Shown here one piece after another: positions 1-64,000 of a DNA stretch of 64,000 nucleotides (position 1 is its first letter; each line of letters opens with the position of its first letter). The notes beneath the pieces were generated by a model. It ran no database searches, was not told the origin of the DNA, and saw only the letters and a list, made by a program, of their open reading frames with translations. The position numbers were made by a program, and so were the translations under genes. The DNA is from an uncultured Pseudomonadota bacterium (GTDB taxonomy: Bacteria; Pseudomonadota; Gammaproteobacteria; Steroidobacterales; Steroidobacteraceae), in contig CAIYVA010000094.1 of NCBI GenBank assembly GCA_903929455.1, positions 1 through 64,000 of the forward strand, in the 5' to 3' direction.

Positions 1-2
1 GC

Positions 3-1394
3 TTAGGGCTCTGGGCGGCGATCTCAGTCAATGTCGCCAATATGATTGGTGCCGGCATTTTCCTAAAAACGCGCGCCATGACCTGCAATGTAGGCAGCGC
101 GTCGATGGTGTTGCTTGTTTGGGTTGCCGCCGGGCTTTTGTCATTAGCCGGCACGTTCTCCTACGCAGAGGTGTCCGCCATGCTTCCTGAAGCAGGTGGA
201 GACTACGTTTTTTTGCGTCGCGCTTATGGGAAGTTGGTCGGCTTCCTTTACGGATGGACTTTTTTCGTCGTCGCACGCACTGGCTCTCAGGCCGCACTGG
301 CGGTGGGTTTCGCTATCTTCCTCAATGTCGCCCTCGGTGGCGGTCTCGAGGAGCCTCTGTGGCGCGCTGATTTCGCCGGTTTTCACTTGCACTTGTCTAT
401 CTTGACGGTAGTGGCGCTGGTTACTTTATGGGCTGTCGCTGTGATGAACTGTCGCCCGGTACACACGGGTGGTCATGCGGCCGTGATCCTGACACTGATC
501 AAAGTGCTGTTTCTCGCAGGCCTCGTTATGGGCGCTTTCCTGATGTCGACGGGGCACTGGCACCATCTGACTGAGGTGGCCACCGGCGCGACTTGTGAGG
601 GCGTTGCCTCCACCGCACGTGGCGGGGTCGCGGGATTCGGCGCTGCGATGCTAGGTGCCTTGTGGGCCTATGACGGTTGGAACAACGTAGCGCCCCTAGC
701 CGGTGAAATCAAAAACCCAGATCGAAATCTACCGCGTGCATTTTTTGGCGGCATGATGGTTGTAGGCGCCTTGTATCTTCTGGCCAATCTCGCTTACTTC
801 TACGTGATGACGCCGACAGAGATTGCTAGTGTCTCGCTGGCGTCATCGGTAGCCACCGAGGTTGCGCAGCATTTTCTTGGTGCACGCGCCACTCAACTGA
901 TCGCGGTTGCCTTAATGGTTTCATCATTGGGCGCCTTACATGCCTCTGTGCTCGCTAATTCTCGTATTCCCTTTGCGATGGCGCGGGAGGGCGTATTTTT
1001 TAAATCACTTAGTCGTCTTTCGCCCACAACCCATGTTCCCATTCGGGCCATTCTCGCTCAGGCTGTATGGGCGAGCGTTCTCGCGTTGAGTGGATCGTAT
1101 GACGCCCTCACCGATTCTGTGATCTTCGCCTCTTGGCTATTTTATGGCCTTAGCATTGCCTCTCTTTTTGTGTTTCGCTACACCATGCCTAACGCCCACC
1201 GCCCACACCGTGCGTTCGGATACCCTATTGTTCCGGCGCTCTTTTTATTGGTGACCGTATGGCTGATTGCCAACACCTTCGTCGCTACACCTCGCTTGGC
1301 GCTCATTGGTCTACTCGCCATGCTCGCCGGTCTGCCTTTTTACTGGTTCTGGTCTCGCTCAATAAACGCCGCTGCGCACCTTGAAACCCACTAA
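3..1394 (+). CDS. APC-family amino acid permease, N-terminus cut by window edge
   Basis: This is an inner-membrane amino acid transporter of the APC superfamily (COG0531/PotE type), with about 12 hydrophobic segments along 450+ residues. The first ATG is at 42, but the frame is open to the left edge, and the codons before it read LGLWAAISVNVAN, which is the normal start of the first APC helix. The true start therefore lies outside the window. The helix-1 substrate-binding motif GAGIF follows directly. A conserved segment with WAYDGWNN and GEIKNP (about residues 210-225 from the ATG) is typical of the LAT/SteT-like branch. The substrate cannot be told from sequence. The gene is convergent with the efflux operon on the other strand, with about 60 bp between the stops. 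Confidence 0.9.
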   Translation, partial: LGLWAAISVNVANMIGAGIFLKTRAMTCNVGSASMVLLVWVAAGLLSLAGTFSYAEVSAMLPEAGGDYVFLRRAYGKLVGFLYGWTFFVVARTGSQAALAVGFAIFLNVALGGGLEEPLWRADFAGFHLHLSILTVVALVTLWAVAVMNCRPVHTGGHAAVILTLIKVLFLAGLVMGAFLMSTGHWHHLTEVATGATCEGVASTARGGVAGFGAAMLGALWAYDGWNNVAPLAGEIKNPDRNLPRAFFGGMMVVGALYLLANLAYFYVMTPTEIASVSLASSVATEVAQHFLGARATQLIAVALMVSSLGALHASVLANSRIPFAMAREGVFFKSLSRLSPTTHVPIRAILAQAVWASVLALSGSYDALTDSVIFASWLFYGLSIASLFVFRYTMPNAHRPHRAFGYPIVPALFLLVTVWLIANTFVATPRLALIGLLAMLAGLPFYWFWSRSINAAAHLETH

Positions 1395-1455
1395 TCAAGT
1401 TGCAGCGTTTCTTAAGAACAGTGCCGGATTAATCGATTACTCGCCGGAATTAACT

Positions 1456-2976
1456 TTATTGGTCTGCTGCCGGAGACGCGGCAGCTTTCGGCTGCCCACT
1501 CGGTGGTTGACTGCGGTTGAGCAGCGCCATCAGCGGTAGAGGCAGAAGTGTGCACAGGGCGAGCACAAAGAAGTCATTGGCATACGCGATACCCAATGAT
1601 TGCCGGCCTAATTCACCGACCAGCATAGCGGTGCCTGTGTTAGCGCCAGGCACTATGCCGCTTAACATCCAACGATTCATGGAGTAGGCAGTGAAGTGCT
1701 CAGCCAGATAACTCTGATTGACTTGAGCGCTTCGGGTTAACAAGGCGATGGTCGCTGATACGCCGATTGATGCGCCGATATTTCTGACCAACGTCAAAAT
1801 AGCACCTGCTTCTGTCCTCATGCGATCGTTAAGTGTCGCAAAAGCAAGTAATGACAGTGGCATGAACGCGAGAGGGGTGCCGGTGCCTTGGATGACGCCA
1901 GTGATAACGATCATGGCTTGCGGCGTGTCCACACTAAAGTAGCTCATCATCACTAAAGAGGCGGCTGAAATCACAATGCCGATGGCGGTGGTCGCGCGCG
2001 GGCCGATGGTGCTCTGCAGGCGAGCGCCAATCAGCATGGCTACGATTGCCGCGGCGCCGCGCGCCGCCATCAAAATACCGGCTTGCGTAGGGGTGAGACC
2101 CTGGAGTTGCTGTAGGAAGCCAGGCATCAGAACGCTCGTTGAGATCATCGTTAAGCCGATCGCAAACATCACGATGAGAGAGACCGAAAAGTTGCGATCT
2201 TTAAATAGATGAATATCGACGAAGGGGTGACGCGTAGTAAAAGAGTGCACGATATACATGTAAAAAAAGGTCACCGCGCAAAAAGCCTCGGTGATAATTT
2301 CAGTAGATTGAAACCAGTCCTTCGTTTCGCCGCGGTCAACCATCAGTTGGAATAGGCCGACAGCGAGTGATAGCAGTGCAAAACCAGTTCTATCAAATGG
2401 CCTGGTGTCATCCGATGCGCTTTTCGGAAGCGCCGCCATCATAGACACCCAAGCAATGATGCCGACAGGTACATTGATGTAGAAAGCCCATCGCCATGAC
2501 AAGCTATCTGTCAGCCAGCCGCCGAGCGTAGGCCCGATCACAGGACCCACCATCACGCCCATACCCCATAAGGCCATGACCTTGGCGTGCTGAGCGCGTG
2601 GAAAGTTTTGCAGCAGCGCTACTTGCGATAGCGGCACGAGTGAGGCGCCGAAAGCGCCTTGAATCGCACGAAAAATAATCATTTCCTCAAGCCCCGTGGC
2701 TAGGCCGCACAGCATGGAGCTGGCGGTGAAGCCGGCAATGGAAATGGCTAATAGACGGCGCAAGCCAAATCGCGTCCCGAGCCAACCGCCGAGTGGCGTG
2801 GCGATAGCGCTAATGACGATGTACGACGTGACGATCCAGCCAGCTTGGTCTTGCGTGGCTTGCAAGGAGCCTTGTATGTGAGGCAAGGCGACGTTCACGA
2901 TCGTCGAGTCGATCGTATACATCATGGTGGCTAGAATCGTGCCGAGACCTAGCAGCCAGAGTGGACGAGTGCTCAC
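1456..2976 (-). CDS. emrB: DHA2-family drug:H+ antiporter, EmrB-like
   Basis: Inner-membrane major facilitator of the 14-helix DHA2 (EmrB/QacA) family, 506 residues, the usual length. The N-terminus carries the family signature around the first helix (YTIDSTIVNVALP), MFS motif A (GWLGTRFGLRR, about residues 64-74), and the motif-C-like glycine/proline stretch GVMVGPVIGPTLGGWL. The start is GTG. It is the last gene of marR-emrA-emrB, 26 bp after emrA. With the HlyD-type partner and an outer-membrane TolC-like channel, not present in this window, it should form a tripartite pump exporting hydrophobic toxins or drugs. The gene name follows family and operon; the substrate range is not known. Confidence 0.92.
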   Translation of the reverse strand: MSTRPLWLLGLGTILATMMYTIDSTIVNVALPHIQGSLQATQDQAGWIVTSYIVISAIATPLGGWLGTRFGLRRLLAISIAGFTASSMLCGLATGLEEMIIFRAIQGAFGASLVPLSQVALLQNFPRAQHAKVMALWGMGVMVGPVIGPTLGGWLTDSLSWRWAFYINVPVGIIAWVSMMAALPKSASDDTRPFDRTGFALLSLAVGLFQLMVDRGETKDWFQSTEIITEAFCAVTFFYMYIVHSFTTRHPFVDIHLFKDRNFSVSLIVMFAIGLTMISTSVLMPGFLQQLQGLTPTQAGILMAARGAAAIVAMLIGARLQSTIGPRATTAIGIVISAASLVMMSYFSVDTPQAMIVITGVIQGTGTPLAFMPLSLLAFATLNDRMRTEAGAILTLVRNIGASIGVSATIALLTRSAQVNQSYLAEHFTAYSMNRWMLSGIVPGANTGTAMLVGELGRQSLGIAYANDFFVLALCTLLPLPLMALLNRSQPPSGQPKAAASPAADQ

Positions 2977-3002
2977 CGGCGGTGTCTTATGCGCCTAGTC
3001 GG

Positions 3003-4052
3003 TCAGCGACCACGGCCTAGCCAACGATCAAAGTGACTGTGTGCACCGGTATCGATTTCAATTGATGCGCTCATGCCATCGCGTAATGGCGGGTCACTGG
3101 CGTTGGGCTGCACTGCAATACGCACGGGAATACGTTGCACGACCTTAACCCAGTTGCCAGAGGCGTTTTGTGGGGGTAGCAGGGAAAACTGCGCGCCGGT
3201 GGCTGCTGACAAGCTCTCGACTCGGCCATGCCAAATATGATTGGGATAGGTGTCGATCGATATTTTCACTGCTTGACCCGCTTGTACCCACTCTAAGTCG
3301 GTTTCCTTAAAATTCGCCTCGACCCAAAGATTTTTTTCAGTGACGATGGCCATCGCAGGGCGTCCGATCTCGAGACGATTGCCCACTTTGGGGAGATGAC
3401 TGACGATGCCTGCTTGCGGCGCGGTGATGTGGGTGTGATCAAGATCAAATCGTACGCGATCAACCTCAGCGGCAGCCGTTTTGACGATTGCAAATTGGTC
3501 AGTGGGCAAAGCTGGGTCATTTCCTAAGCGAGCAGCAATCTGCGCTCGTTGTAGTTGCAAGACAGCGATCGCACCATTGGCGAGATCGGATGAGCGGCGC
3601 GCACTGTCTACTTGTGAGATGGCTGTTAGCTTTTTGCTGAGCAGCTCCTGTTGGCGCTCTAAGTCACGGCTAGCGTAGTGAGCAGCACTTTTGGCAACGT
3701 CTATTTCCCCGGTTTTTTCGCGGTAGCCCGCTTTTAACGCTGCGATCTCTTCGCGAGCAGCGGCCAGTCGGGAAGCAGCTTGTCGTGACGCGATTTGTAG
3801 CAGCGTGTCATCAATAACCACAAGCGCCTGCCCGACGGATACGCGTTGGTTTTCGGTGACTAATACCTCGCGGACATCTCCGGATACTTGTGGGGTGACG
3901 TCAATATGATCGCGTTGCAGATAGGCGTTGTCGGTTGATACGAAACGACCGATCGATCCATAAAAGTAAATGCTGAGGGCAGCAATCAGGGCGGGCACTA
4001 CCCACAACAAGAGACGGCGGGTGAGTGGGCTAGGTGGTGTGGCGGCGTTCAT
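3003..4052 (-). CDS. emrA: HlyD/EmrA-type membrane fusion protein
   Basis: Periplasmic adaptor of the efflux pump, 349 residues. It has a short cytoplasmic N-terminus, one membrane anchor (about residues 13-30), a first half-lipoyl segment (DVTPQVSGDVREVLV), a coiled-coil hairpin rich in A/E/Q/R (about residues 85-190), and a second half-lipoyl segment (ITAPQAGIVSHL) followed by beta-barrel sequence. This is the standard EmrA order. Its ATG overlaps the marR stop in an ATGA junction, so the two are translationally coupled, and emrB follows. It links the inner-membrane transporter to an outer-membrane channel encoded elsewhere. Confidence 0.92.
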   Translation of the reverse strand: MNAATPPSPLTRRLLLWVVPALIAALSIYFYGSIGRFVSTDNAYLQRDHIDVTPQVSGDVREVLVTENQRVSVGQALVVIDDTLLQIASRQAASRLAAAREEIAALKAGYREKTGEIDVAKSAAHYASRDLERQQELLSKKLTAISQVDSARRSSDLANGAIAVLQLQRAQIAARLGNDPALPTDQFAIVKTAAAEVDRVRFDLDHTHITAPQAGIVSHLPKVGNRLEIGRPAMAIVTEKNLWVEANFKETDLEWVQAGQAVKISIDTYPNHIWHGRVESLSAATGAQFSLLPPQNASGNWVKVVQRIPVRIAVQPNASDPPLRDGMSASIEIDTGAHSHFDRWLGRGR

Positions 4053-4507
4053 AACGGTCCGGTCAGGTTAAGTTGTACGTGTGCTAATAAGCTGTGTAGC
4101 TGTTCGCGTTGTTCGGTGGAAAGGCTCGCCATGGCCCGGTTCTGTGTGAGCACACTGATTTGGGCCATTTTGGTGACCACTGGCTCGCCTTGGAGATCGA
4201 CGTAGATGCGAATCACGCGACGATCATTCTGGTCTGCTTCGCGACGAACGTAATGTTGTCGCATCAGTCGGTCAATCATGCGGCCGAGCGTGACGGGCGT
4301 GACATCCAGCAGGGCGGCCAGATCAGCCTGTCGGGAGCCAGGGCGGCGGTAGACGTAATACAGCAGGCGAGCGAGTGCGGGGGTTAAGCCTAAGCCACGA
4401 CTGCGCGTGTGAAAGTCTCGGCGCAGCAAGCGCAGCACATCCGTCAGCAGATAGCCGAAGGACGCGGTCGTTTGGGGGGACCCTGGCGGGTGACCAGTGG
4501 CGCTCAT
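4049..4507 (-). CDS. MarR-family transcriptional regulator of the emr operon
   Basis: A winged-helix regulator of 152 residues, a normal MarR length. The segment around residues 50-100 contains the recognition helix and wing (QADLAALLDVTPVTLGRMID, then RRVIRIYV), which fits the family pattern with the conserved D-R-R before the wing tip. It is the first gene of the efflux operon and overlaps emrA by 4 bp. A perfect 7-bp inverted repeat lies 16-36 bp upstream of its start, where an autoregulatory MarR operator would sit. The likely role is ligand-released repression of its own operon, similar to EmrR/MprA; that role is inferred. Confidence 0.9.
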   Translation of the reverse strand: MSATGHPPGSPQTTASFGYLLTDVLRLLRRDFHTRSRGLGLTPALARLLYYVYRRPGSRQADLAALLDVTPVTLGRMIDRLMRQHYVRREADQNDRRVIRIYVDLQGEPVVTKMAQISVLTQNRAMASLSTEQREQLHSLLAHVQLNLTGPL

Positions 4508-4522
4508 GGTGTTATTGAACTG

Positions 4523-4543
4523 CTATGCTCATAATAAGCATAG
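4523..4543. promoter_or_regulatory. Candidate MarR operator upstream of marR-emrAB
   Basis: A perfect inverted repeat with arms CTATGCT and AGCATAG around a 7-base spacer (CATAATA). It lies just upstream of the marR start in an AT-rich stretch that must contain the operon promoter. Size and position fit MarR-family operators, which are typically 16-22 bp dyads overlapping the promoter. The binding protein is inferred to be the adjacent MarR product. Confidence 0.55.
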
Positions 4544-4579
4544 GTTATCAAAACAATGTCGTTTGTCCCGACTTATTAA

Positions 4580-4599
4580 TAAAACGAACGGTCGTTTTA
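4580..4599. promoter_or_regulatory. 20-bp dyad: terminator of marC or TetR-like operator
   Basis: The sequence TAAAACGAACGGTCGTTTTA has 8-base complementary arms and a near-symmetric centre. It overlaps the marC stop codon at 4597-4599, and on the minus strand it is followed by an AT-rich tail, so it could be a weak intrinsic terminator. The same sequence also looks like operators of TetR-family repressors, and it lies about 75 bp upstream of marR, so a second input into the efflux operon is possible. No TetR gene is in the window. Confidence 0.45.
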
Positions 4600-5268
4600 A
4601 TTTTGACTAGATACTGCGACGGGCAAGCTGCTGAGCAATTCTGCGGCGCCCAGCCAGAAGATTTGAATGCCGATGCAAAACAATAAGAAAGCAGACAGTC
4701 GCACCACGATGGTGGTGCCCGTCAGCCCTACCGCGCGCGCAAGGCGCGCCGAGTGGCGATAGGAAACGAAGATCAGCAGACTGAGTAGGCCGGCTGCCAA
4801 CAAAGTCTGTCCCACAAACTGCACTAGGTCGACGCCGAAGTCGTTCGGGCGATTGGCGCCAATGGAGATGGCAACGGAGATGGTGCCTGGTCCGGTGGTG
4901 AGTGGCATGGTCAGTGGATAGAACGCGAGCCGGCTAGCGGATACATGCGCCGGCAGGGCCGTAGGGCCTTCGCTGCGCCGTTGTTCGGTCACATCGGGAG
5001 CCGTGAGCATGCGCCAACCGGACATAGAAATAATCACACCACCGGCGACGCGCAAGACCGGTAGGGTAATTCCGAAGAAACTTAAGACGTAGGCGCCGAC
5101 ATACAAAGAGAAGGCGACAATCGCGAACGAATAGATCGCCACCCAGCGCGACACTTGCTTACGCATTTTAGGGTCAAGACCCTGCGTCGCTCCAAAGAAA
5201 ATGAACGCGCTGGAGAGCGGGTTAACAATCGAGAAAAAAGCAGTGAAGGCAAGTAGAAACGTTCTCAA
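4597..5268 (-). CDS. MarC-family (UPF0056) membrane protein
   Basis: An inner-membrane protein of 223 residues with six hydrophobic helices, the size and layout of the MarC/UPF0056 family. Recognisable elements are [14 protein letters not shown] near the N-terminus and the mid-protein segment [19 protein letters not shown], which carries the family's conserved P-L-T-x-GPG motif. The biochemical function of MarC proteins is not established; despite the name, a role in multiple antibiotic resistance has not held up in E. coli. The start overlaps the mdh stop by 4 bp, so it is coupled to malate dehydrogenase. Confidence 0.88.
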
Positions 5269-6242
5269 ATGAGATCCTTGACTCCATCACGCTCTTCTCG
5301 CAGCTCCTGCTCCGTCGCAGCCATCCGCGCTCGACTAAACTCATTCACGGCCAGACCCTGCACGATCTTATAAACGCCGTTGTGCGTAGTCACCGGATAG
5401 GAGTAGACGATGCCTTCCGCAATGCCATAACTGCCATCGGATGGCACTGCCATACTGACGATGTCACCCGCGGCCGTGCCCTGCATCCAGGTGCGGATGT
5501 GATCAATGGCGGCAGATGCGGCTGAGGCAGCTGAGGAAGCGCCACGTGCCTTAATAATAGCTGCGCCGCGCTGCTGAACAGTCGGAATGAAAGTGTCTTG
5601 GTACCAGCTCTGCTCAATCAGACTAAGCGCTGGGGCCCCTTTGACTGTGGCGTGGTGCAGGTCTGGGTACTGCGTCGCCGAGTGATTACCCCAGATAATC
5701 ATCTGTTTGACATCATTGACGTGATGACCGGTCTTAGCTGCCAACAGTGCCATCGCTCGATTATGATCAAGCCTCGTCATGGCGGTGAACTGTTTGCGAT
5801 CAATGTTCGGTGCATTCTGGCTGGCAATCAGTGCATTGGTATTGGCTGGATTTCCAACGACGAGCACTTTGACTTGTGGATCCGCCACTGCATTTAGTGC
5901 CTTGCCTTGCACCGAGAATATTTGGGCGTTCGCCATCAACAAATCCTTGCGCTCCATGCCAGGTCCGCGGGGTCGGGCGCCGACTAACAGGGCTGCCCCA
6001 CAATCACGAAAAGCAATCTGTGGATCGTCGGTTGCAATGACTTTGTTCAGTGTGGGGAATGCGCAGTCATCCAACTCCATCACCACGCCTTGCAACTGTG
6101 GTAACGCTGGTGTGATCTCTAAAAGATGCAGATTGATTGGCTGATCAGGCCCGAGCATTGCGCCGGAGGCGACTCGAAAAGCGAGGGCGTAGCCGATTTG
6201 GCCAGCAGCACCTGTGATGGTGACGTTAATGGGCTTCTTCAT
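5265..6242 (-). CDS. mdh: Malate dehydrogenase
   Basis: NAD-dependent malate dehydrogenase of the TCA cycle, cytoplasmic, about 325 residues, of the type with N-terminal GAAGQIGY found in Xanthomonas, Burkholderia and actinobacteria. The nucleotide-binding glycine motif is at about residues 11-17. The substrate arginine loop reads [22 protein letters not shown] follows, the conserved arginine/aspartate segment is MTRLDHNRA, and the catalytic histidine is in IWGNHSA. Two ATGs stand in tandem at 6245 and 6242; the second has a GGAG ribosome site at better spacing and was chosen. It is co-transcribed with marC downstream. A divergent RNA or gene lies upstream. Confidence 0.95.
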
Positions 6243-6276
6243 CATTCACTCCGGATGGTCTGGAAGGTTATATTCT

Positions 6277-6421
6277 AGCGAAACTCCACACCTCCGGCGT
6301 GCTTTGTCGGGCAATCTCTGCCCGATGTGGTCCTACGAGGCCTTACCCTTGAGTGCAGGCAGGCATTGTCCTTCGACGTTGGAGGCGCTGGCTAACAATC
6401 AGCCGAGTCCTCGGCTTTTTT
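6277..6421 (+). ncRNA. Candidate structured RNA (small RNA or attenuated leader), unclassified
   Basis: This plus-strand stretch between mdh and the CDGSH gene ends in a strong intrinsic terminator, yet no plus-strand gene precedes it. It has a long-range closing stem: CCTCCGGCG at 6291-6299 pairs with CGTTGGAGG at 6377-6385 (9 bp, two G-T pairs), extended by AGCG at 6277-6280 with CGCT at 6386-6389. Inside is a perfect 7-bp hairpin, TCGGGCA-ATCTC-TGCCCGA (6307-6325). A possible promoter (TTCACT, 18 bp, TATATT) ends at 6274, so a transcript would start near 6281. It could be a trans-acting RNA or a riboswitch-like leader of the gene at 6479. I do not recognise the family; it does not match 4.5S, and a 6S identity is not convincing. 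Confidence 0.45.
6401..6421 (+). terminator. Rho-independent terminator
   Basis: AGCCGA-GTCC-TCGGCT followed by six T residues: a 6-bp GC-rich stem, a 4-base loop and a U-run on the plus strand. It lies 57 bp before the CDGSH start, so it either ends the candidate small RNA or acts as an attenuator for that gene. Confidence 0.8.
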
Positions 6422-6478
6422 GATACTCTTGCGTGATCGCCTGTGCTGGCCACCAACGTATCTTAAGGAGTACTGAGA

Positions 6479-6718
6479 ATGGATAAACCCGTGATCGCAA
6501 GTAAGACGCCTGCGGCCGTTGAAGTCGAGGCTGGTAAATCATATTGGTGGTGCAGCTGCGGGAAATCACAGAAGCAACCTTTTTGCGACGGTTCCCACAA
6601 AGGCACGAGCTTTCTGCCTATGGAGTACAAGGCGTCGGAAGCTGGCAAGGTGTACTTTTGCGGTTGCAAACACACTGCCAAGGCACCTTTGTGCGACGGA
6701 ACGCACCGCACGCTATAG
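6479..6718 (+). CDS. Dual CDGSH-type iron-sulfur protein
   Basis: A small 79-residue protein made of two CDGSH iron-sulfur motifs. The first has C25, C27, C36 and H40 (CSCG...FCDGSH). The second has C61, C63, C72 and H76 (CGC...LCDGTH). Each three-Cys-one-His set binds a redox-active, acid-labile [2Fe-2S] cluster in mitoNEET-family proteins. The tandem arrangement resembles the CISD3/bacterial class. The start has a clear AAGGAG ribosome site. The cellular role of bacterial members is poorly defined; iron-sulfur or redox homeostasis is suggested for the family. A terminator-tipped structured RNA directly upstream may control it. Confidence 0.93.
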   Translation: MDKPVIASKTPAAVEVEAGKSYWWCSCGKSQKQPFCDGSHKGTSFLPMEYKASEAGKVYFCGCKHTAKAPLCDGTHRTL

Positions 6719-6766
6719 CAGATGTTCGCGGATGGTCGGCGCACCCGCGCCGCCATCTGCTCTGCG

Positions 6767-7663
6767 CTAGGCTTTGTTCGCCGCTAACAGAGTCAGTTCC
6801 TGTTCGTAGCGGTCAAAATGCTTGATCACGAGCAAGCGCTGATCAGTGATGCCCGCGGCGAGTGATTCGGCTTCCTTCCCGCCCGCCCAAATGGGCAGCT
6901 CGCTAGGGCACAGCGCTAGTAACTTCTTTAATTCACGTTGATTATTTGCTGTCTTATTGAAGACAAAAGACATGATCAACGCGCGCGCATTGACGCGAGT
7001 CACCAAGACCGCAAGGTCTTCCGCTGGGATTTCAGGTCCAATGTAAACGCATCGAAATCCGTGAGAAGCCGCCAGTAAGGCCGACATCAAGATTCCAAAC
7101 TCATGCCGTTCCGCGCCTAAGGTGGCGAACACAATCGGTTGCCCTGACGTAATGCGATTGTAATTATCTAAGGCAATTGTGACGTGCTTTTCAATGCATT
7201 GGGTAACAATTCTCTCTTGCCCGATGGTGAATGAGCCTTGATGCCAACGTTCGCCAACGCTCTTTAATACCGGTGACAAGACTTGCTTGATCACGTCTCG
7301 TAAAGGCAGGAGTGCCATCGCCATGGATAGCGCGTGATCACAATGATCTGGTTGATAGTGTTCTGCTGCCTTGAGCATGCGCTGCACGAAGGCCGATGCG
7401 TTATTCTCGAGCGCTTCAGCGCTTTGCGCTTGGAGTGCTGTGGTGTCTAACTGCTCGTCCGACAGTTTGGCCAGTTTTGATATGGCATGCCCGTTCTGAG
7501 TTGCTTCGCGCAATTTCTTAAGGCGAATCACATCCGCTGGCTGATAGGCGCGCCGACCACTCGCATCGCGCTCAGGTCGCACGACGCCATAGCGTCTTTC
7601 CCATGCGCGCAGTGTTTCAATGCTCACGCCCGACGCTAACGATACCGCTTTGATTGTGTACAT
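6767..7663 (-). CDS. MerR-family regulator with B12-binding domain (CarH/LitR-like)
   Basis: A 298-residue regulator with an N-terminal MerR HTH (about residues 2-70: YTIKAVSLASGV, ETLRAWERRYG), a four-helix cap (80-160) and a C-terminal cobalamin-binding Rossmann domain. The cobalt-ligand motif E-x-H-x-x-G is present as E185, H187 and G190. The cap keeps W140-H141 and E150 of the CarH W-x9-EH signature, but the following His is R151. CarH-type proteins use adenosylcobalamin as a light sensor and derepress target genes. Start: ATG at 7663 has GAGG at good spacing; a longer frame to 7690 begins with TTG and runs through a perfect TATAAT at 7682-7687, the likely -10 of this gene. No photolyase or carotenoid gene is adjacent. 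Confidence 0.88.
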   Translation of the reverse strand: MYTIKAVSLASGVSIETLRAWERRYGVVRPERDASGRRAYQPADVIRLKKLREATQNGHAISKLAKLSDEQLDTTALQAQSAEALENNASAFVQRMLKAAEHYQPDHCDHALSMAMALLPLRDVIKQVLSPVLKSVGERWHQGSFTIGQERIVTQCIEKHVTIALDNYNRITSGQPIVFATLGAERHEFGILMSALLAASHGFRCVYIGPEIPAEDLAVLVTRVNARALIMSFVFNKTANNQRELKKLLALCPSELPIWAGGKEAESLAAGITDQRLLVIKHFDRYEQELTLLAANKA

Positions 7664-7830
7664 GGCCATCCTCTTTGGCTCATTATACAAAAACTGGACA
7701 AGTAATGTCTCACTGCGCTGAGTACAGCCCTGGTGGTTGACCCGTGTCTCGGGCGAGGGGGATGCGGTCGCATTTCGTCGAGCATCAGCAAACGTTCGTT
7801 AGAAATCTCATATCTAACTGAATTTATTGA

Positions 7831-9732
7831 TTAATTATCCTTAGAAGCCGCTTCAAGGATGTCTGCCGCTTCCAGCCAAGCGATCTCAGTGGCGGCCATT
7901 TCTTTCTTGAGAGAGGCGCTTTTCTGCACTAATTCAGCCAATTTCGCCTTACCGGCTAAGCTGTACAAACCCTGATCAGTCAGCTGGCTGTCGACCGCCG
8001 CCACCGCCTGATTCAGTGTGTCTAGGCGTGCCTCTTGGCGGGCCAACTCGGCTCTTAAGGGCGCTAGGCGCTGGCGTTTTTCGGCTTCCAGGCGTTTGCG
8101 TTCTTTGTCGGTGACCGCGGGGCGGGCGGTCGACACGGCGTCTTCGGACGGATGGGTGTTTCGAAGCCAAACCGCGTAATCATCCAGATCGCCGTCGAAG
8201 GGTTTTGCACGGCCGTCGGCGACTAGCCAAAGCTCGTCGGTCACTAAGCGCAGTAAATGGCGGTCATGCGACACCAGCACAATCGCACCAGGGAAGTCCT
8301 GCAGTGCCATGCCGAGGGCGTGGCGCATTTCCAAATCTAAATGGTTGGTGGGTTCATCCAGTAGTAGGAGATTCGGGCGGTGTGATACCAGCAAGGCAAG
8401 TACGAGACGAGCCTTTTCGCCTCCTGAAAAAGGTGCGATCGATTCAAATACGCGATCGCCAGTAAAGCCAAAACTGCCCAAAAAAGACCGCTGCTCTTCT
8501 TCCAAAGCATTAGCGATCGAAGGTCCGCCATGTCGCTTGAGGTGCATCAGCGGAGACGCGTCGGGTTCCAATTGCTCCAACTGGTGTTGCGCGAAGTAAC
8601 CGATCGCAAGATCTTGTGCGCCATGCCGTTGCCCACTGAGTAACGGGCGTACACCGGCTAGCACGCGGGTCAGTGTGGATTTGCCAGCACCGTTACGGCC
8701 AAGCAAACCGATTCGATCGCCTGGTGAGATACTCAGCTGTACACGATCAACAATCACCGTCTGATCGTAGCCGACAGCGCCTTGTTCAAGGGCGAGTAAA
8801 GGTCTGGGTAACTTCGCTGGTGCATAAAAATTAAAAGAAAAGGGCGAGTCAACGTGTGCGGGAATAATGCGCTGCATGCGCTCTAACGCTTTTAATCGAC
8901 TTTGGGCTTGCCGCGCTTTTGTGGCTTTGGCTTTGAATCGCTCAACAAAGTCCATCATGTGCTGAATATCGCGCTGCTGACGCTGATAAGCAGTCGTCTG
9001 TTGTGCTAAGCGCTCTGCACGCTTACTTTCGAAGTCAGAGTAATGTCCGCTGTAGGCGATGATCTCGGCATTTTCAATACTGAGGACGCGGTTAATGACC
9101 CGGTCTAAGAATTCTCTGTCATGAGCGATCACGACCAAAAGACCAGGGTAGTTTCCCAGCCACTCTTCTAGCCATAAAACAGCATCCAGATCTAAATGGT
9201 TTGTGGGTTCGTCGAGTAGCAGCACATCAGAGCGGGCCATAAGAGCTTGTGCGAGTGCTATGCGCCGTTGCCAACCGCCGGAGAATTCGGATACCGGTCG
9301 TTCGATGGCCTGAGCAGTGAAGCCCAGTCCGGCTAGCAGGCGGGCGGCGCGGGCACGGGCGGCATAGCCGCCGATCGCATCGAGATTGGCGTGTAATGCG
9401 CCTACCCGAGCCCCCTCGCCAGCAGCCTCTGCGCTTAACAATTCGGCCTCAATACGCCTGAGCTCTCGGTCGCCATCCAGCACGCAGTCCACGGCCGCGC
9501 GCTGGTCCGCGGGCATTTCTTGGGCAACGCTCGCAATGACAAAGCCAGGCTGCACGCTGACCGTCCCTTCATCCGCCTGCAATTCGCCCGTGAGTAGGGC
9601 AAATAGGCTCGATTTTCCTGCCCCATTGGGCCCCACCAGACCGACCTTGTCGCCCATGAACAGGCTGAAGGTCGCGCCGGTAAATAAGGCACGAGGTCCT
9701 CGTCGGAGGGCGACAGTGAGAAAGCTGAGCAT
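7831..9732 (-). CDS. yheS: ABC-F family ATPase, YheS-like
   Basis: A soluble protein of about 633 residues with two ABC ATPase domains and no membrane segment. Domain 1 has Walker A GPNGAGKSS near the N-terminus, signature FSGGWQRR and Walker B LLLLDEPTNHLD. Domain 2 has GRNGAGKST, FSGGEKAR and LLLLDEPTNHLD. A basic inter-domain linker (about 240-320) and a charged C-terminal coiled coil (about 550-630) fit YheS rather than Uup or EttA. ABC-F proteins act on ribosomes, modulating translation or rescuing stalled complexes. The frame extends upstream to 9873, but family alignment (MLSFLTVALRRGPR at the start) places the start at 9732. Confidence 0.9.
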   Translation of the reverse strand: MLSFLTVALRRGPRALFTGATFSLFMGDKVGLVGPNGAGKSSLFALLTGELQADEGTVSVQPGFVIASVAQEMPADQRAAVDCVLDGDRELRRIEAELLSAEAAGEGARVGALHANLDAIGGYAARARAARLLAGLGFTAQAIERPVSEFSGGWQRRIALAQALMARSDVLLLDEPTNHLDLDAVLWLEEWLGNYPGLLVVIAHDREFLDRVINRVLSIENAEIIAYSGHYSDFESKRAERLAQQTTAYQRQQRDIQHMMDFVERFKAKATKARQAQSRLKALERMQRIIPAHVDSPFSFNFYAPAKLPRPLLALEQGAVGYDQTVIVDRVQLSISPGDRIGLLGRNGAGKSTLTRVLAGVRPLLSGQRHGAQDLAIGYFAQHQLEQLEPDASPLMHLKRHGGPSIANALEEEQRSFLGSFGFTGDRVFESIAPFSGGEKARLVLALLVSHRPNLLLLDEPTNHLDLEMRHALGMALQDFPGAIVLVSHDRHLLRLVTDELWLVADGRAKPFDGDLDDYAVWLRNTHPSEDAVSTARPAVTDKERKRLEAEKRQRLAPLRAELARQEARLDTLNQAVAAVDSQLTDQGLYSLAGKAKLAELVQKSASLKKEMAATEIAWLEAADILEAASKDN

Positions 9733-9812
9733 GGCTGTGATCCTAGCGGACGTGCATGTTACCTGCTCTATAGGCCTGTGCGCCCAAGCCAAGGTCGGGT
9801 AGCCTTGTCGGC

Positions 9813-10538
9813 ATGACGTCTTCTGCTCCAGCTCAGCCGATCTTCGGTTCCCAGGAACTGACCGGGCGGTCACGCGCGCATGTGATTGCTATTGAAAATC
9901 CGCGGTGCATGCTCCATCCAGCGACGGCACGGGCTTTTCTACGCTTGCGCCGCGCGGCAGCGCGAGCAGGGTTTGATTTGATGCCAGCCTCTTCTTTTAG
10001 AGACTTTGATACGCAGGTCCGCATTTGGAATGAAAAGTGGACTGGTAAGCGCGTACTCCTCGATCGCAATAGTCGGCCACTCAAAGCAAGCTCTTTGAAA
10101 CCAGCGGCACGTGTAGCAGCGATCTTGTTATGGTCTGCGCCACCTGGCGCAAGCCGCCATCATTGGGGGACCGATCTCGATGTATTTGATCGAGCCGCTC
10201 TCAGAAAGGGGCAGTCTTTGCAGCTGGTGCCAGCAGAATATGCGGCTGGCGGACCTTTTGCGCGCCTGAACGGATGGTTGACGGAGAACATCGAGACGTA
10301 CGGGTTTTACCGACCCTATGTGACTGACCGAGGTGGGGTAAAGCCTGAACCTTGGCACCTCAGTCATTGGCCGACAGCCTTGGATGCTCAACGACGATTT
10401 CGTTTGGCAACGCTCCGAGCGGCGATTGAGGCTGCCGACGTTCAAGGCAAAGATGCTTTGCTTAAGGCGTTGCCGCGCGTATATGCGCGTTATGTTCGAT
10501 CAATTGATCAGCCGCCTCGAAACCGGTCGGTCATCTAG
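9813..10538 (+). CDS. M15-family D-alanyl-D-alanine carboxypeptidase-like protein
   Basis: A 241-residue protein of the VanY/LdcB-like M15 peptidase family. The zinc-binding and catalytic pattern is visible as SRHHWGTDLD (His and Asp ligands, about residues 114-123) and EPWHLSHW (catalytic Glu and third ligand His, about 176-183). Such enzymes trim peptidoglycan stem peptides. No obvious signal peptide is present at the chosen ATG, so export is uncertain. It is divergent from the ABC-F gene (81 bp between starts) and nearly abuts the convergent HD gene, with 2 bp between stops. Confidence 0.85.
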   Translation: MTSSAPAQPIFGSQELTGRSRAHVIAIENPRCMLHPATARAFLRLRRAAARAGFDLMPASSFRDFDTQVRIWNEKWTGKRVLLDRNSRPLKASSLKPAARVAAILLWSAPPGASRHHWGTDLDVFDRAALRKGQSLQLVPAEYAAGGPFARLNGWLTENIETYGFYRPYVTDRGGVKPEPWHLSHWPTALDAQRRFRLATLRAAIEAADVQGKDALLKALPRVYARYVRSIDQPPRNRSVI

Positions 10539-10540
10539 GC

Positions 10541-11548
10541 TTAGACTGTTTTTAGATGGCTCACCATCAGTTGCTGCACATTTTGCATGGAGCTCGGGTC
10601 TTTCGTGAATAGTGGGGGCTGGCGTCTTAGCATCGACCACTGCTCACCATGCAAAATGTCTTCCAAATAAGCTCGGTGCTGCTGCATGGCCTGCAGGTAA
10701 GGATTTTCTCCATTAAATAAGTTTTCTAGGTGGTGATAGACGCCGCCGAAGCATCCATTCAGTCTATTTTTAATGGCCGAGTCAATGAAAGCAGGGGTCT
10801 TCTTCAGAAGATCGAGGCCAGAGCCATACAAGATACGCATCGTGCCAGTGGCATCGCGGTTTGCCGCCAACCCACCCAATACGAATTCCGGGTATAAGCG
10901 ATCACGGCATTTCTCTAGATAGCAGCGATCTGACATCTGTGCGATCAAATCCGCCGTCCCTAATAAATGGCCAACCTTAATGTCTTTCGGATTGTCGAGA
11001 CCAATCGCATCAAAAGCGATTTCGTAACCACTGAAATGGACCACTTTCATGGCGATAGGGGCCCACTGCGCCATGCCAATCGTTGGCATGAACTCACTTA
11101 AGAATTGCGCTGACCGACTGACGTGGCAGTTGGTGTATTCGGCGCCGTTGCGTTGCGTGTCGGTAATCTTTCGAACGTAGCCGGCGTCGTGGAAAATCGC
11201 GGTGATGAGTCCCATCGCGGCCCGCTCAAATCCGAGTTGATCATCAGGGCTCGCGCCACGCTCATAACCAACCAATAGACGAGCCATCGCCAGTGATGCG
11301 TCTAAGGTGTGCTGACGGTCGTGGTAGACGGTGTCAATACCCGTATAGCCAGGCAGCGAGCCACCGACTAAGTCTCCGAAGGTATGAAAAGCGGTCGCAA
11401 TCGGCGTAAAGGCTTGGCTTGGCCATTGCGCGGCGAACAGTTGGCGGACTGCTTCTGATACCGCCTCGGCTGAGCTGACTTGAACGCTGTCTGTAACGTC
11501 GTAGTCGCTACGGCGATGCGTGGAGTGGGGTATCTGCTCAGAACTCAT
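10541..11548 (-). CDS. HD-domain metal-dependent phosphohydrolase-like protein of unknown role
   Basis: A cytoplasmic protein of 335 residues with an HD/PDEase-like core. YHDRQHTLDA at about residue 69 supplies an early His, and IFHDAGY at about 118 is the HD doublet; later His residues (VVHFSGYE) and an Asp (GTADLIAQMSDR) complete the likely metal site. The layout resembles cyclic-nucleotide phosphodiesterase-like HD proteins rather than HD-GYP, since no GYP motif is seen. The substrate is unknown. It stands alone between a convergent M15 gene and xthA. Confidence 0.75.
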   Translation of the reverse strand: MSSEQIPHSTHRRSDYDVTDSVQVSSAEAVSEAVRQLFAAQWPSQAFTPIATAFHTFGDLVGGSLPGYTGIDTVYHDRQHTLDASLAMARLLVGYERGASPDDQLGFERAAMGLITAIFHDAGYVRKITDTQRNGAEYTNCHVSRSAQFLSEFMPTIGMAQWAPIAMKVVHFSGYEIAFDAIGLDNPKDIKVGHLLGTADLIAQMSDRCYLEKCRDRLYPEFVLGGLAANRDATGTMRILYGSGLDLLKKTPAFIDSAIKNRLNGCFGGVYHHLENLFNGENPYLQAMQQHRAYLEDILHGEQWSMLRRQPPLFTKDPSSMQNVQQLMVSHLKTV

Positions 11549-11634
11549 CGAGCCAGTCTAGTGGTAAAGCACCGCCGTCAGATAGCGCGCTACGTCACAA
11601 GTTTCTGTTCCGTTTTGGCCGTCATTTGCGCGCA

Positions 11635-12420
11635 TTAAGTTAAGTCGAAAGAGGCCACGACCGGGGTGTGATCCGAGGGCCGCTCCCAGTGCCGCGGCGT
11701 TTTGTCGATCTCACAGCGAACGCATTGTTTTGCAAGGGCTTCACTGGTCAATATGAGGTCTATCCGGAGCCCTGCATTGCGCCTAAATCCTGCGGCTCGG
11801 TAGTCCCACCAGCTAAAACTGCTGGGCGCCTGCTCAAAGCGCCGGAAAACATCGATTAAGCCCAACTTCTCTAGGCCTGCCAAAGCGCCTCTTTCGGGGT
11901 CACTCACCAGTACCTGGCCCTCCCATGCCTTTGGGTCATGCACGTCTTGATCGGTCGGCGCGATGTTGAAGTCACCGACCACTGCCAACTTCGGGTGACG
12001 GATGAGTTCGGCCTTGACGTACTGATGCAGCTGCTCAAGCCACGTCAGCTTGTAGGTGTATTTGTCTGAATCAAGCGCTTGCCCGTTCGGGACATATACA
12101 TTCAGGATGCGCACGCCCCGCACTGTGCCGGCGATCACCCGCGCCTGTGGATCCTCATAGCCGGGGATACCCTTCACTACGTCAGTCACTTGATCGCGCG
12201 CCAACAGCGCTACCCCGTTGTAGGTGCGCTGACCATGCCAGTCGCCATACAGGCCCAACCGTTGCATGTCGTCTGCCGGGAATGTGTCATCGGTAGCCTT
12301 AGTCTCCTGTAGTCCAATGACGTCGATTGGGCGGCTCGCCAACCACTGCTCCAAATGGCTCACACGCACCTTCAGTGAGTTTACGTTCCAAGTCGCTATG
12401 GAAAACAACGTCTGGCTCAT
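11635..12420 (-). CDS. xthA: Exodeoxyribonuclease III
   Basis: AP endonuclease and 3'-5' exonuclease of base excision repair, 261 residues, usual length. Motifs in order: IATWNVNSLKVR at the N-terminus, GLQETKATD (catalytic Glu), NVYVPNGQ, VVGDFNIAPTD (catalytic Asp/Asn), and SDHTPVVASF at the C-terminus (catalytic Asp-His). It is of the XthA/ExoA class. Its start overlaps the prlC stop by 4 bp, so the repair enzyme is coupled to oligopeptidase A. Confidence 0.95.
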   Translation of the reverse strand: MSQTLFSIATWNVNSLKVRVSHLEQWLASRPIDVIGLQETKATDDTFPADDMQRLGLYGDWHGQRTYNGVALLARDQVTDVVKGIPGYEDPQARVIAGTVRGVRILNVYVPNGQALDSDKYTYKLTWLEQLHQYVKAELIRHPKLAVVGDFNIAPTDQDVHDPKAWEGQVLVSDPERGALAGLEKLGLIDVFRRFEQAPSSFSWWDYRAAGFRRNAGLRIDLILTSEALAKQCVRCEIDKTPRHWERPSDHTPVVASFDLT

Positions 12421-14435
12421 GCAGCGATTCCCTCTTGCCGTAACAACGCAGCGATGTCCGGCTGTCTTCCTCTGAAAGCAATGAATGCTTCCATCTGATT
12501 GACTACGCCTCCGCGAGACAGTATTTCACTCAAGAAGCGTTGAGCCACTCGTTGATCAAATACACCTGCTGCGGTGAATGCGGCGAACCCGTCAGCGGCC
12601 AGCACCTCTGCCCACTTGTAGCTATAGTACCCAGCTGCATACCCGCCGGAGAAGATGTGGGTAAAACTATGTGCCTGACGATTGTATGGCGGCGGTTGCA
12701 CCGCACTCACGCGCGCCCGTATGCCATCAATCAGTTGCTGTAAGGATGCGTCATCTGCAGGTGGTCTTCGTGCATGGAGCTCGAAGTCGATCATTGCAAA
12801 CTCAAGTTGCCGCGCTGCCGCGAGTCCCGCATGAAAAGATCGGCTACCCAATAAAGCGTGCAACTTATCCATTGGCAATGGATCACCCGTTTCGATATGT
12901 CCAGAAATCAAAGGCAACACACTAGGCTCCCACGCCCAGTTCTCCATAAGTTGGCTCGGCAGTTCCACTGCGTCCCACGCCACGCCGTTAATGCCAGCGA
13001 GGCTCGGGTAATCCACCTGCGTCATCAAATGATGCAAGGTGTGTCCGAATTCATGAAACAAAGTCACGACGTCACGATGGGTCAGCAGGCTTGCGGCTGA
13101 GGCTGAGGGCGGTGAGAAGTTACAGACCAGATTGGCAACTGGATAAGCGCGCTCCTTGCCTGCGTTAAATCGCCCGACGACTTCACTCATCCATGCGCCG
13201 CCGCGCTTGTTTTCGCGCGCATAGAGATCGGTATAAAACCCACCAATCACGCTGTGATCGGCTGCATGCACCTCGTAGTAGCGCGCATCGGGGTGCCAGA
13301 CGGCAACCTCAGACTTCTGTGTAATGGTGATACCAAATAGGCGATGAGCAATATCAAATAGGCCACCCAGTACCGTGGTCAAGGGAAACCATGGTCGCAA
13401 TGCCTCCTCTGACACTGCGTGCTCGGCTTGTAGTCTCTTGTCGGCGTAGTAGGGCATATCCCACGCTGCAAGCTTCTGGCCAGCAAACGCTTCGAGTGCG
13501 CGAAGCTCTGCGCGTGCCGCCGGCACATAATGCGTACCGAGCTCTTCCAAAAATTTGATTACTGCCGTTGCATCGGGCGCCATTTTGGTCGCCAAAGAGA
13601 CATCGGCGTAGTGAGCAAAGCCAAGTAACTCAGCAGCCTCGTGGCGCCGTTTCAAAATATCCAGCATGACATTTGTGTTATTAAATTTAGGGGCGCTCGG
13701 CGTTTGGTCAGAGGCACGTGTCACCCATGCTCTATAAAACGTTTCGCGTAGCCACCGCGACTCGCCGTGAGTAATAACCGCGAGATAGGTGGGCTGATCG
13801 AGTGTCAGCACCCATCCCACGTGGCCGCGTTCACGAGCGAGAGCGGCCGATCTCACCAGCACATGCTCGGGCAAACCACGCAGTTGCTCCGCATTGTCTA
13901 GAATCAAAGACCAAGCTTGCGTAGCGTCCAGTACCTGCTCCTCGAACTTGGCCTGCAGTGCAGTCAGTTCCTGCATCACTTCCTTGAATCGCATTTTTGT
14001 CGCGGGCGGTAGGTTCACGCCTGCCAGGCGAAACTCAGTGAGTGCGTGCTCAATGACGCGCCGTTGCGCGACGGACAAGCTATCTGACTCCTGCTTGAGG
14101 ATGCTTGCATACGCTTCGGCCAAGTCACTGTTTTGAGCGATGTCTGTTTGATACTCAGTGAGCAGTGTCAGGCAGCTGTTATGCGCGGCGCGCACCTCAT
14201 CGGAGCTCATCACAGAGTTCAAATGGGATAGGGGTGCGAACACGCGGTTGAGGCGATGTTGTTGCGCCTCAAACGGTACTACAAAAGATGCAAAAGTGGG
14301 CGTTCCCCGGGTCAGCAGATTCGCCAGTGCCTGTCGGTTGTCGTTGATTTGATTACGAACGGCTGCCTCAGCGAGCACCGGGTTGATGGCTGTGTAATCA
14401 GGCAGCCCACTGCTTGCTAATAAAGGGTTGGTCAT
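12417..14435 (-). CDS. prlC: Oligopeptidase A (M3 zinc metallopeptidase)
   Basis: A cytoplasmic thimet-type oligopeptidase of about 672 residues that degrades small peptides, including cleaved signal peptides. The zinc motif is HEFGH in TLFHEFGHTLHHLM, with the third ligand Glu downstream in WDAVELPSQLMENW. The C-terminal FSGGYAAGYYSYKWAE segment is the usual M3 substrate-binding loop. The chosen ATG at 14435 gives the family N-terminus MTNPLL and has a GGCGGA ribosome site; an upstream start at 14462 is possible but less likely. xthA follows with a 4-bp overlap. It is divergent from gor. Confidence 0.95.
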   Translation of the reverse strand: MTNPLLASSGLPDYTAINPVLAEAAVRNQINDNRQALANLLTRGTPTFASFVVPFEAQQHRLNRVFAPLSHLNSVMSSDEVRAAHNSCLTLLTEYQTDIAQNSDLAEAYASILKQESDSLSVAQRRVIEHALTEFRLAGVNLPPATKMRFKEVMQELTALQAKFEEQVLDATQAWSLILDNAEQLRGLPEHVLVRSAALARERGHVGWVLTLDQPTYLAVITHGESRWLRETFYRAWVTRASDQTPSAPKFNNTNVMLDILKRRHEAAELLGFAHYADVSLATKMAPDATAVIKFLEELGTHYVPAARAELRALEAFAGQKLAAWDMPYYADKRLQAEHAVSEEALRPWFPLTTVLGGLFDIAHRLFGITITQKSEVAVWHPDARYYEVHAADHSVIGGFYTDLYARENKRGGAWMSEVVGRFNAGKERAYPVANLVCNFSPPSASAASLLTHRDVVTLFHEFGHTLHHLMTQVDYPSLAGINGVAWDAVELPSQLMENWAWEPSVLPLISGHIETGDPLPMDKLHALLGSRSFHAGLAAARQLEFAMIDFELHARRPPADDASLQQLIDGIRARVSAVQPPPYNRQAHSFTHIFSGGYAAGYYSYKWAEVLAADGFAAFTAAGVFDQRVAQRFLSEILSRGGVVNQMEAFIAFRGRQPDIAALLRQEGIAA

Positions 14436-14534
14436 AGAAAATCCGCCGAGTTGAGATGGCAATCGTAACAGAGGCCTAGCTATGACCGTATATGATGCTG
14501 GTCTTATGTTTTTCTATAGGTCCCCGACAGCCCC

Positions 14535-15881
14535 ATGACTACGCACTATGATTACTTGGCCATTGGCGGCGGCAGTGGCGGACTAGCGACTGCCCAGCGG
14601 GCAGCTGAATACGGCGCGCGGGTCGCCGTGATTGAGCCGCATCGTCTCGGTGGCACCTGCGTCAATGTAGGCTGTGTGCCCAAAAAGCTCATGTGGACCG
14701 CCGCGAGCCTCGCTCATGCGATGGAAGATGCGGCGGGTTACGGTTTTCAGGTGGTTCACCCGACGCACGATTGGCAGACACTCAAAACAGCACGTGATGC
14801 CTATGTTGGTAAGTTAAATGGCATTTACGAAAATAATCTCGCCAAAAAAGGCATTGATTGGATTAAAGGGCGCGCTCGTTTTGTGGATGCACACACGGTG
14901 CAGGTAGGCGACAAGCGCGTGACTGCCTCACATATTGTGATTGCTACCGGTGGCCAACCGATCAAGCCCGAGATCTCGGGCGCTCAGTGGGGCATCACAT
15001 CTGACGGCTTCTTTGATTTAACGCAGGTGCCGAGACGAGCGGCCGTAGTCGGTAGCGGATATATTGCAGTAGAGCTTGCTGGCGTGCTGGCTTCGCTTGG
15101 TAGTCAAGTCAGTCTGTTTGTACGTCAAGATCGCATACTTCGCCAATTTGACGCGATGTTGTCGACAGGCCTTATGCGTGAAATGGCGGCGGCCGGTATT
15201 GAGGTGGTCACTCACGCCGTGCCTGCGGCAGTTGAGCTGAGCGCAGATGTACGCACCTTGGTACTGGCAGATGGACGCCGTTACCCGGGTATCGATACGG
15301 TACTGTGGGCGATTGGGCGACAACCGATGACAGAGGACTTATCGCTACCCAATGCGGGGATTGACGTATCCGCTGCTGGTTTTATTGAGACTGACCGTTT
15401 TCAGAATACCCAGACACCGTCTGTGTACGCGATCGGTGATGTCACAGGCCGTGAGGCGTTGACGCCAGTGGCCATCGCGGCGGGTCGGCGGCTTGCTGAC
15501 CGCTTGTTCAACCATCAAGTAGATCGGGCGCTTGATTACGCGCTCATTCCCACGGTTGTCTTCTCGCATCCACCGATTGGCACCATCGGGCTTACTGAGG
15601 CTCAGGCAAGACATTCATTTGGCGACTCGGTTAAAACGTATGGCGCGAGTTTTGTGCCTATGTATCATGCACTCACTGAACGGAAAAGCCGCGTTGAGAT
15701 GAAGTTGGTTTGCCAAGGGCCAGATGAAGTCATTGTCGGCTTACATATCGTCGGACAAGGTGCTGACGAGATGCTGCAAGGTTTTGCGGTGGCCGTTAAG
15801 ATGGGCGCTACAAAACGCGATTTTGACGACACCCTAGCGATTCATCCAACCATCGCTGAAGAATTTGTGACTATGCGGTAG
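14535..15881 (+). CDS. gor: Glutathione reductase
   Basis: A NADPH-dependent flavoenzyme of 448 residues that regenerates reduced glutathione. It has the N-terminal FAD motif GGGSGGLA, the redox-active disulfide [16 protein letters not shown], the NADPH-binding Rossmann motif [11 protein letters not shown], the second FAD motif YAIGDVTG, and the C-terminal catalytic HPTIAEEF with the His-Glu pair. It is followed after 9 bp by the carbonic-anhydrase-family gene. gshA, the first step of glutathione synthesis, and gloA, a glutathione user, are also in this window. Confidence 0.95.
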
Positions 15882-15890
15882 GGGAAGACG

Positions 15891-16433
15891 ATGTGGCCTA
15901 TTCGATCGTTTGATGGCATGACACCGGCGCTAGGCGAGCGCGTTTACATTGACCCACAGGCCTGCGTCATCGGTCGAGTGTCTCTAGGTAATGATGTGTC
16001 AGTCTGGCCAATGGCCGTTGTACGCGGTGACATGGAGGCGATCACTGTCGGTGATCGTGTTAACGTGCAAGATGGTGCTGTGTTGCATGTCTCTCATAAT
16101 GGACCTCACGCACCTGGCGGCCGCTCCCTAACTATTGGTGCAGACACGACCATCAGTCATCGCGCGATGGTGCATGGCTGTACCATCGGGGAGCGCTGCT
16201 TAATCGGCATGGGATCGATCGTGATGGACGGAGTGACCATCGGCGACGATGTCATTGTTGGCGCAGGTTCCGTGGTGCCACCCAACAAGCACTTGCCGTC
16301 CGGTACGGTGTGGATGGGCGCACCCGCCCACCAAGCGAGAGTGGCTACCGCAGAAGAAATCAAACTCAATCTCTATTTGGCCACGCATTATGTGGCTGTT
16401 AAAAATCGCTATTTGAAGGCGGCGTTAGCCTAG
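15891..16433 (+). CDS. yrdA: Gamma-class carbonic anhydrase-like hexapeptide-repeat protein
   Basis: A 180-residue left-handed beta-helix protein with repeated hexapeptide units (I/V-x-G-x-x-x). The gamma carbonic anhydrase zinc histidines appear in VLHVSHN and SHRAMVHGC. The family is usually trimeric. Members such as YrdA/PaaY have zinc sites, but carbonic anhydrase activity is not shown for all of them. The conserved neighbourhood with aroE is common in gammaproteobacteria. Its stop overlaps the convergent aroE stop by 4 bp. Confidence 0.92.
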   Translation: MWPIRSFDGMTPALGERVYIDPQACVIGRVSLGNDVSVWPMAVVRGDMEAITVGDRVNVQDGAVLHVSHNGPHAPGGRSLTIGADTTISHRAMVHGCTIGERCLIGMGSIVMDGVTIGDDVIVGAGSVVPPNKHLPSGTVWMGAPAHQARVATAEEIKLNLYLATHYVAVKNRYLKAALA

Positions 16434-17275
16434 ATCGCGCGAATCATCGCCTGTAATTCCCGCAGCACTGCTTCGGTCGGCGGTTTCACCCCGCGCCAAA
16501 GATAAAATGCTTCTGCCGCCTGTTCGACCAGCATGCCGAGTCCCGTATAGGCCGCTTTAGCCCCATGCACCTTGCAAAAAATGGTGAAAGCGGTATCGCC
16601 CTTGCCGTAGGCCAAGTCATATCCCACGGTGTCACGATGAATGACCTGCGGCGCGAGGGCGGGTGTCTCGCCTGACAAACTAGCAGACGTCGCGTTAATG
16701 ACGATATCGAAAACAGTACCGCCTAAGTCAGATAACGACCGCGCCCTCACTGGGCCCTTACCTGCAAATAAGGCGGCAAGCGAATGTGCGCGATCTGCTG
16801 TCCGGTTAGCAATCGTCAAGGAGATGGGTTGCTGGTCGAGTAAAGGGGCTATGCAGCCACGTGCTGCGCCGCCAGCACCAATTAATAAAATATGGCGATT
16901 TGCCAGAGACACACCATGGTTTTTCATGAGATCGGTCAGCAAGCCCACACCATCGGTGTTGTCGCCCACTAAGACCCCGTCGCTTTGCTGCCAGAGAGTG
17001 TTGGCTGCGCCAGCTGCTGCCGCTCTTGGCGTCAGTGTATCTACGAAGGCAGCAGCAGCTTCTTTGTGCGGAAGCGTGACATTAAGCCCTCGACCACCTT
17101 CTCGAAAAAAATCTCCGACAAATCGTGAGAAGTCTGCGACTGCCACATCCACTCGGCCATACTCAATCGTTTGTCCGGTGGCCTTAGCAAATTCATGGTG
17201 AATCCAAGGTGATCGGCTATGACTAATCGGATGACCTACGACGGCATACCGATCCGCGCTTTGGCTAGCCATCAT
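16430..17275 (-). CDS. aroE: Shikimate dehydrogenase
   Basis: A NADPH-dependent enzyme of 281 residues that reduces 3-dehydroshikimate to shikimate in the aromatic amino acid pathway. Motifs are VVGHPISHSRSPWIHHEFA (shikimate binding), NVTLPHKEAA (catalytic Lys), GDNTDGVGL, the Rossmann motif LIGAGGAARG, and NATSASL. It begins 2 bp after the hemB stop, so the two form an operon linking haem and aromatic synthesis only by proximity. Two Met codons stand in tandem at the start, and either may be used. Confidence 0.95.
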   Translation of the reverse strand: MMASQSADRYAVVGHPISHSRSPWIHHEFAKATGQTIEYGRVDVAVADFSRFVGDFFREGGRGLNVTLPHKEAAAAFVDTLTPRAAAAGAANTLWQQSDGVLVGDNTDGVGLLTDLMKNHGVSLANRHILLIGAGGAARGCIAPLLDQQPISLTIANRTADRAHSLAALFAGKGPVRARSLSDLGGTVFDIVINATSASLSGETPALAPQVIHRDTVGYDLAYGKGDTAFTIFCKVHGAKAAYTGLGMLVEQAAEAFYLWRGVKPPTEAVLRELQAMIRAI

Positions 17276-17277
17276 CT

Positions 17278-18318
<1,041 letters not shown>

Positions 18319-18359
18319 TCATCACATGTGCTGGCATGATGCCACGAGTTTCTACAATG

Positions 18360-19202
18360 TTATTCCGGAACAAGCCAATCTACCCGCCACCGGCCGCGCC
18401 CGGTAGGGGCAAGGGATTGATGAAGCCAAGGCAAGGCCGTGGCTAACTGATGATCGAGCTGCCAAGGCGGGTTAATGAACAGTATCCCCGATCCATTCAG
18501 GCCTCCCGGTGAATCATCATGCTCCACGGTGAGTTCTATCAGCAGTTGCTTGCGAATGCCGCTGGCCTGCATGCGACTCAAGAAACGCGTACTGGCCTGA
18601 CCATGTTTGATTGGATACCAGATGGCAAACATACCTGTTGGCCAGCGTGCGACAGCCAGCGGGAGCGCCTCCAGCAGTTTTTCAAACTCATCCGGTTCCT
18701 CATAGGGAGGATCGATGAGTACTAACCCGCGTTTTTCTTTCGGTGGCAGTAGGGCGGTTAGCGCCTCGTAGCCATCTCGTGTATGCACGGACGCGCGTGC
18801 GTCATAGTGACCCCAGTAGCGTAAAGCATCTGCCTCGCGCGGCTCTAGTTCGCACAAAGCAGCACGGTCTTGCGGGCGTAGCACCGACAAGGCCAGTTTG
18901 GGTGAGCCTGGATAAGAGGTGAGTGTGTCACCCTCGAAGCCAAGCATCTTAATGAGTGTCAGGTAACGCTCTACGACGGGAGGAGGATTAGCCGCCTTTA
19001 ACGCAAGCAAGATACCACTCCTAAACTCGCCGGCACGCTGCGCTTCAGGCTCGCCTAACGGATAATTACCGCGGCCGCTGTGCGTATCTAGATAGAAGTA
19101 AGGCGCTGGTTTTTTGGCAAGGTGATCAAGTGCCGTTACCAGGACCAGGTGTTTAAACACGTCCCCGAGGTTGCCGGCATGGTAGGCGTGGCGATAGTTC
19201 AT
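18360..19202 (-). CDS. rlmJ: 23S rRNA (adenine(2030)-N6)-methyltransferase
   Basis: A 280-residue SAM-dependent methyltransferase of the RlmJ (YhiR) family, which modifies A2030 of 23S rRNA. The N-terminus MNYRHAYHAGNLGDVFKHL is diagnostic, and the catalytic DPPY motif appears in VLIDPPYEEPDEF (about residue 166). THSGRGNYPL and the C-terminal GSGILFINPPWQLD also match the family. It stands alone between hemB and hemF on the minus strand. Confidence 0.95.
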   Translation of the reverse strand: MNYRHAYHAGNLGDVFKHLVLVTALDHLAKKPAPYFYLDTHSGRGNYPLGEPEAQRAGEFRSGILLALKAANPPPVVERYLTLIKMLGFEGDTLTSYPGSPKLALSVLRPQDRAALCELEPREADALRYWGHYDARASVHTRDGYEALTALLPPKEKRGLVLIDPPYEEPDEFEKLLEALPLAVARWPTGMFAIWYPIKHGQASTRFLSRMQASGIRKQLLIELTVEHDDSPGGLNGSGILFINPPWQLDHQLATALPWLHQSLAPTGRGRWRVDWLVPE

Positions 19203-19261
19203 ACCGGCACTTTACGCGCGAGACGGGTTCAGCGTCGGTCGATGGGGCCACAGTTCTGGTA

Positions 19262-20203
19262 TCACGCCGATTCGCCTAACCAGTCTCTGGGACGTAAGTA
19301 ATCGGCAAGCTTGGCTTCAGGCGAGTCTGGCGTTGGTTCAAAGCCATATTCCCAACGAACCAACGGTGGTAGCGACATTAAAATTGACTCAGTGCGTCCG
19401 CCAGACTGCAGCCCAAACAGTGTGCCGCGATCGAAAACCAAGTTGAATTCCACGTAGCGTCCGCGACGGTACAGTTGGAATTGTCGCTCGCGCTCACCAA
19501 AGACGTCGTGTCGCCGACGCTCCACAATGGGTAGATAGGCTTCCAGGAAGGCGTTTCCAACCGACTGTAACAGTGAGAAACAGCGATCAAAGCCACCACT
19601 GTTGAGGTCGTCGAAGAAAAGGCCGCCGACACCCCGTGTCTCTTGACGATGTTTTAGGTAAAAATATCGATCGCACCACTCTTTGTAGTCTGTGTACGTA
19701 GCGTCTCCAAATGGCTGACAAGCACGGCGCGCGATTTGATGCCAGTGACGGATATCTTCATCACAGGGGTAGTAAGGCGTCAGGTCAAAGCCACCACCAA
19801 ACCACCACACAGGATCTTGACCGGGCCTCTCTGCGATAAAAAAACGCACATTCATATGTGTCGTTGGTACGTAGGGGTTATGCGGATGAAAGACGAGTGA
19901 AACGCCCATCGCTTCAAAAGACGCGCCGGCGAGATCAGGGCGAGCTGCCGTCGCTGCGGGGGGCAAGTGATCGCCGAACACGTGTGAGAACCCGACTCCG
20001 CCTTGTTCAAGAAGCGAGCCATCGCGCAACACGCGACTATCTCCGCCACCACCTGCTGGCCGTGTCCAGACATCCCGACTAAAGCGCGCCCCGCCGTTTT
20101 GCGCCTCCATGGCAGCGGTGATGTGCTCTTGCAGGGAGATCAGATAAGACCGAACCTTGGCCTTATCAGCTTTACCGGTGTTGCTGTCATCAGGCGCGCT
20201 CAC
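19262..20203 (-). CDS. hemF: Coproporphyrinogen III oxidase, aerobic
   Basis: The oxygen-dependent enzyme converting coproporphyrinogen III to protoporphyrinogen IX; 313 residues, cytoplasmic. Conserved signatures are [29 protein letters not shown] and GGLFFDD, followed by [20 protein letters not shown] near the C-terminus, all typical of HemF. It begins 11 bp after topA and is likely co-transcribed with it. Its presence implies growth with oxygen; no hemN is seen here. Confidence 0.96.
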
Positions 20204-20214
20204 TCGTGACCTAG

Positions 20215-22764
20215 CTACTCTGCTGTCTTAGAACGCTTAGCGGATGGGGTGGCCTTCTTTTTAGCCGTGCTTTTCTTTTTGGCAGACTTTTTAGCCGCCT
20301 TCTTTTTCGGCGCTACTGAGGCTGCCTTCTTAGCTGCTGCTTTCGCTGCTTTCTCAGCGGCTTTTGCCTCTGCCTTCTCGGCTGCCTTACCCGCGGCCGT
20401 CTTGGTGACGGCTTTGCGTCGCCCAAATCGGGTGGTTCCGCGCAAGGGGGCATCCGCTAGTAGTGCACGACACTCTTCTAAGCTCAGGCTAGCAGGGTCG
20501 CGCTCCTTGGGGATGCGAGCATTGCGCTTTCCATCCGTTAAGTAAGCACCAAAACGACCATTCAACACCTGAATATCGTCCACACCATAGTCGCGGATCA
20601 GCCGTGCGGCGTCCGCCACGCGCTTCTCCTCGATCAGTTCAAGTGCTCGCGGGAATTCCAAAGTGTACGGATCATCTGTCTTCACGGAGACATACTTTGA
20701 TCCAAACTTGACGAAGGGACCAAAGCGGCCGATGCCAACAGATACCTTGTCGCCGTCGGGCAGCTCGCCCAATGCCTTAGGCAGCGTAAATAGCTTGAGT
20801 GCCTCATCAAAATCGATGGAATCCATCTTTTGACCAGGCCTTAAACCAGCAAATTTTGGCTTTTCAACGTCATCCTTCGTACCGATCTGTACGAACGGCC
20901 CGTACTGACCGATGCGTACGCTGACCGGTCGCCCGCTCACAGGGTCTACACCCAACTGACGCGACTGTGCCACTTCCTCGCGAGTGACGGTTTTTTCGAT
21001 GTCTCGCACCCGGTCTATGAACGGCTGCCAGAACTCGAGCATCACCGGCACCCAGTCCTTGTCGCCGCGCGAGATATCATCGAGGCTATCTTCTAGTCTT
21101 GCTGTAAATTCGTAGTCCACATACTGCGGAAAGAATCGCACAAGGAAGTTGCTGACAATCTTGCCCGTGTCTGTTGGCAGAAAATTACGGCGCTCATCTT
21201 CAACATACTTGCGGGCACGTAGGGTCTCAATGATTGCCGCATAAGTAGAGGGCCTACCAATGCCGCGCTCTTCCAACGCCTTGACTAAGGACGCCTCAGT
21301 GTAGCGCGCTGGTGGTTCTGTCGAGTGTTGCTCGGGCGTGAGCGCCACAAGCTTGGCGATATCATTCACTGCGAGTGGTGGCAGACGACTGCCGCCTTCA
21401 TCACTGTCCTCATCATCGTTTTTATCGACCGCATACGCATCCAGATAGCCGGGCTTGATGAGTGTGGAGCCGCTCGCACGGACAATGCCCGCCGGAGAGG
21501 TGGTTGCCGATGGCGGAGAGCCTGCGGGATGTAACGTCACGGTGAGGCGCTCATAGACTGCATTGGTCATCTGCGAAGCGACCGTGCGCTTCCAGATCAA
21601 GTCATACAGTTGCAGCATTTTGTCATCGATTTGACCGCGCAGTTTTTCTGGCACCACGGCTGCTGCCGTGGGGCGGATAGCCTCATGGGCTTCCTGAGCG
21701 TTCTTTTGCTTGTTTACGTAGCTTCGTGGTGCATCGGGAACGGCATCTGCCCCATATAGATCACCGATGACCGTACGAATGTTAGTAATCGCATCCGCAG
21801 ACAACGACGTGGAGTCCGTTCGCATGTAGGTGATCAGGCCGACAGGGCCTTCGCCAAAATCCACACCCTCATATAGTTTCTGGGCCAGCTGCATAGTTTG
21901 TCGTGCGCTGAAGCCCAAACGATTGGCAGCTGCTTGCTGCAAAGTGGACGTCCTAAAGGGTGCTTGCGGGCTGCGCGAGTGAGGCTTTGATTCGACATGC
22001 GCAACGCGTAGATTGCCAGCGCAAGCCGCTAGCAAGTGTTGTTCGGCCGCACGGGCGGCGCTCTCCGAGGTGAGGCTGAATCGGTTTTTGGAGACGTCAG
22101 CCTCTATTTTTTTGCCATCGACTTCAATGACGCGGGCACGGAAAGACTGACCGCCTTTGTCGGCTTCAATCTCAAGGGTCCAATACTCTTGACGAATAAA
22201 GGCGACGATCTCTGCTTCCCGGTCGCAGATGAGCCGTAACGCCACGCTTTGTACACGACCTGCCGAGAGGCCTGGCATGATTTTCTTCCACAGAAGCGGT
22301 GAAAGATTAAAGCCGACTAAGTAGTCGAGCGCTCGGCGAGCTTGCTGCGCATTCACCAAGGAAATTGACAAGCGCTCGGGAGCAGCCACCGCTTTTTGGA
22401 TTTCTTTCTTGGTGATTTCAAAGAATTTCGCGCGATGAACTTCTTTGTTCTCTAAAACGCCACGTTCCTTGAGGATTTCGTGGAGATGCCAACTGATTGC
22501 CTCACCCTCGCGGTCCGGGTCGGTTGCGAGATACAAGCACTTGGCTTTTTTCATCGCCCGTTCTATGGCATCGACATGGCGTTCGTTACGTTCAATCAGT
22601 GCATAACGCATGGTAAAGCCATGTTCAGTATCAATAGCGCCTTCTTTGGGCACCAAGTCTCTGACATGGCCGTATGACGCCAGCACCTCGAAGTCCTTAC
22701 CGAGGTACTTCTTGATGGTTTTGGCTTTGGCCGGCGACTCAACGATGACGAGGTTTTGACTCAT
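20215..22764 (-). CDS. topA: DNA topoisomerase I
   Basis: A type IA topoisomerase of 849 residues that relaxes negative supercoils. It has an N-terminal Toprim domain ([26 protein letters not shown]), the active-site tyrosine in [11 protein letters not shown] (about residue 320), and C-terminal repeat modules ([18 protein letters not shown], each about 60 residues). The last 60-70 residues are a Lys/Ala-rich basic tail in place of zinc ribbons, probably for DNA contact. ATG at 22764 has GGAA upstream; the longer frame to 22773 starts with TTG. It lies downstream of smg and upstream of hemF. Confidence 0.96.
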
Positions 22765-22842
22765 GATTTCCAAAAAGTGAGCGACACGCCGAGAGGCGAG
22801 CTGCTCTTATATATACGTGTGACGGCCGGCCGACATCCCGAT

Positions 22843-23313
22843 CTAGTGTAAGGCGTCTGATTGCCCTTCAAACACCAGATCTTCCATGCGCTGGTAAGCC
22901 AATTCTTGTCCTGGTTGGCTAAAGAGCACCATCAGGACGACCCATTTAACCTGTTCGATATCCACTTCTTCGGCATTGAGCGCGAGCAATCGGTCGACAA
23001 CTAACTCACGTTGCTGCGGTGACAAGATTCCGATGTTCTCGAGCTGCAGAAGGTACCCGCGTACGTCAGCCGTTAGTCGGACTTGTTCGTGCCCACTAAA
23101 TACGCGGAACGAACGCATCTGCGCATCAGCGACAACGGTGGTGTCGGCTGATAGACCTTCGAGCCACTCCAGTGCCCGACTGATACCACTCTCGGCGAAT
23201 CCAGCATGCTCTAGTTCCTCACGGAGCGCGTCTCGATTAGCCTGCGGTATAGCATCGGAGTCGAGGTAGTTCTCGAATAAATAAATCAGAATGTCGAGCA
23301 CGTTGTCGTTCAT
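22843..23313 (-). CDS. smg: Smg family protein (DUF494)
   Basis: A small acidic cytoplasmic protein of about 156 residues. The start at 23313 gives MNDNVLDILIYLFENYLDSD, matching the invariant Smg N-terminus; the open frame extends 15 codons further upstream without family similarity. Smg is a conserved protein of gamma- and betaproteobacteria encoded next to dprA and topA, with no established activity. Here dprA itself appears to be missing, replaced by a short remnant upstream. Confidence 0.92.
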   Translation of the reverse strand: MNDNVLDILIYLFENYLDSDAIPQANRDALREELEHAGFAESGISRALEWLEGLSADTTVVADAQMRSFRVFSGHEQVRLTADVRGYLLQLENIGILSPQQRELVVDRLLALNAEEVDIEQVKWVVLMVLFSQPGQELAYQRMEDLVFEGQSDALH

Positions 23314-23416
23314 CAGCCTGCCGTCTCGAGCGTACCTATAGGGCGGGTAAGGAGCCATGAAGAGGGGTCATCTCTGTTTATACCACCCCATGATCACATG
23401 GCGAAGATCGGCCCGC

Positions 23417-23608
23417 TTAGATCGGCACGTGCCGCGAGGAGCGGTGTGATTCCGATGAGTAACTGGCCGGCTCAACGCCGCTCGCATCTAACAGCATTTC
23501 AACAGGCTTGTCCAACCAAGCGTCATCCGGCAGCGTGGGGTCAGAGCCGTATTCTTGAACTGCGCCAATGGCTTGGGCGCGCTTCAGTCTGTGCGTTGAC
23601 GGTTCGAA
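23417..23608 (-). pseudogene. dprA: Possible remnant of dprA (C-terminal end)
   Basis: dprA normally sits between the LysM gene and smg on the same strand in related genomes; here only about 330 bp separate them and no intact gene fits. The minus frame 23608-23417 reads HRLKRAQAIGAVQEYG and later LLDASGVEPAS, which resembles the LLDALGYEPAS-like start of the DprA C-terminal winged-helix domain, then degenerates and stops. The Rossmann domain is absent. A hairpin (AGCCGCC / GGCGGCT, 23612-23641) just after the lysM stop may be that gene's terminator. Position is the main evidence; the sequence match is short and could be chance. Confidence 0.4.
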
Positions 23609-23647
23609 TCAAGCCGCCCCCCTTAGGTTGGGATGGCGGCTATCCCG

Positions 23648-24775
23648 TCACGGGCTTTTGACCTTGTCCCCAACATGGGATGGACCATGCAGCGCGAGCA
23701 CTAGCCCGAAACTCATGTGTGGATAGGTTTTAAATACCATGAAGGTGCCTGAGATTTCAGCAGGCAGGGCTACGGTAGGCGTTAATAGTCCTGTGAATTC
23801 TTGAGAGCGGGTGATGCCGCCGTGGCCACGGTCTTTGGTTGTGTAGCCATGGGCGAAGATCTCTAGGATGTGTCCTGGCTCTAATCCATCGGCGGAACCA
23901 CGATTGATGGCGACCGCCTCGTACTGGCCGATGATATTAATACCGTCCATGACGGCGATAATTTGTCCGGATACCGGCTTGCGTGGCGCATGCGGCACGA
24001 AGTCCAGCGCGATATCGGTTGGGGGGATCCATAGCCGGTCGCCCGCCATGGTTTCTCTGCCTGATTCCATAATGGTCAGGCGGGCAAAATCCTTGTGATC
24101 GTCGGTGCCGGCCGCTGTCCGATCCAGTCGCGCATTGCCGGTATAAATGCCTTCGTAGCCTAGGAAATCGCCAGAATCCGGGTCTTTTAAGGCCCGGCCT
24201 AGGTGGACGATGTTGAAGCGGGTCCCCAGGGGCTGAGCAGGCAGGTCACGCACATAGATTTTGTCGGTGACGCCACCGACGACGTGATCTTCATTGAGTG
24301 CGGTGATGTAGGGGAGGTGTCGCGCCTCTTCCTTTGAAATGACGCTCGGCTTCGACATGAAAGCAGCGACGATATCGTAGGGAATCGCGGGAATCGCGCT
24401 GCCTAGGTTTGTGGCGCGGACTTGGGGGCTTAAGTGGACCACGTTATCAGGGTTTCCGCGCTCTAAGATCAAGCGCGGTTTGCCGGCGGCATCGTAGACC
24501 AACCGAATGATGTCACCGGGGTAAATCAGATGGGGGTTCTTGATCTCGGTGTTGAGATACCAAATTTCTGGCCAGTACCAAGGTTGGCTTAGGAATTTGC
24601 CGGCAATGCCCCAGAGGGTATCGCCTTGTTGTACGGTGTATTCAGAGGGGGCGTCGGGCGCCAGTGGCACAGACGCGGTGCGCTCAGCCGGGGCTGGCGT
24701 CGCGGTGGCGGCCATCGCGCTACCGGTGAGCGCCGCCCATGTGAGGAGGAATCCTAAAAATACGTGTTTTTTCAT
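23648..24775 (-). CDS. Exported LysM-domain protein
   Basis: A 375-residue protein with a signal peptide (MKKHVFLGFLLTWAALTGSA, cleavage near AMA-ATA) and one LysM domain at about residues 46-95 (YTVQQGDTLWGIAGKFL, WYWPEIWYLN, IYPGDIIRLV). The remaining 280 residues are a conserved C-terminal region of unknown role. Members encoded next to dprA/def are thought to bind peptidoglycan in the periplasm. It is the first gene of the minus-strand lysM-smg-topA-hemF run and is divergent from def. Confidence 0.9.
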   Translation of the reverse strand: MKKHVFLGFLLTWAALTGSAMAATATPAPAERTASVPLAPDAPSEYTVQQGDTLWGIAGKFLSQPWYWPEIWYLNTEIKNPHLIYPGDIIRLVYDAAGKPRLILERGNPDNVVHLSPQVRATNLGSAIPAIPYDIVAAFMSKPSVISKEEARHLPYITALNEDHVVGGVTDKIYVRDLPAQPLGTRFNIVHLGRALKDPDSGDFLGYEGIYTGNARLDRTAAGTDDHKDFARLTIMESGRETMAGDRLWIPPTDIALDFVPHAPRKPVSGQIIAVMDGINIIGQYEAVAINRGSADGLEPGHILEIFAHGYTTKDRGHGGITRSQEFTGLLTPTVALPAEISGTFMVFKTYPHMSFGLVLALHGPSHVGDKVKSP

Positions 24776-24954
24776 ACGGTTACGGGTTCACCCAAGGGCT
24801 TTGCAAAAGAGGTCCTGCATAAAGACCCGAGGGGCCTTGCGTCCTATAATAAGAGGTCAGGATTCTGTGCACGCCGTCTGGTTCATCCAGAACGAATGTG
24901 TCAGGCTCCTGCCGCATTATTGCGCCCGTTTGAGTAAAGTCCTCAGCTAATATC

Positions 24955-25488
24955 ATGACGCGTCTCACAATTCTCGAATATCCGGATCCTCGTTTACGCC
25001 GCATGGCCGTGCCGCTTGCGCGCGTTGAAAAACATCACCAACAGCTCATCGATGACATGTTTGAAACCATGTACGACGCGCCCGGTGTCGGCTTGGCTGC
25101 GCCGCAGGTCGACGCACCGATCCGTTTGTTGGTTATGGATGTCTCAGACAATAACGATCAGCCCTTGGTGTTGATCAATCCAGACATCTTGGCTCGATCA
25201 ACTCCTGGAACGATGCGCGAAGGTTGCTTGTCGGTGCCAGGTTATTTTGAAGAGGTCGATCGTTCACACGAGATTACGGTGCGCGCGCTCGATCGCCTGG
25301 GTAAGCCATTTGAATTGCAGGCAGAGGGATTGCTGGCTGTCTGCATTCAGCATGAGATGGATCACCTCGATGGCAAGTTGTTCGTTGATTACTTGACGGA
25401 GCTTAAGCGCTCGCGCATCCGCAAGAAGCTCGAGAAAGAGCAACGCCAGCGCAGTCAACCTAAATCGTCGCGTTCGCCGGCGTTATAA
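24955..25488 (+). CDS. def: Peptide deformylase
   Basis: A metallohydrolase of 177 residues that removes the formyl group from nascent N-terminal methionine. All three motifs are present: [16 protein letters not shown] (Cys ligand) and QHEMDHLDG (HExxH ligands). The C-terminus has a basic tail. It begins the plus-strand operon def-fmt-rsmB-DUF4390-ntrY-ntrX, with 3 bp to fmt. Confidence 0.97.
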
Positions 25489-25491
25489 GGC

Positions 25492-26448
25492 GTGCCATTA
25501 AAAATTGTTTATGCAGGCACCCCTGAATTCGCAGTGCCCGCGCTTGATGCGCTCGTGGCAGCAGGTCACCAGTTGGTGGCTGTATATACCCAACCAGATC
25601 GTCCGGCGGGACGCGGACGTGTCTTAACGGCTTCGGCGGTGAAAGCTCGGGCACTGGCGCATGGCTTGGTGGTTCATCAGCCACCGACGCTGCGTGATGC
25701 CGCGGCACTACACGAATTCGTGCTCAGCGCGCCAGATGTGGCGGTGGTTGCGGCGTACGGCTTGTTGTTGCCGCCAGAGATCTTGCAGTTGCCAAGGCTG
25801 GGTTGTTTAAATATCCATGCATCGCTCTTGCCGCGTTGGCGCGGCGCGGCACCCGTACAACGAGCCATTCTGTCGGGCGACAGCGATACGGGTGTATCTA
25901 TTATGCAGATGGACGAGGGCTTAGACACCGGCGCTGTATTGAGTCATCGATCGATCCCAATTGGGGCCCGTGAGACGAGTGCGGAACTTACCGAGCGGCT
26001 CGCGGTCTTAGGAGCGCAGGCGCTACTGTCTGTATTAGGAGAGTTGACGGCAGGCCATGCACTTAGCCAACCGCAACCGACAGAAGGCGTAACCTATGCG
26101 CGCAAGCTGGATAAAAAAGAGGCCCAAATTAACTGGCAGCTATCGGCGCGAGACATTGATCGTCAGGTAAGGGCATTCGTGCCCTGGCCTATCTGCGAAA
26201 CGCGTTGGCGCGGTGCGCAACTAAGAATTCACGCCGCAGAGCCTGTTGCGGGCGAATCATTGGGCGTTCCCGGGGAGATTGTGTCGGTAGGACCGAATGG
26301 TGTCGAAGTTGCGACTGCGGATGGCCGCTTGTGTCTAAAGCGGGTTCAGTTGGCGGGCCGTACGATGGTGTCTGCGCATGAGTTTGCATCGGCTGAGCTC
26401 AAGCGGGGCTCTTTGATTGGTGAGCAATTTACAGGCTTTGCCTTATGA
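25492..26448 (+). CDS. fmt: Methionyl-tRNA formyltransferase
   Basis: Formylates initiator Met-tRNA using 10-formyltetrahydrofolate; 318 residues. The N-terminus IVYAGTPEFAVPAL and the formyl-transfer site LNIHASLLPRWRGAAPVQRAI (catalytic Asn, His; Asp in MDEGLDTGAVL) are conserved, and a C-terminal OB-like domain follows. The start is GTG at 25492, three bases after the def stop. Its stop overlaps the rsmB start by 4 bp. Confidence 0.97.
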   Translation: MPLKIVYAGTPEFAVPALDALVAAGHQLVAVYTQPDRPAGRGRVLTASAVKARALAHGLVVHQPPTLRDAAALHEFVLSAPDVAVVAAYGLLLPPEILQLPRLGCLNIHASLLPRWRGAAPVQRAILSGDSDTGVSIMQMDEGLDTGAVLSHRSIPIGARETSAELTERLAVLGAQALLSVLGELTAGHALSQPQPTEGVTYARKLDKKEAQINWQLSARDIDRQVRAFVPWPICETRWRGAQLRIHAAEPVAGESLGVPGEIVSVGPNGVEVATADGRLCLKRVQLAGRTMVSAHEFASAELKRGSLIGEQFTGFAL

Positions 26449-27773
26449 CGGATGGCGTTTCCAGTCGAGTGTCAGCGGTGCGGGTGATCGCGGCCGTCAT
26501 AGGCAAGGGGCAAACCTTGGAGGCTGCGCTATTGGCGGCTCGTCCGTCGCTTGCTGATCGCGCTATGGTGCAATCGTTGGTGTTTGGCGTCCTGCGCTTT
26601 GGCCATCGACTGTCACGTGTTGCCACTGCGTTAGTGAGTCGATCGTGGGATTCACAGACACCAGAGCTGCGAGCGTTACTGCTGCTCGGTCTTTATCAAT
26701 TGGAATACAGCGGTACGCCGCCGCACGCAGCAGTCAATACTATAGTTGCAGCCGCCCGATTAGTGGGTGAGCAAAAAGCGGCAGGCATGGTGAACGCTTG
26801 CTTACGTCGTTATCAACGAGAGCGCGCACGTTTGTTAGACCTCGCGGATGAGACGCTGGCGGGACGTACTTCTCATCCGATCTGGCTAGTCGAGGCGTAT
26901 CAGAGAGACTGGCCTGCCTATGCGGTACCGATGCTAGCGGCTGCCAACGAGCATCCGCCTCTCACGCTGCGCGCCAATGTGAGGAAGGGGAGTGTCGAAG
27001 CGCTCGCAGCGGAACTAGCAGCTGACGGTCATGTGACGATGCGCGTGCCAGGTGCTCCCGATGCACTCATTTTGGAAACACCAATCGATGTCCGTGGGCT
27101 ACCGGCTTTTATAGAGGGGCGTTGCTCAGTTCAAGATGCCGCAGCGCAGTGCGCCGTCCCTCTATTGGCTGCACGGGCTGGTATGCGCGTGCTCGACGCC
27201 TGTGCCGCTCCTGGCGGCAAGACCGGTCATTTGTTAGAGGCCACACCGGGGCTGACGGAAGTCGTGGCATTAGATATTGATCAAGGTCGCGCCGGCCGAA
27301 TTCAGGAAAATTTAACTCGCCTCGGACTGGAGGCTACCATTCTGATTGGTGACGCCACGGATCCCAGTCTGCTGTTGGGGCAGCGTTTTGATCGCATCTT
27401 AATAGACGCGCCTTGCTCTGGTACGGGTGTGATCCGCAGGCATCCTGATATTAAGTGGCTGCGTCGCCCAGGCGACCTACAAGCCCTTGCTGATCGGCAA
27501 CTGGCGCTGCTTGCAACCTTGTGGCCGCTGCTGGCTCCCGGAGGCCGCTTGTTGTATGCGACCTGTTCGCTCTTAAAATCAGAGAACCGCCAAGTGATCC
27601 GTGCCTTCTTTAGGCAATTCCCGGATGCGATCGATGTGACCGAATCTGCTAGCCTTGCCATTGGAGACATGGCGCATACCGAGCCTGCCGATGGCCCAGG
27701 TATTGCTTTACTGCCCGGTATGGCGGGGGTCGATGGATTTTATTATGCGTGCCTTGAGCGCCGTTGTGATTGA
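26445..27773 (+). CDS. rsmB: 16S rRNA (cytosine(967)-C5)-methyltransferase
   Basis: A SAM-dependent m5C methyltransferase of 442 residues (Fmu/Sun). It has an N-terminal NusB-like RNA-binding domain (about 1-140), then the catalytic domain with the SAM motif VLDACAAPGGKTGHL, the aspartate motif LIDAPCSGTGVIRRHPDIKW with the motif-IV Cys, and the catalytic Cys in YATCSLLKSEN. ATGA overlap with fmt shows coupling. The DUF4390 gene begins inside its last codons. Confidence 0.96.
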   Translation: MTDGVSSRVSAVRVIAAVIGKGQTLEAALLAARPSLADRAMVQSLVFGVLRFGHRLSRVATALVSRSWDSQTPELRALLLLGLYQLEYSGTPPHAAVNTIVAAARLVGEQKAAGMVNACLRRYQRERARLLDLADETLAGRTSHPIWLVEAYQRDWPAYAVPMLAAANEHPPLTLRANVRKGSVEALAAELAADGHVTMRVPGAPDALILETPIDVRGLPAFIEGRCSVQDAAAQCAVPLLAARAGMRVLDACAAPGGKTGHLLEATPGLTEVVALDIDQGRAGRIQENLTRLGLEATILIGDATDPSLLLGQRFDRILIDAPCSGTGVIRRHPDIKWLRRPGDLQALADRQLALLATLWPLLAPGGRLLYATCSLLKSENRQVIRAFFRQFPDAIDVTESASLAIGDMAHTEPADGPGIALLPGMAGVDGFYYACLERRCD

Positions 27774-28401
27774 TCTGTTAACACACGCGCGACGACTGGT
27801 TGTGGCCACCCTGCGCGTGCCTGCCATTGGTACCGTGCGGCTGTTGTTTTGTGTCGCGATCCTGTTCGCTCAACCGGTCTCCGCTGCCGACGTTTTATTA
27901 GTCGATGACGGCGCTCCCTTCGATGTTCGCTCTGCGTTCATTGAGCCGCATGAACATGTTTATCAACTGAACGCCACCCTGGATCTGTCTTTGTCGTCAT
28001 CTGCTGTGCGCGCGCTTGCTGATGGTGTTCCCGTGACCATTGAGCTCGATCTCACGATTGTACGCAATCGCCGATATCTGACCGACGTGCAGATCGGCTC
28101 ACTCGTGCAACGCTGGCAGGTACGTTACGATGCGTTATCTGAAAGGTACTTGGTCAAAAATCTAAACTCTAGTCAACAAACGTCGCATGCCACATTGCAG
28201 GCTGCGATTGCAGAGCTGTCAATCATTCAGAGCTTGCCGATTTTAGATGAGTCACTGATGCAGAAGGGCAAACAGTACGAGGCCTCACTGCGTGTTATGA
28301 CGACAGTCGATGGCGGGCTTCCCACTGCTCTTAAGTACGTGATGTTTTGGATAGACTGGCGGCGCATCAGTGATTGGTATACCTGGACCGTACGGCCATG
28401 A
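27745..28401 (+). CDS. DUF4390 family exported protein
   Basis: A protein of about 218 residues with an N-terminal basic region and a hydrophobic segment ending in AQPVSAADV, which looks like a signal peptide or anchor, followed by beta-rich sequence (LNATLDLSLS, VPVTIELDLTI). DUF4390 proteins are found beside rsmB and ntrYX in beta- and some gammaproteobacteria and have no assigned function; a periplasmic partner of NtrY is a plausible guess. The start is uncertain: ATG 27733 or 27745, or GTG 27766 overlapping the rsmB stop, are all in frame. The stop overlaps ntrY by 4 bp. Confidence 0.8.
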   Translation: MRALSAVVIDLLTHARRLVVATLRVPAIGTVRLLFCVAILFAQPVSAADVLLVDDGAPFDVRSAFIEPHEHVYQLNATLDLSLSSSAVRALADGVPVTIELDLTIVRNRRYLTDVQIGSLVQRWQVRYDALSERYLVKNLNSSQQTSHATLQAAIAELSIIQSLPILDESLMQKGKQYEASLRVMTTVDGGLPTALKYVMFWIDWRRISDWYTWTVRP

Positions 28402-30698
28402 CCGACCGTCACCTCGCGGCACTTGAGGCGCCCCGTTCGGTGACGGCATCAGGCAGAGGACGGCGTCTGCTATTTACAATATTGCTAGGTGTCGGTGCAT
28501 CTGCAGCAATCGCATCTCTCGCCTTGCTGACGGCGTCTGCGCAAGACGCTCACTTTATAAAAGAGTTGCAGCCACTTTTACTTGCCTTCAACGTACTTGC
28601 GGCCTGCGTGCTGATCTCACTTATTAGTCGAAAGCTGTATGTGCTGATCAAGGATTACCGTCAACAGGTTCCCGGTTCTCGCATGAATGCGCGCGCCGTA
28701 CGTATGTTTAGCCTGCTGGCACTTGCGCCCATATTGGTTGTCTATCTATTTTCCGTCAATGCGATCAACCGGGGCATTGACAGTTGGTTTGATGTCAATA
28801 TTGGTGCAGGTCTAGATAATGCCTTGGCGCTTTCACGCGCTGCACTGTCGTTGAGAACGCGCGAATTTGGCGCCAACACCAAGGCTCTTGCGGCTGATTT
28901 AGCTGAAACGAGCAATCTTGAGTTGGTCGCGACTTTAGATCGCTATCGGCGGGTGGCCGGTGCATCGGAGCTAACCGTCATCGGTGATCATAGCCGCATC
29001 ATCGCGGCGAGCACAGATTTCTCCGCCGCATCTATTCCCACGCTGCCCGCTCGAGAGGTGTTACTACAGGCGCGACAAGGGCAAGTTTATCTAAGTTTAG
29101 ATCCGGTGCAGGGCGGAGGCTATCGTGTCTTAACAGCGCTGACTGTTGGCAATGACTCCTCAGGCGAGCCTCGTATCTTAGTGGCCAGCTACAGTGTCCC
29201 AGAGCAACTAGGCGCGCTGGCCGACGGTGTGCAAACCGCGTATGCCCAGTATGGGCAGCGCACCTACCAACGTCCTTATCTTAAATCTATCTTTGTACTG
29301 ACGCTTACGATCGTTCTTTTGCTGTCTGCACTAGGTGCTGTGTACGGCGCCTTTTATTGGGCGGCGCGTTTAGCCAAGCCTGTGCAAGACCTTATTGAAG
29401 GGACGCGCGCGGTCGGAGCGGGTGATTTAGACCGAACGCTCGAGCGCGCCTCGGACGACGAAATGGGGTTCTTGGTACACTCATTCAACAACATGACGCA
29501 GCGGTTAGCGCGTGCACGGTCAGATGCTGAGGATAACCGTAGCGCTGTCGATCAAGAGCGCGCGCGCTTAGCAGTGATTCTTGCGCGCATTTCGACAGGG
29601 GTCATATCGATTGATCGCGATTTCACGCTACGTACCGCCAATGCCGCCGCCTCGCATATTCTAGGCGTCAACTTACAGCCGTCGGTCGGCGTATCGTTGC
29701 AAGCCCACGCACCTGATAAGTCACTGATCTCGCAGTTTATTGCTGCGTGCCAACAACAGGTTGACGTCGGGCCTGCTGACTGGCGTATGCCTGTGCAGTT
29801 AGCCACTGACTCTGGCCGTCGTGAACTCATGGTGGCTTGCACTGAGTTGCCAGCGACCGAGGGCTCTGTCGCAGGTCTTGTCATCGTGTTCGATGACATC
29901 ACCGAGCTGCTAAAAGCGCAGCGAGATGCCGCGTGGGGCGAGGTCGCTCGCCGCTTGGCCCACGAAATCAAAAACCCACTGACCCCCATTCAACTATCAG
30001 CTGATCGCATGCGCCGTCGCCTCACCGGACAACTGAACCCGCATGATGCGGAGATATTAGAGAGCGCTACTAGCACCATCGTTCATCAGGTTGAGGCCAT
30101 GCGACAGATGGTGAATGCTTTTTCTGAATACGCTCGAGCGCCCGCGATGGACGTGGCGGCTTTTGACTTTAATCAGCTGGTACGAGAGGTGGCTGAGCTC
30201 TATCGCGCGCAAGGATTCGCGGCCGATGCGGGGCACATAATACACGTGGGCTTAACGCTCGATGAGGGCATCGGCCTGCTATTAGCCGACCGGGGTCGCG
30301 TACGGCAAATTTTAAATAACTTACTGACCAACGCTTTTGAAGCAGTCGACGCACGAGACGGTGCGTCCATTGCGATTGAGACTCATCTGGTGATAACGGA
30401 TGAGCACCCAGTAGCGGAATTAACTGTTACAGATAATGGACCCGGATTCCCAGCCGGTGTGATTGGGCAAGCGTTTGATCCCTATGTGACCACCAAGGCG
30501 AAGGGCACCGGATTGGGTCTCGCTATTGTTAAAAAAATTGTAGAAGAGCATGGTGGCCGTATCGAAGCGGATAATGTGACGGCGGGTGGGGCGCGGGTGC
30601 GCGTATGGTTGCCGTGTCCGGAACTAGGTCGTAGCCAAGGTCCCCTATCATCTGTTCGCGACGCGCGAACGACGGAGCGAAGGAGAGAACATCGATGA
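28398..30698 (+). CDS. ntrY: NtrY-type sensor histidine kinase
   Basis: A membrane sensor of 766 residues. Three hydrophobic segments lie near the N-terminus (within about residues 15-125), then a periplasmic domain of about 165 residues, a further helix (about 295-320), HAMP (LIEGTRAVGAGDLDR), a PAS domain, HisKA and HATPase_c. Catalytic boxes look intact: H box RRLAHEIKNPLTPIQLSADR, N box NNLLTNAFEA, G1 DNGPGFP and G2 GTGLGLAIVKK. The ATG at 28398 overlaps the upstream stop. It is coupled to ntrX. NtrYX systems respond to nitrogen or redox/oxygen signals in proteobacteria; the signal here is unknown. Confidence 0.93.
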   Translation: MTDRHLAALEAPRSVTASGRGRRLLFTILLGVGASAAIASLALLTASAQDAHFIKELQPLLLAFNVLAACVLISLISRKLYVLIKDYRQQVPGSRMNARAVRMFSLLALAPILVVYLFSVNAINRGIDSWFDVNIGAGLDNALALSRAALSLRTREFGANTKALAADLAETSNLELVATLDRYRRVAGASELTVIGDHSRIIAASTDFSAASIPTLPAREVLLQARQGQVYLSLDPVQGGGYRVLTALTVGNDSSGEPRILVASYSVPEQLGALADGVQTAYAQYGQRTYQRPYLKSIFVLTLTIVLLLSALGAVYGAFYWAARLAKPVQDLIEGTRAVGAGDLDRTLERASDDEMGFLVHSFNNMTQRLARARSDAEDNRSAVDQERARLAVILARISTGVISIDRDFTLRTANAAASHILGVNLQPSVGVSLQAHAPDKSLISQFIAACQQQVDVGPADWRMPVQLATDSGRRELMVACTELPATEGSVAGLVIVFDDITELLKAQRDAAWGEVARRLAHEIKNPLTPIQLSADRMRRRLTGQLNPHDAEILESATSTIVHQVEAMRQMVNAFSEYARAPAMDVAAFDFNQLVREVAELYRAQGFAADAGHIIHVGLTLDEGIGLLLADRGRVRQILNNLLTNAFEAVDARDGASIAIETHLVITDEHPVAELTVTDNGPGFPAGVIGQAFDPYVTTKAKGTGLGLAIVKKIVEEHGGRIEADNVTAGGARVRVWLPCPELGRSQGPLSSVRDARTTERRREHR

Positions 30699-32056
30699 GC
30701 ACTCCCCGAATTCTGGTTATAGACGATGAAGCTGATATTCGTAGCACGCTGCGTCAGGTACTCAGTGATGAGGGCTACACTGTTGAGGTGGCTGCGGACG
30801 CGGCAGCGGCACGGTCCGCGAGCATCGCGAACCCCCCCGACGTGATTTTTCTAGACATATGGATGCCTGATGTGGATGGCATCACGCTGTTGCGCGAGTG
30901 GCAAGCGCAGGGCGCTTTACGCTGTCCGGTGGTGATGATGTCGGGTCATGGCACGGTCGAGACTGCCGTGGAGGCGACCCGTTTGGGCGCATTCGACTTT
31001 GTCGAGAAGCCGCTGTCGCTCGCTAAACTACTCAGTGTCGTCGACCGAGCCCTTAAGGCATCGTTAAGCCAGCGGGGCTCGACGCTTGGATTTGTGCGCA
31101 CTGAGCTTGCGCCGGTGGGTAAAAGCCAGGTGATCCAGCAACTGCGCGTGCGAATGCAGCAATTGGCCAGTACGCGAAGTGGCGTGCTACTGGTTGGAGA
31201 AGTCGGTAGTGGTCGTGATGCATACGCGCGGTACTTGCACACCTTGAGTCCATTCAGTAGCGCTCCTTTTGTCACAGTGATCAGTGGCTCACTGAACGAC
31301 AGTGATGTGGCTAGACATCTGCGGGGCACCGAGCGCGATGGGCGCGTGGAGCCTGGCTTGTACGAGCAGGCGGCTGAGGGAACCCTGTACCTCAGTGGTG
31401 TCGATGGCCTGTCGCCGGAAGCTCAGCGTGTGCTTCTGGCCGATATTCAGGCCGGCGCATACACGCCCGTGAATAGCCTGCAGTCCAGACCGCTGGCTGT
31501 GCGCTTCGTGTGTAGTGTGTTGAGTAACACTGAAACGGCTACTGCCAGTCAATTTCTGCGCGATCTGATCGCTTATCTCAATTTGGTGACTGTCTCTGTA
31601 CCACCCCTGCGTGAGTATGCTGAGGATGTGCCTGATTTGCTGCGCCACTATGTTGATCAAGTGGCAGACGAGTATCGGCTGCCACTGCGGCGCTTCGGTG
31701 TCGCCGCGCAGAATAGATTGCGCAATTACCCATGGCCCGCCAATGTTCGCGAGTTACGCAATTTGGTTCATCGCCTGTTAGCCTCAGGTGGTGGCCCAGA
31801 AATTAGTTTGGCGGAGCTAGAAGGTGAGTTGACGCCGCAAGTGCATAGCCAAGAGGCGCTTGTGAAGCAAGACTTGCTCTCTCTTCCTTTGCGTGAAGCC
31901 CGCGAGGCATTCGAGCGCGCCTATCTACAGCAGCAGTTGCTGCTGTGTAATGGGAAAGTGGGCTTGCTTGCTAAGCGCGTTGGGATGGAGCGAACCCACC
32001 TGTATCGTAAGCTACGCGCCTTAGGTGTCGACTTTCGTCAGGGCTCCGAAGAGTAG
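30695..32056 (+). CDS. ntrX: NtrX-like response regulator with degenerate AAA+ domain
   Basis: A 453-residue regulator in the NtrC-family layout. The receiver is intact (phospho-acceptor D54 in IFLDIWMPD, Lys105 in EKP), and a C-terminal Fis-type HTH is present (LLAKRVGMERTHLYRKLRALG). The central AAA+ region is altered: the Walker A position reads GEVGSGRD (168-175) without the Lys, the Walker B position GTLYLSGVD (229-237) lacks the DE pair, and no GAFTGA loop occurs between them. It should not hydrolyse ATP or remodel sigma-54 polymerase, so it may act as a DNA-binding regulator of sigma-70 promoters. The frame is unbroken, and the start overlaps ntrY by 4 bp. Confidence 0.9.
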   Translation: MSTPRILVIDDEADIRSTLRQVLSDEGYTVEVAADAAAARSASIANPPDVIFLDIWMPDVDGITLLREWQAQGALRCPVVMMSGHGTVETAVEATRLGAFDFVEKPLSLAKLLSVVDRALKASLSQRGSTLGFVRTELAPVGKSQVIQQLRVRMQQLASTRSGVLLVGEVGSGRDAYARYLHTLSPFSSAPFVTVISGSLNDSDVARHLRGTERDGRVEPGLYEQAAEGTLYLSGVDGLSPEAQRVLLADIQAGAYTPVNSLQSRPLAVRFVCSVLSNTETATASQFLRDLIAYLNLVTVSVPPLREYAEDVPDLLRHYVDQVADEYRLPLRRFGVAAQNRLRNYPWPANVRELRNLVHRLLASGGGPEISLAELEGELTPQVHSQEALVKQDLLSLPLREAREAFERAYLQQQLLLCNGKVGLLAKRVGMERTHLYRKLRALGVDFRQGSEE

Positions 32057-32063
32057 GGTGACG

Positions 32064-32630
32064 TTAGTCGCCGACGCGGATCACTAGCGCATCGACATCC
32101 GACTGTCTTAACCGCGTGCGGATGCGGTTGAGATCATCCAGATTAGATATCGGACCAATGCGCACGCGCTGCCACGTATCGGTGTCGAGGGTGACCTGCT
32201 GTATTTTAGATTCGACGCCAATCAGAGCGAGTTTCGCGCGCCGCTGATCTGCTTCCGCGATGCTTTTAAACGAGCCGGCCTGCAGGATATAGGCGCCAGG
32301 GCGGGTCTCAGGAGCCGGCTTAATATCGCGACGCACGTCTTTTTCTTTCTCTGGGATGATCACCTCAAAGTTTTTGAGGCGATTATAAAAAGTGTACTCG
32401 GTGGCATTTGCATTTTGCTGCTCGTTAGATTCGTCACGTGCAGATTGCGGTGCGGGTTTCTTTGTCGGGGTGGCGACCGCCTCTGTAGGCGCTTTCGGTT
32501 TGTGTAGCCAAACGCCGCCGGCAACTGAGAGACCGATTGCTAAGCCAACGACAAGCCCAAGCCAGCCAGGAAAACCCGTATTGCCTGTACTACGTCGTAC
32601 CGTATTTTTTCTGTAGTCACGCATCGTCAC
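32064..32630 (-). CDS. SPOR-domain protein, FtsN-like
   Basis: A 188-residue protein with a short cytoplasmic N-terminus, one membrane helix (about residues 21-42, GWLGLVVGLAIGLSVAGGVW), a Pro/Ala linker and a C-terminal SPOR domain (about 110-186, YILQAGSFKSIAEADQRRAKL). SPOR domains bind denuded septal peptidoglycan, and the position after argS/priA matches ftsN-like genes in gammaproteobacteria. The start is GTG at 32630 (overlapping the argS stop) or ATG at 32624. It is convergent with ntrX, with 7 bp between stops. Confidence 0.87.
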   Translation of the reverse strand: MTMRDYRKNTVRRSTGNTGFPGWLGLVVGLAIGLSVAGGVWLHKPKAPTEAVATPTKKPAPQSARDESNEQQNANATEYTFYNRLKNFEVIIPEKEKDVRRDIKPAPETRPGAYILQAGSFKSIAEADQRRAKLALIGVESKIQQVTLDTDTWQRVRIGPISNLDDLNRIRTRLRQSDVDALVIRVGD

Positions 32631-34447
32631 ATCGTCTCGGGCGCTGATACGCCCAAAAGGCTAAGGCCGTTGTGTAGAACTTGCTGAGTGGCTACTGCCA
32701 GAGTGAGGCGCCCGTTACGTAAAGCAGCATCATCAACGATCGTACGATGCGCTGGATTCTCATTGCCGGCGGCATAAGCACCATGGAACTCTGTCGCCAA
32801 CTCGCGTAGGTAATTGACGACAGTGTGTGGCGCACGAGTCGCCGCAGCTAGCTCAAGGATCTCTGGGTATCTGGTGATCGCGACCATGAGTCGTCGTTCA
32901 TGCGCGGCATTAAGTAACGGCAGTGACTGTCGACCAACGACTGGATCATATTGATGACCTCGATCAGCCAGTTGCCGAAAGATGCTAGCGACTCGCGCGT
33001 GCGCATATTGAATATAGAAGACGGGATTTTCCGCCGTGCGGCTTTTTGCTAATTCTAGATCAAAGTCGAGTTGTTGATCATGTGAGCGCATGACGTAGTA
33101 AAAGCGACAGGCATCGTTTCCGACCTCTTGACGTAGTTGTCGCAATGTAACGAAGTTACCCTCACGCTTGCCCATGGCGATCTTCTCACCACCACGATGC
33201 AAATTGACTAACTGCAGCAAGACGACTTCGAGACAGTTTGGCGGCTCACCCATGGCCTGTAGCCCGGCCCGAACGCGCGCAACATAGCCGTGATGGTCGG
33301 CACCTAGGACGTCGATGAGTTGGTCGAATCCGCGCAGGCGCTTATCTAGATGATAGGCAATATCAGATGCAAAGTAGGTGCGCACGCCGTTTTCGCGTTC
33401 GATGACACGATCTTCGTCATCGCCGAAAGACTGAGCACGAAACCAAAGCGCGCCGTCTTTACGGTAGGTGTGATGGTGTACATCGAGCCGGTTGAAAGCT
33501 TCATCAATCGCGCCGCTAGTGGTCAGCGTTTTCTCCGAATACCATCGGTCAAAAGTGACGCCCATTTCGGCGAGATCTTCTCTGATGTCAGCCAGCATAC
33601 CGGTGAGCGAATGCTTCACAACTTGGTCAAAGCCATCGACCCCCAATAGGTGGCGTGCGCGCGTAATCAGCGCGTCGATGTAGGTGTCTTTGTCTCCGCC
33701 TTGAGGCTCATCTGGTGGCAGGTCAGCGAGTACGCTGTCGGCAGAGTGGCGTAAAGCGTGAGCCACCGACGACTCTAAGGCGGCTGCGATCGGCAGAAGG
33801 TACTCGCCCCGGTAGCCATTCGCCGGGAAGGGCACTTTTTCGCCAAGACGTTCGAGATAGCGAATCCAAATGCTGGCAGCCAGAATATCAACCTGTCTGC
33901 CAGCATCGTTAATATAAAACTCACGGCTGACCGTGTGACCGGCGGCGATCAGCAAGTTCGCCAGTGCCGCGCCATAGGCGGCGTGGCGACCGTGTCCTAC
34001 GTGCAAAGGCCCAGTGGGATTGGCGGAGACAAACTCGAGCAGGATTTTCTGACCGCTATTAGCTGGCTTTCGTCCGTAGTTCGCTGCTAAGTCAAGAAGC
34101 GACTCAATTTCGGCATGGTACGCCGCTGGAGTGAGGTGGAAATTGATGAAGCCAGGCCCTGCGATCTCCACTTTGGCGACTGCTGGGTCAGGCGGTATCA
34201 GGGCCATGATCATGGCAGCCAGTTGCCGTGGATTTTGGCGAGCGGCTTTTGCATGGCGCATGGCCACATTGGTGGCGTAATCGCCATGGCTTAGATCGCG
34301 GGTGCGCTCCAGTTCTGGTGGCATCGCGCGCAGCTCTTCACTCAGTAGGTCCTTGGGGAGCGCTGCCAGTGCCTGACTCACTAATTTTTCAAGCTGCGAT
34401 CTCAAGCGACTATCCGGTGGCTGCTGCCGAGCAAAAATGAGGAGCAA
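32627..34447 (-). CDS. argS: Arginyl-tRNA synthetase
   Basis: A class I aminoacyl-tRNA synthetase of about 606 residues that charges tRNA-Arg. It has an N-terminal Arg-tRNA recognition domain, the HIGH-like motif HVGHGRHAAYG in GPLHVGHG, a KMSKS-equivalent GKREGNFVTL, and a C-terminal DALR anticodon-binding domain ending LLGVSAPETM. No ATG is suitably placed; the frame begins with TTG at 34447, and another TTG about 12 codons later is possible, so the exact start is uncertain. It lies 58 bp after priA. Confidence 0.94.
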   Translation of the reverse strand: MLLIFARQQPPDSRLRSQLEKLVSQALAALPKDLLSEELRAMPPELERTRDLSHGDYATNVAMRHAKAARQNPRQLAAMIMALIPPDPAVAKVEIAGPGFINFHLTPAAYHAEIESLLDLAANYGRKPANSGQKILLEFVSANPTGPLHVGHGRHAAYGAALANLLIAAGHTVSREFYINDAGRQVDILAASIWIRYLERLGEKVPFPANGYRGEYLLPIAAALESSVAHALRHSADSVLADLPPDEPQGGDKDTYIDALITRARHLLGVDGFDQVVKHSLTGMLADIREDLAEMGVTFDRWYSEKTLTTSGAIDEAFNRLDVHHHTYRKDGALWFRAQSFGDDEDRVIERENGVRTYFASDIAYHLDKRLRGFDQLIDVLGADHHGYVARVRAGLQAMGEPPNCLEVVLLQLVNLHRGGEKIAMGKREGNFVTLRQLRQEVGNDACRFYYVMRSHDQQLDFDLELAKSRTAENPVFYIQYAHARVASIFRQLADRGHQYDPVVGRQSLPLLNAAHERRLMVAITRYPEILELAAATRAPHTVVNYLRELATEFHGAYAAGNENPAHRTIVDDAALRNGRLTLAVATQQVLHNGLSLLGVSAPETM

Positions 34448-34505
34448 AGTTTACCGGATTCTCGGCATGATTAGCCGGCTCATGCGGGGGCTGTAGATCA
34501 CAGAT

Positions 34506-36725
34506 TTAGGATACTTCTAGAGGATCCACATCCAATGTCCAGCGAACCCGCCGAGCACTAGGCAGTCGCTCCACAAGCGGTAGCCAGCGGTCTAGTAACT
34601 GATGCAATGGTGCTCTTTGGGCGCATTCCACTAAAAGCTGCGCACGGAATCGGTTGGCACGACGCTCCATAACGGCCGGGGCAGGGCCTAGTAGGCGTAC
34701 TTGCTGCCGTTCAGATATCGGTATTTGGTCGCGCGCTTCGGTTAAAAACAGTAGCGCCTGTTCGCGGGTAGTCGCTTCTGCCCGCAGAACGGCCAGTCGG
34801 CTAAAAGGTGGCCAGCCAGCCGCCGCTCGCTCTGCTAAGGCCGCATCCGCGAATCCTGAGTAACCGGATGCCAGTAGTCGTTGAAGCAATGGATGGTCAG
34901 GGCATGCGGTTTGAATCAGTACCTCGCCGGGCTTGTCTGCACGTCCGGCGCGTCCCGCGACTTGGACAATACTTTGTGCCAAGCGCTCAGCGGCTCGAAA
35001 GTCGGTGCCAAACAGTCCTTGGTCCGCATTGAGGATAACGACTAACGTCACATCAGGAAAATCATGACCTTTGGTGAGCATCTGAGTGCCCACGAGCAGT
35101 CTGGCCTCTTTGCTATGTACTCTGGCGAGTGCCGCCTCAATCTGCCCTCGGGTATGGATCGTGTCGCGATCAATGCGTACCACCGGAACGTGCGGAAAGA
35201 TCTCATCTAGCGCGTCTTCGATGCGCTCGGTGCCTTGTCCAACTGGGCGTAATTCAGTGGCGCAACTGGGACAGGCGTACGGAACCGGCTGCTGCGCGCC
35301 GCAGTGGTGACACACCAATTGATGATGTCGTAGATGAACCGTCATGCGGGCGTCGCAGGCCTGGCAGGGGGCGCTCCAGCGACAGCCAGGACAGAATAAG
35401 GTAGGCGCGTAACCGCGACGATTAAGATACAACAGTACCTGGTTGCCATCAGCTAAGTGACGCTGGATAGCAGCGACACTCGGGGTCGCCATGCCGTGGC
35501 GCTCCTCATGCACACGAAGATCGATAACTGATAGCTTGGGCGCGCCTGCCGCGCCGGTTCGCTCTGGCAGACTAATGAGTTGGTAGCGGTTGGTATTGGC
35601 TTGATGCAGACTTTCAAGCGCAGGTGTCGCCGAGCCTAAAATCACAGGAATACCATGCTGTTGTGCTCGACGTAAGGCGAGGTCGCGCGCGGAGTAGCGG
35701 AAGCCTTCCTGTTGTTTGTATGAGCTATCGTGCTCTTCGTCGATGATTAAGATGCCAGGTCGAGCCAATGGCACAAAGATGGCTGATCGCGTACCAATGA
35801 TGACTGGGGCCGCTCCTGATCGAGCGGCTCGCCACATCGCTAGGCGCTCAGTGTCGGTGATGCCCGAATGCAAGACGGCCAGTGGCACGGAGAAGCGCGC
35901 CTGAAAGCGTTCGATGGCTTGAGGCGTCAAGGCAATTTCAGGCACCAATACGAGCGCCTGTTCGCCACGCGCCAATACAGTTTCAATCACGCGCAGATAC
36001 ACTTCTGTTTTGCCACTGCCGGTCACGCCATGCAACAGGTATGGTGAAAAACTGCCCAGGCGCGCGCTGATCTCATCTACGGCGAGTGATTGCGCAGCCG
36101 TTAAAATATGACCTTGCGCCACGTTAGCCACAGTGGCTGCCAGAAGGGGCGATTCACGTTGAAATTGAGTGACCCAGCCGCGACTACTGAAATTACGCAA
36201 CGTGTCGCGAAACGCAGTGTCTCCCTGTGCCAGTTCCGTCTCCCCAATGGATTCACTGGTTTGTAAGATTGCCAATAAGGCGCGTTGCTTAGGTCCGAGT
36301 CGGGGTGTTTTGGTAATCGCATCGATTGCTTCAGGCAATAAGCGCCAGCGTGTCTCGCTGGCTGCTAACGGCGCACCGGCACGCAGTGCGGAAGGCAAGG
36401 CCGCAGCAAACGCTTCGCCAATGGGGTGGTGATAATAGTCAGCTGCCCACAGGACTAATTGCAGCGTGACCGGATCGAGCGCTGATTCCGTATCGAGTAC
36501 AGCGTGTGCGCGTTTTAGGCGATCGAGGGGCACGCTTGAGGTCGCTGCGATTCCTGCCACCACGCCGACAACGGATTGCTTGCCAAAAGGCACTCGCACT
36601 CGAAGACCCGGTTGGATTTGTGCGAAATCCGTGTCGGCGGGCGCCAAATAATCAAAAAGTCGTCGCAAGGGTGCATCAAGAGCCACTCTTAAGATCGGCT
36701 CGGCAACGGTGGCAAATAGTTCCAT
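34506..36725 (-). CDS. priA: Primosomal replication protein N' (PriA helicase)
   Basis: A 3'-5' superfamily 2 DNA helicase of 739 residues that restarts stalled replication forks. It has an N-terminal 3'-DNA-binding domain, Walker A GVTGSGKTEVYL (about residue 229), DEEHDSSYKQ, a zinc-binding insertion with paired cysteines (CPGC, CQAC, CHHC, CPSC), and helicase motifs GTQMLTKGHDFP and QVAGRAGR. Length and motifs are normal. It heads the minus-strand run priA-argS-SPOR. Confidence 0.96.
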   Translation of the reverse strand: MELFATVAEPILRVALDAPLRRLFDYLAPADTDFAQIQPGLRVRVPFGKQSVVGVVAGIAATSSVPLDRLKRAHAVLDTESALDPVTLQLVLWAADYYHHPIGEAFAAALPSALRAGAPLAASETRWRLLPEAIDAITKTPRLGPKQRALLAILQTSESIGETELAQGDTAFRDTLRNFSSRGWVTQFQRESPLLAATVANVAQGHILTAAQSLAVDEISARLGSFSPYLLHGVTGSGKTEVYLRVIETVLARGEQALVLVPEIALTPQAIERFQARFSVPLAVLHSGITDTERLAMWRAARSGAAPVIIGTRSAIFVPLARPGILIIDEEHDSSYKQQEGFRYSARDLALRRAQQHGIPVILGSATPALESLHQANTNRYQLISLPERTGAAGAPKLSVIDLRVHEERHGMATPSVAAIQRHLADGNQVLLYLNRRGYAPTLFCPGCRWSAPCQACDARMTVHLRHHQLVCHHCGAQQPVPYACPSCATELRPVGQGTERIEDALDEIFPHVPVVRIDRDTIHTRGQIEAALARVHSKEARLLVGTQMLTKGHDFPDVTLVVILNADQGLFGTDFRAAERLAQSIVQVAGRAGRADKPGEVLIQTACPDHPLLQRLLASGYSGFADAALAERAAAGWPPFSRLAVLRAEATTREQALLFLTEARDQIPISERQQVRLLGPAPAVMERRANRFRAQLLVECAQRAPLHQLLDRWLPLVERLPSARRVRWTLDVDPLEVS

Positions 36726-37128
36726 TATTTCTTTAATATCAAACAGTTACATCGACTTCGAGGTGCGCAGGGGCGCGACCGCCTGCGGCAGACACCCGCA
36801 GGTCAGCGCGGGCGCCTATGCCACGTTATACCGATGAGGGCGTAGGCTGTCAGCCTTGTCGGTGTCTGCTAGAACGACCAGGTGGCGCCGGATGTGCGCC
36901 CGGGCTGTCAGGGCGGCTCTGCTACGCTGTAAACCGTGCCGGCAGGAGGGACCAGCCAGTGTCCGTCGAGTGCTGCCATCCCGTCCATGTGATTAGGCGA
37001 GTGCAAGCCATGCGACAGCATCAGGTAATCGATCAGCGTGTTGATTGGTACACGCACATCGATCTATTCAAGGGGGTGCTACCCACTCCTTATCCCGTCG
37101 TCACGCCCGTGGCTCGTAGCGTCGTACC
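36726..37128. other. 403-bp intergenic region without a convincing gene
   Basis: This region separates priA from the small membrane protein gene. It is GC-rich near 36765-36815, with a perfect 7-bp hairpin (CCTGCGG / CCGCAGG, about 36782-36802) nested between GGCGC and GCGCC arms. A plus frame from 36818 to 37132 (104 codons) is open and overlaps the next gene's GTG, but it shows no family resemblance, unusual Cys/Arg content and no good ribosome site. It may hold the promoter of the downstream pair. In relatives an ECF sigma factor gene often precedes DUF3106 genes, and none is recognisable here. Confidence 0.5.
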
Positions 37129-37386
37129 GTGAGTCGTCTCACCCGCTCGGCTGATCCTGCATTTCGAGTGCCTAGCACTTGGTTACCGATTGCTGTGTTG
37201 GTGGTATCTGCTGCCCTCGCCATCGCCGTATGGATATCAAGACCAGCGCCATCAGCGACCTATGGCGCTGCAGAGATCAATACGATGCAAGATGCGGAGG
37301 TCCTAGCCTCACGTGAAGAACCCGATATCTACACTGAGGATCTCGCATTTTATGAATGGGCCAATGATGGCCAGGCTGGAAGATAA
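37129..37386 (+). CDS. Small single-pass membrane protein of unknown function
   Basis: An 85-residue protein starting with GTG. It has a short basic N-terminus, one hydrophobic helix at about residues 19-37 (WLPIAVLVVSAALAIAVWI), and an acidic tail ending in ASREEPDIYTEDLAFYEWA. The tail pattern, an E-D-L-x-F-Y-x-W motif, recurs in short proteins encoded before DUF3106 genes. It is directly followed by the DUF3106 gene with no gap. The role is unknown. Confidence 0.7.
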   Translation: MSRLTRSADPAFRVPSTWLPIAVLVVSAALAIAVWISRPAPSATYGAAEINTMQDAEVLASREEPDIYTEDLAFYEWANDGQAGR

Positions 37387-37941
37387 ATGCGTCACCTACA
37401 CATCTCAGCAGACTGGTGGCATCCGTCAGCGCTACGTGATTCGGCGATAGTTAACGCCGCGCTAACCTGCGCTCAGATACTGCTTGCCATACTCTTTTTA
37501 GTTTCTCTACCCGTACAAGCCAGCGACTCTGTGCCGCCCGGCATTGACTGGTCTGCACTCACAGTAGCGCAGCAAAACTCACTGCATCGCTTTCAGGATC
37601 GATGGAGTCAGTTGCCGCCTGACCGCCAGACCAGCCTCGCAGAGGGCACGCAGTACTGGTTAACCATGACACCTGCACAGCGCGCCCATATGCAAGAGCA
37701 GTTGCAACGTTGGCACAGTCTGCCACCTGAACAGCGCAGCGTGATGCTAGATCGCGTACGCGAGTTTCGGGCGCTATTGCCCCCAGTTCAACAACGGGTG
37801 CGCGACCAGTTCCAGCGCTTTTCTCGTCTGTCCCCTGAACGGCGTGAACAGCTAAAAGTACGCTGGCGTGCCCTGACGCCACAACAACGGAGCGCCGCCA
37901 GTGCGCCACTGCAGCGAATGCCGGCCACCCATGGCGATTAA
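37387..37941 (+). CDS. DUF3106 family exported protein with PEQR repeats
   Basis: A 184-residue protein with a hydrophobic N-terminal signal region (about residues 20-45, ending LPVQASDS). The rest is a run of about five imperfect 20-residue helical repeats with the core W/F-x-x-L-P/T-P-x-x-R, for example LPPEQRSVMLDRVREFRAL and LSPERREQLKVRWRALTP. This is the DUF3106 signature. The function is unknown; periplasmic location is inferred. It is paired with the small membrane protein gene just upstream. Confidence 0.85.
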   Translation: MRHLHISADWWHPSALRDSAIVNAALTCAQILLAILFLVSLPVQASDSVPPGIDWSALTVAQQNSLHRFQDRWSQLPPDRQTSLAEGTQYWLTMTPAQRAHMQEQLQRWHSLPPEQRSVMLDRVREFRALLPPVQQRVRDQFQRFSRLSPERREQLKVRWRALTPQQRSAASAPLQRMPATHGD

Positions 37942-38008
37942 AACCGACTAAACTAGGTACTCGTCGTCCACGAGTGGGCTTATCTCGTATCTAGGATCAC
38001 GCCGTTTT

Positions 38009-38731
38009 ATGGGTCGTATATTTGAAGTTCGCAAGCATGCCATGTTCGCTCGCTGGAACCGCATGGCGAAGCAATTCCATCGAATTGCGAAAGACATCAG
38101 TATTGCTGTCAAGACTGGGGGTACTGACCCGGGTTCTAACCCCGTACTGCGCCGCTGCATTCAAAATGCACGCGCCATCAACATGCCGAAAGATAAAGTT
38201 GAAGCGGCCATCAAGCGTGCCAGCGGCAAAGATGCCACGAACTTTCAGCTAGCTATTTATGAGGGCTACGCGCCACATGGCGTTGCTATTTTGGTAGAGA
38301 CCGCTACAGACAATCCGACACGCACCATTGGCAATGTACGCCATATCTTTTCTAAGGGCGGTGGCCACATGGGCACGTCTGGTAGCGTTAGTTTCCAATT
38401 TAATGAGATGGGTGTTTTTAGGCTTAGCCCCGACGGCGTGTCTGTAGACGACCTCGAGTTGTATTTGATGGACCATGGTCTCGAAGAAATGGGTGAGAGT
38501 ACTGGCGAGAACGGTGAGCCCCAATTAGTCATACGTTGCTTGTTACCCAATTTCGGCATTATGCAAAAAGCGCTTGAAGATCGTGGTATTGCTCCGCTAT
38601 CTGCTGAGCGTGAGTTTGTGTGTACGACGCCGACCGAGCTTGCAGAGGAGCAAGCCAAAGAGGTGCTAGAGCTGATTGATAAGCTCGAGCAAGATGATGA
38701 CGTTCAAAAAGTATTTCACACCCTAGTGTAG
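38009..38731 (+). CDS. YebC/PmpR/TACO1-family protein, non-canonical subgroup
   Basis: A 240-residue protein of the YebC family, linked to translation of difficult peptides or to transcriptional regulation. The N-terminus [20 protein letters not shown] differs from the usual MAGHSKWANIKHRK and is like the subgroup common in Bacteroidetes. The core is conserved ([40 protein letters not shown]). Usual gammaproteobacterial yebC lies beside ruvC; this one is followed after 15 bp by a cyclophilin gene, so it may be a second paralogue or an acquired copy. Confidence 0.88.
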
Positions 38732-38746
38732 ATCAAAGGTATTCGT

Positions 38747-39682
38747 ATGTTGCATCGTGGATGGTTGATCGCGCTTGCGCTCAGTGTGAGTGTTGCGGTG
38801 CATGCGCAAACGCCGCCCAAACGCTTTGCACAACCAACCACAATTCGTGAATTGATCGCGGCGTCGACCCCAAAGGATTGGCGTCCGTTAGATCCGGCGC
38901 ATACGCTGTATATGGAACTGGCGACCGGTCGCGTAATCATTGAGTTGTCACCAACCTTTGCGCCGCATCACGTTGCCAACATAGAAAAATTCGCGCACGC
39001 CCATTGGTATGATGGTTTGGCGATTATTCGTCTGCAGGATAATTTTGTAGCGCAGTGGGGTGACCCGCTTAATTCCAAACCAGAGATCGGTGAAAAGCGC
39101 TTGCCACCCGAGTTCACTCGTAGTGCGGTCGGCCTGCCTTTTACGCGCTTAAAGGATGTGGATACCTATGCGCCGCAAGTAGGGTTTTCTGATGGCCTGC
39201 CTGCTGCGAGAACAGGTGCAGAGGGCGAGGCGTGGCCTGTGCACTGTTATGGCGCTTTAGGTGTTGGCCGTGATAGCGACCCATCGACTGCTATTGGCAC
39301 AGAACTTTATGTGGTGATCGGACACTCGCCGCGACAGCTGGATCGAAATATCGCAGTGGTCGGGCACGTGGTGATGGGTATGGAGCACTTATCGGGTTTG
39401 CCGAGAGGGAATGGCGAGCTTGGTTTTTATGAGCAGCCAGAACAGCGCGAACCTATCCAGGCGATTCGTTTGGCGACGGATATTCCTGCAGCTGAGCGTA
39501 AAAACTATGACGTGCTACGAACGGATACGGCCACCTTTGAACGTCTGATTGAGCTGCGGCGCAATCGAAGAGATGACTGGTATAAGACGCCGGCCGGTCG
39601 TATTGATGTGTGCAATGTGCCATTGCCCATTAGGGAACATGTCGAGCATACGGAGAAATCGATTTCTCGTGCTCCACGTTAG
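38747..39682 (+). CDS. Periplasmic cyclophilin-type peptidyl-prolyl isomerase
   Basis: A 311-residue exported protein with a signal peptide (WLIALALSVSVAVHAQ). The cyclophilin fold is recognisable from the early strands (YMELATGRVIIELSPTFAPHHVANIEKFA), DGLAIIRLQDNFVAQWGDP, and later GTELYVVIGHSPRQLDRN and VVGHVVMGME. The long insertion between these and the 50-residue C-terminal extension make it larger than PpiA. It probably assists folding in the periplasm. It is likely co-transcribed with the YebC-family gene. Its stop overlaps the convergent dctA stop by 4 bp. Confidence 0.88.
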   Translation: MLHRGWLIALALSVSVAVHAQTPPKRFAQPTTIRELIAASTPKDWRPLDPAHTLYMELATGRVIIELSPTFAPHHVANIEKFAHAHWYDGLAIIRLQDNFVAQWGDPLNSKPEIGEKRLPPEFTRSAVGLPFTRLKDVDTYAPQVGFSDGLPAARTGAEGEAWPVHCYGALGVGRDSDPSTAIGTELYVVIGHSPRQLDRNIAVVGHVVMGMEHLSGLPRGNGELGFYEQPEQREPIQAIRLATDIPAAERKNYDVLRTDTATFERLIELRRNRRDDWYKTPAGRIDVCNVPLPIREHVEHTEKSISRAPR

Positions 39683-40947
39683 AGGATAGGCGGCGTTCCG
39701 TGCGTGGATAGCGCTTTGACCAGTTGCGGGCCTGTTACTTCGCCTTCGAGACGAGACACCACTAAAGTGGCAACCGCGTTACCCATTAAGTTGGTCAGCG
39801 AGCGCGCTTCGCTCATGAAGCGATCAATACCAAGAATAATCGCAAGCGCCGCGACAGGCACGCTTGGGACTGCCGTTAAAGTGGCTGCCAGTGTGATAAA
39901 TCCGCCACCGGTCACGGTCGCAGCGCCCTTTGACGTCACCATCGCGACGACTAGCACGGCCAGCTGCTGACCTAGACTTAACGGCGCATCGATTGCCTGT
40001 GCCAGAAAAATAGCAGCGAGCGACAGGTAGATCGCAGTGCCATCTAAATTGAATGAGTAGCCGGTTGGTACGACCAATCCCACTGTGGTGCGCCGACATC
40101 CCAGTCGCTCCAAGCGCTCGATCAGCTGTGCAAGCACACTTTCCGAAGATGAGGTTCCGAGCACCGTCAAAAGTTCCGTCTTTAGATAAGCGGCCAGCCG
40201 GAAGATATTAAAGCCAGCCACTTTGCTCACGATGCCTAAGATGCCAAAGACAAAGACGCCGCAGGTGACATAGAAAAGCCCCATGAATCGAGCAAGTGGT
40301 GCCAGGCTGTGCCAGCCGAACTTGCCAATGGTAAAAGCCATGGCGCCAAAAGCGCCGATAGGCGCAATCCACATGATCAATCCGACCACTCTGTAAAGTA
40401 CCTGCAGGGTAGCTTCAATGAAGGTGACGACCGGTTCGCTTTTGGGTCCCACCAGTGCTGCGCCAAAGCCAGTCAGTAACGCCAGCAACAGTACCTGCAG
40501 TATCTCCCCAGAGCTCAGTGCTGAAACTGCCGTACTCGGAATGATGTTTAGCAAAAACTCAACGATGGACTGGTTGTGGGCGGCACTGGCGTACTGGCTG
40601 ACTGCTGTGGCATCCAGCGCGCTGGGATTGATATGAAAGCCATCGCCCGGCCGTGCAAGGTTGGCCACGAGCAAACCGACGCCAAGGGCCACTGTAGAGG
40701 TTAGTTCAAAGTAAATGAGCGCTTTGAGACCAACCCGCCCAACACGAGGCAGATCCCGCACTTGGGCAATGCCTGTGACGATCGTGCAAAACACGATCGG
40801 CGCTACCATCATTCGAATCAGCTTAATAAAGCCGTCACCCAACGGCTTCATGGCGATCGCCGCGCTAGGGGATAGCGCGCCAAAGACGGCGCCTGCGACT
40901 ACCGCCAGCAGCACCCAAAAATAAAGCGTTCGACTGACTCGCCGCAC
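39679..40947 (-). CDS. dctA: Dicarboxylate/amino acid:cation symporter (DAACS family), DctA-like
   Basis: An inner-membrane secondary transporter of 422 residues with eight helices and two re-entrant hairpins. HP1 carries the serine motif GTSSSESVL (about residues 245-253), and helix 7 the motif GYSFNLDGTAIY with the cation/substrate-binding NxD-like segment. HP2 is recognised by GGGFITLAATL. DctA members import succinate, fumarate or malate; glutamate/aspartate is the alternative substrate for the family. It lies 4 bp downstream of pntB on the same strand and may be read through from the pnt operon. Confidence 0.9.
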   Translation of the reverse strand: MRRVSRTLYFWVLLAVVAGAVFGALSPSAAIAMKPLGDGFIKLIRMMVAPIVFCTIVTGIAQVRDLPRVGRVGLKALIYFELTSTVALGVGLLVANLARPGDGFHINPSALDATAVSQYASAAHNQSIVEFLLNIIPSTAVSALSSGEILQVLLLALLTGFGAALVGPKSEPVVTFIEATLQVLYRVVGLIMWIAPIGAFGAMAFTIGKFGWHSLAPLARFMGLFYVTCGVFVFGILGIVSKVAGFNIFRLAAYLKTELLTVLGTSSSESVLAQLIERLERLGCRRTTVGLVVPTGYSFNLDGTAIYLSLAAIFLAQAIDAPLSLGQQLAVLVVAMVTSKGAATVTGGGFITLAATLTAVPSVPVAALAIILGIDRFMSEARSLTNLMGNAVATLVVSRLEGEVTGPQLVKALSTHGTPPIL

Positions 40948-40951
40948 CCGC

Positions 40952-42373
40952 CTAGCCTACGGACTTGACGGCTTGTATGAGCTGATTGACCGCTCCCTGA
41001 GCATCGCCGTATAGCATGCGCGTGTTATCAAGATAAAAAAGTCCATTCTCGATGCCCGAGAATCCTTGACCTTGGCCGCGCTTGATGACGATCACGTTAT
41101 TGGCCTTATCGGCGTTTAGAATAGGCATGCCATAGATAGGGCTGCCCTTATCGGTTCGAGAGACCGGATTGACGACATCATTTGCGCCAATAATGAGCGC
41201 GACATCTGCCGTCTCAAACTCCGCATTGATTTCCTCAAGGTCGGCAATTAAGTCATAAGGCACGCCCGCCTCAGCCAATAGGACGTTCATGTGTCCTGGC
41301 ATACGACCCGCGACAGGGTGGATCGCAAATTTAACGGTGACGCCGCGGCTCTGAAGTAGCTGCGCCAGTTCCCACACTTTGTGCTGTGCTTGTGCGACCG
41401 CCAAGCCATAGCCTGGCACGATGATGACCTTCTGACCAAAAGCCATCATGACGCCTGCATCACTTGCCTCAATTGGCTTTTGTGATCCCGTGACCGGCCC
41501 ACTGGCGGCAGAGCTAGACTCACCGAAGCCGGCAAACAGCACATTCCCCAATGATCGGTTCATGGCCTTGGCCATCAATTGCGTGAGCAAAGTGCCGGCA
41601 GATCCGACCACTGTGCCGGCGATAATCATCGCCGGGTTTTGTAGCACCAACCCCTCGAATGCGACCGCGAGACCGGTCAGTGCGTTGTACAGAGAGATCA
41701 CCACCGGCATGTCCGCACCACCAATCGGCACCGTCATGGTGATGCCCAAAACGAGAGCGACCGCAAAAAAAGCAGTCACAGCCGCTGGCGTTGCATGAAA
41801 GCCGCTGATCAGGGCGATGCCTATAATGGCAACGCTCACGAGCAGCGCCAGATTAAATACCTGCTGACCTCGAAAACGGAACGAGCGTTTAATGAGTCCC
41901 TGCAGTTTTGCGAAGGCAATGCCGGATCCTGAAAATGACACCGCTCCAATCAGTGCGCCAACAACTGCGAGTGTAGAAAACACCACACCGTGAGCATTGC
42001 CGGCGTACAGCTCAACGGCCGCAATGGCCGCTGCGGCGCCACCGCCCATCCCGTTGTACAAGGCGATCATCTGCGGCATATCAGTCATCGCCACGCGCCG
42101 GCCGGACCACCAAGCAAGTGATCCGCCAACGACAATGGCGATAATAACCAGGCCAAAATTAGTGGCTAACTGTGTGGGCAGGGCGTGCTCGGAGAAAGGC
42201 GCAATAAAAGTCACCAACGTGGCGATGATCATGCCAAAACCAGCCCACACGATGCCGCCACGCGCACTAACAGGCGAGCTCATTTTCTTAAGGCCACTAA
42301 TGAATAAGAAGGCCACCAGAATGTAGGCGGCATCTACGATCCAACGAGCGATCTCAGGCGTTAATAGGTTCAT
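40952..42373 (-). CDS. pntB: NAD(P) transhydrogenase subunit beta
   Basis: A 473-residue subunit of the proton-translocating transhydrogenase. The N-terminal 270 residues form about nine membrane helices (domain II), and the C-terminal 180 residues the NADP(H)-binding domain III with GYGLAVAQAQHKVWELAQLL, HPVAGRMPGHMNVLLAEA and GANDVVNP. It couples proton movement to hydride transfer between NADH and NADP+, supplying NADPH. It overlaps pntAB by 4 bp. Confidence 0.96.
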   Translation of the reverse strand: MNLLTPEIARWIVDAAYILVAFLFISGLKKMSSPVSARGGIVWAGFGMIIATLVTFIAPFSEHALPTQLATNFGLVIIAIVVGGSLAWWSGRRVAMTDMPQMIALYNGMGGGAAAAIAAVELYAGNAHGVVFSTLAVVGALIGAVSFSGSGIAFAKLQGLIKRSFRFRGQQVFNLALLVSVAIIGIALISGFHATPAAVTAFFAVALVLGITMTVPIGGADMPVVISLYNALTGLAVAFEGLVLQNPAMIIAGTVVGSAGTLLTQLMAKAMNRSLGNVLFAGFGESSSAASGPVTGSQKPIEASDAGVMMAFGQKVIIVPGYGLAVAQAQHKVWELAQLLQSRGVTVKFAIHPVAGRMPGHMNVLLAEAGVPYDLIADLEEINAEFETADVALIIGANDVVNPVSRTDKGSPIYGMPILNADKANNVIVIKRGQGQGFSGIENGLFYLDNTRMLYGDAQGAVNQLIQAVKSVG

Positions 42374-42681
42374 GAGTGGTGACCTCCAGCAGGCTTTTTC
42401 TGGCCACTTGATTTAAACATCTCAAGCATTCGCTCGGTGACGACATAGCCACCGACCGCATTGCCTGCCGCGAGCACGACGCCGATGAACCCGATGACTT
42501 GTTCAAGAGTCGAGCTCGCGTGAAATAAAGCATACATGGCGCCCACTAAGACAATGCCGTGTACAAAGTTACTACCTGACATCAGTGGGGTATGCAAAAT
42601 AACTGGCACACGAGAGATGACCTCGTATCCTGTGAAGGCAGCTAGCATAAAAATGTAGATTGCTATGAATCCGTCAATCAT
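42370..42681 (-). CDS. pntAB: NAD(P) transhydrogenase subunit alpha part 2
   Basis: A 103-residue membrane piece of the split alpha subunit, with three hydrophobic helices (IYIFMLAAFTGYEVI; GIVLVGAMYAL; VIGFIGVVLAAGNAVGGYVVTERML) and the typical RVPVILHTPLMSGSNFVHGI segment. It completes the domain II channel together with PntB. It lies between pntAA (11 bp gap) and pntB (4-bp overlap). Confidence 0.95.
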   Translation of the reverse strand: MIDGFIAIYIFMLAAFTGYEVISRVPVILHTPLMSGSNFVHGIVLVGAMYALFHASSTLEQVIGFIGVVLAAGNAVGGYVVTERMLEMFKSSGQKKPAGGHHS

Positions 42682-42692
42682 GGTGAGTTCCT

Positions 42693-43841
42693 TTAGGAAT
42701 GCGCGAGTAGTTTGGCAGTGGGTTCGTGTTTAATTTCACCGGCATGCGTGAGTACAGTCCCTGCGAACACCTCGTCGGTCCAGTCGATGCTTAAAACGCC
42801 TGCCTTGATCGCTGGGCTTAACAGATTAAACAAGTTGCGGGAATACATCTCACTGGCGTGATAAGCCAGTTGAGCGGGTAGGTTGATAGGGCCTATGATG
42901 CGAACAGCGCCGTGTTGAACGGTCTCGCCGGCGATGCTGAGTTCACAGTTGCCGCCATTCTCAGCCAGTATGTCCACGATGACGGCGCCCGTTTTCATCT
43001 TTTCGACAGTAGACTTTGAAATGATCTTAGGTGCGGCGCGACCGGGCACACCGGCGGTGGTGATGACCATATCAGCCACCGCAATACGTGCGTCTAAAAC
43101 AGCCTGCTGCTTATCTTTTTCTTCAGTGGTGAGTTCGCGGGCATATCCACCAGCGCCCTCTGCGGTGACGCCTGTCTCGATAAATTTCGCGCCCAATGAT
43201 TTTACTTGGTCGCGTGTAGCGCTCCTGACATCGTATGCTTCAACGATCGCGCCTAGGCGCTTGGCAGTCGCAATTGCCTGCAAGCCGGCAACGCCGACTC
43301 CGATCACGAGCACTTGTGCAGGTCGGATAGTGCCTGCCGCAGTGGTCAGCATAGGTAAGAAGCGATCGAGTGCATTGGCACCAATCAGTACTGCCTTGTA
43401 GCCAGCGATCGATGCTTGAGACGAGAGGGCATCCATGGATTGCGCGCGGGAAATGCGCGGCACCAATTCCATAGCGAGGCTAGTGATCCGTCGGTCTTTA
43501 AGTACCTGTACAGCTGCCAAATGATTATGCGGTTGCATAAAGCCGGCATGGGTAGCGCCTACTTTGAGGAGGCCGGCCTCTTCGGCCGACAAGGGCTGCA
43601 CTTTTAGAAGCAGGTCAGCCCGCGCGAAGACCTCCTGGGCGGAGTCAACAAACTCGACCGTTTTAAACAGATTGTCTGGAAACTGGGCTGCGGTGCCGGC
43701 GCCACGCTGCATCACAATAGTGACGCCGGCGGCCGTGAGCTTTTGCGCGACTTCCGGCACTAAGGCTACGCGATGTTCCCCCGCAATCGTTTCTCGGACT
43801 ACTCCGATCACTAGGGCGGATTGGGTTGCAATGTCAGACAT
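42693..43841 (-). CDS. pntAA: NAD(P) transhydrogenase subunit alpha part 1
   Basis: The soluble NAD(H)-binding domain I, 382 residues, related to alanine dehydrogenase. It has the N-terminal GVVRETIAGEHRVALVPE, GFMQPHN, the Rossmann motif VIGVGVAGLQAIATAKRLGA followed by the acidic VEAYDVR, and the RAAPKIIS and DILAENGGNCEL segments. It is the first gene of pntAA-pntAB-pntB. The upstream 140 bp is shared with the divergent HNH gene. Confidence 0.95.
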   Translation of the reverse strand: MSDIATQSALVIGVVRETIAGEHRVALVPEVAQKLTAAGVTIVMQRGAGTAAQFPDNLFKTVEFVDSAQEVFARADLLLKVQPLSAEEAGLLKVGATHAGFMQPHNHLAAVQVLKDRRITSLAMELVPRISRAQSMDALSSQASIAGYKAVLIGANALDRFLPMLTTAAGTIRPAQVLVIGVGVAGLQAIATAKRLGAIVEAYDVRSATRDQVKSLGAKFIETGVTAEGAGGYARELTTEEKDKQQAVLDARIAVADMVITTAGVPGRAAPKIISKSTVEKMKTGAVIVDILAENGGNCELSIAGETVQHGAVRIIGPINLPAQLAYHASEMYSRNLFNLLSPAIKAGVLSIDWTDEVFAGTVLTHAGEIKHEPTAKLLAHS

Positions 43842-43981
43842 ATTCGACCTCTTGTTAGAGACACTCTTGGCACCGGTCAGGGCTCCGTTTTAACGGCTTC
43901 TCGATCTAAGGTGGGCGAGGCGGCCGCCCGTTAGCATATTTGATTATCCCGCTATGGTTTCGTATCTTATACTCACATTGT

Positions 43982-44662
43982 ATGGATAAGACGCCTCACT
44001 TAGTCGGCATGCCACCATTCAGAGTCGATGCGCCGCTCGACTCTGATGAGACGGCGTCTGCGCCCCGTCTGAGCCAGCAGGTGCTGCGAACTGATATCTC
44101 AGGTATGCCATTAGAATGGATCGACTATAAAGAGGCGGTCAGGCTTTATCATACCGGCCAAGTGGCTTACACGTGTGGGAGCCCTCTCTATAGTCTGCTC
44201 GGCGGCATTAATGCGCGGACCGGCCTACAGACCCAAGTCGATGTGAACTCTATTATAGCGACGGTCGGCCACACCCATAGCCCAGGCGCCCGTCGTGGCG
44301 CCTATCTGCCGCCGCTGAATAACGAAACTCTATTTAAGCGTGATGGCTATCTTTGCATGTACTGCGGATCGAGATTCTCGTCACATCAACTTTCCCGCGA
44401 TCACATCAAGCCGTTCTCGCGGGGCGGCCAAGATACATGGGCCAATGTCATCACTGCCTGTCGGCGATGTAATAATGCGAAGGCTTCGCGCACACCGGAG
44501 GAGGCGGGAATGCAGTTGTTGGCGGTGCCATTCATACCCACCTTTGCAGAATACATTTATCTGAAGGGTCGACGGGTCCTCACTGACCAAATGGAGTACC
44601 TACTGGCGCACTTCCCGCGCTCAAGCCCACTGCATTCACGGCTACATAGCTGGTCTTGTTAG
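43982..44662 (+). CDS. HNH endonuclease domain protein
   Basis: A protein of about 226 residues. The N-terminal 110 residues contain VLRTDISGMPLEWIDYKEA, a conserved module in proteobacterial HNH proteins of unknown role. An HNH nuclease domain follows, with CMYCG, DHIKPFSRGGQDTWANVITAC and RRCNNAKASR, so the two Cys pairs of a structural zinc and the catalytic His are all present. ATG at 43982 was chosen over an in-frame ATG at 43940. The 5'-3' exonuclease gene starts 4 bp after the stop. The substrate and purpose are not established. Confidence 0.87.
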   Translation: MDKTPHLVGMPPFRVDAPLDSDETASAPRLSQQVLRTDISGMPLEWIDYKEAVRLYHTGQVAYTCGSPLYSLLGGINARTGLQTQVDVNSIIATVGHTHSPGARRGAYLPPLNNETLFKRDGYLCMYCGSRFSSHQLSRDHIKPFSRGGQDTWANVITACRRCNNAKASRTPEEAGMQLLAVPFIPTFAEYIYLKGRRVLTDQMEYLLAHFPRSSPLHSRLHSWSC

Positions 44663-44666
44663 GGCG

Positions 44667-45566
44667 ATGCCGGCGGTTCATCTCGTCGACGCCAGTTTTT
44701 TCATATTCCGCGCCTATTACTCTATTCCAGACCACATGGTCGATCCGAGTGGGCAGCCTGTTAATGCTGTATATGGCTTTGCGCGCTTCATATCCGACTT
44801 GCTTGAGCGTGAGCGACCCACGCACGTAGCGGTAGCGTTTGATGAAAGTCTCGCCAGCTCATTTAGAAATCGACTCTATCCGCCCTACAAGGCCAATCGT
44901 GAGCCGGCGCCCCCGGAGCTCAAAGAGCAGTTTGCACGTTGTCGAGAGCTGTGCAACTGCTTTGGGCTGGCCACTTTTAGTAGTGCTGAGTACGAAGCGG
45001 ATGACATCATTGGAACGATCTCTGTGCGTATGCGCGAGGTCGGATTTGCGTCGACCATCATCACGCGTGATAAAGACTTGGCGCAGCTCGTACAAGTAAA
45101 TGATGAGTTTTGGGATTACATGGCAGATGAGCGTATTGCCTACGCTGATATCGCCGAGCGTTTCGGCGTGCGTCCTGAGCGTATGGCCGACTACTTGGCG
45201 CTCGCAGGTGATCCCGTCGACAATATTCCCGGTGTCCCTGGTGTAGGTAAGAAAACAGCTGCGGCATTGCTCACACGATTTGAGTCGCTCGATCAAATGT
45301 ATGAAGATCTATCGCTGGTCAGCGGCATGAGTATTCGCGGTGCGCGCGGTCTAGGTGCTAAGTTGGCTAAGCACCGTGATGCAGCTTATTTGGCGCGTGA
45401 GCTCACGCGGATCGCCTGTGACATGCCGCTACTCATTAGTGAGAGTCGCCTGCGGTGTCAGCCGGTCATGCTGGAAAATCTTAATTATTTTTACGACCAG
45501 GCTGGTTTCGGTCCAATGCTTCGCCACCAAGCAGAACGCATTTCAAAAGCGCCTACTGTTTATTGA
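44667..45566 (+). CDS. 5'-3' exonuclease (Pol I N-domain / FEN family)
   Basis: A stand-alone 299-residue protein of the T5-FEN/Pol I 5'-nuclease family. The metal-binding aspartates are in HLVDASFFIFRAYY, VAFDES, EADDIIG, TRDKDL and the helix-3-turn segment LAGDPVDNIPGVPGVGKKTAAALL. This resembles ExoIX (Xni) or the nuclease half of PolA. It likely processes flaps or RNA primers. It is co-transcribed with the HNH gene. Its last 14 bases overlap the convergent MFS gene. Confidence 0.93.
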   Translation: MPAVHLVDASFFIFRAYYSIPDHMVDPSGQPVNAVYGFARFISDLLERERPTHVAVAFDESLASSFRNRLYPPYKANREPAPPELKEQFARCRELCNCFGLATFSSAEYEADDIIGTISVRMREVGFASTIITRDKDLAQLVQVNDEFWDYMADERIAYADIAERFGVRPERMADYLALAGDPVDNIPGVPGVGKKTAAALLTRFESLDQMYEDLSLVSGMSIRGARGLGAKLAKHRDAAYLARELTRIACDMPLLISESRLRCQPVMLENLNYFYDQAGFGPMLRHQAERISKAPTVY

Positions 45567-46779
45567 TCACGTGATCCGGATGCGCTGGCAGCGCCGTGTC
45601 CTTATCGCGAGGACGAGCGAGTTTAAAAGCAATCCATCCGATGGTGGTGATTGAAGCCACAAACGCAGTGACCGGTATCGGTGTTGTGGTCGGTGTTGGG
45701 GCCATTAATTGCACGGCAAGGGCGCCAGCCATTTGCTGACTAAACCCAAGCAAGCCAGAGGCCACGCCCGCGAAGGCAGGTGCGAGTGACACGGCATTGG
45801 CCGTCACGGTCGGGAGAATAAAACCTTGGCCAAACGCCATGATTGCCCAGGGTGCAAAAATCCAAAACGGATGCCACCAGCCTAGAACTGCCGCTACGAG
45901 TCCGAGTAGGCCGCCCACTGCTTGGATTGATATGCCGTGTGCCAGCAGTCGATTCAGGTTGTGTCGGTCGGCTCTGCGCGTAATTCGCCAGTTGCCAATA
46001 AAGTAGCCGGTGGAAATGCTTAGGTACCAAAAACCATATTCTGCGGTCGAGTGCCCCAGATGCGTCAGCACGTGTGGCATGAGGGAGACAAAGACAAAAA
46101 AGGCCGAGTAAACCACCGCACATTGCACCGCTTGATTGAGGAAGTCTGGCGTTTTTGCAAGATTCCATGTCGCGCGCGCGATTGGCATGAAGTCTCGATG
46201 CGGGTGCAAGGCCCGTGTCTCTGGTAAAAATCGCCACGCCGCTAACAGTGCGGCCGTACCCACCAAGAACAGCAAAATAAATACTGAGCGCCAGCCAAAG
46301 GCCTCCGCCAGTAAGCCGCCGGTGACTGGCGCAGTGGCGTTGGCTATTGCCATCACCATGGTGAGGGAGGCTAAATTCGCTGTCATTCGGTCGCTGTTAT
46401 ATAGATCGCTTAGTGTCGCTCGTGCAATGGTCACGCCAGCCCCTGCCCCTAAAGCGGTGATGACGCGACCTAAAATCAATAAATGAAGTGTGGGAGCAAA
46501 AAAAGCGAGCACGGTACCTAAGACGTAGATACTTAACCCGGTCAAGATGACTGGACGCCGCCCAAAATGATCGGATAAGGGCCCGTAAAAGAAAAGGCCA
46601 ATGGCAAAGGCTACCAGTGGTGCGCTCACCGTGGTGCTGGCGGCGGCGACACTCACGCCAAAGGCGGCTCTGGCCAATGGCACGGCCGGTGCATAAATAT
46701 TGAGCGCGACGGGGCCTACTACCGTGATTGAGGCCAACAGGACAATCAGAGCCCGTTCAGATAGTGCCAGTGACTTCAA
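45553..46779 (-). CDS. Bcr/CflA-family MFS transporter
   Basis: A 12-helix major facilitator of 408 residues. The N-terminus [15 protein letters not shown], motif A ([17 protein letters not shown]) and the motif-C-like [13 protein letters not shown] region match the Bcr/CflA drug-resistance transporter family (DHA1). It overlaps the gabD stop by 4 bp and so is translated together with succinate semialdehyde dehydrogenase, which suggests export or import of a related metabolite rather than a drug; this is inference. Confidence 0.88.
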
Positions 46780-48245
46780 GTACCCATGCCGCCGAGGCAG
46801 AGATATTTAAGTTCGGTGTAATCCAAAATGCCGTACTTGGAGCCCTCACGTCCGGTACCGGACTCCTTCCAGCCACCAAAAGGCGCCTCTTCCGTTGAGA
46901 TGATGCCGGTGTTAACGCCGACAATGCCGTATTCCAGCGCTTCAGAGACGCGCCACGATCGGCTGAGATCGCGCGTGTAGAAGTAAGCCGCCAAGCCAAA
47001 CTCAGTATCGTTTGCCATCTGAATGGCTTCTGCTTCGGTATTAAATTTAAAAATCGGCGCCACAGGACCAAAGGTCTCCTCGCGCGCAACTTTCATTTTT
47101 GGTGTCACGCCGGTGAGGATGGTCGGCTCGAAAAAAGTGCCGCCCAACGCATGGGGATGGCCGCCCAAGGCCAAAGTTGCGCCTTTGCTTAAGGCATCGG
47201 CGATGTGGTCGGCGACTTTGCTAACGGCTTGTTCATCAATCAGAGGGCCTTGCTCAGTCACGCCTTGCAGACCATCTCCAACGCGAAGTTTTTTGGTGGC
47301 CTCGATCAGCTTGGCGACGAAGGCGTCATGAACGCCCGCTTGTACTAACAGACGGTTTGCGCAGACGCACGTTTGGCCAGCATTGCGATACTTGCTGGCC
47401 ATGGCACCGACGACGGCCGCATCTAAGTCTGCGTCGTCGAAGACGATAAAGGGTGCATTGCCGCCAAGTTCCAATGATATTTTCTTGACCGTGCTCGCGC
47501 ACTGCGACATGAGCAACTTGCCAACTTCGGTGGAGCCGGTGAAAGTGATCTTTGCGACTTGCGGGTTAGACGTTAATTCCCCGCCAATGGCGCGCGCTTT
47601 GCCTGTGATGACGTTAAAAACACCGGGTGGAAAGCCCGCGCGATGAGCTAATTCAGCTTGTGCTAGTGCAGAGAGAGGTGTGGATTCTGCTGGCTTAACA
47701 ATAAAGGTGCAGCCGGCAGCCAAGGCTGCGCCTGCCTTGCGCGTAATCATGGCGGCTGGAAAATTCCAAGGCGTAATGGCGCCGACCACGCCAATGGGTT
47801 GACGAAGGACTAAGAGGCGCTTGTCTTTTTGTCCTGATGGAATGATGTCGCCGTATAGACGACGTCCCTCTTCAGAAAACCACTCATAAAAAGACGCTGC
47901 GTAAGCGACTTCGCCGCGCGCTTCGGCGAGTGGCTTTCCTTGCTCGGCGGTCATTAGACGTGCCAGGTCATCGGCGTTTGCGAGCATCAAATCGGATAGC
48001 TTGCGCAGTAGCTTGCCGCGCTCTTTCGCGGTGGTCGCTGCCCATGCAGGGAATGCTTCTTTGGCGGCCACAATGGCTCGGCGTGTTTCGGTAGCGCCGC
48101 ATCGGGGAACAGCGCCAAGCACAGATCCATTGGCTGGGTTAGTGACGTCTAGCGTGCTGCCATCATCAGCGGCTACCCATTGGCCGTTCACATAGGACTG
48201 GCTCTTCAGTAAAGCAGGATCCGCGAGCTTGAGTGGTGATGACAT
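46776..48245 (-). CDS. gabD: Succinate-semialdehyde dehydrogenase (NADP+)
   Basis: An aldehyde dehydrogenase of 489 residues, best fitting GabD. Motifs: [14 protein letters not shown] (cofactor), [11 protein letters not shown], catalytic Glu in [16 protein letters not shown], and catalytic Cys in [12 protein letters not shown], with a second nearby Cys as in the redox-switched E. coli enzyme. It oxidises succinate semialdehyde to succinate, feeding the TCA cycle. No GABA transaminase is nearby. It lies in a run with a dienelactone hydrolase upstream (41 bp) and an MFS transporter downstream (4-bp overlap). Confidence 0.92.
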
Positions 48246-48286
48246 AGTGAATCTCTAAAATGTGTTGGTAGGGCGATAAGCCAGTA

Positions 48287-48958
48287 TTAAGTGAGATGCG
48301 TCTGAAAGAAAGCCAATGAACGTTGTAACGAGAGTGCAGCGCTTGCTGCATTATACGCCGGCCTATCTGGGCAATTAAACCCGTGTTCAGCTGGATATAA
48401 GTAGTACTGTTCAAGCGGATAGCGCGCTTTGAGTTCGTTAACGCTGTCCAGAGAGATGTAGGGGTCTTTTTCGCCAAAGTGAAAGATCATCGGGCATTTT
48501 GGTTGGTGCTGGAGATACTCAGAGAGTCCACCGCCGTAATAGGATGCAACAGCGCTGACCGGTAGGTGGGCGGCTGCCAAGTAGGCTAACGTGCCTCCCC
48601 AGCAATAGCCGACGATGCCCACAGGGCCTACGTGCGATACGGATCCGATAGCCGCCGCTATGTCTAATAGAGCCTGTTGATTATCCATCTTGCGAATCAG
48701 CTCTATCGCCCTTGGTATATCTGAATAGGGCACATCCACTTGTGGGCTGATGCGATCAAATAAAGCAGGAGCGATGGCGAGATAACCGTGCATCGCGTAC
48801 TCACGTACCACCGATCGGATATGGGCATTGACGCCTAGCGCCTCCTGTAGAACCACTACCGCATGTCGCGCTGGTTGTGCGGGGCATGCGCAATAGGCAT
48901 CTAACTGATGCTCATCCGCCGCCGTCAGTTTAATGGTCTTAGTCACTAATTCAGGCAT
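48287..48958 (-). CDS. Dienelactone hydrolase family protein
   Basis: An alpha/beta hydrolase of about 223 residues. The nucleophile is the Cys in GIVGYCWGGTLAYL, as in dienelactone hydrolase, with Asp in FGEKDPYIS and His in AEHGFNCPD completing the triad. The start at 48958 (MPELVTKTIKL) has AGGGA upstream; a longer frame reaches 49006. Family members open dienelactones in chloroaromatic breakdown, but many act on other esters. It is the first gene of the run with gabD and an MFS transporter. Confidence 0.88.
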   Translation of the reverse strand: MPELVTKTIKLTAADEHQLDAYCACPAQPARHAVVVLQEALGVNAHIRSVVREYAMHGYLAIAPALFDRISPQVDVPYSDIPRAIELIRKMDNQQALLDIAAAIGSVSHVGPVGIVGYCWGGTLAYLAAAHLPVSAVASYYGGGLSEYLQHQPKCPMIFHFGEKDPYISLDSVNELKARYPLEQYYLYPAEHGFNCPDRPAYNAASAALSLQRSLAFFQTHLT

Positions 48959-49174
48959 AGCGTCCCTGGCTGCGTGTCGCATCTGGCGTGCCGTCACCGA
49001 CGCCAAAATTCGTCGCGTAAAAACCGATAATACTATACATATCAGTTAGTTATTAATATATTGCCGCGCCACCCATCGTGCAGCACGCTGGGGTTCAGTG
49101 ACCCCGAGTGCGAACGATAACAAGACGGCCGCTCCGTTCCACTACAATGTCGGCCCCTTAGATGGTGTCCACCC

Positions 49175-50761
49175 GTGCCCTCACGCCGTATCGATCGCCG
49201 CTATGAGCAACGTCTCGCCGGATTAATCAATTCCGGTGAGCGCGGCGTATTGTTGGGCGGTCAGAAAGGGGTTGAAAAAGAATCGCTGCGCGTGAGTTTG
49301 GATGGCCTTATCTCGACCCGTGAGCATCCGCGTCTGTTGGGATCTGCGCTGACGCACCCTCATTTAACGACCGATTACTCAGAGGCACTCATTGAGTTAG
49401 TGACCCCAACGTTCACCACCAGTTGGGAGTTGTTGCAGTATCTCACTGACCTGCATCAGTTTGTGTATCGACATCTTGATGATGAGCTGCTTTGGTCTGC
49501 CAGCATGCCGTGTCGCTTAAAGGGTGATGCCAGCATCCCGATCGCCCAATATGGATCGTCAAATATTGGACGAATGAAAACGATTTATCGCAATGGCTTA
49601 AGCCTGCGCTATGGCCGCATCATGCAAGCCATTTCGGGCGTGCACTTTAATTACTCATTCCCTGCGCAGTTCTGGCCGGTACTCGGCGATGTACTTAAGC
49701 GCTCCGATATGGGCCAAGATTTTATTTCAGAGACTTACTTCTCTCTGCTCCGGAACTATCATCGACACGGTTGGATTATTCACTACCTATTCGGTGTATC
49801 GCCCGCCGTGTGTCGCTCATTTGTCGATGGACATGAAGACCACGGTCTCACTGATGATGGTCGTGGCACATTAATAGGTGCGTATGCGACGTCCTTAAGA
49901 ATGAGTGATCTTGGCTATCGCAATAAGCAGCAGGCAGATTTTTCAATTTCGGTTAACTCTCTCGATCACTATTTGCGAGATATGGCGAACGCAGTTTCTA
50001 CACCAAGCGCTGAGTACGAGCGCCTCGGTGTGCGTGTTGATGGCGAGTGGCGTCAACTCAACGCCAATCGTCTGCAGATCGAGAATGAGTACTACGCTTT
50101 CATTCGACCTAAGCGCGTCGCGCGCTCAGGTGAGCGACCAACCAAAGCGCTACGACGCTCTGGAGTTGAGTACGTTGAAATGCGCTCTCTCGATGTCAGC
50201 CCACTCGATCCTGTGGGGGTTAACCAGAACAAGTTACGGTTCTTAGAGAGCTTCGCCGCTTTCTGCGCTCTAGCGCCTAGTGACCCGATCACCAGTGATG
50301 AGCAGCGTGAGCTAGATGGCAACCACGTCGCAGTCGCGCGTCGTGGTCGTGAGCCGGGTCTGCAGTTGCGCTTGGGCGGTCGCGGCGCAGACATGCTGAC
50401 GTGGGCACAAGAGATTTTAGAATCGATGCAAGGCACTTGTGAGCTACTTGACCACGACAATCCGAAAAAGCCCTACACCGAAGCGCTTGCTCTGCAGAAA
50501 CAAAAACTACTTGATGTGAGTGCAACACCGTCAGCGCGTATTCTTAAGGAAATGACGGATACCGGGGAATCCTTCTTTGACTTAGGTATGCGGCTGTCGA
50601 CTGCTTATAAGTCCTACTTTACGGAATTAACCGACTTAGACGGCTCGCGTCTAAGTGCATTTGCTGCTGAGGTCGACGAGTCTGTCGAGGATCAGGCGCG
50701 TTTAGAAAGCGCAAACGCCGAACCGTTTGCGGAGTATCTGCACAAGTACCTCGCCAAGTAG
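49175..50761 (+). CDS. gshA: Glutamate--cysteine ligase
   Basis: Catalyses the first, ATP-dependent step of glutathione synthesis; 528 residues, of the gammaproteobacterial type I class. Recognisable parts are GQKGVEKESLRVSLDG, TTDYSEALIELVTP, SGVHFNYSFP and EYVEMRSLDVSPLDP. The start is GTG. With gor and gloA also in the window, a glutathione-based thiol system is indicated. The upstream region 49007-49174 is AT-rich and probably contains its promoter. Confidence 0.95.
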   Translation: MPSRRIDRRYEQRLAGLINSGERGVLLGGQKGVEKESLRVSLDGLISTREHPRLLGSALTHPHLTTDYSEALIELVTPTFTTSWELLQYLTDLHQFVYRHLDDELLWSASMPCRLKGDASIPIAQYGSSNIGRMKTIYRNGLSLRYGRIMQAISGVHFNYSFPAQFWPVLGDVLKRSDMGQDFISETYFSLLRNYHRHGWIIHYLFGVSPAVCRSFVDGHEDHGLTDDGRGTLIGAYATSLRMSDLGYRNKQQADFSISVNSLDHYLRDMANAVSTPSAEYERLGVRVDGEWRQLNANRLQIENEYYAFIRPKRVARSGERPTKALRRSGVEYVEMRSLDVSPLDPVGVNQNKLRFLESFAAFCALAPSDPITSDEQRELDGNHVAVARRGREPGLQLRLGGRGADMLTWAQEILESMQGTCELLDHDNPKKPYTEALALQKQKLLDVSATPSARILKEMTDTGESFFDLGMRLSTAYKSYFTELTDLDGSRLSAFAAEVDESVEDQARLESANAEPFAEYLHKYLAK

Positions 50762-50926
50762 CCAGGGCACAGCCGATTGATTGCCCACAATGTGTGACTG
50801 GCGTCCCAATTTGCTGGCGATTGCGCTTAATTTCGTGCGCAGACGCGCAGATTAATTGCGTCATTCGGTGTGTACTAATGCGTCTGGGGCGCTCACTTAA
50901 GAATGCCCGTTTAGGGTTGAATACGA

Positions 50927-52147
50927 TTGGATTCCAAGAGCTCAACGATTCTGTTTCCGAGTGAGGCGGTGCCCGCAGACGCCAAGCACACCTCCGCCTT
51001 GCGGCTGAGTTTCGGCGCTGACTTGGAGCGTGAGTTTGAGTTGCATGCTGCTGATAAGCGCTTACACAAAATCCGTATAACACTCTGTTTGGCTATGCTG
51101 TTGGCATTGGGATTCGGCATGCTGGATGCCGGCAATACGAACTCAGTAAGCGGCGGTTTTTGGGCTAACGGCAGCGTGCTCTTAATAATGGTGCTGCTGG
51201 GTGCTGCGCTCGCCGTGACTCACTTGCGCGCTGGTTTAGTGCGTTACTGCAAGGTCGCTGAAGTGTTGGCGATCAGCCTTGGTCTGACTGCCGCAGCCGG
51301 TGAGTTATTCGGTGCAGCCAGTTTCGGACCGATGGCGTTGACTCGCATTATGCTCGTCGTGCTTTACAGCTACCACCTATTAGGCCTACGTTTTTTCCAA
51401 GCAATTCGTGTGAACGCTGTTCTTTATGTTGCATACGGTGTGATCGGCGGCTTTGCCGGGATGCCACTTCCGGCGCTGGCAGCGATGCTATTTGCGTTAG
51501 CGTTGGTCAACGCAGTCGGTGCGACCTTGTGCTTTAGTTTTGAGCATGAACAGCGCGCCGCCTTCTTAGAGCGGCGGATGCTCAGTGCCACTGCTGCCCG
51601 CGATGGTTTGACAGCGCTTAACAATCGACGACGATTCGATGAGCACTTGAATACCGTTTGGCCGCTGGCTCAGCGGGATGGTGTACCACTGGCGCTGTTG
51701 TTAGTCGATATCGACTCCTTCAAAGCGTACAACGATTGGTATGGTCATCAAGCGGGGGATGACTGTCTGCAAAAAGTGGCTGCTGCGCTTCGTGATGCGG
51801 CTCGCCGTCCACTGGATTTCACTGCGCGCTACGGTGGTGAGGAATTCGCTGTTATTTTATATAACGCAAGTCGGTCGTACGTGTCTGAGACGGCCGCGCA
51901 AATACATAAGAATATTGCCGCCTTAGAGTTGCCTCACAGTAACTCTGCGGTCGGTAATCGAGTGACGGTGAGCATCGGAATTGCTCATGTGGTGCCCTCG
52001 CTCCATAGAAGCGCACAGGGCTTTGTGCAGCTGGCAGACCAATCGCTCTACCAGGCCAAGGAGGAGGGCCGGGACCGGTCTGTCTCTAATAACACGGCTT
52101 ACGATTCTCTAAAAACGGGCATATTCCGGATTAACCGCCGGGCCTAA
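50927..52147 (+). CDS. Membrane-bound diguanylate cyclase (GGDEF)
   Basis: A 406-residue protein with an N-terminal cytoplasmic segment, about six membrane helices (residues 50-205), and a GGDEF domain. The active-site motif is GGEEF in ARYGGEEFAVIL, so cyclase activity is expected. An RPLD five residues before it is an intact product-inhibition I-site (RxxD). LTALNNRRRFDEHL and DIDSFKAYNDWYGHQAGD are also canonical. No EAL domain is present. The start is TTG at 50927; a later start is possible. It stands alone. Confidence 0.9.
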   Translation: MDSKSSTILFPSEAVPADAKHTSALRLSFGADLEREFELHAADKRLHKIRITLCLAMLLALGFGMLDAGNTNSVSGGFWANGSVLLIMVLLGAALAVTHLRAGLVRYCKVAEVLAISLGLTAAAGELFGAASFGPMALTRIMLVVLYSYHLLGLRFFQAIRVNAVLYVAYGVIGGFAGMPLPALAAMLFALALVNAVGATLCFSFEHEQRAAFLERRMLSATAARDGLTALNNRRRFDEHLNTVWPLAQRDGVPLALLLVDIDSFKAYNDWYGHQAGDDCLQKVAAALRDAARRPLDFTARYGGEEFAVILYNASRSYVSETAAQIHKNIAALELPHSNSAVGNRVTVSIGIAHVVPSLHRSAQGFVQLADQSLYQAKEEGRDRSVSNNTAYDSLKTGIFRINRRA

Positions 52148-52287
52148 GATCGCCCCTTGCCTCGCCAGTCTGTCTGAGGTCGCGCTTGGGCTCACGATTA
52201 GGCCCTCTCGCTGATAATATGCCGCTTCCGCCTAGAATCAGGACGCCCGTCCCCCTAGCCGCGGTGCTGTTTCCGAGAGGCTCTATC

Positions 52288-55200
52288 ATGTCGACGTCAC
52301 TACCCGCCCCAACCCCCATTCATCGTTTGCTCATCGCCAATCGGGGCGAGATTGCCATTCGAGTGATGCGCGCGGCTAATGAGTTGGGCATCAGTACGAT
52401 TGCGATCTACTCACAAGAGGACCGGTTCTCGTTGCACCGGGCAAAGGCGGATGAGAGTTACCAGGTAGGTGTTGGCCGCGGTCCCATCGAAGCCTACTTG
52501 GACATTGCCGATGTGATTCGCATTGCCGTCGAGACGCAATGCCAAGCCATTCATCCCGGCTATGGCTTCCTTGCTGAGAATCCAGATTTCGCCGATGCGT
52601 GTGCTGCTGCGGGTATTATTTTCATAGGGCCATCACCAGACACGATGCGTCTGCTAGGCAATAAGGTGTCGGCGCGCGAGCTCGCGGTGTGCGCCGGGGT
52701 GCCGGTGATGCCGGCGACAGGTCCGTTGCCAACCGACATGAAGCAAGTGGCGAAACTGGCTGCGGCGGTTGGTTATCCACTGATGCTTAAGGCAAGCTGG
52801 GGCGGCGGCGGTCGTGGCATGCGCACGATTGAAAGCGAAGCCGAACTGGCTGATCTGGTGCCCGCTGCGAGACGCGAGGCCAAATCTGCCTTTGGTAATG
52901 ATGAGGTCTACTTAGAGAAGCTCATTCGCCGAGCGCGCCACGTCGAGGTGCAGCTGCTTGGCGATCGGCACGGAACTCTGGTTCATTTGTGGGAGCGTGA
53001 CTGCACCGTACAGCGTCGCAATCAGAAGGTTGTTGAGCGCTCACCCGCGGTTTTTATGACGGATGTCGAGCGTCAGGCACTGTGCGACTTGGGTGTGCGT
53101 ATCGGTGCAGCTGCACACTATCAGAACGCCGGAACGGTCGAGTTTTTGCAGGATGCGGATACTCGACAACTCTACTTTATTGAAGTCAATCCGCGCATTC
53201 AGGTCGAGCATACGGTGACAGAAGAGGTCACTGGTATTGATATTGTGAAGGCGCAGATTCGTATCGCTGAGGGTCATCGCATTGGCTCGCTTGAATCAGG
53301 CGTGCCTGAGCAAGTAAATATCAAAGTGTCTGGTCATGCACTGCAGTGTCGAGTCACCACTGAAGATCCAGAAAGTGGGTTCAGTCCAGACTACGGTCAA
53401 ATCACTGCGTATCGAAGTCCTGCCGGCTTTGGTATCCGCCTCGATGCGGGCACCGCCTATGCCGGCGCGTTTATCGGCCGTTCGTATGACTCGCTACTGG
53501 TGAAGGTTACTGCGTGGGCGCCAACCGCTGAGGAAACGAAGCGACGCATGCACCGTGCGTTATGGGAATTTCGCATCCGTGGCGTCATGACTAACCTACG
53601 CTTTCTGGATCAGGTTATTTCTCATCCCCAGTTCGAAGCCGGCGACTACACGACGCGTTTCATCGACACCACACCGGAGCTTTTTAATTTCCCCAAGAGA
53701 CGCGATCGAGCTACTCGACTGCTCAATTTTATTGGTGATGTGATTGTGAATGGCAATACGGAGGTGCGTGGGCGTCAGCGTCCCACTCGTCTAACCGATG
53801 TGCGCTTACCGAAAGCTGCGCTATCCAAGCCTGTACCGAGTGGTTCTAAGCAGGTGTTAGATAAGCTCGGTCCGAAAGGGCTGGCAGACTGGATGATGAC
53901 ATCGCAGCGCACGCTCATCACTGATACGACGATGCGGGATGCGCACCAGTCACTGTTGGCGACCCGTATGCGTTCGCGCGATATGGTGGCCATTGCGCCT
54001 TACTACGCGAGCTGTCTACCGGAGCTTTTTTCAGTAGAGTGCTGGGGTGGCGCCACTTTTGACGTGGCCATGCGATTCTTAAAAGAAGACCCGTGGGAGC
54101 GGCTGGCGGCGTTGCGCGCCGCGATGCCTAACTTACTCACACAGATGCTTGTGCGCTCCGCTAACGCAGTGGGATACACCAACTATCCTGATAATGTTGT
54201 GCGCTATTTTATTGAGCAAGCGGCTGCTGGCGGCATTGATATTTTTCGAGTATTCGATCCTCTCAACTGGATCGATAATATGCGTGTTGCGATGGACGCG
54301 GTAGGTGCGTCTGGCAAGGTGATCGAAGCCGCTATCTGCTACACCGGCAATCTTGCGAATCCAAAAGAAACCAAATACGACCTCAAGTATTACGTGTCGC
54401 TAGCCAAGGAGCTGGAGCGGGCCGGTGCGCACATCATTGCGATTAAGGATATGGGCGGATTGTGTCGTCCGCAGGCGGCGCTCACCTTGATATCTGCGCT
54501 CAGAAACGAAGTGGGCTTACCGCTGCACTTTCATACGCATGACACCAGTGGCATCGGTAGCGCCACTGTGCTTGCGGCAGTGAATGCAGGCTGCCATGCG
54601 GTCGATGTGGCCATGGACGCCATGAGTGGTCTGACCTCGCAGCCTAATTTGGGATCGGTTGCTGAGGCCTTGCGCTATGGGCCACGGGATACTGGACTGC
54701 AGGCTGATCAAATCCGCTTGCTCTCCGCTTACTGGGAACAAGTCCGGCACGGCTACGTGGCCTTCGAGAGCGACATCCGTGCGGGGACTAGTGAGGTGTA
54801 TCTGCACGGCATGCCGGGTGGTCAATACACCAACCTACGTGAACAGGCGCGCGCACTCGGCATACCAGATCACCGCTGGCCTGAGGTATCGCGAGCCTAC
54901 GCCGAAGTTAATGACATGTTCGGTGATCTCATCAAGGTCACGCCAAGCTCTAAAATGGTCGGTGACTTGGCCATTAAGATGGTGACAAGCGGGCTAACGA
55001 GGGCTCAGATAGAGGACCCTGCGGTAGACGTCGCTTTCCCGGAGTCAGTCGTTCAGTTTATGCACGGCGATATTGGTCAACCGTATGGCGGTTTTCCGCA
55101 GGCATTGCAACGCAAAGTATTGAAAGGGCGGGTCCCACTCACAAGTCGACCGGGTGATGCGTTGCCGCCGTTGAATCTCACTGTCGAGAGATCGGTGGCA

Positions 55201-55755
55201 CAAAAACTGGCGGGTCGCGATGTGACCGATGCGGAGTTAGCATCCTATTTGATGTATCCAAAGGTATTCGTTGAGTACGCCAAAGACCGTATGCGCTTCG
55301 GCAATGTGTCGGCGCTGCCGACTGGTGCGTTCTTTTATGGGATGCAGGTCGGCGACGAAATCACGGTTGATCTGGAGCGCGGCAAAAGTTTGATCATTCG
55401 CTTTATTGCGGCGAGTGAAGTGGCCGAGGACGGGCTTCGGACGGTATTTTTCGAACTCAATGGCCAGCCACGTTCGGTGCGAGTGCCTGATCGTAGTCAT
55501 GTGGCGACGAGACCTCCAACGCGTAAGGCGGATATTGCCGATGCCAAGCAAATTGGTGCGCCAATGCCTGGTCACGTGATTACCGTCAACGCGGTAGAGG
55601 GCCAAAAAGTGGCGCGTGGCGAGACGCTACTGACAATTGAGGCGATGAAAATGGAAACAGCGGTACGCGCTGATCAGGATTCCATCGTATCTTCGGTCTT
55701 GGTGATTCCTGGACAACAGGTAGATGCTAAAGACCTTTTGATGATCATGAAGTAA
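52288..55755 (+). CDS. pyc: Pyruvate carboxylase, single-chain
   Basis: A biotin-dependent anaplerotic enzyme of about 1155 residues making oxaloacetate from pyruvate. Domains in order: biotin carboxylase (LLIANRGEIAIRVMRAA, HPGYGFLAEN, the ATP-grasp loop ASWGGGGRGM, EVNPRIQVEHTVTE), carboxyltransferase (TMRDAHQSLLATRMR, HFHTHDTSG), a tetramerisation linker, and C-terminal biotinyl domain with EAMKMET. ATG at 52288 has GAGAGG upstream and begins directly before the conserved BC start; the frame extends back to 52186. All domains are on one chain, unlike the PycA/PycB split common in gammaproteobacteria. Confidence 0.95.
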   Translation: MSTSLPAPTPIHRLLIANRGEIAIRVMRAANELGISTIAIYSQEDRFSLHRAKADESYQVGVGRGPIEAYLDIADVIRIAVETQCQAIHPGYGFLAENPDFADACAAAGIIFIGPSPDTMRLLGNKVSARELAVCAGVPVMPATGPLPTDMKQVAKLAAAVGYPLMLKASWGGGGRGMRTIESEAELADLVPAARREAKSAFGNDEVYLEKLIRRARHVEVQLLGDRHGTLVHLWERDCTVQRRNQKVVERSPAVFMTDVERQALCDLGVRIGAAAHYQNAGTVEFLQDADTRQLYFIEVNPRIQVEHTVTEEVTGIDIVKAQIRIAEGHRIGSLESGVPEQVNIKVSGHALQCRVTTEDPESGFSPDYGQITAYRSPAGFGIRLDAGTAYAGAFIGRSYDSLLVKVTAWAPTAEETKRRMHRALWEFRIRGVMTNLRFLDQVISHPQFEAGDYTTRFIDTTPELFNFPKRRDRATRLLNFIGDVIVNGNTEVRGRQRPTRLTDVRLPKAALSKPVPSGSKQVLDKLGPKGLADWMMTSQRTLITDTTMRDAHQSLLATRMRSRDMVAIAPYYASCLPELFSVECWGGATFDVAMRFLKEDPWERLAALRAAMPNLLTQMLVRSANAVGYTNYPDNVVRYFIEQAAAGGIDIFRVFDPLNWIDNMRVAMDAVGASGKVIEAAICYTGNLANPKETKYDLKYYVSLAKELERAGAHIIAIKDMGGLCRPQAALTLISALRNEVGLPLHFHTHDTSGIGSATVLAAVNAGCHAVDVAMDAMSGLTSQPNLGSVAEALRYGPRDTGLQADQIRLLSAYWEQVRHGYVAFESDIRAGTSEVYLHGMPGGQYTNLREQARALGIPDHRWPEVSRAYAEVNDMFGDLIKVTPSSKMVGDLAIKMVTSGLTRAQIEDPAVDVAFPESVVQFMHGDIGQPYGGFPQALQRKVLKGRVPLTSRPGDALPPLNLTVERSVAQKLAGRDVTDAELASYLMYPKVFVEYAKDRMRFGNVSALPTGAFFYGMQVGDEITVDLERGKSLIIRFIAASEVAEDGLRTVFFELNGQPRSVRVPDRSHVATRPPTRKADIADAKQIGAPMPGHVITVNAVEGQKVARGETLLTIEAMKMETAVRADQDSIVSSVLVIPGQQVDAKDLLMIMK

Positions 55756-55772
55756 GGCGGCAAAACGCCGCC
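55756..55772 (+). terminator. Hairpin terminator after pyc
   Basis: GGCGGC-AAAAC-GCCGCC begins immediately after the pyc stop codon, followed after about 10 bases by TTTTT. A 6-bp GC-only stem so placed is a likely terminator, although the T-run is offset. The next gene is convergent. Confidence 0.55.
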
Positions 55773-55809
55773 AAGCTTTGTGATTTTTACCATCCTCACG
55801 CTGGGTGGT

Positions 55810-57039
55810 TTAGCTGATGACGTCTTTTAGCGGAATGCTAGGATCTGCTAGTTTTTTCGGGTCACAGAGTGGCCGATCAGCAATGACTTTTTTTGCTGCC
55901 ATATAATCTTTGGCGTTATTAATGCAGTCTAAGGCAATTAATCGCCCTTCCTTTAGGTAGGCGCAGGAGAAGCTGCGGCTGTCGGGCAGGCCACGTAAAA
56001 CCACTTGGTCATAGTCGATGTTAAGGCCGACGATGAGGATCTTCAGGTCGTATTGATCTGACCAAAACCACGGTAGTTTGTTGTGGACCGTGCGTGTTCC
56101 AAGCATATTGGCGGCAACTGTTTTGGCTTGTTCAAAAGCGTTGTCTACGGATTCCAAACGTATGCGCTTGCCAGCGCGTGGATTAAATTGGCTGCAACAA
56201 TCGCCTGCCGCGAATATGCGTGAATCGCTCGTGCGGCACGTTTCATCGATCGCGATGCCATTCTCGCAGTCAAGACCGGCAGCGACTGCCAAGGCGATAT
56301 TGGGCTGTACGCCCATGGCTACAATCACTTCATCGGCTGGGTATTCGGTTCCATCCGATGCGAGTACTGCTGCGACACGGCTCGGGTCAGCCGGTGCTGA
56401 GAGAAATCCGCTGACGGTCGTGCTGAGGTGAATGCGTACGCCGGCTCGGCGGTGCTCGGAAGTAAAGAAGTCGGAAATCACTGGAGCGACTACTCGGTTC
56501 ATCACGCGCTCGCCCATTTCGATAACGTCGACTTCACAGCCCAGGCTTCGACAGGTGGCGGCGACTTCAAGTCCCATATAGCCGCCACCAACAATGACCA
56601 CTCGACTTCCCGATTGCAGTCGAGCACGAATGCGATCGGTGTCTTCAATGGATCGTAGAACGTGAATGCCGCTTAGCGAGGCGCCAGGGGCTGTTGACTG
56701 GCGTGGTGCTGCCCCTGTTGCAAGCAGTAGTTGGTCATAGCGAACGGGTGATCCCTTCGATAGCTCAATTTCTTGGCGATCACGATGGATCGCATTGACG
56801 CGGACGTTGAGTCTCAGATCAATCTGCTGGGTCTCGTAAAACGCGGGGGGCTTAATCCACATTCGTTCCAATGGCAGTTCGCCCGCTAGATATTTTTTTG
56901 ACAAAGGAGGGCGTTGATACGCTGGATATGCCTCCTCGCCGATCATGACGAGCTGTCCGGTGAATCCACTGCGGCGAAGGTTATCTGCGGTCTGTAAGGC
57001 CGCTTGTCCTGCACCAACCATCGCGATCGTGTCTGTCAT
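55810..57039 (-). CDS. FAD-dependent NAD(P)H:ferredoxin/rubredoxin reductase-type oxidoreductase
   Basis: A flavoprotein of about 409 residues. It has the N-terminal FAD motif VGAGQAALQTADNLR, RPPLSKKYL, the NAD motif VIVGGGYMGLEVAATCRSLG, and the second FAD motif IFAAGDCC. The C-terminal domain (KILIVGLNIDYDQVV) matches BphA4/PuR-type ferredoxin reductases that pass electrons from NADH to a ferredoxin for oxygenases. ATG at 57039 has AGGGA six bases upstream. No oxygenase or classic ferredoxin is adjacent; a [2Fe-2S] protein gene lies 600 bp away beyond glnB/glnK. Confidence 0.9.
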   Translation of the reverse strand: MTDTIAMVGAGQAALQTADNLRRSGFTGQLVMIGEEAYPAYQRPPLSKKYLAGELPLERMWIKPPAFYETQQIDLRLNVRVNAIHRDRQEIELSKGSPVRYDQLLLATGAAPRQSTAPGASLSGIHVLRSIEDTDRIRARLQSGSRVVIVGGGYMGLEVAATCRSLGCEVDVIEMGERVMNRVVAPVISDFFTSEHRRAGVRIHLSTTVSGFLSAPADPSRVAAVLASDGTEYPADEVIVAMGVQPNIALAVAAGLDCENGIAIDETCRTSDSRIFAAGDCCSQFNPRAGKRIRLESVDNAFEQAKTVAANMLGTRTVHNKLPWFWSDQYDLKILIVGLNIDYDQVVLRGLPDSRSFSCAYLKEGRLIALDCINNAKDYMAAKKVIADRPLCDPKKLADPSIPLKDVIS

Positions 57040-57106
57040 GTCATTCCCTAGCTGATGTCTCACTCTACCAGTGGGTGCCTATTTTTCCTCATGGCCGAGC
57101 GGTTTG

Positions 57107-57121
57107 GCACTAAACTTGTGC
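57107..57121. promoter_or_regulatory. NtrC-binding site 1 (enhancer) upstream of PII gene
   Basis: GCACTAAACTTGTGC fits the NtrC consensus GCAC-N7-GTGC exactly and differs from the classical GCACTAAAATGGTGC at two bases. Its centre (57114) is 31 bp from the second box, about three helical turns, as in the glnA enhancer of enterics. It is about 116 bp upstream of the start predicted for the sigma-54 promoter at 57204-57219. Confidence 0.65.
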
Positions 57122-57137
57122 GCTGTCTGATCGGTTT

Positions 57138-57152
57138 GCGCACCATTGGTGC
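57138..57152. promoter_or_regulatory. NtrC-binding site 2 (enhancer) upstream of PII gene
   Basis: GCGCACCATTGGTGC within TTGCGCACCATTGGTGCAA. It matches GCAC-N7-GTGC with one change (GCGC), with TTGC/GCAA flanks on both sides. The centre is about 85 bp upstream of the predicted transcription start. Confidence 0.65.
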
Positions 57153-57203
57153 AAAAACGCCGCAAATAACACTTAACTCATTGATTTTGTTATCTGTACC
57201 GGA

Positions 57204-57219
57204 CGGCACGAAAACTGCA
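57204..57219 (+). promoter_or_regulatory. Sigma-54 (-24/-12) promoter of PII gene
   Basis: CGGCACGAAAACTGCA keeps the invariant GG and GC at the correct spacing and matches TGGCACG-N4-TTGCA at all but two positions (CGG for TGG, CTGC for TTGC). Transcription would start near 57230, giving a leader of about 48 bases before the ATG at 57278. With the two NtrC boxes it forms a complete nitrogen-regulated promoter. Confidence 0.68.
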
Positions 57220-57250
57220 AGGTTAGGCGCACTTAGCGTATTTTCGTTAA

Positions 57251-57616
<366 letters not shown>

Positions 57617-57622
57617 TCACAC

Positions 57623-58009
57623 TTGAACAGCGCCTCCTTCGCCGGCAGTGACGATGAGGCGCTTGCTCGAGTGGTCGACGGATTGTGCTTAGAGTCAGCT
57701 AAACGTCACATTTTTTTGTGTGTAGGTGACGGTAAGTGCGCGCCACTTGAGGCATGCCAAGCCAGTTGGGATTTTCTTAAAAAGCGCCTGCGCGAACGCC
57801 AACTGGTAGATGTGGTTGGCGCCGTGCTTCGAACTAAGGTTGGGTGTTTGCGGATATGCCGCCGTGGACCGGTTGCCGTGGTCTATCCCGAGGGCATTTG
57901 GTACGGAGACTGTACCCCGCAAAATCTTGAGCTCATTATTGACGAGCACTTGGTCGGCGGTCGACCGATTAAGCATCTGCAGATAGGGCACAGCCCACTT
58001 GACCTTTAG
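57623..58009 (+). CDS. (2Fe-2S) thioredoxin-like ferredoxin domain protein
   Basis: A protein of up to 128 residues. Cysteines at 33, 39 and 46, then C76 and C80 in VGCLRIC, with the later [14 protein letters not shown], match thioredoxin-like [2Fe-2S] ferredoxins (Shethna-type/NuoE-like fold). One cluster per monomer is expected; the extra Cys is unassigned. The start is probably TTG at 57623 or a GTG about 16 codons later; the frame has no ATG. It follows the PII gene by 6 bp and is probably co-transcribed from the nitrogen-controlled promoter. Electron partner unknown. Confidence 0.85.
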
Positions 58010-58062
58010 CAGGTTGGTTCACGTGCGCGTTGGTTTCGGATAATTTTTTAGAGGTGAGAATA

Positions 58063-59037
58063 ATGACTCATGGCATCGTCATGTACACGACCGGTGGGCC
58101 AGAGGTCCTGACATGGACTGAGATTACGCTGCCTCGTTTAAAGCGAAATGAAGTGCGCGTGCGGCATACGGCCGTTGGCGTTAATTACATTGATGTGTAT
58201 GACCGCACGGGTCTTTATGCTCGGCCATTGCCCTCAGGTCTGGGTCGTGAGGCCGCAGGTGTGGTTGAGGAATTGGGTAGTGGCGTGACGTCCGTTGCAG
58301 TCGGCGATCGCGTTGCTTATGTGCTTTCCACGCCTGGTTCATACGCTGAAGTGCGCCATGTCCCTGCGGATCGATTGGTTAAATTACCCGCCAGCATTAG
58401 CGATGAGCAAGCTGCTGCCATGATGCTTAAGGGGTTAACTGCGCAGTATTTACTGCGTAGAACTTGCAAGGTGCGCAAGGGCGAGCAGATCTTGGTGCAC
58501 GCGGCTGCCGGCGGCGTCGGTTTATTGCTGTGCCAATGGGCAAATGCGCTGGGTGCTGAGGTGATCGGTGTGGTTAGTAGTGATGCGAAGGCAGCGCTGG
58601 CGCGCGCTGATGGCGCACATGAGGTGATCGTGACATCGCGTGAAGATCTCGTTACTCGCGTGCGTGAGCTCACTCGTGGCAAAGGCGTATCTATTGTGTA
58701 TGACGCGGTGGGTCAAGATACGTTCTTTCCCTCTTTAGACTGTCTGCGGCGATTGGGGATGATGGTCAGCTACGGCAATGCATCCGGTCCGGTAGCGCCC
58801 TTTTCTGTTGCTGAGTTAGCCAAGCGCGGATCACTCTTTGTGACGCGCCCCAGTTTGTTTGACTACATTGCTACTCGCGCCGAATTGAACCGCTGTTCGC
58901 GAGAGTTGTTCGATGTTGTTGAGCGTGGGGTCGTGAAAATTCAAATTGGCCAACGCTACCCATTGGCCAATGCGGCGCAGGCTCATCGTGACTTAGAGGG
59001 TAGGCTGACGACTGGCCAGACTGTGCTGACGATCTGA
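58063..59037 (+). CDS. qorA: NADPH:quinone oxidoreductase (QorA-like, zinc-free MDR family)
   Basis: A medium-chain reductase of about 324 residues: YTTGGPEVLTWTE at the start, VGVNYIDVYDRTGLY, GREAAGVVEELG, and the NADPH-binding HAAAGGVGLLLCQWANALGAEVIG. Zinc ligands of alcohol dehydrogenases are absent, as in QOR/zeta-crystallin. It reduces quinones, probably by one electron. ATG at 58063 has GAGGTGAG upstream. It lies 53 bp after the [2Fe-2S] gene and may share its transcript. Confidence 0.92.
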   Translation: MTHGIVMYTTGGPEVLTWTEITLPRLKRNEVRVRHTAVGVNYIDVYDRTGLYARPLPSGLGREAAGVVEELGSGVTSVAVGDRVAYVLSTPGSYAEVRHVPADRLVKLPASISDEQAAAMMLKGLTAQYLLRRTCKVRKGEQILVHAAAGGVGLLLCQWANALGAEVIGVVSSDAKAALARADGAHEVIVTSREDLVTRVRELTRGKGVSIVYDAVGQDTFFPSLDCLRRLGMMVSYGNASGPVAPFSVAELAKRGSLFVTRPSLFDYIATRAELNRCSRELFDVVERGVVKIQIGQRYPLANAAQAHRDLEGRLTTGQTVLTI

Positions 59038-59043
59038 AGCGGT

Positions 59044-59057
59044 CGCTTAATAAAGCG
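59044..59057. terminator. Possible bidirectional hairpin between qorA and ilvN
   Basis: CGCTT-AATA-AAGCG lies in the 25-bp gap between the convergent stops of qorA and ilvN, flanked by AGC and GCT that can extend the stem with a bulge. The stem is short and no long T-run follows, so it is a weak candidate. Confidence 0.35.
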
Positions 59058-59062
59058 GCTGT

Positions 59063-59530
59063 TTAGATTGCAAGTGTGCCGCTTCGAACGGCTTCGATGA
59101 TCTCAGCATGTTTAGATATGTTAGTCAGAAAAGCCGAGATGCTGGCCTCATCAGCGATCACTTCTGCCACGATCTGTGTGCCTGATGTGGACAGTGTATG
59201 GCCATCGGTTGCGCTAATAAGCGCTTTAACAGTTGCCATATTAGCCGACGTCACTTGCAGCTTAATCAGCAGTAACTCGCGCTCGGCTTGGCGAGTTTTC
59301 GTGACGTCGTCAGCGGACACGACGTCTACCAGTTTGCGTAGCTGACTGGTCAGTTGACTGATGACGAGATCATCCCCTGTGGTCACTAGGGTCAGTTTCG
59401 AAACGGACGCATCGAGTGTCGGGGCGACCGCCAATGACTCAATGTTATAGGCGCGGGTAGAAAAGAGATTGGCGACCCGGCTAAGGGCGCCTGCCTCGTT
59501 TTGTAGCAAAATAGTGATGATGTGACGCAT
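59063..59530 (-). CDS. ilvN: Acetolactate synthase small (regulatory) subunit
   Basis: A regulatory subunit of 155 residues with an N-terminal ACT domain (HIITILLQNEAGALSRVANLFSTR, RAYNIESLAVAPT) that binds valine for feedback inhibition, and the usual C-terminal half (ERELLLIKLQV). Called ilvN or ilvH depending on the isozyme. Unusually, it is divergent from ilvB, with 137 bp between the two starts, rather than following it. ilvC is not in the window. Confidence 0.95.
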   Translation of the reverse strand: MRHIITILLQNEAGALSRVANLFSTRAYNIESLAVAPTLDASVSKLTLVTTGDDLVISQLTSQLRKLVDVVSADDVTKTRQAERELLLIKLQVTSANMATVKALISATDGHTLSTSGTQIVAEVIADEASISAFLTNISKHAEIIEAVRSGTLAI

Positions 59531-59667
59531 GAAATGACCGATTGTGCAGAAGTTCGCCGAACAGCATACCGCGGTTCATTTTGCGATGCATAGACGGCGA
59601 CGCGCCTGATTGCTACTCTCTCGTTTAAATCTGCAAAACATAGTGTTGTGAATAGGGGAATAGTGTC

Positions 59668-61482
59668 GTGACGACGGATCACCCGCGGGCTGGCCAGCGA
59701 TTGACTGGGGCCGAGATGATTGTCCAAATCCTCAGCGATGAGGGGGTGGATGTGGTTTTTGGGTACTCCGGTGGCGCCATTTTGCCGACCTATGACGCTA
59801 TTTTTGTTCATAATTTGGACGCCCAAAAGCGCCAGATCCCGCTGATCGTTCCCGCCAATGAACAAGGCGCCGGGTTTATGGCAGCCGGCTACGCCCGCGC
59901 CAGCGGTCGAGTGGGGGTGTGCATGGTCACCTCCGGTCCCGGTGCTACGAATACGGTGACGCCGATCCGAGACTCGATGGCCGATTCCATCCCGCTGGTG
60001 GTCATCTGCGGCCAGGTGCCGACCGCCGCCATTGGTACGGACGCTTTTCAGGAGGCGCCTGTCTCAGCGATCATGGGATCGGTTGCCAAGCACGTGTTTT
60101 TAGTCACGGATCCGAATCGTCTAGAAGAGACGGTGCGCACCGCATTTGAAATCGCGCGTACTGGCCGCCCAGGGCCGGTGGTGCTCGACATCCCTAAAGA
60201 CGTACAGAACTGGTCGGGTGTGTTTAAGGGGCACGGTAGTCTGCCCTTACCTGGATACCGAAATCGTCTGCGGGCGGTAGCAGAGCGACGTCTAGATGAC
60301 GACGCGCTACGTGCATTCTTTGTGATGCTTGCGCAGAGCGAGCGACCACTAATCTATGCGGGCGGCGGTGTGATTGCCGGCGAAGCAACAGCCGCACTAC
60401 GAGACTTTGCTGACACTTTTAAGATACCCGTGGTGACCACCTTGATGGGCCTTGGGTCAGTTGATACCACTGAGCCGCGCTGTATGCGCATGTTGGGTAT
60501 GCATGGCGCTGCCTTCGCTAACTATGCAGTGGATGACTGTGATTTTCTATTCGCTGTTGGTGCGCGCTTCGATGATCGCGTGGCTGCGGTGCCTCCTCGC
60601 TTTGCGCCAGGCGCTCGGCACGTTGCTCATCTTGATGTCGATGCCTCCGAGATTGGTAAGGTTAAGGCGGTCGACTGGAGCCATGTGGGCGTGATGGCGG
60701 ATGCACTGTGTCAATTGACGGCACATGGGAAAGCCCAGAAATTCAAGAGCAGCTGGCAACCTTGGCACGCACATTGTGCGGAGCTTAAGAAAGTGTATGC
60801 CATGAACTATGATCGAGAGAGCCCGCTAATTCAGCCCTATTACGTGCTCGAAGAAATTAATCGACTCACCAAAGGAGAGGCGATTATTTCAACCGGCGTA
60901 GGCCAACATCAGATGTGGGCTGCGCAGTACTTTGACTTTAAGAGCCCGCGCTTGTGGCTCACCTCGGGCAGCATGGGCACCATGGGCTTTGGATTGCCCG
61001 CGGCCATTGGCGCGCAATTCGCTCATCCCAATCGCCTGGTGATTGATATTGATGGTGACGCCAGTATCCGTATGAACTTGGGGGAGTTAGAGACAGTCAC
61101 TACCTATGACTTGCCGGTTAAGGTGGTTGTTCTGAATAATTTCGGCGACGGGATGGTGAAGCAGTGGCAGAAGCTGTTTTTTAAAGGCCGTTTGTCAGCG
61201 AGTGACAAGTCTCTCCACAAGAAAGACTTTGTTAAAGCAGCCGAGTCTGATCAGTTTCCTTGGGTGCGACGCTTAGATCGCAAGGAAGATGTGGCCTCAG
61301 TCATTGCCGACTTCATCGCCTTTAAAGGACCTGCTTTTCTTGAGGTCTTGATCGATCCCGATGCAGGTGTGTACCCAATGGTGGGCCCTGGTCAATCCTA
61401 TGAAGAGATGATCACCGGCGATTGGATCGCTTCTCGCGCCATCGGTCCTAGTGAGCCACCATCCACTTCGGGTATGTTCTGA
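59668..61482 (+). CDS. ilvB: Acetolactate synthase large (catalytic) subunit
   Basis: A thiamine-diphosphate enzyme of 604 residues that makes acetolactate or acetohydroxybutyrate for branched-chain amino acids. Motifs: FGYSGGAILPTYD, catalytic Glu in VPANEQGAGFMAAGYARASG, SGPGATNTVTP, and the ThDP/Mg motif DIDGDASIRMNLGELETV, followed by NNFGDGMVKQWQKLFF. The start is GTG at 59668 with GGGGA upstream. The paired regulatory subunit is divergent. Confidence 0.95.
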   Translation: MTTDHPRAGQRLTGAEMIVQILSDEGVDVVFGYSGGAILPTYDAIFVHNLDAQKRQIPLIVPANEQGAGFMAAGYARASGRVGVCMVTSGPGATNTVTPIRDSMADSIPLVVICGQVPTAAIGTDAFQEAPVSAIMGSVAKHVFLVTDPNRLEETVRTAFEIARTGRPGPVVLDIPKDVQNWSGVFKGHGSLPLPGYRNRLRAVAERRLDDDALRAFFVMLAQSERPLIYAGGGVIAGEATAALRDFADTFKIPVVTTLMGLGSVDTTEPRCMRMLGMHGAAFANYAVDDCDFLFAVGARFDDRVAAVPPRFAPGARHVAHLDVDASEIGKVKAVDWSHVGVMADALCQLTAHGKAQKFKSSWQPWHAHCAELKKVYAMNYDRESPLIQPYYVLEEINRLTKGEAIISTGVGQHQMWAAQYFDFKSPRLWLTSGSMGTMGFGLPAAIGAQFAHPNRLVIDIDGDASIRMNLGELETVTTYDLPVKVVVLNNFGDGMVKQWQKLFFKGRLSASDKSLHKKDFVKAAESDQFPWVRRLDRKEDVASVIADFIAFKGPAFLEVLIDPDAGVYPMVGPGQSYEEMITGDWIASRAIGPSEPPSTSGMF

Positions 61483-61568
61483 CAGCACGGCGGCGAGTCG
61501 GCGTTCGCCGCGATGCGTCGGCTAACGCGGGGTCGTCTTTACGGGCTAACTGAAGCGTCGGCAGCGAG

Positions 61569-62318
61569 TTACAGGCGCCTGTCGCGAGCCGCTAATAAAG
61601 CGTCAATTTTCTCGCCAAAAACGGCTGCCGGTTGGGCGCCCAACACGAGGCTGCCGACAAACTCAGTTCCATCCTGTTCTGCGATGATGAATCCTGGTGT
61701 GCCCGTCACGCCCAGTCGGTCGGCTTCTGCGAGATCGGCTTCGATTGCTTTTCGGACGTTTAAATCACCGATGCACGTGTCGAAACGCTTTGCGTCGACC
61801 CCGGCTTGCATCGCTACTCGATGGGCGAGTTCGGGTGTCAGGGCTGGTGCAGCGAATAGTGCCTCAAACACCGGCCAGAACTTACTTTGCGCGCTCGCGC
61901 AGCGCGTTGCGATCGCCGCCGGCATCGCATTATCGTGAAAAGTGAGTGGCATATCGCGCACCACATAGCGCACTTTTCCTGTATCGATGTACTTAGCCTT
62001 TAATTCAGGAAAGCTGTTTTCATGAAAGCGTCGACAAAAGGGACATTGATAGTCAGCGAATTCAAATAATATGACTGGTGCATCAGCTGCGCCTAGGCTG
62101 TCATTTCCCAGATCATGAAACCGGACGGGTGCCGTGACCTCAGGCGCAGTCGCCTTTTTTGCCGTAGCTTGCTGCTCAATTACTAATTTTTTGATGTCAT
62201 GTAGTTCGCTCAGTATAGCGTCAGCCTGTGTGGCGCTTATGACCGCTGAGTTAGTCTGAGTTGCACACCCTGCAATCGCGCAGACGCTAAGCAGCACGAG
62301 TAAACTAAATTGCTTCAC
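61569..62318 (-). CDS. DsbA-family thiol oxidoreductase lipoprotein
   Basis: A 249-residue protein with a lipoprotein signal peptide (lipobox IAG-C18) followed by a 45-residue Ala/Thr-rich linker and a DsbA/thioredoxin domain. The active site is CPFC in FADYQCPFCRRFHENSF, and the cis-proline loop is GVTGTPGFII. It resembles Com1/BdbD-like proteins, so it probably oxidises or isomerises disulfides while tethered to the membrane. Its partner and substrates are unknown. It is convergent with ilvB; the 86 bp between contains a GC-rich hairpin (61488-61512). Confidence 0.9.
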   Translation of the reverse strand: MKQFSLLVLLSVCAIAGCATQTNSAVISATQADAILSELHDIKKLVIEQQATAKKATAPEVTAPVRFHDLGNDSLGAADAPVILFEFADYQCPFCRRFHENSFPELKAKYIDTGKVRYVVRDMPLTFHDNAMPAAIATRCASAQSKFWPVFEALFAAPALTPELAHRVAMQAGVDAKRFDTCIGDLNVRKAIEADLAEADRLGVTGTPGFIIAEQDGTEFVGSLVLGAQPAAVFGEKIDALLAARDRRL

Positions 62319-62435
62319 ATGAGCTCCGCTTGATAGGATGAGTAACCGACCTTACCAGATTACCATACGACATGCGGCGGCTCGCGTGAGTCAAAAAACG
62401 AAGTATCACTGCAAGTGTCCTTGAGGTTTAGTGCT

Positions 62436-62855
62436 ATGAAATTCCTACACACCATGGTGCGAGTGACCGATCTTGAGGCATCGCTCCATTTTTATTGTCA
62501 GCAACTGGGTTTGGTGACAGTGGGTCGTAAAGACTATGAGCGCGGTCGCTTTACCTTGGTTTATCTTGCAGCGCCCGATAATCCAGAGGTGCAGTTAGAG
62601 CTGACGCATAACTGGGATCCTGAGTCGTACACGATGGGTCGAGCATTTGGGCATTTGGCGTACGAGGTGGACGATATATACCTTATCTGTGAGCGACTGA
62701 TGAGGGGTGGTGTAGTCATTAACCGACCGCCGCGAGATGGGCACATGGCCTTTGTGCGTTCTCCTGATCTGGTGTCTATTGAGTTACTACAGAAAGGATC
62801 GTCTAAAGCGCCCGCCGAGCCTTGGCTATCCATGCCGAATGTGGGCGAGTGGTAG
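62436..62855 (+). CDS. gloA: Lactoylglutathione lyase (glyoxalase I)
   Basis: A protein of about 139 residues with the glyoxalase/VOC fold that converts the methylglyoxal-glutathione adduct to S-lactoylglutathione. Expected metal ligands are visible: His near the N-terminus (FLHTMVRV), Glu in VQLELTHNW, His in FGHLAYEVDD and Glu in LVSIELLQKG. ATG at 62436 has GAGG upstream and gives the normal MKFLHTM start. It is followed after 2 bp by the S1/P1 nuclease gene. Confidence 0.93.
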   Translation: MKFLHTMVRVTDLEASLHFYCQQLGLVTVGRKDYERGRFTLVYLAAPDNPEVQLELTHNWDPESYTMGRAFGHLAYEVDDIYLICERLMRGGVVINRPPRDGHMAFVRSPDLVSIELLQKGSSKAPAEPWLSMPNVGEW

Positions 62856-62857
62856 CG

Positions 62858-63718
62858 ATGCAGTCGGCGATTGCCAGGTGTGCACGAGCGAGCGTCAATT
62901 TTGCGTCTGTTGTGATTTTTTTAGGTGCGCTTCTGTTCGGTACCGAGGCGGTCGCGTGGGGGGTGGTAGGGCACCGATTGATTAGCGAGATAGCCGAGCA
63001 GCATCTCGATGCGCGTAGTCAGCACGCATTGCATGATCTGATCGGTACGGAAAGTTTGGCTGATGTCAGCGTGTGGTTGGATCAGCAGCGGCTTGCACTT
63101 CGTCATCAGCAGCCAGGCTCTGAGCGTTGGCATTATGATGATTGGCCAGTCTGTGAGACCGAGAATGTATCGCGCGAGTATTGTCGCGATGGCAATTGTG
63201 CATCACAGGCTTATATCCGATCATTGTCAGTGTTGCGTGACCATCAGGCAGCACACGCTATACGGCTCAATGCACTACGCGTCGTAGTGCACGTACTAGA
63301 AGACATCCATCAGCCATTACACGCGGCGGATCATCGTGATCGTGGCGGCAATCAAATCGACGTCAGACTGGGTCCGCATGGTCGCCATTCGTCGCTACAC
63401 GCTGCATGGGATACTCAGTTTTTAAGTGATTTTCATGATCGCCAGTCGCTCAACCAAGTAGCGAGAGAGTGGCTCTCGCAGGCGTCTAGCGAGATCGGCT
63501 TGCTAGAAAAAGGGGACATACACAGTTGGTTATTAGAGTCTCATCAGTTGGCGCGTGCGACCGCCTACGGTGAGCTGCCGGGGTTCAGCTGCGCAGTGGA
63601 TTCACCTGTTGACGTCGTCTTGTCAGCGGATTACACAGAACACGCAACGCATGTGATTCATAGGCAGCTGCTACGCGCCGGTGTGCGCTTGGCCGCTGTA
63701 TTGCGTGAAGCGCTCTAG
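62858..63718 (+). CDS. S1/P1-type nuclease, exported
   Basis: A 286-residue protein with a signal peptide (residues 1-33, ending in EAVA) whose cleavage would leave W as the mature N-terminus, the zinc-ligand Trp of S1/P1 nucleases (WGVVGH). Other ligands are in place: DVSVWLD, WHYDD, the H-x3-D-x-H run [13 protein letters not shown], and the H-x3-D of SLHAAWD. Such enzymes cut single-stranded DNA and RNA and release 3'-phosphate, likely for phosphorus or nucleoside scavenging outside the cytoplasm. It is coupled to gloA by a 2-bp gap. Its stop overlaps the next convergent gene by 4 bp. Confidence 0.92.
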
Positions 63719-64000
63719 CGCGACATTCGGTGTCTGTGAGCGTTGGTGCGCGTTGTTGTTTTGTTTAAAAATAAGGCGGGATCCACCCAGGCCTGATTGA
63801 GCATGACGGAAAAGTGTAGGTGCGGTCCGGTTGCTCTACCCGTCGCTCCCGCGTGACCGACCAGCTGGTTTGACTGGACAGCATCACCCGTTGTGACAGA
63901 GGTGTCTTGTAGGTGGCAGTACAGTGTGAGAAATCCCTGTCCATGATCGACGATAACGGTGTTGCCGTTAAAAAAATAATCGCCTGTTAGGATGACCACG
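63715..64000 (-). CDS. M23-family metallopeptidase (LytM domain), partial
   Basis: The C-terminal 95 residues of a LytM/M23 peptidase; the frame is open to the right edge, so the N-terminal part lies outside. Visible are [19 protein letters not shown] (His of the catalytic pair), [18 protein letters not shown] with the zinc-binding HxH, then [12 protein letters not shown]. Such proteins cleave peptidoglycan cross-links or, if degenerate, activate amidases; the catalytic residues seen here are intact. Confidence 0.88.

Follow-up and report, generated by a model that had tools for sequence, protein, structure and literature searches.

Degenerate AAA+ core of the response regulator NtrX in a Steroidobacteraceae bacterium and stepwise loss of its ATPase residues among gammaproteobacterial relatives

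The response regulator NtrX of Brucella abortus has NtrY as its partner and reportedly binds ATP but does not hydrolyse it. Neisseria gonorrhoeae uses NtrX and is not known to have a working rpoN. The use of NtrX in N. gonorrhoeae is described in passages of PMC12697260. NtrYX is a widespread system, which passages of published papers link to envelope, respiration and cell-cycle genes. PDB entries 5m7n and 5m7p are, by their titles, crystal structures of B. abortus NtrX with ATP and ADP; the title of the structure paper calls it an unusual NtrC-family member. An NtrX without the GAFTGA motif is mentioned for Caulobacter in a passage of PMC10274813 and for Thioalkalivibrio thiocyanoxidans in a table of PMC5744179. 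Phosphorylated NtrX of Sinorhizobium meliloti binds CAAN2-5TTG sites and requires D53, as stated in excerpts of PMC9223101. The series of NtrX proteins described below bears on how NtrX regulates without GAFTGA.

The B. abortus protein (PDB: 5m7n, 5m7o and 5m7p) is the closest solved relative of the NtrX studied here, both in sequence (E 1e-77) and in fold. The two share the REC-AAA+-HTH architecture and the absence of GAFTGA, but B. abortus NtrX keeps the Walker A Lys and the Walker B Asp-Glu, which the protein studied here does not have. GAFTGA-less NtrC from Caulobacter and Rhodobacter capsulatus is of the NtrC type and, as far as passages of PMC10274813 tell, carries a loop-1 deletion and acts at sigma-70 promoters without the sigma-54 loop; there, ATP binding is reported to matter in R. 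capsulatus, and binding plus hydrolysis in Caulobacter, whereas our NtrX has no residues for hydrolysis. The canonical activators NtrC1, FleQ and PspF have the AAA+ core fold in common with it, but all motor motifs tested are absent from our protein. Proteins of the VpsR/VspR type are activator-like as well, and VpsR (PDB: 7v2b) has, by its PDB record, a novel dimer and c-di-GMP binding; its identity to our NtrX is only 22-24%, and nothing found here points to c-di-GMP. In the open-licence literature, at the level of listings, abstracts and passages, there was no report of Walker A loss in a gammaproteobacterial NtrX, nor of an NtrX retained in the absence of sigma-54 in the lineages f13 and G275 treated below.

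The ntrYX locus and its degenerate AAA+ core

The window, the whole stretch of 64,000 nucleotides that was analysed, comes from contig C94 of a 2.44-Mb assembly in 244 contigs (95.6% complete). Its ntrX frame is open and shares its first 4 nt (ATGA, 30695-30698) with the end of ntrY. Three of the ORFs upstream of ntrYX are presumably def, fmt and rsmB, names that are our own reading (Table 1).

Table 1. Features of the ntrYX locus, in window positions
Feature	Position	Strand	Evidence
def-fmt-rsmB-DUF4390, conserved genes upstream of ntrYX	24955..28401	+	DUF4390 by Pfam
ntrY, sensor kinase; NtrY_N, HAMP, PAS, HisKA, HATPase and catalytic boxes present	28374..30698	+	
ntrX, response regulator with degenerate AAA+ core, 453 aa	30695..32056	+	ORF list, Pfam domains
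ntrX receiver domain, aa 6-116, D54 and K105 intact	30710..31042	+	PF00072 E 4e-28
ntrX AAA+ alpha/beta core, aa 141-305, without ATPase residues	31115..31609	+	PF00158 E 3e-22; predicted AAA+ fold
ntrX Walker A position GEVGSGRD (K to R), aa 168-175	31196..31219	+	alignment
ntrX loop-1 position LRGTERDGRVEPG, aa 209-221, no GAFTGA	31319..31357	+	alignment
ntrX Walker B position GTLYLSGVD, aa 229-237; D to S, E to G	31379..31405	+	alignment
ntrX arginine-finger segment FLRDLIAYL, both fingers replaced (L288, Y294)	31553..31579	+	alignment
ntrX AAA+ lid, aa 306-387, with conserved block AAQNRLRNYPWP	31610..31855	+	PF25601 E 7e-18; conservation
ntrX Fis-type HTH, aa 403-442	31901..32020	+	PF02954 E 4e-6

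An earlier note on this DNA had described a normal receiver and Fis-type HTH, Walker positions without Lys and Asp-Glu, a missing GAFTGA, and an unbroken frame coupled to a complete NtrY. Alignment and domain searches bear out each of these points: the receiver residues D10, D11, D54, S83 and K105 are all in place, and the H, N, G1 and G2 boxes were all found in NtrY. Both arginine-finger positions, on which the note was silent, are lost too. Of the features that mark a bEBP (GAFTGA, Walker A Lys, Walker B Asp-Glu, arginine fingers) the protein has none; the Pfam name of its central domain is nevertheless 'Sigma-54 interaction domain'.

The best NCBIfam family for the protein is the NtrX equivalog NF051870, with 341.9 bits against a cut-off of 600. 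In trees it groups with NtrX and not with NtrC, and its gene lies directly behind ntrY; by sequence it is best regarded as a gammaproteobacterial NtrX orthologue outside the equivalog as defined. That cut-off does not span gammaproteobacterial NtrX: among 249 genomes of the phylum, 65 had a match above it, none of them from the window's class, and no gammaproteobacterial genome reached 600 bits.

The AlphaFold model predicts the AAA+ fold with confidence (mean pLDDT 88, pTM 0.61), and FleQ (PDB: 6jdl) aligns to the modelled core over 244 residues (Z 27.4, rmsd 2.4 A). The domain arrangement was left unused in this model and in a second one, of an f13 NtrX (see below), because of their low pTM (0.61 and 0.54).

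Gene order is conserved among relatives, with ntrY directly upstream of ntrX in all 72 of the related loci that have 2.4 kb or more of sequence on that side. Regular expressions recovered the NtrY H box in 81 of 84 sequences, the three misses being f13 proteins that by eye read AHEINNPL; the G1 and G2 patterns each missed 2 of 84, and a strict N-box pattern missed 20 of 84. The catalytic residues are present in both partners.

Distribution and order of the losses

NtrX from the order, the class and the phylum was compared. The order contributed 70 further sequences (69 and L077), drawn from the roughly 90 genomes that have a clear orthologue among 98 searched, the window's own included; 77 came from elsewhere in the class, out of 172 genomes with a match. 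Another 30, probably from Alphaproteobacteria, represent the phylum outside the class; being the best-scoring 30 of the 65 genomes over the NF051870 cut-off, they lean towards the classical state. Conversely, 80 named loci were selected as matching the window protein best and hence lean towards its state; the Walker A Lys was found in one of them. The named relatives comprise MAGs of Steroidobacteraceae and Woeseiaceae, Steroidobacter agaridevorans and Thioalkalivibrio sp. XN8. Rows L001-L006, L036, L235, L237, L238 and L236 (a repeat of L030) were left out before counting, and L269 is the same gene as L075.

A GAFTGA-type motif occurs in none of 258 NtrX read, a figure that is not a count of independent species since the named loci partly repeat other genomes (e.g. 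L144, L054). As proteins from outside Gammaproteobacteria are included, the absence is a known family trait, general to NtrX. The ATPase residues follow a gradient. Outside the class, the Walker A Lys, the Walker B Asp, the Walker B Glu (or Asp) and both arginine fingers are kept in 30 of 30 proteins. In the class outside the order, the Walker A Lys is found in 65/77, the two Walker B positions in 26/77 and 70/77, and arginine fingers 1 and 2 in 59/77 and 12/77; the corresponding values for the order, the window protein set aside, are 1/70, 2/70, 30/70, 62/70 and 10/70. The sole Walker A Lys in the order (L075) sits in an otherwise broken P-loop (GTDKEE). The degenerate state is accordingly not peculiar to this protein or its lineage.

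Other activators of the order retain their motor. Twenty taken from among the best-scoring non-NtrX matches in its genomes all have the Walker A Lys, the Walker B DE and both arginine fingers (FRxDLxxR), with a GA/SFTGA-type loop in 19 of them, and the one other activator found in the window genome is canonical, GAFTGA included. The motor loss therefore belongs to NtrX rather than to the genomes, in agreement with the claim that it is specific to NtrX in a genome that keeps sigma-54; rpoN is present there.

A tree was calculated from 248 NtrX sequences and one canonical activator as outgroup, with catalytic columns masked and 10 repeated rows removed beforehand. The window protein falls within a group of 133 tips (support 0.995), hereafter the K-less clade, with R at the Walker A position in 127, P in 4, T in 1 and K in 1. 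The FastTree topology implies 8 losses of the Lys (9 changes, one an apparent regain in L075), and an IQ-TREE reconstruction of 81 rows, likewise masked, gives 8 changes; with modest backbone supports, eight is a working number. Six of the eight losses led to Arg only, and the seventh is the K-less clade itself. A nine-row clade of Sedimenticola, Thiodiazotropha and kin has R at Walker A with DE intact, which indicates that the change to Arg can precede the other losses. From the K-less clade towards the window, the Walker B Asp drops from 21 of 118 at one node to 0 of 90 at the next, and Glu or Asp at the second position from 38 of 90 to 1 of 51. The ATPase residues of NtrX have been lost in steps inside Gammaproteobacteria, a loss that is ancient and recurrent, with about eight losses of the Lys, mostly to Arg.

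These losses are accompanied by uneven constraint. On a fixed topology, the tree length of the K-less clade relative to other NtrX was 0.51 for the receiver, 0.45 for the lid, 0.19 for the HTH and 0.97 for the AAA+ core; in 20 column resamplings the core ranged over 0.90-1.05 and the largest value for any other domain was 0.58. Relative to receiver and lid, the core of this clade has evolved about twice as fast as in other NtrX, and the HTH is the slowest part. The five receiver residues D10, D11, D54, S83 and K105 are found in 133 of 133 members. Domain-wise dN/dS was below 1 in all 36 disjoint pairs of relatives, several of which join distant sequences and probably understate dS; more weight is given to the 12 pairs with dS of at most 0.42, in which it was 0.09-0.75 for the core, 0.01-0.27 for the receiver, 0-0.18 for the lid and 0-0.10 for the HTH. 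The core has thus lost part, not all, of its constraint relative to the other domains, and some remains, as both a dN/dS below 1 and the P-loop, a conserved island, indicate.

Lineages without detectable rpoN

Within the window's order, rpoN was found in 125 of 147 genomes. Neither PF04552 nor PF04963 gave a match in any of the ten genomes of one family, f13. These genomes measure 1.1-1.6 Mb and are 77-92% complete, and a missing rpoN would be weak evidence in any one of them; the strength lies in ten out of ten. All ten have an NtrX match, in one case (G648) in two pieces. PF00158 found nothing in seven; in the other three it matched NtrX itself only, apart from one sub-threshold match in G095. 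The nine one-piece proteins keep LDIWMP in the receiver and MERTNLYRKL in the HTH, and a P-loop consensus, a Walker B DE and an arginine-finger motif occur in none of them. In a model of an f13 NtrX (pLDDT 81, pTM 0.54) the alpha/beta core remains compact. The order def-fmt-DUF4390-ntrY-ntrX-argS-priA is kept in two f13 loci (L285 and L286), in which no rsmB match was found. The f13 tree leaves out L278, a gene of G064, which does not belong to the family, and L279, a piece. In three f13 loci (L284-L286), NtrY has lost the PAS region and keeps the H box with its phosphoacceptor His, the G1 box and related boxes.

Comparison of the 172 genomes that have an NtrX match with a set of 223 genomes yielded nine candidates with NtrX and without rpoN. 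One, G275 (98% complete), was kept. Neither rpoN nor any other activator gave a match in this genome, whose NtrX branches outside the K-less clade (node support 0.71). The protein has GEPGCEFL in place of Walker A and LFMNPLD in place of Walker B, its receiver and HTH remain, and ntrY adjoins its gene. Five candidates (G273, G281, G282, G290 and G352) were rejected, being 58-89% complete with rpoN present in a genome of the same family, as were G136, G183 and G306, each with at least two strong canonical activators, where rpoN is probably missing from the assembly.

In three tested genomes of another family of the order, f12, neither rpoN nor NtrX was found. Loss of rpoN is apparently family-wide in f12 and f13, of which f13 keeps NtrX and the three tested f12 genomes are without it. 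NtrX was also missing from G030 and G049 (genus g17; 100 and 96% complete) and from G003 (same genus as the window; 85%), where only paralogues of about 30-36% identity were found; either the whole regulator was lost or, for G003, an assembly gap is responsible. Given its absence from these genomes and from f12, NtrX is dispensable in some lineages.

Probable mode of action and alternatives

We consider it likely that the window NtrX is a phosphorylation-driven, sigma-54-independent DNA-binding switch with its core as a scaffold. This reading has its direct basis in the sequence states, the pattern of stepwise loss and constraint, the conservation of the operon and the retention of NtrX where no rpoN was found. 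The strongest evidence comes from f13 and G275, two lineages without detectable rpoN that keep NtrX with its P-loop destroyed, in support of the sigma-54-independent switch suggested in the earlier note. S. meliloti NtrX and GAFTGA-less NtrC, as described in the excerpts of PMC9223101 and PMC10274813, serve as precedents. Against this reading counts the presence of rpoN in most genomes of the order.

From this basis we infer a mechanism in which NtrY would phosphorylate D54 of NtrX, and the changed receiver and dimer state would alter binding of the Fis-type HTH to its DNA sites at promoters of the housekeeping sigma factor, sigma-70. NtrX would then repress or activate by promoter occupancy, without an ATP-driven motor or sigma-54, the AAA+ core, placed between receiver and lid-HTH, being kept as a structural spacer. 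As for its history, GAFTGA would have been absent before the split between the sampled NtrX of Gammaproteobacteria and those from elsewhere in the phylum. Next to go would have been arginine finger 2, the Walker A Lys (to Arg) and the Walker B Asp, the order of these middle steps being read from the counts, and then, in the window's lineage, the Walker B Glu and arginine finger 1; the whole P-loop would have gone last, in the two lineages without sigma-54. More speculatively, and with considerable doubt, it is possible that an ATP-driven sigma-54 activator has been reverting, repeatedly and stepwise, to a plain phospho-switch like OmpR or PrrA, with an Arg P-loop that became a ligand pocket or allosteric joint and was lost where sigma-54 was lost, the switch being kept.

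Only the motor may have been lost and the pocket kept: an Arg P-loop could still bind a phosphorylated ligand such as ATP or ADP, without hydrolysing it, and thereby tune dimerisation or DNA binding. The P-loop of the K-less clade is strongly conserved in its glycines, E169 and R174 (G168 in 131, E169 in 132, G171 in 133, G173 in 125 and R174 in 127 of 133), with E169 present in 132/133 inside versus 78/115 NtrX outside the clade. The predominance of Arg among the Lys replacements, the B. abortus crystals with ATP and ADP (by the entry titles) and the reported need of R. capsulatus NtrC for ATP binding rather than hydrolysis (in a passage of PMC10274813) point the same way. However, the Walker B Asp and Glu have not been retained, nor has arginine finger 2; the P-loop has gone from f13 and G275, both of which keep the regulator; and Arg readily replaces Lys, and glycines of a P-loop can have a structural role. 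We regard such nucleotide sensing as rather unlikely and retain it because the conserved P-loop with Arg is otherwise unexplained. For the scaffold, the earlier note is supported in the main, its 'only' less securely: the G-E-x-G-x-G-R loop is under strong constraint in the main clade, so that the core may have a role beyond keeping the domains apart.

It is improbable to a high degree that NtrX is still coupled to sigma-54, in mixed oligomers with NtrC or in competition for NtrC sites. The window genome does have rpoN and one canonical activator, NtrC-like by eye, and rpoN is common in the order, but NtrX has neither loop 1 nor arginine fingers with which to act in a ring, and it persists in f13 and G275, where no rpoN or canonical activator was found. 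The idea that the gene has recently begun to decay into a pseudogene in a small-genome MAG is hardly credible and was rejected, as the earlier note had also judged: the window protein has lost more than most relatives (both fingers, the Walker B Glu), but its frame is open, its Walker A and Asp state is common across the order (69 of the 70 further NtrX are without the Lys), dN to its sister L007 (78% identical; dS saturated) is low in receiver (0.10) and HTH (0.03) against 0.27 in the core, dN/dS is below 1 in 36 of 36 pairs, and intact close relatives beside premature stops in this lineage were sought among the 70 and not found.

The graded series, from all ATPase residues outside the class through partial sets in Gammaproteobacteria and none in the order to f13 and G275 with neither P-loop nor detectable sigma-54, is a natural mutant set with which to find out what parts an activator requires. 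It is also a warning for annotation, given the Pfam label of the central domain and a 2025 study of Acidithiobacillia that, in passages of its text, counts NtrX among sigma-54 activators (PMC12194929).

Matches to a sigma-54-like pattern over the window are near chance (55 versus 44 expected; 6 of 100 shuffles reach 55). At 57139-57219, a GG-N10-GC element, CGGCACGAAAACTGCA, and a palindrome, CGCACCATTGGTGCA, lie upstream of a gene (57278-57616) whose product, read by eye, we take to be PII-like; the palindrome resembles the consensus of an NtrC site. Both elements are consistent with sigma-54/NtrC control of that gene. For CAAN4TTG the window shows no significant enrichment (27 matches versus 18.4 +/- 4.8; 27 is reached in 5 of 100 shuffles), and no match lies directly upstream of def. 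In the lid, the block AAQNRLRNYPWP (aa 337-348, window 31703-31738) is near-invariant in the K-less clade and less so elsewhere, and is possibly a new interface.
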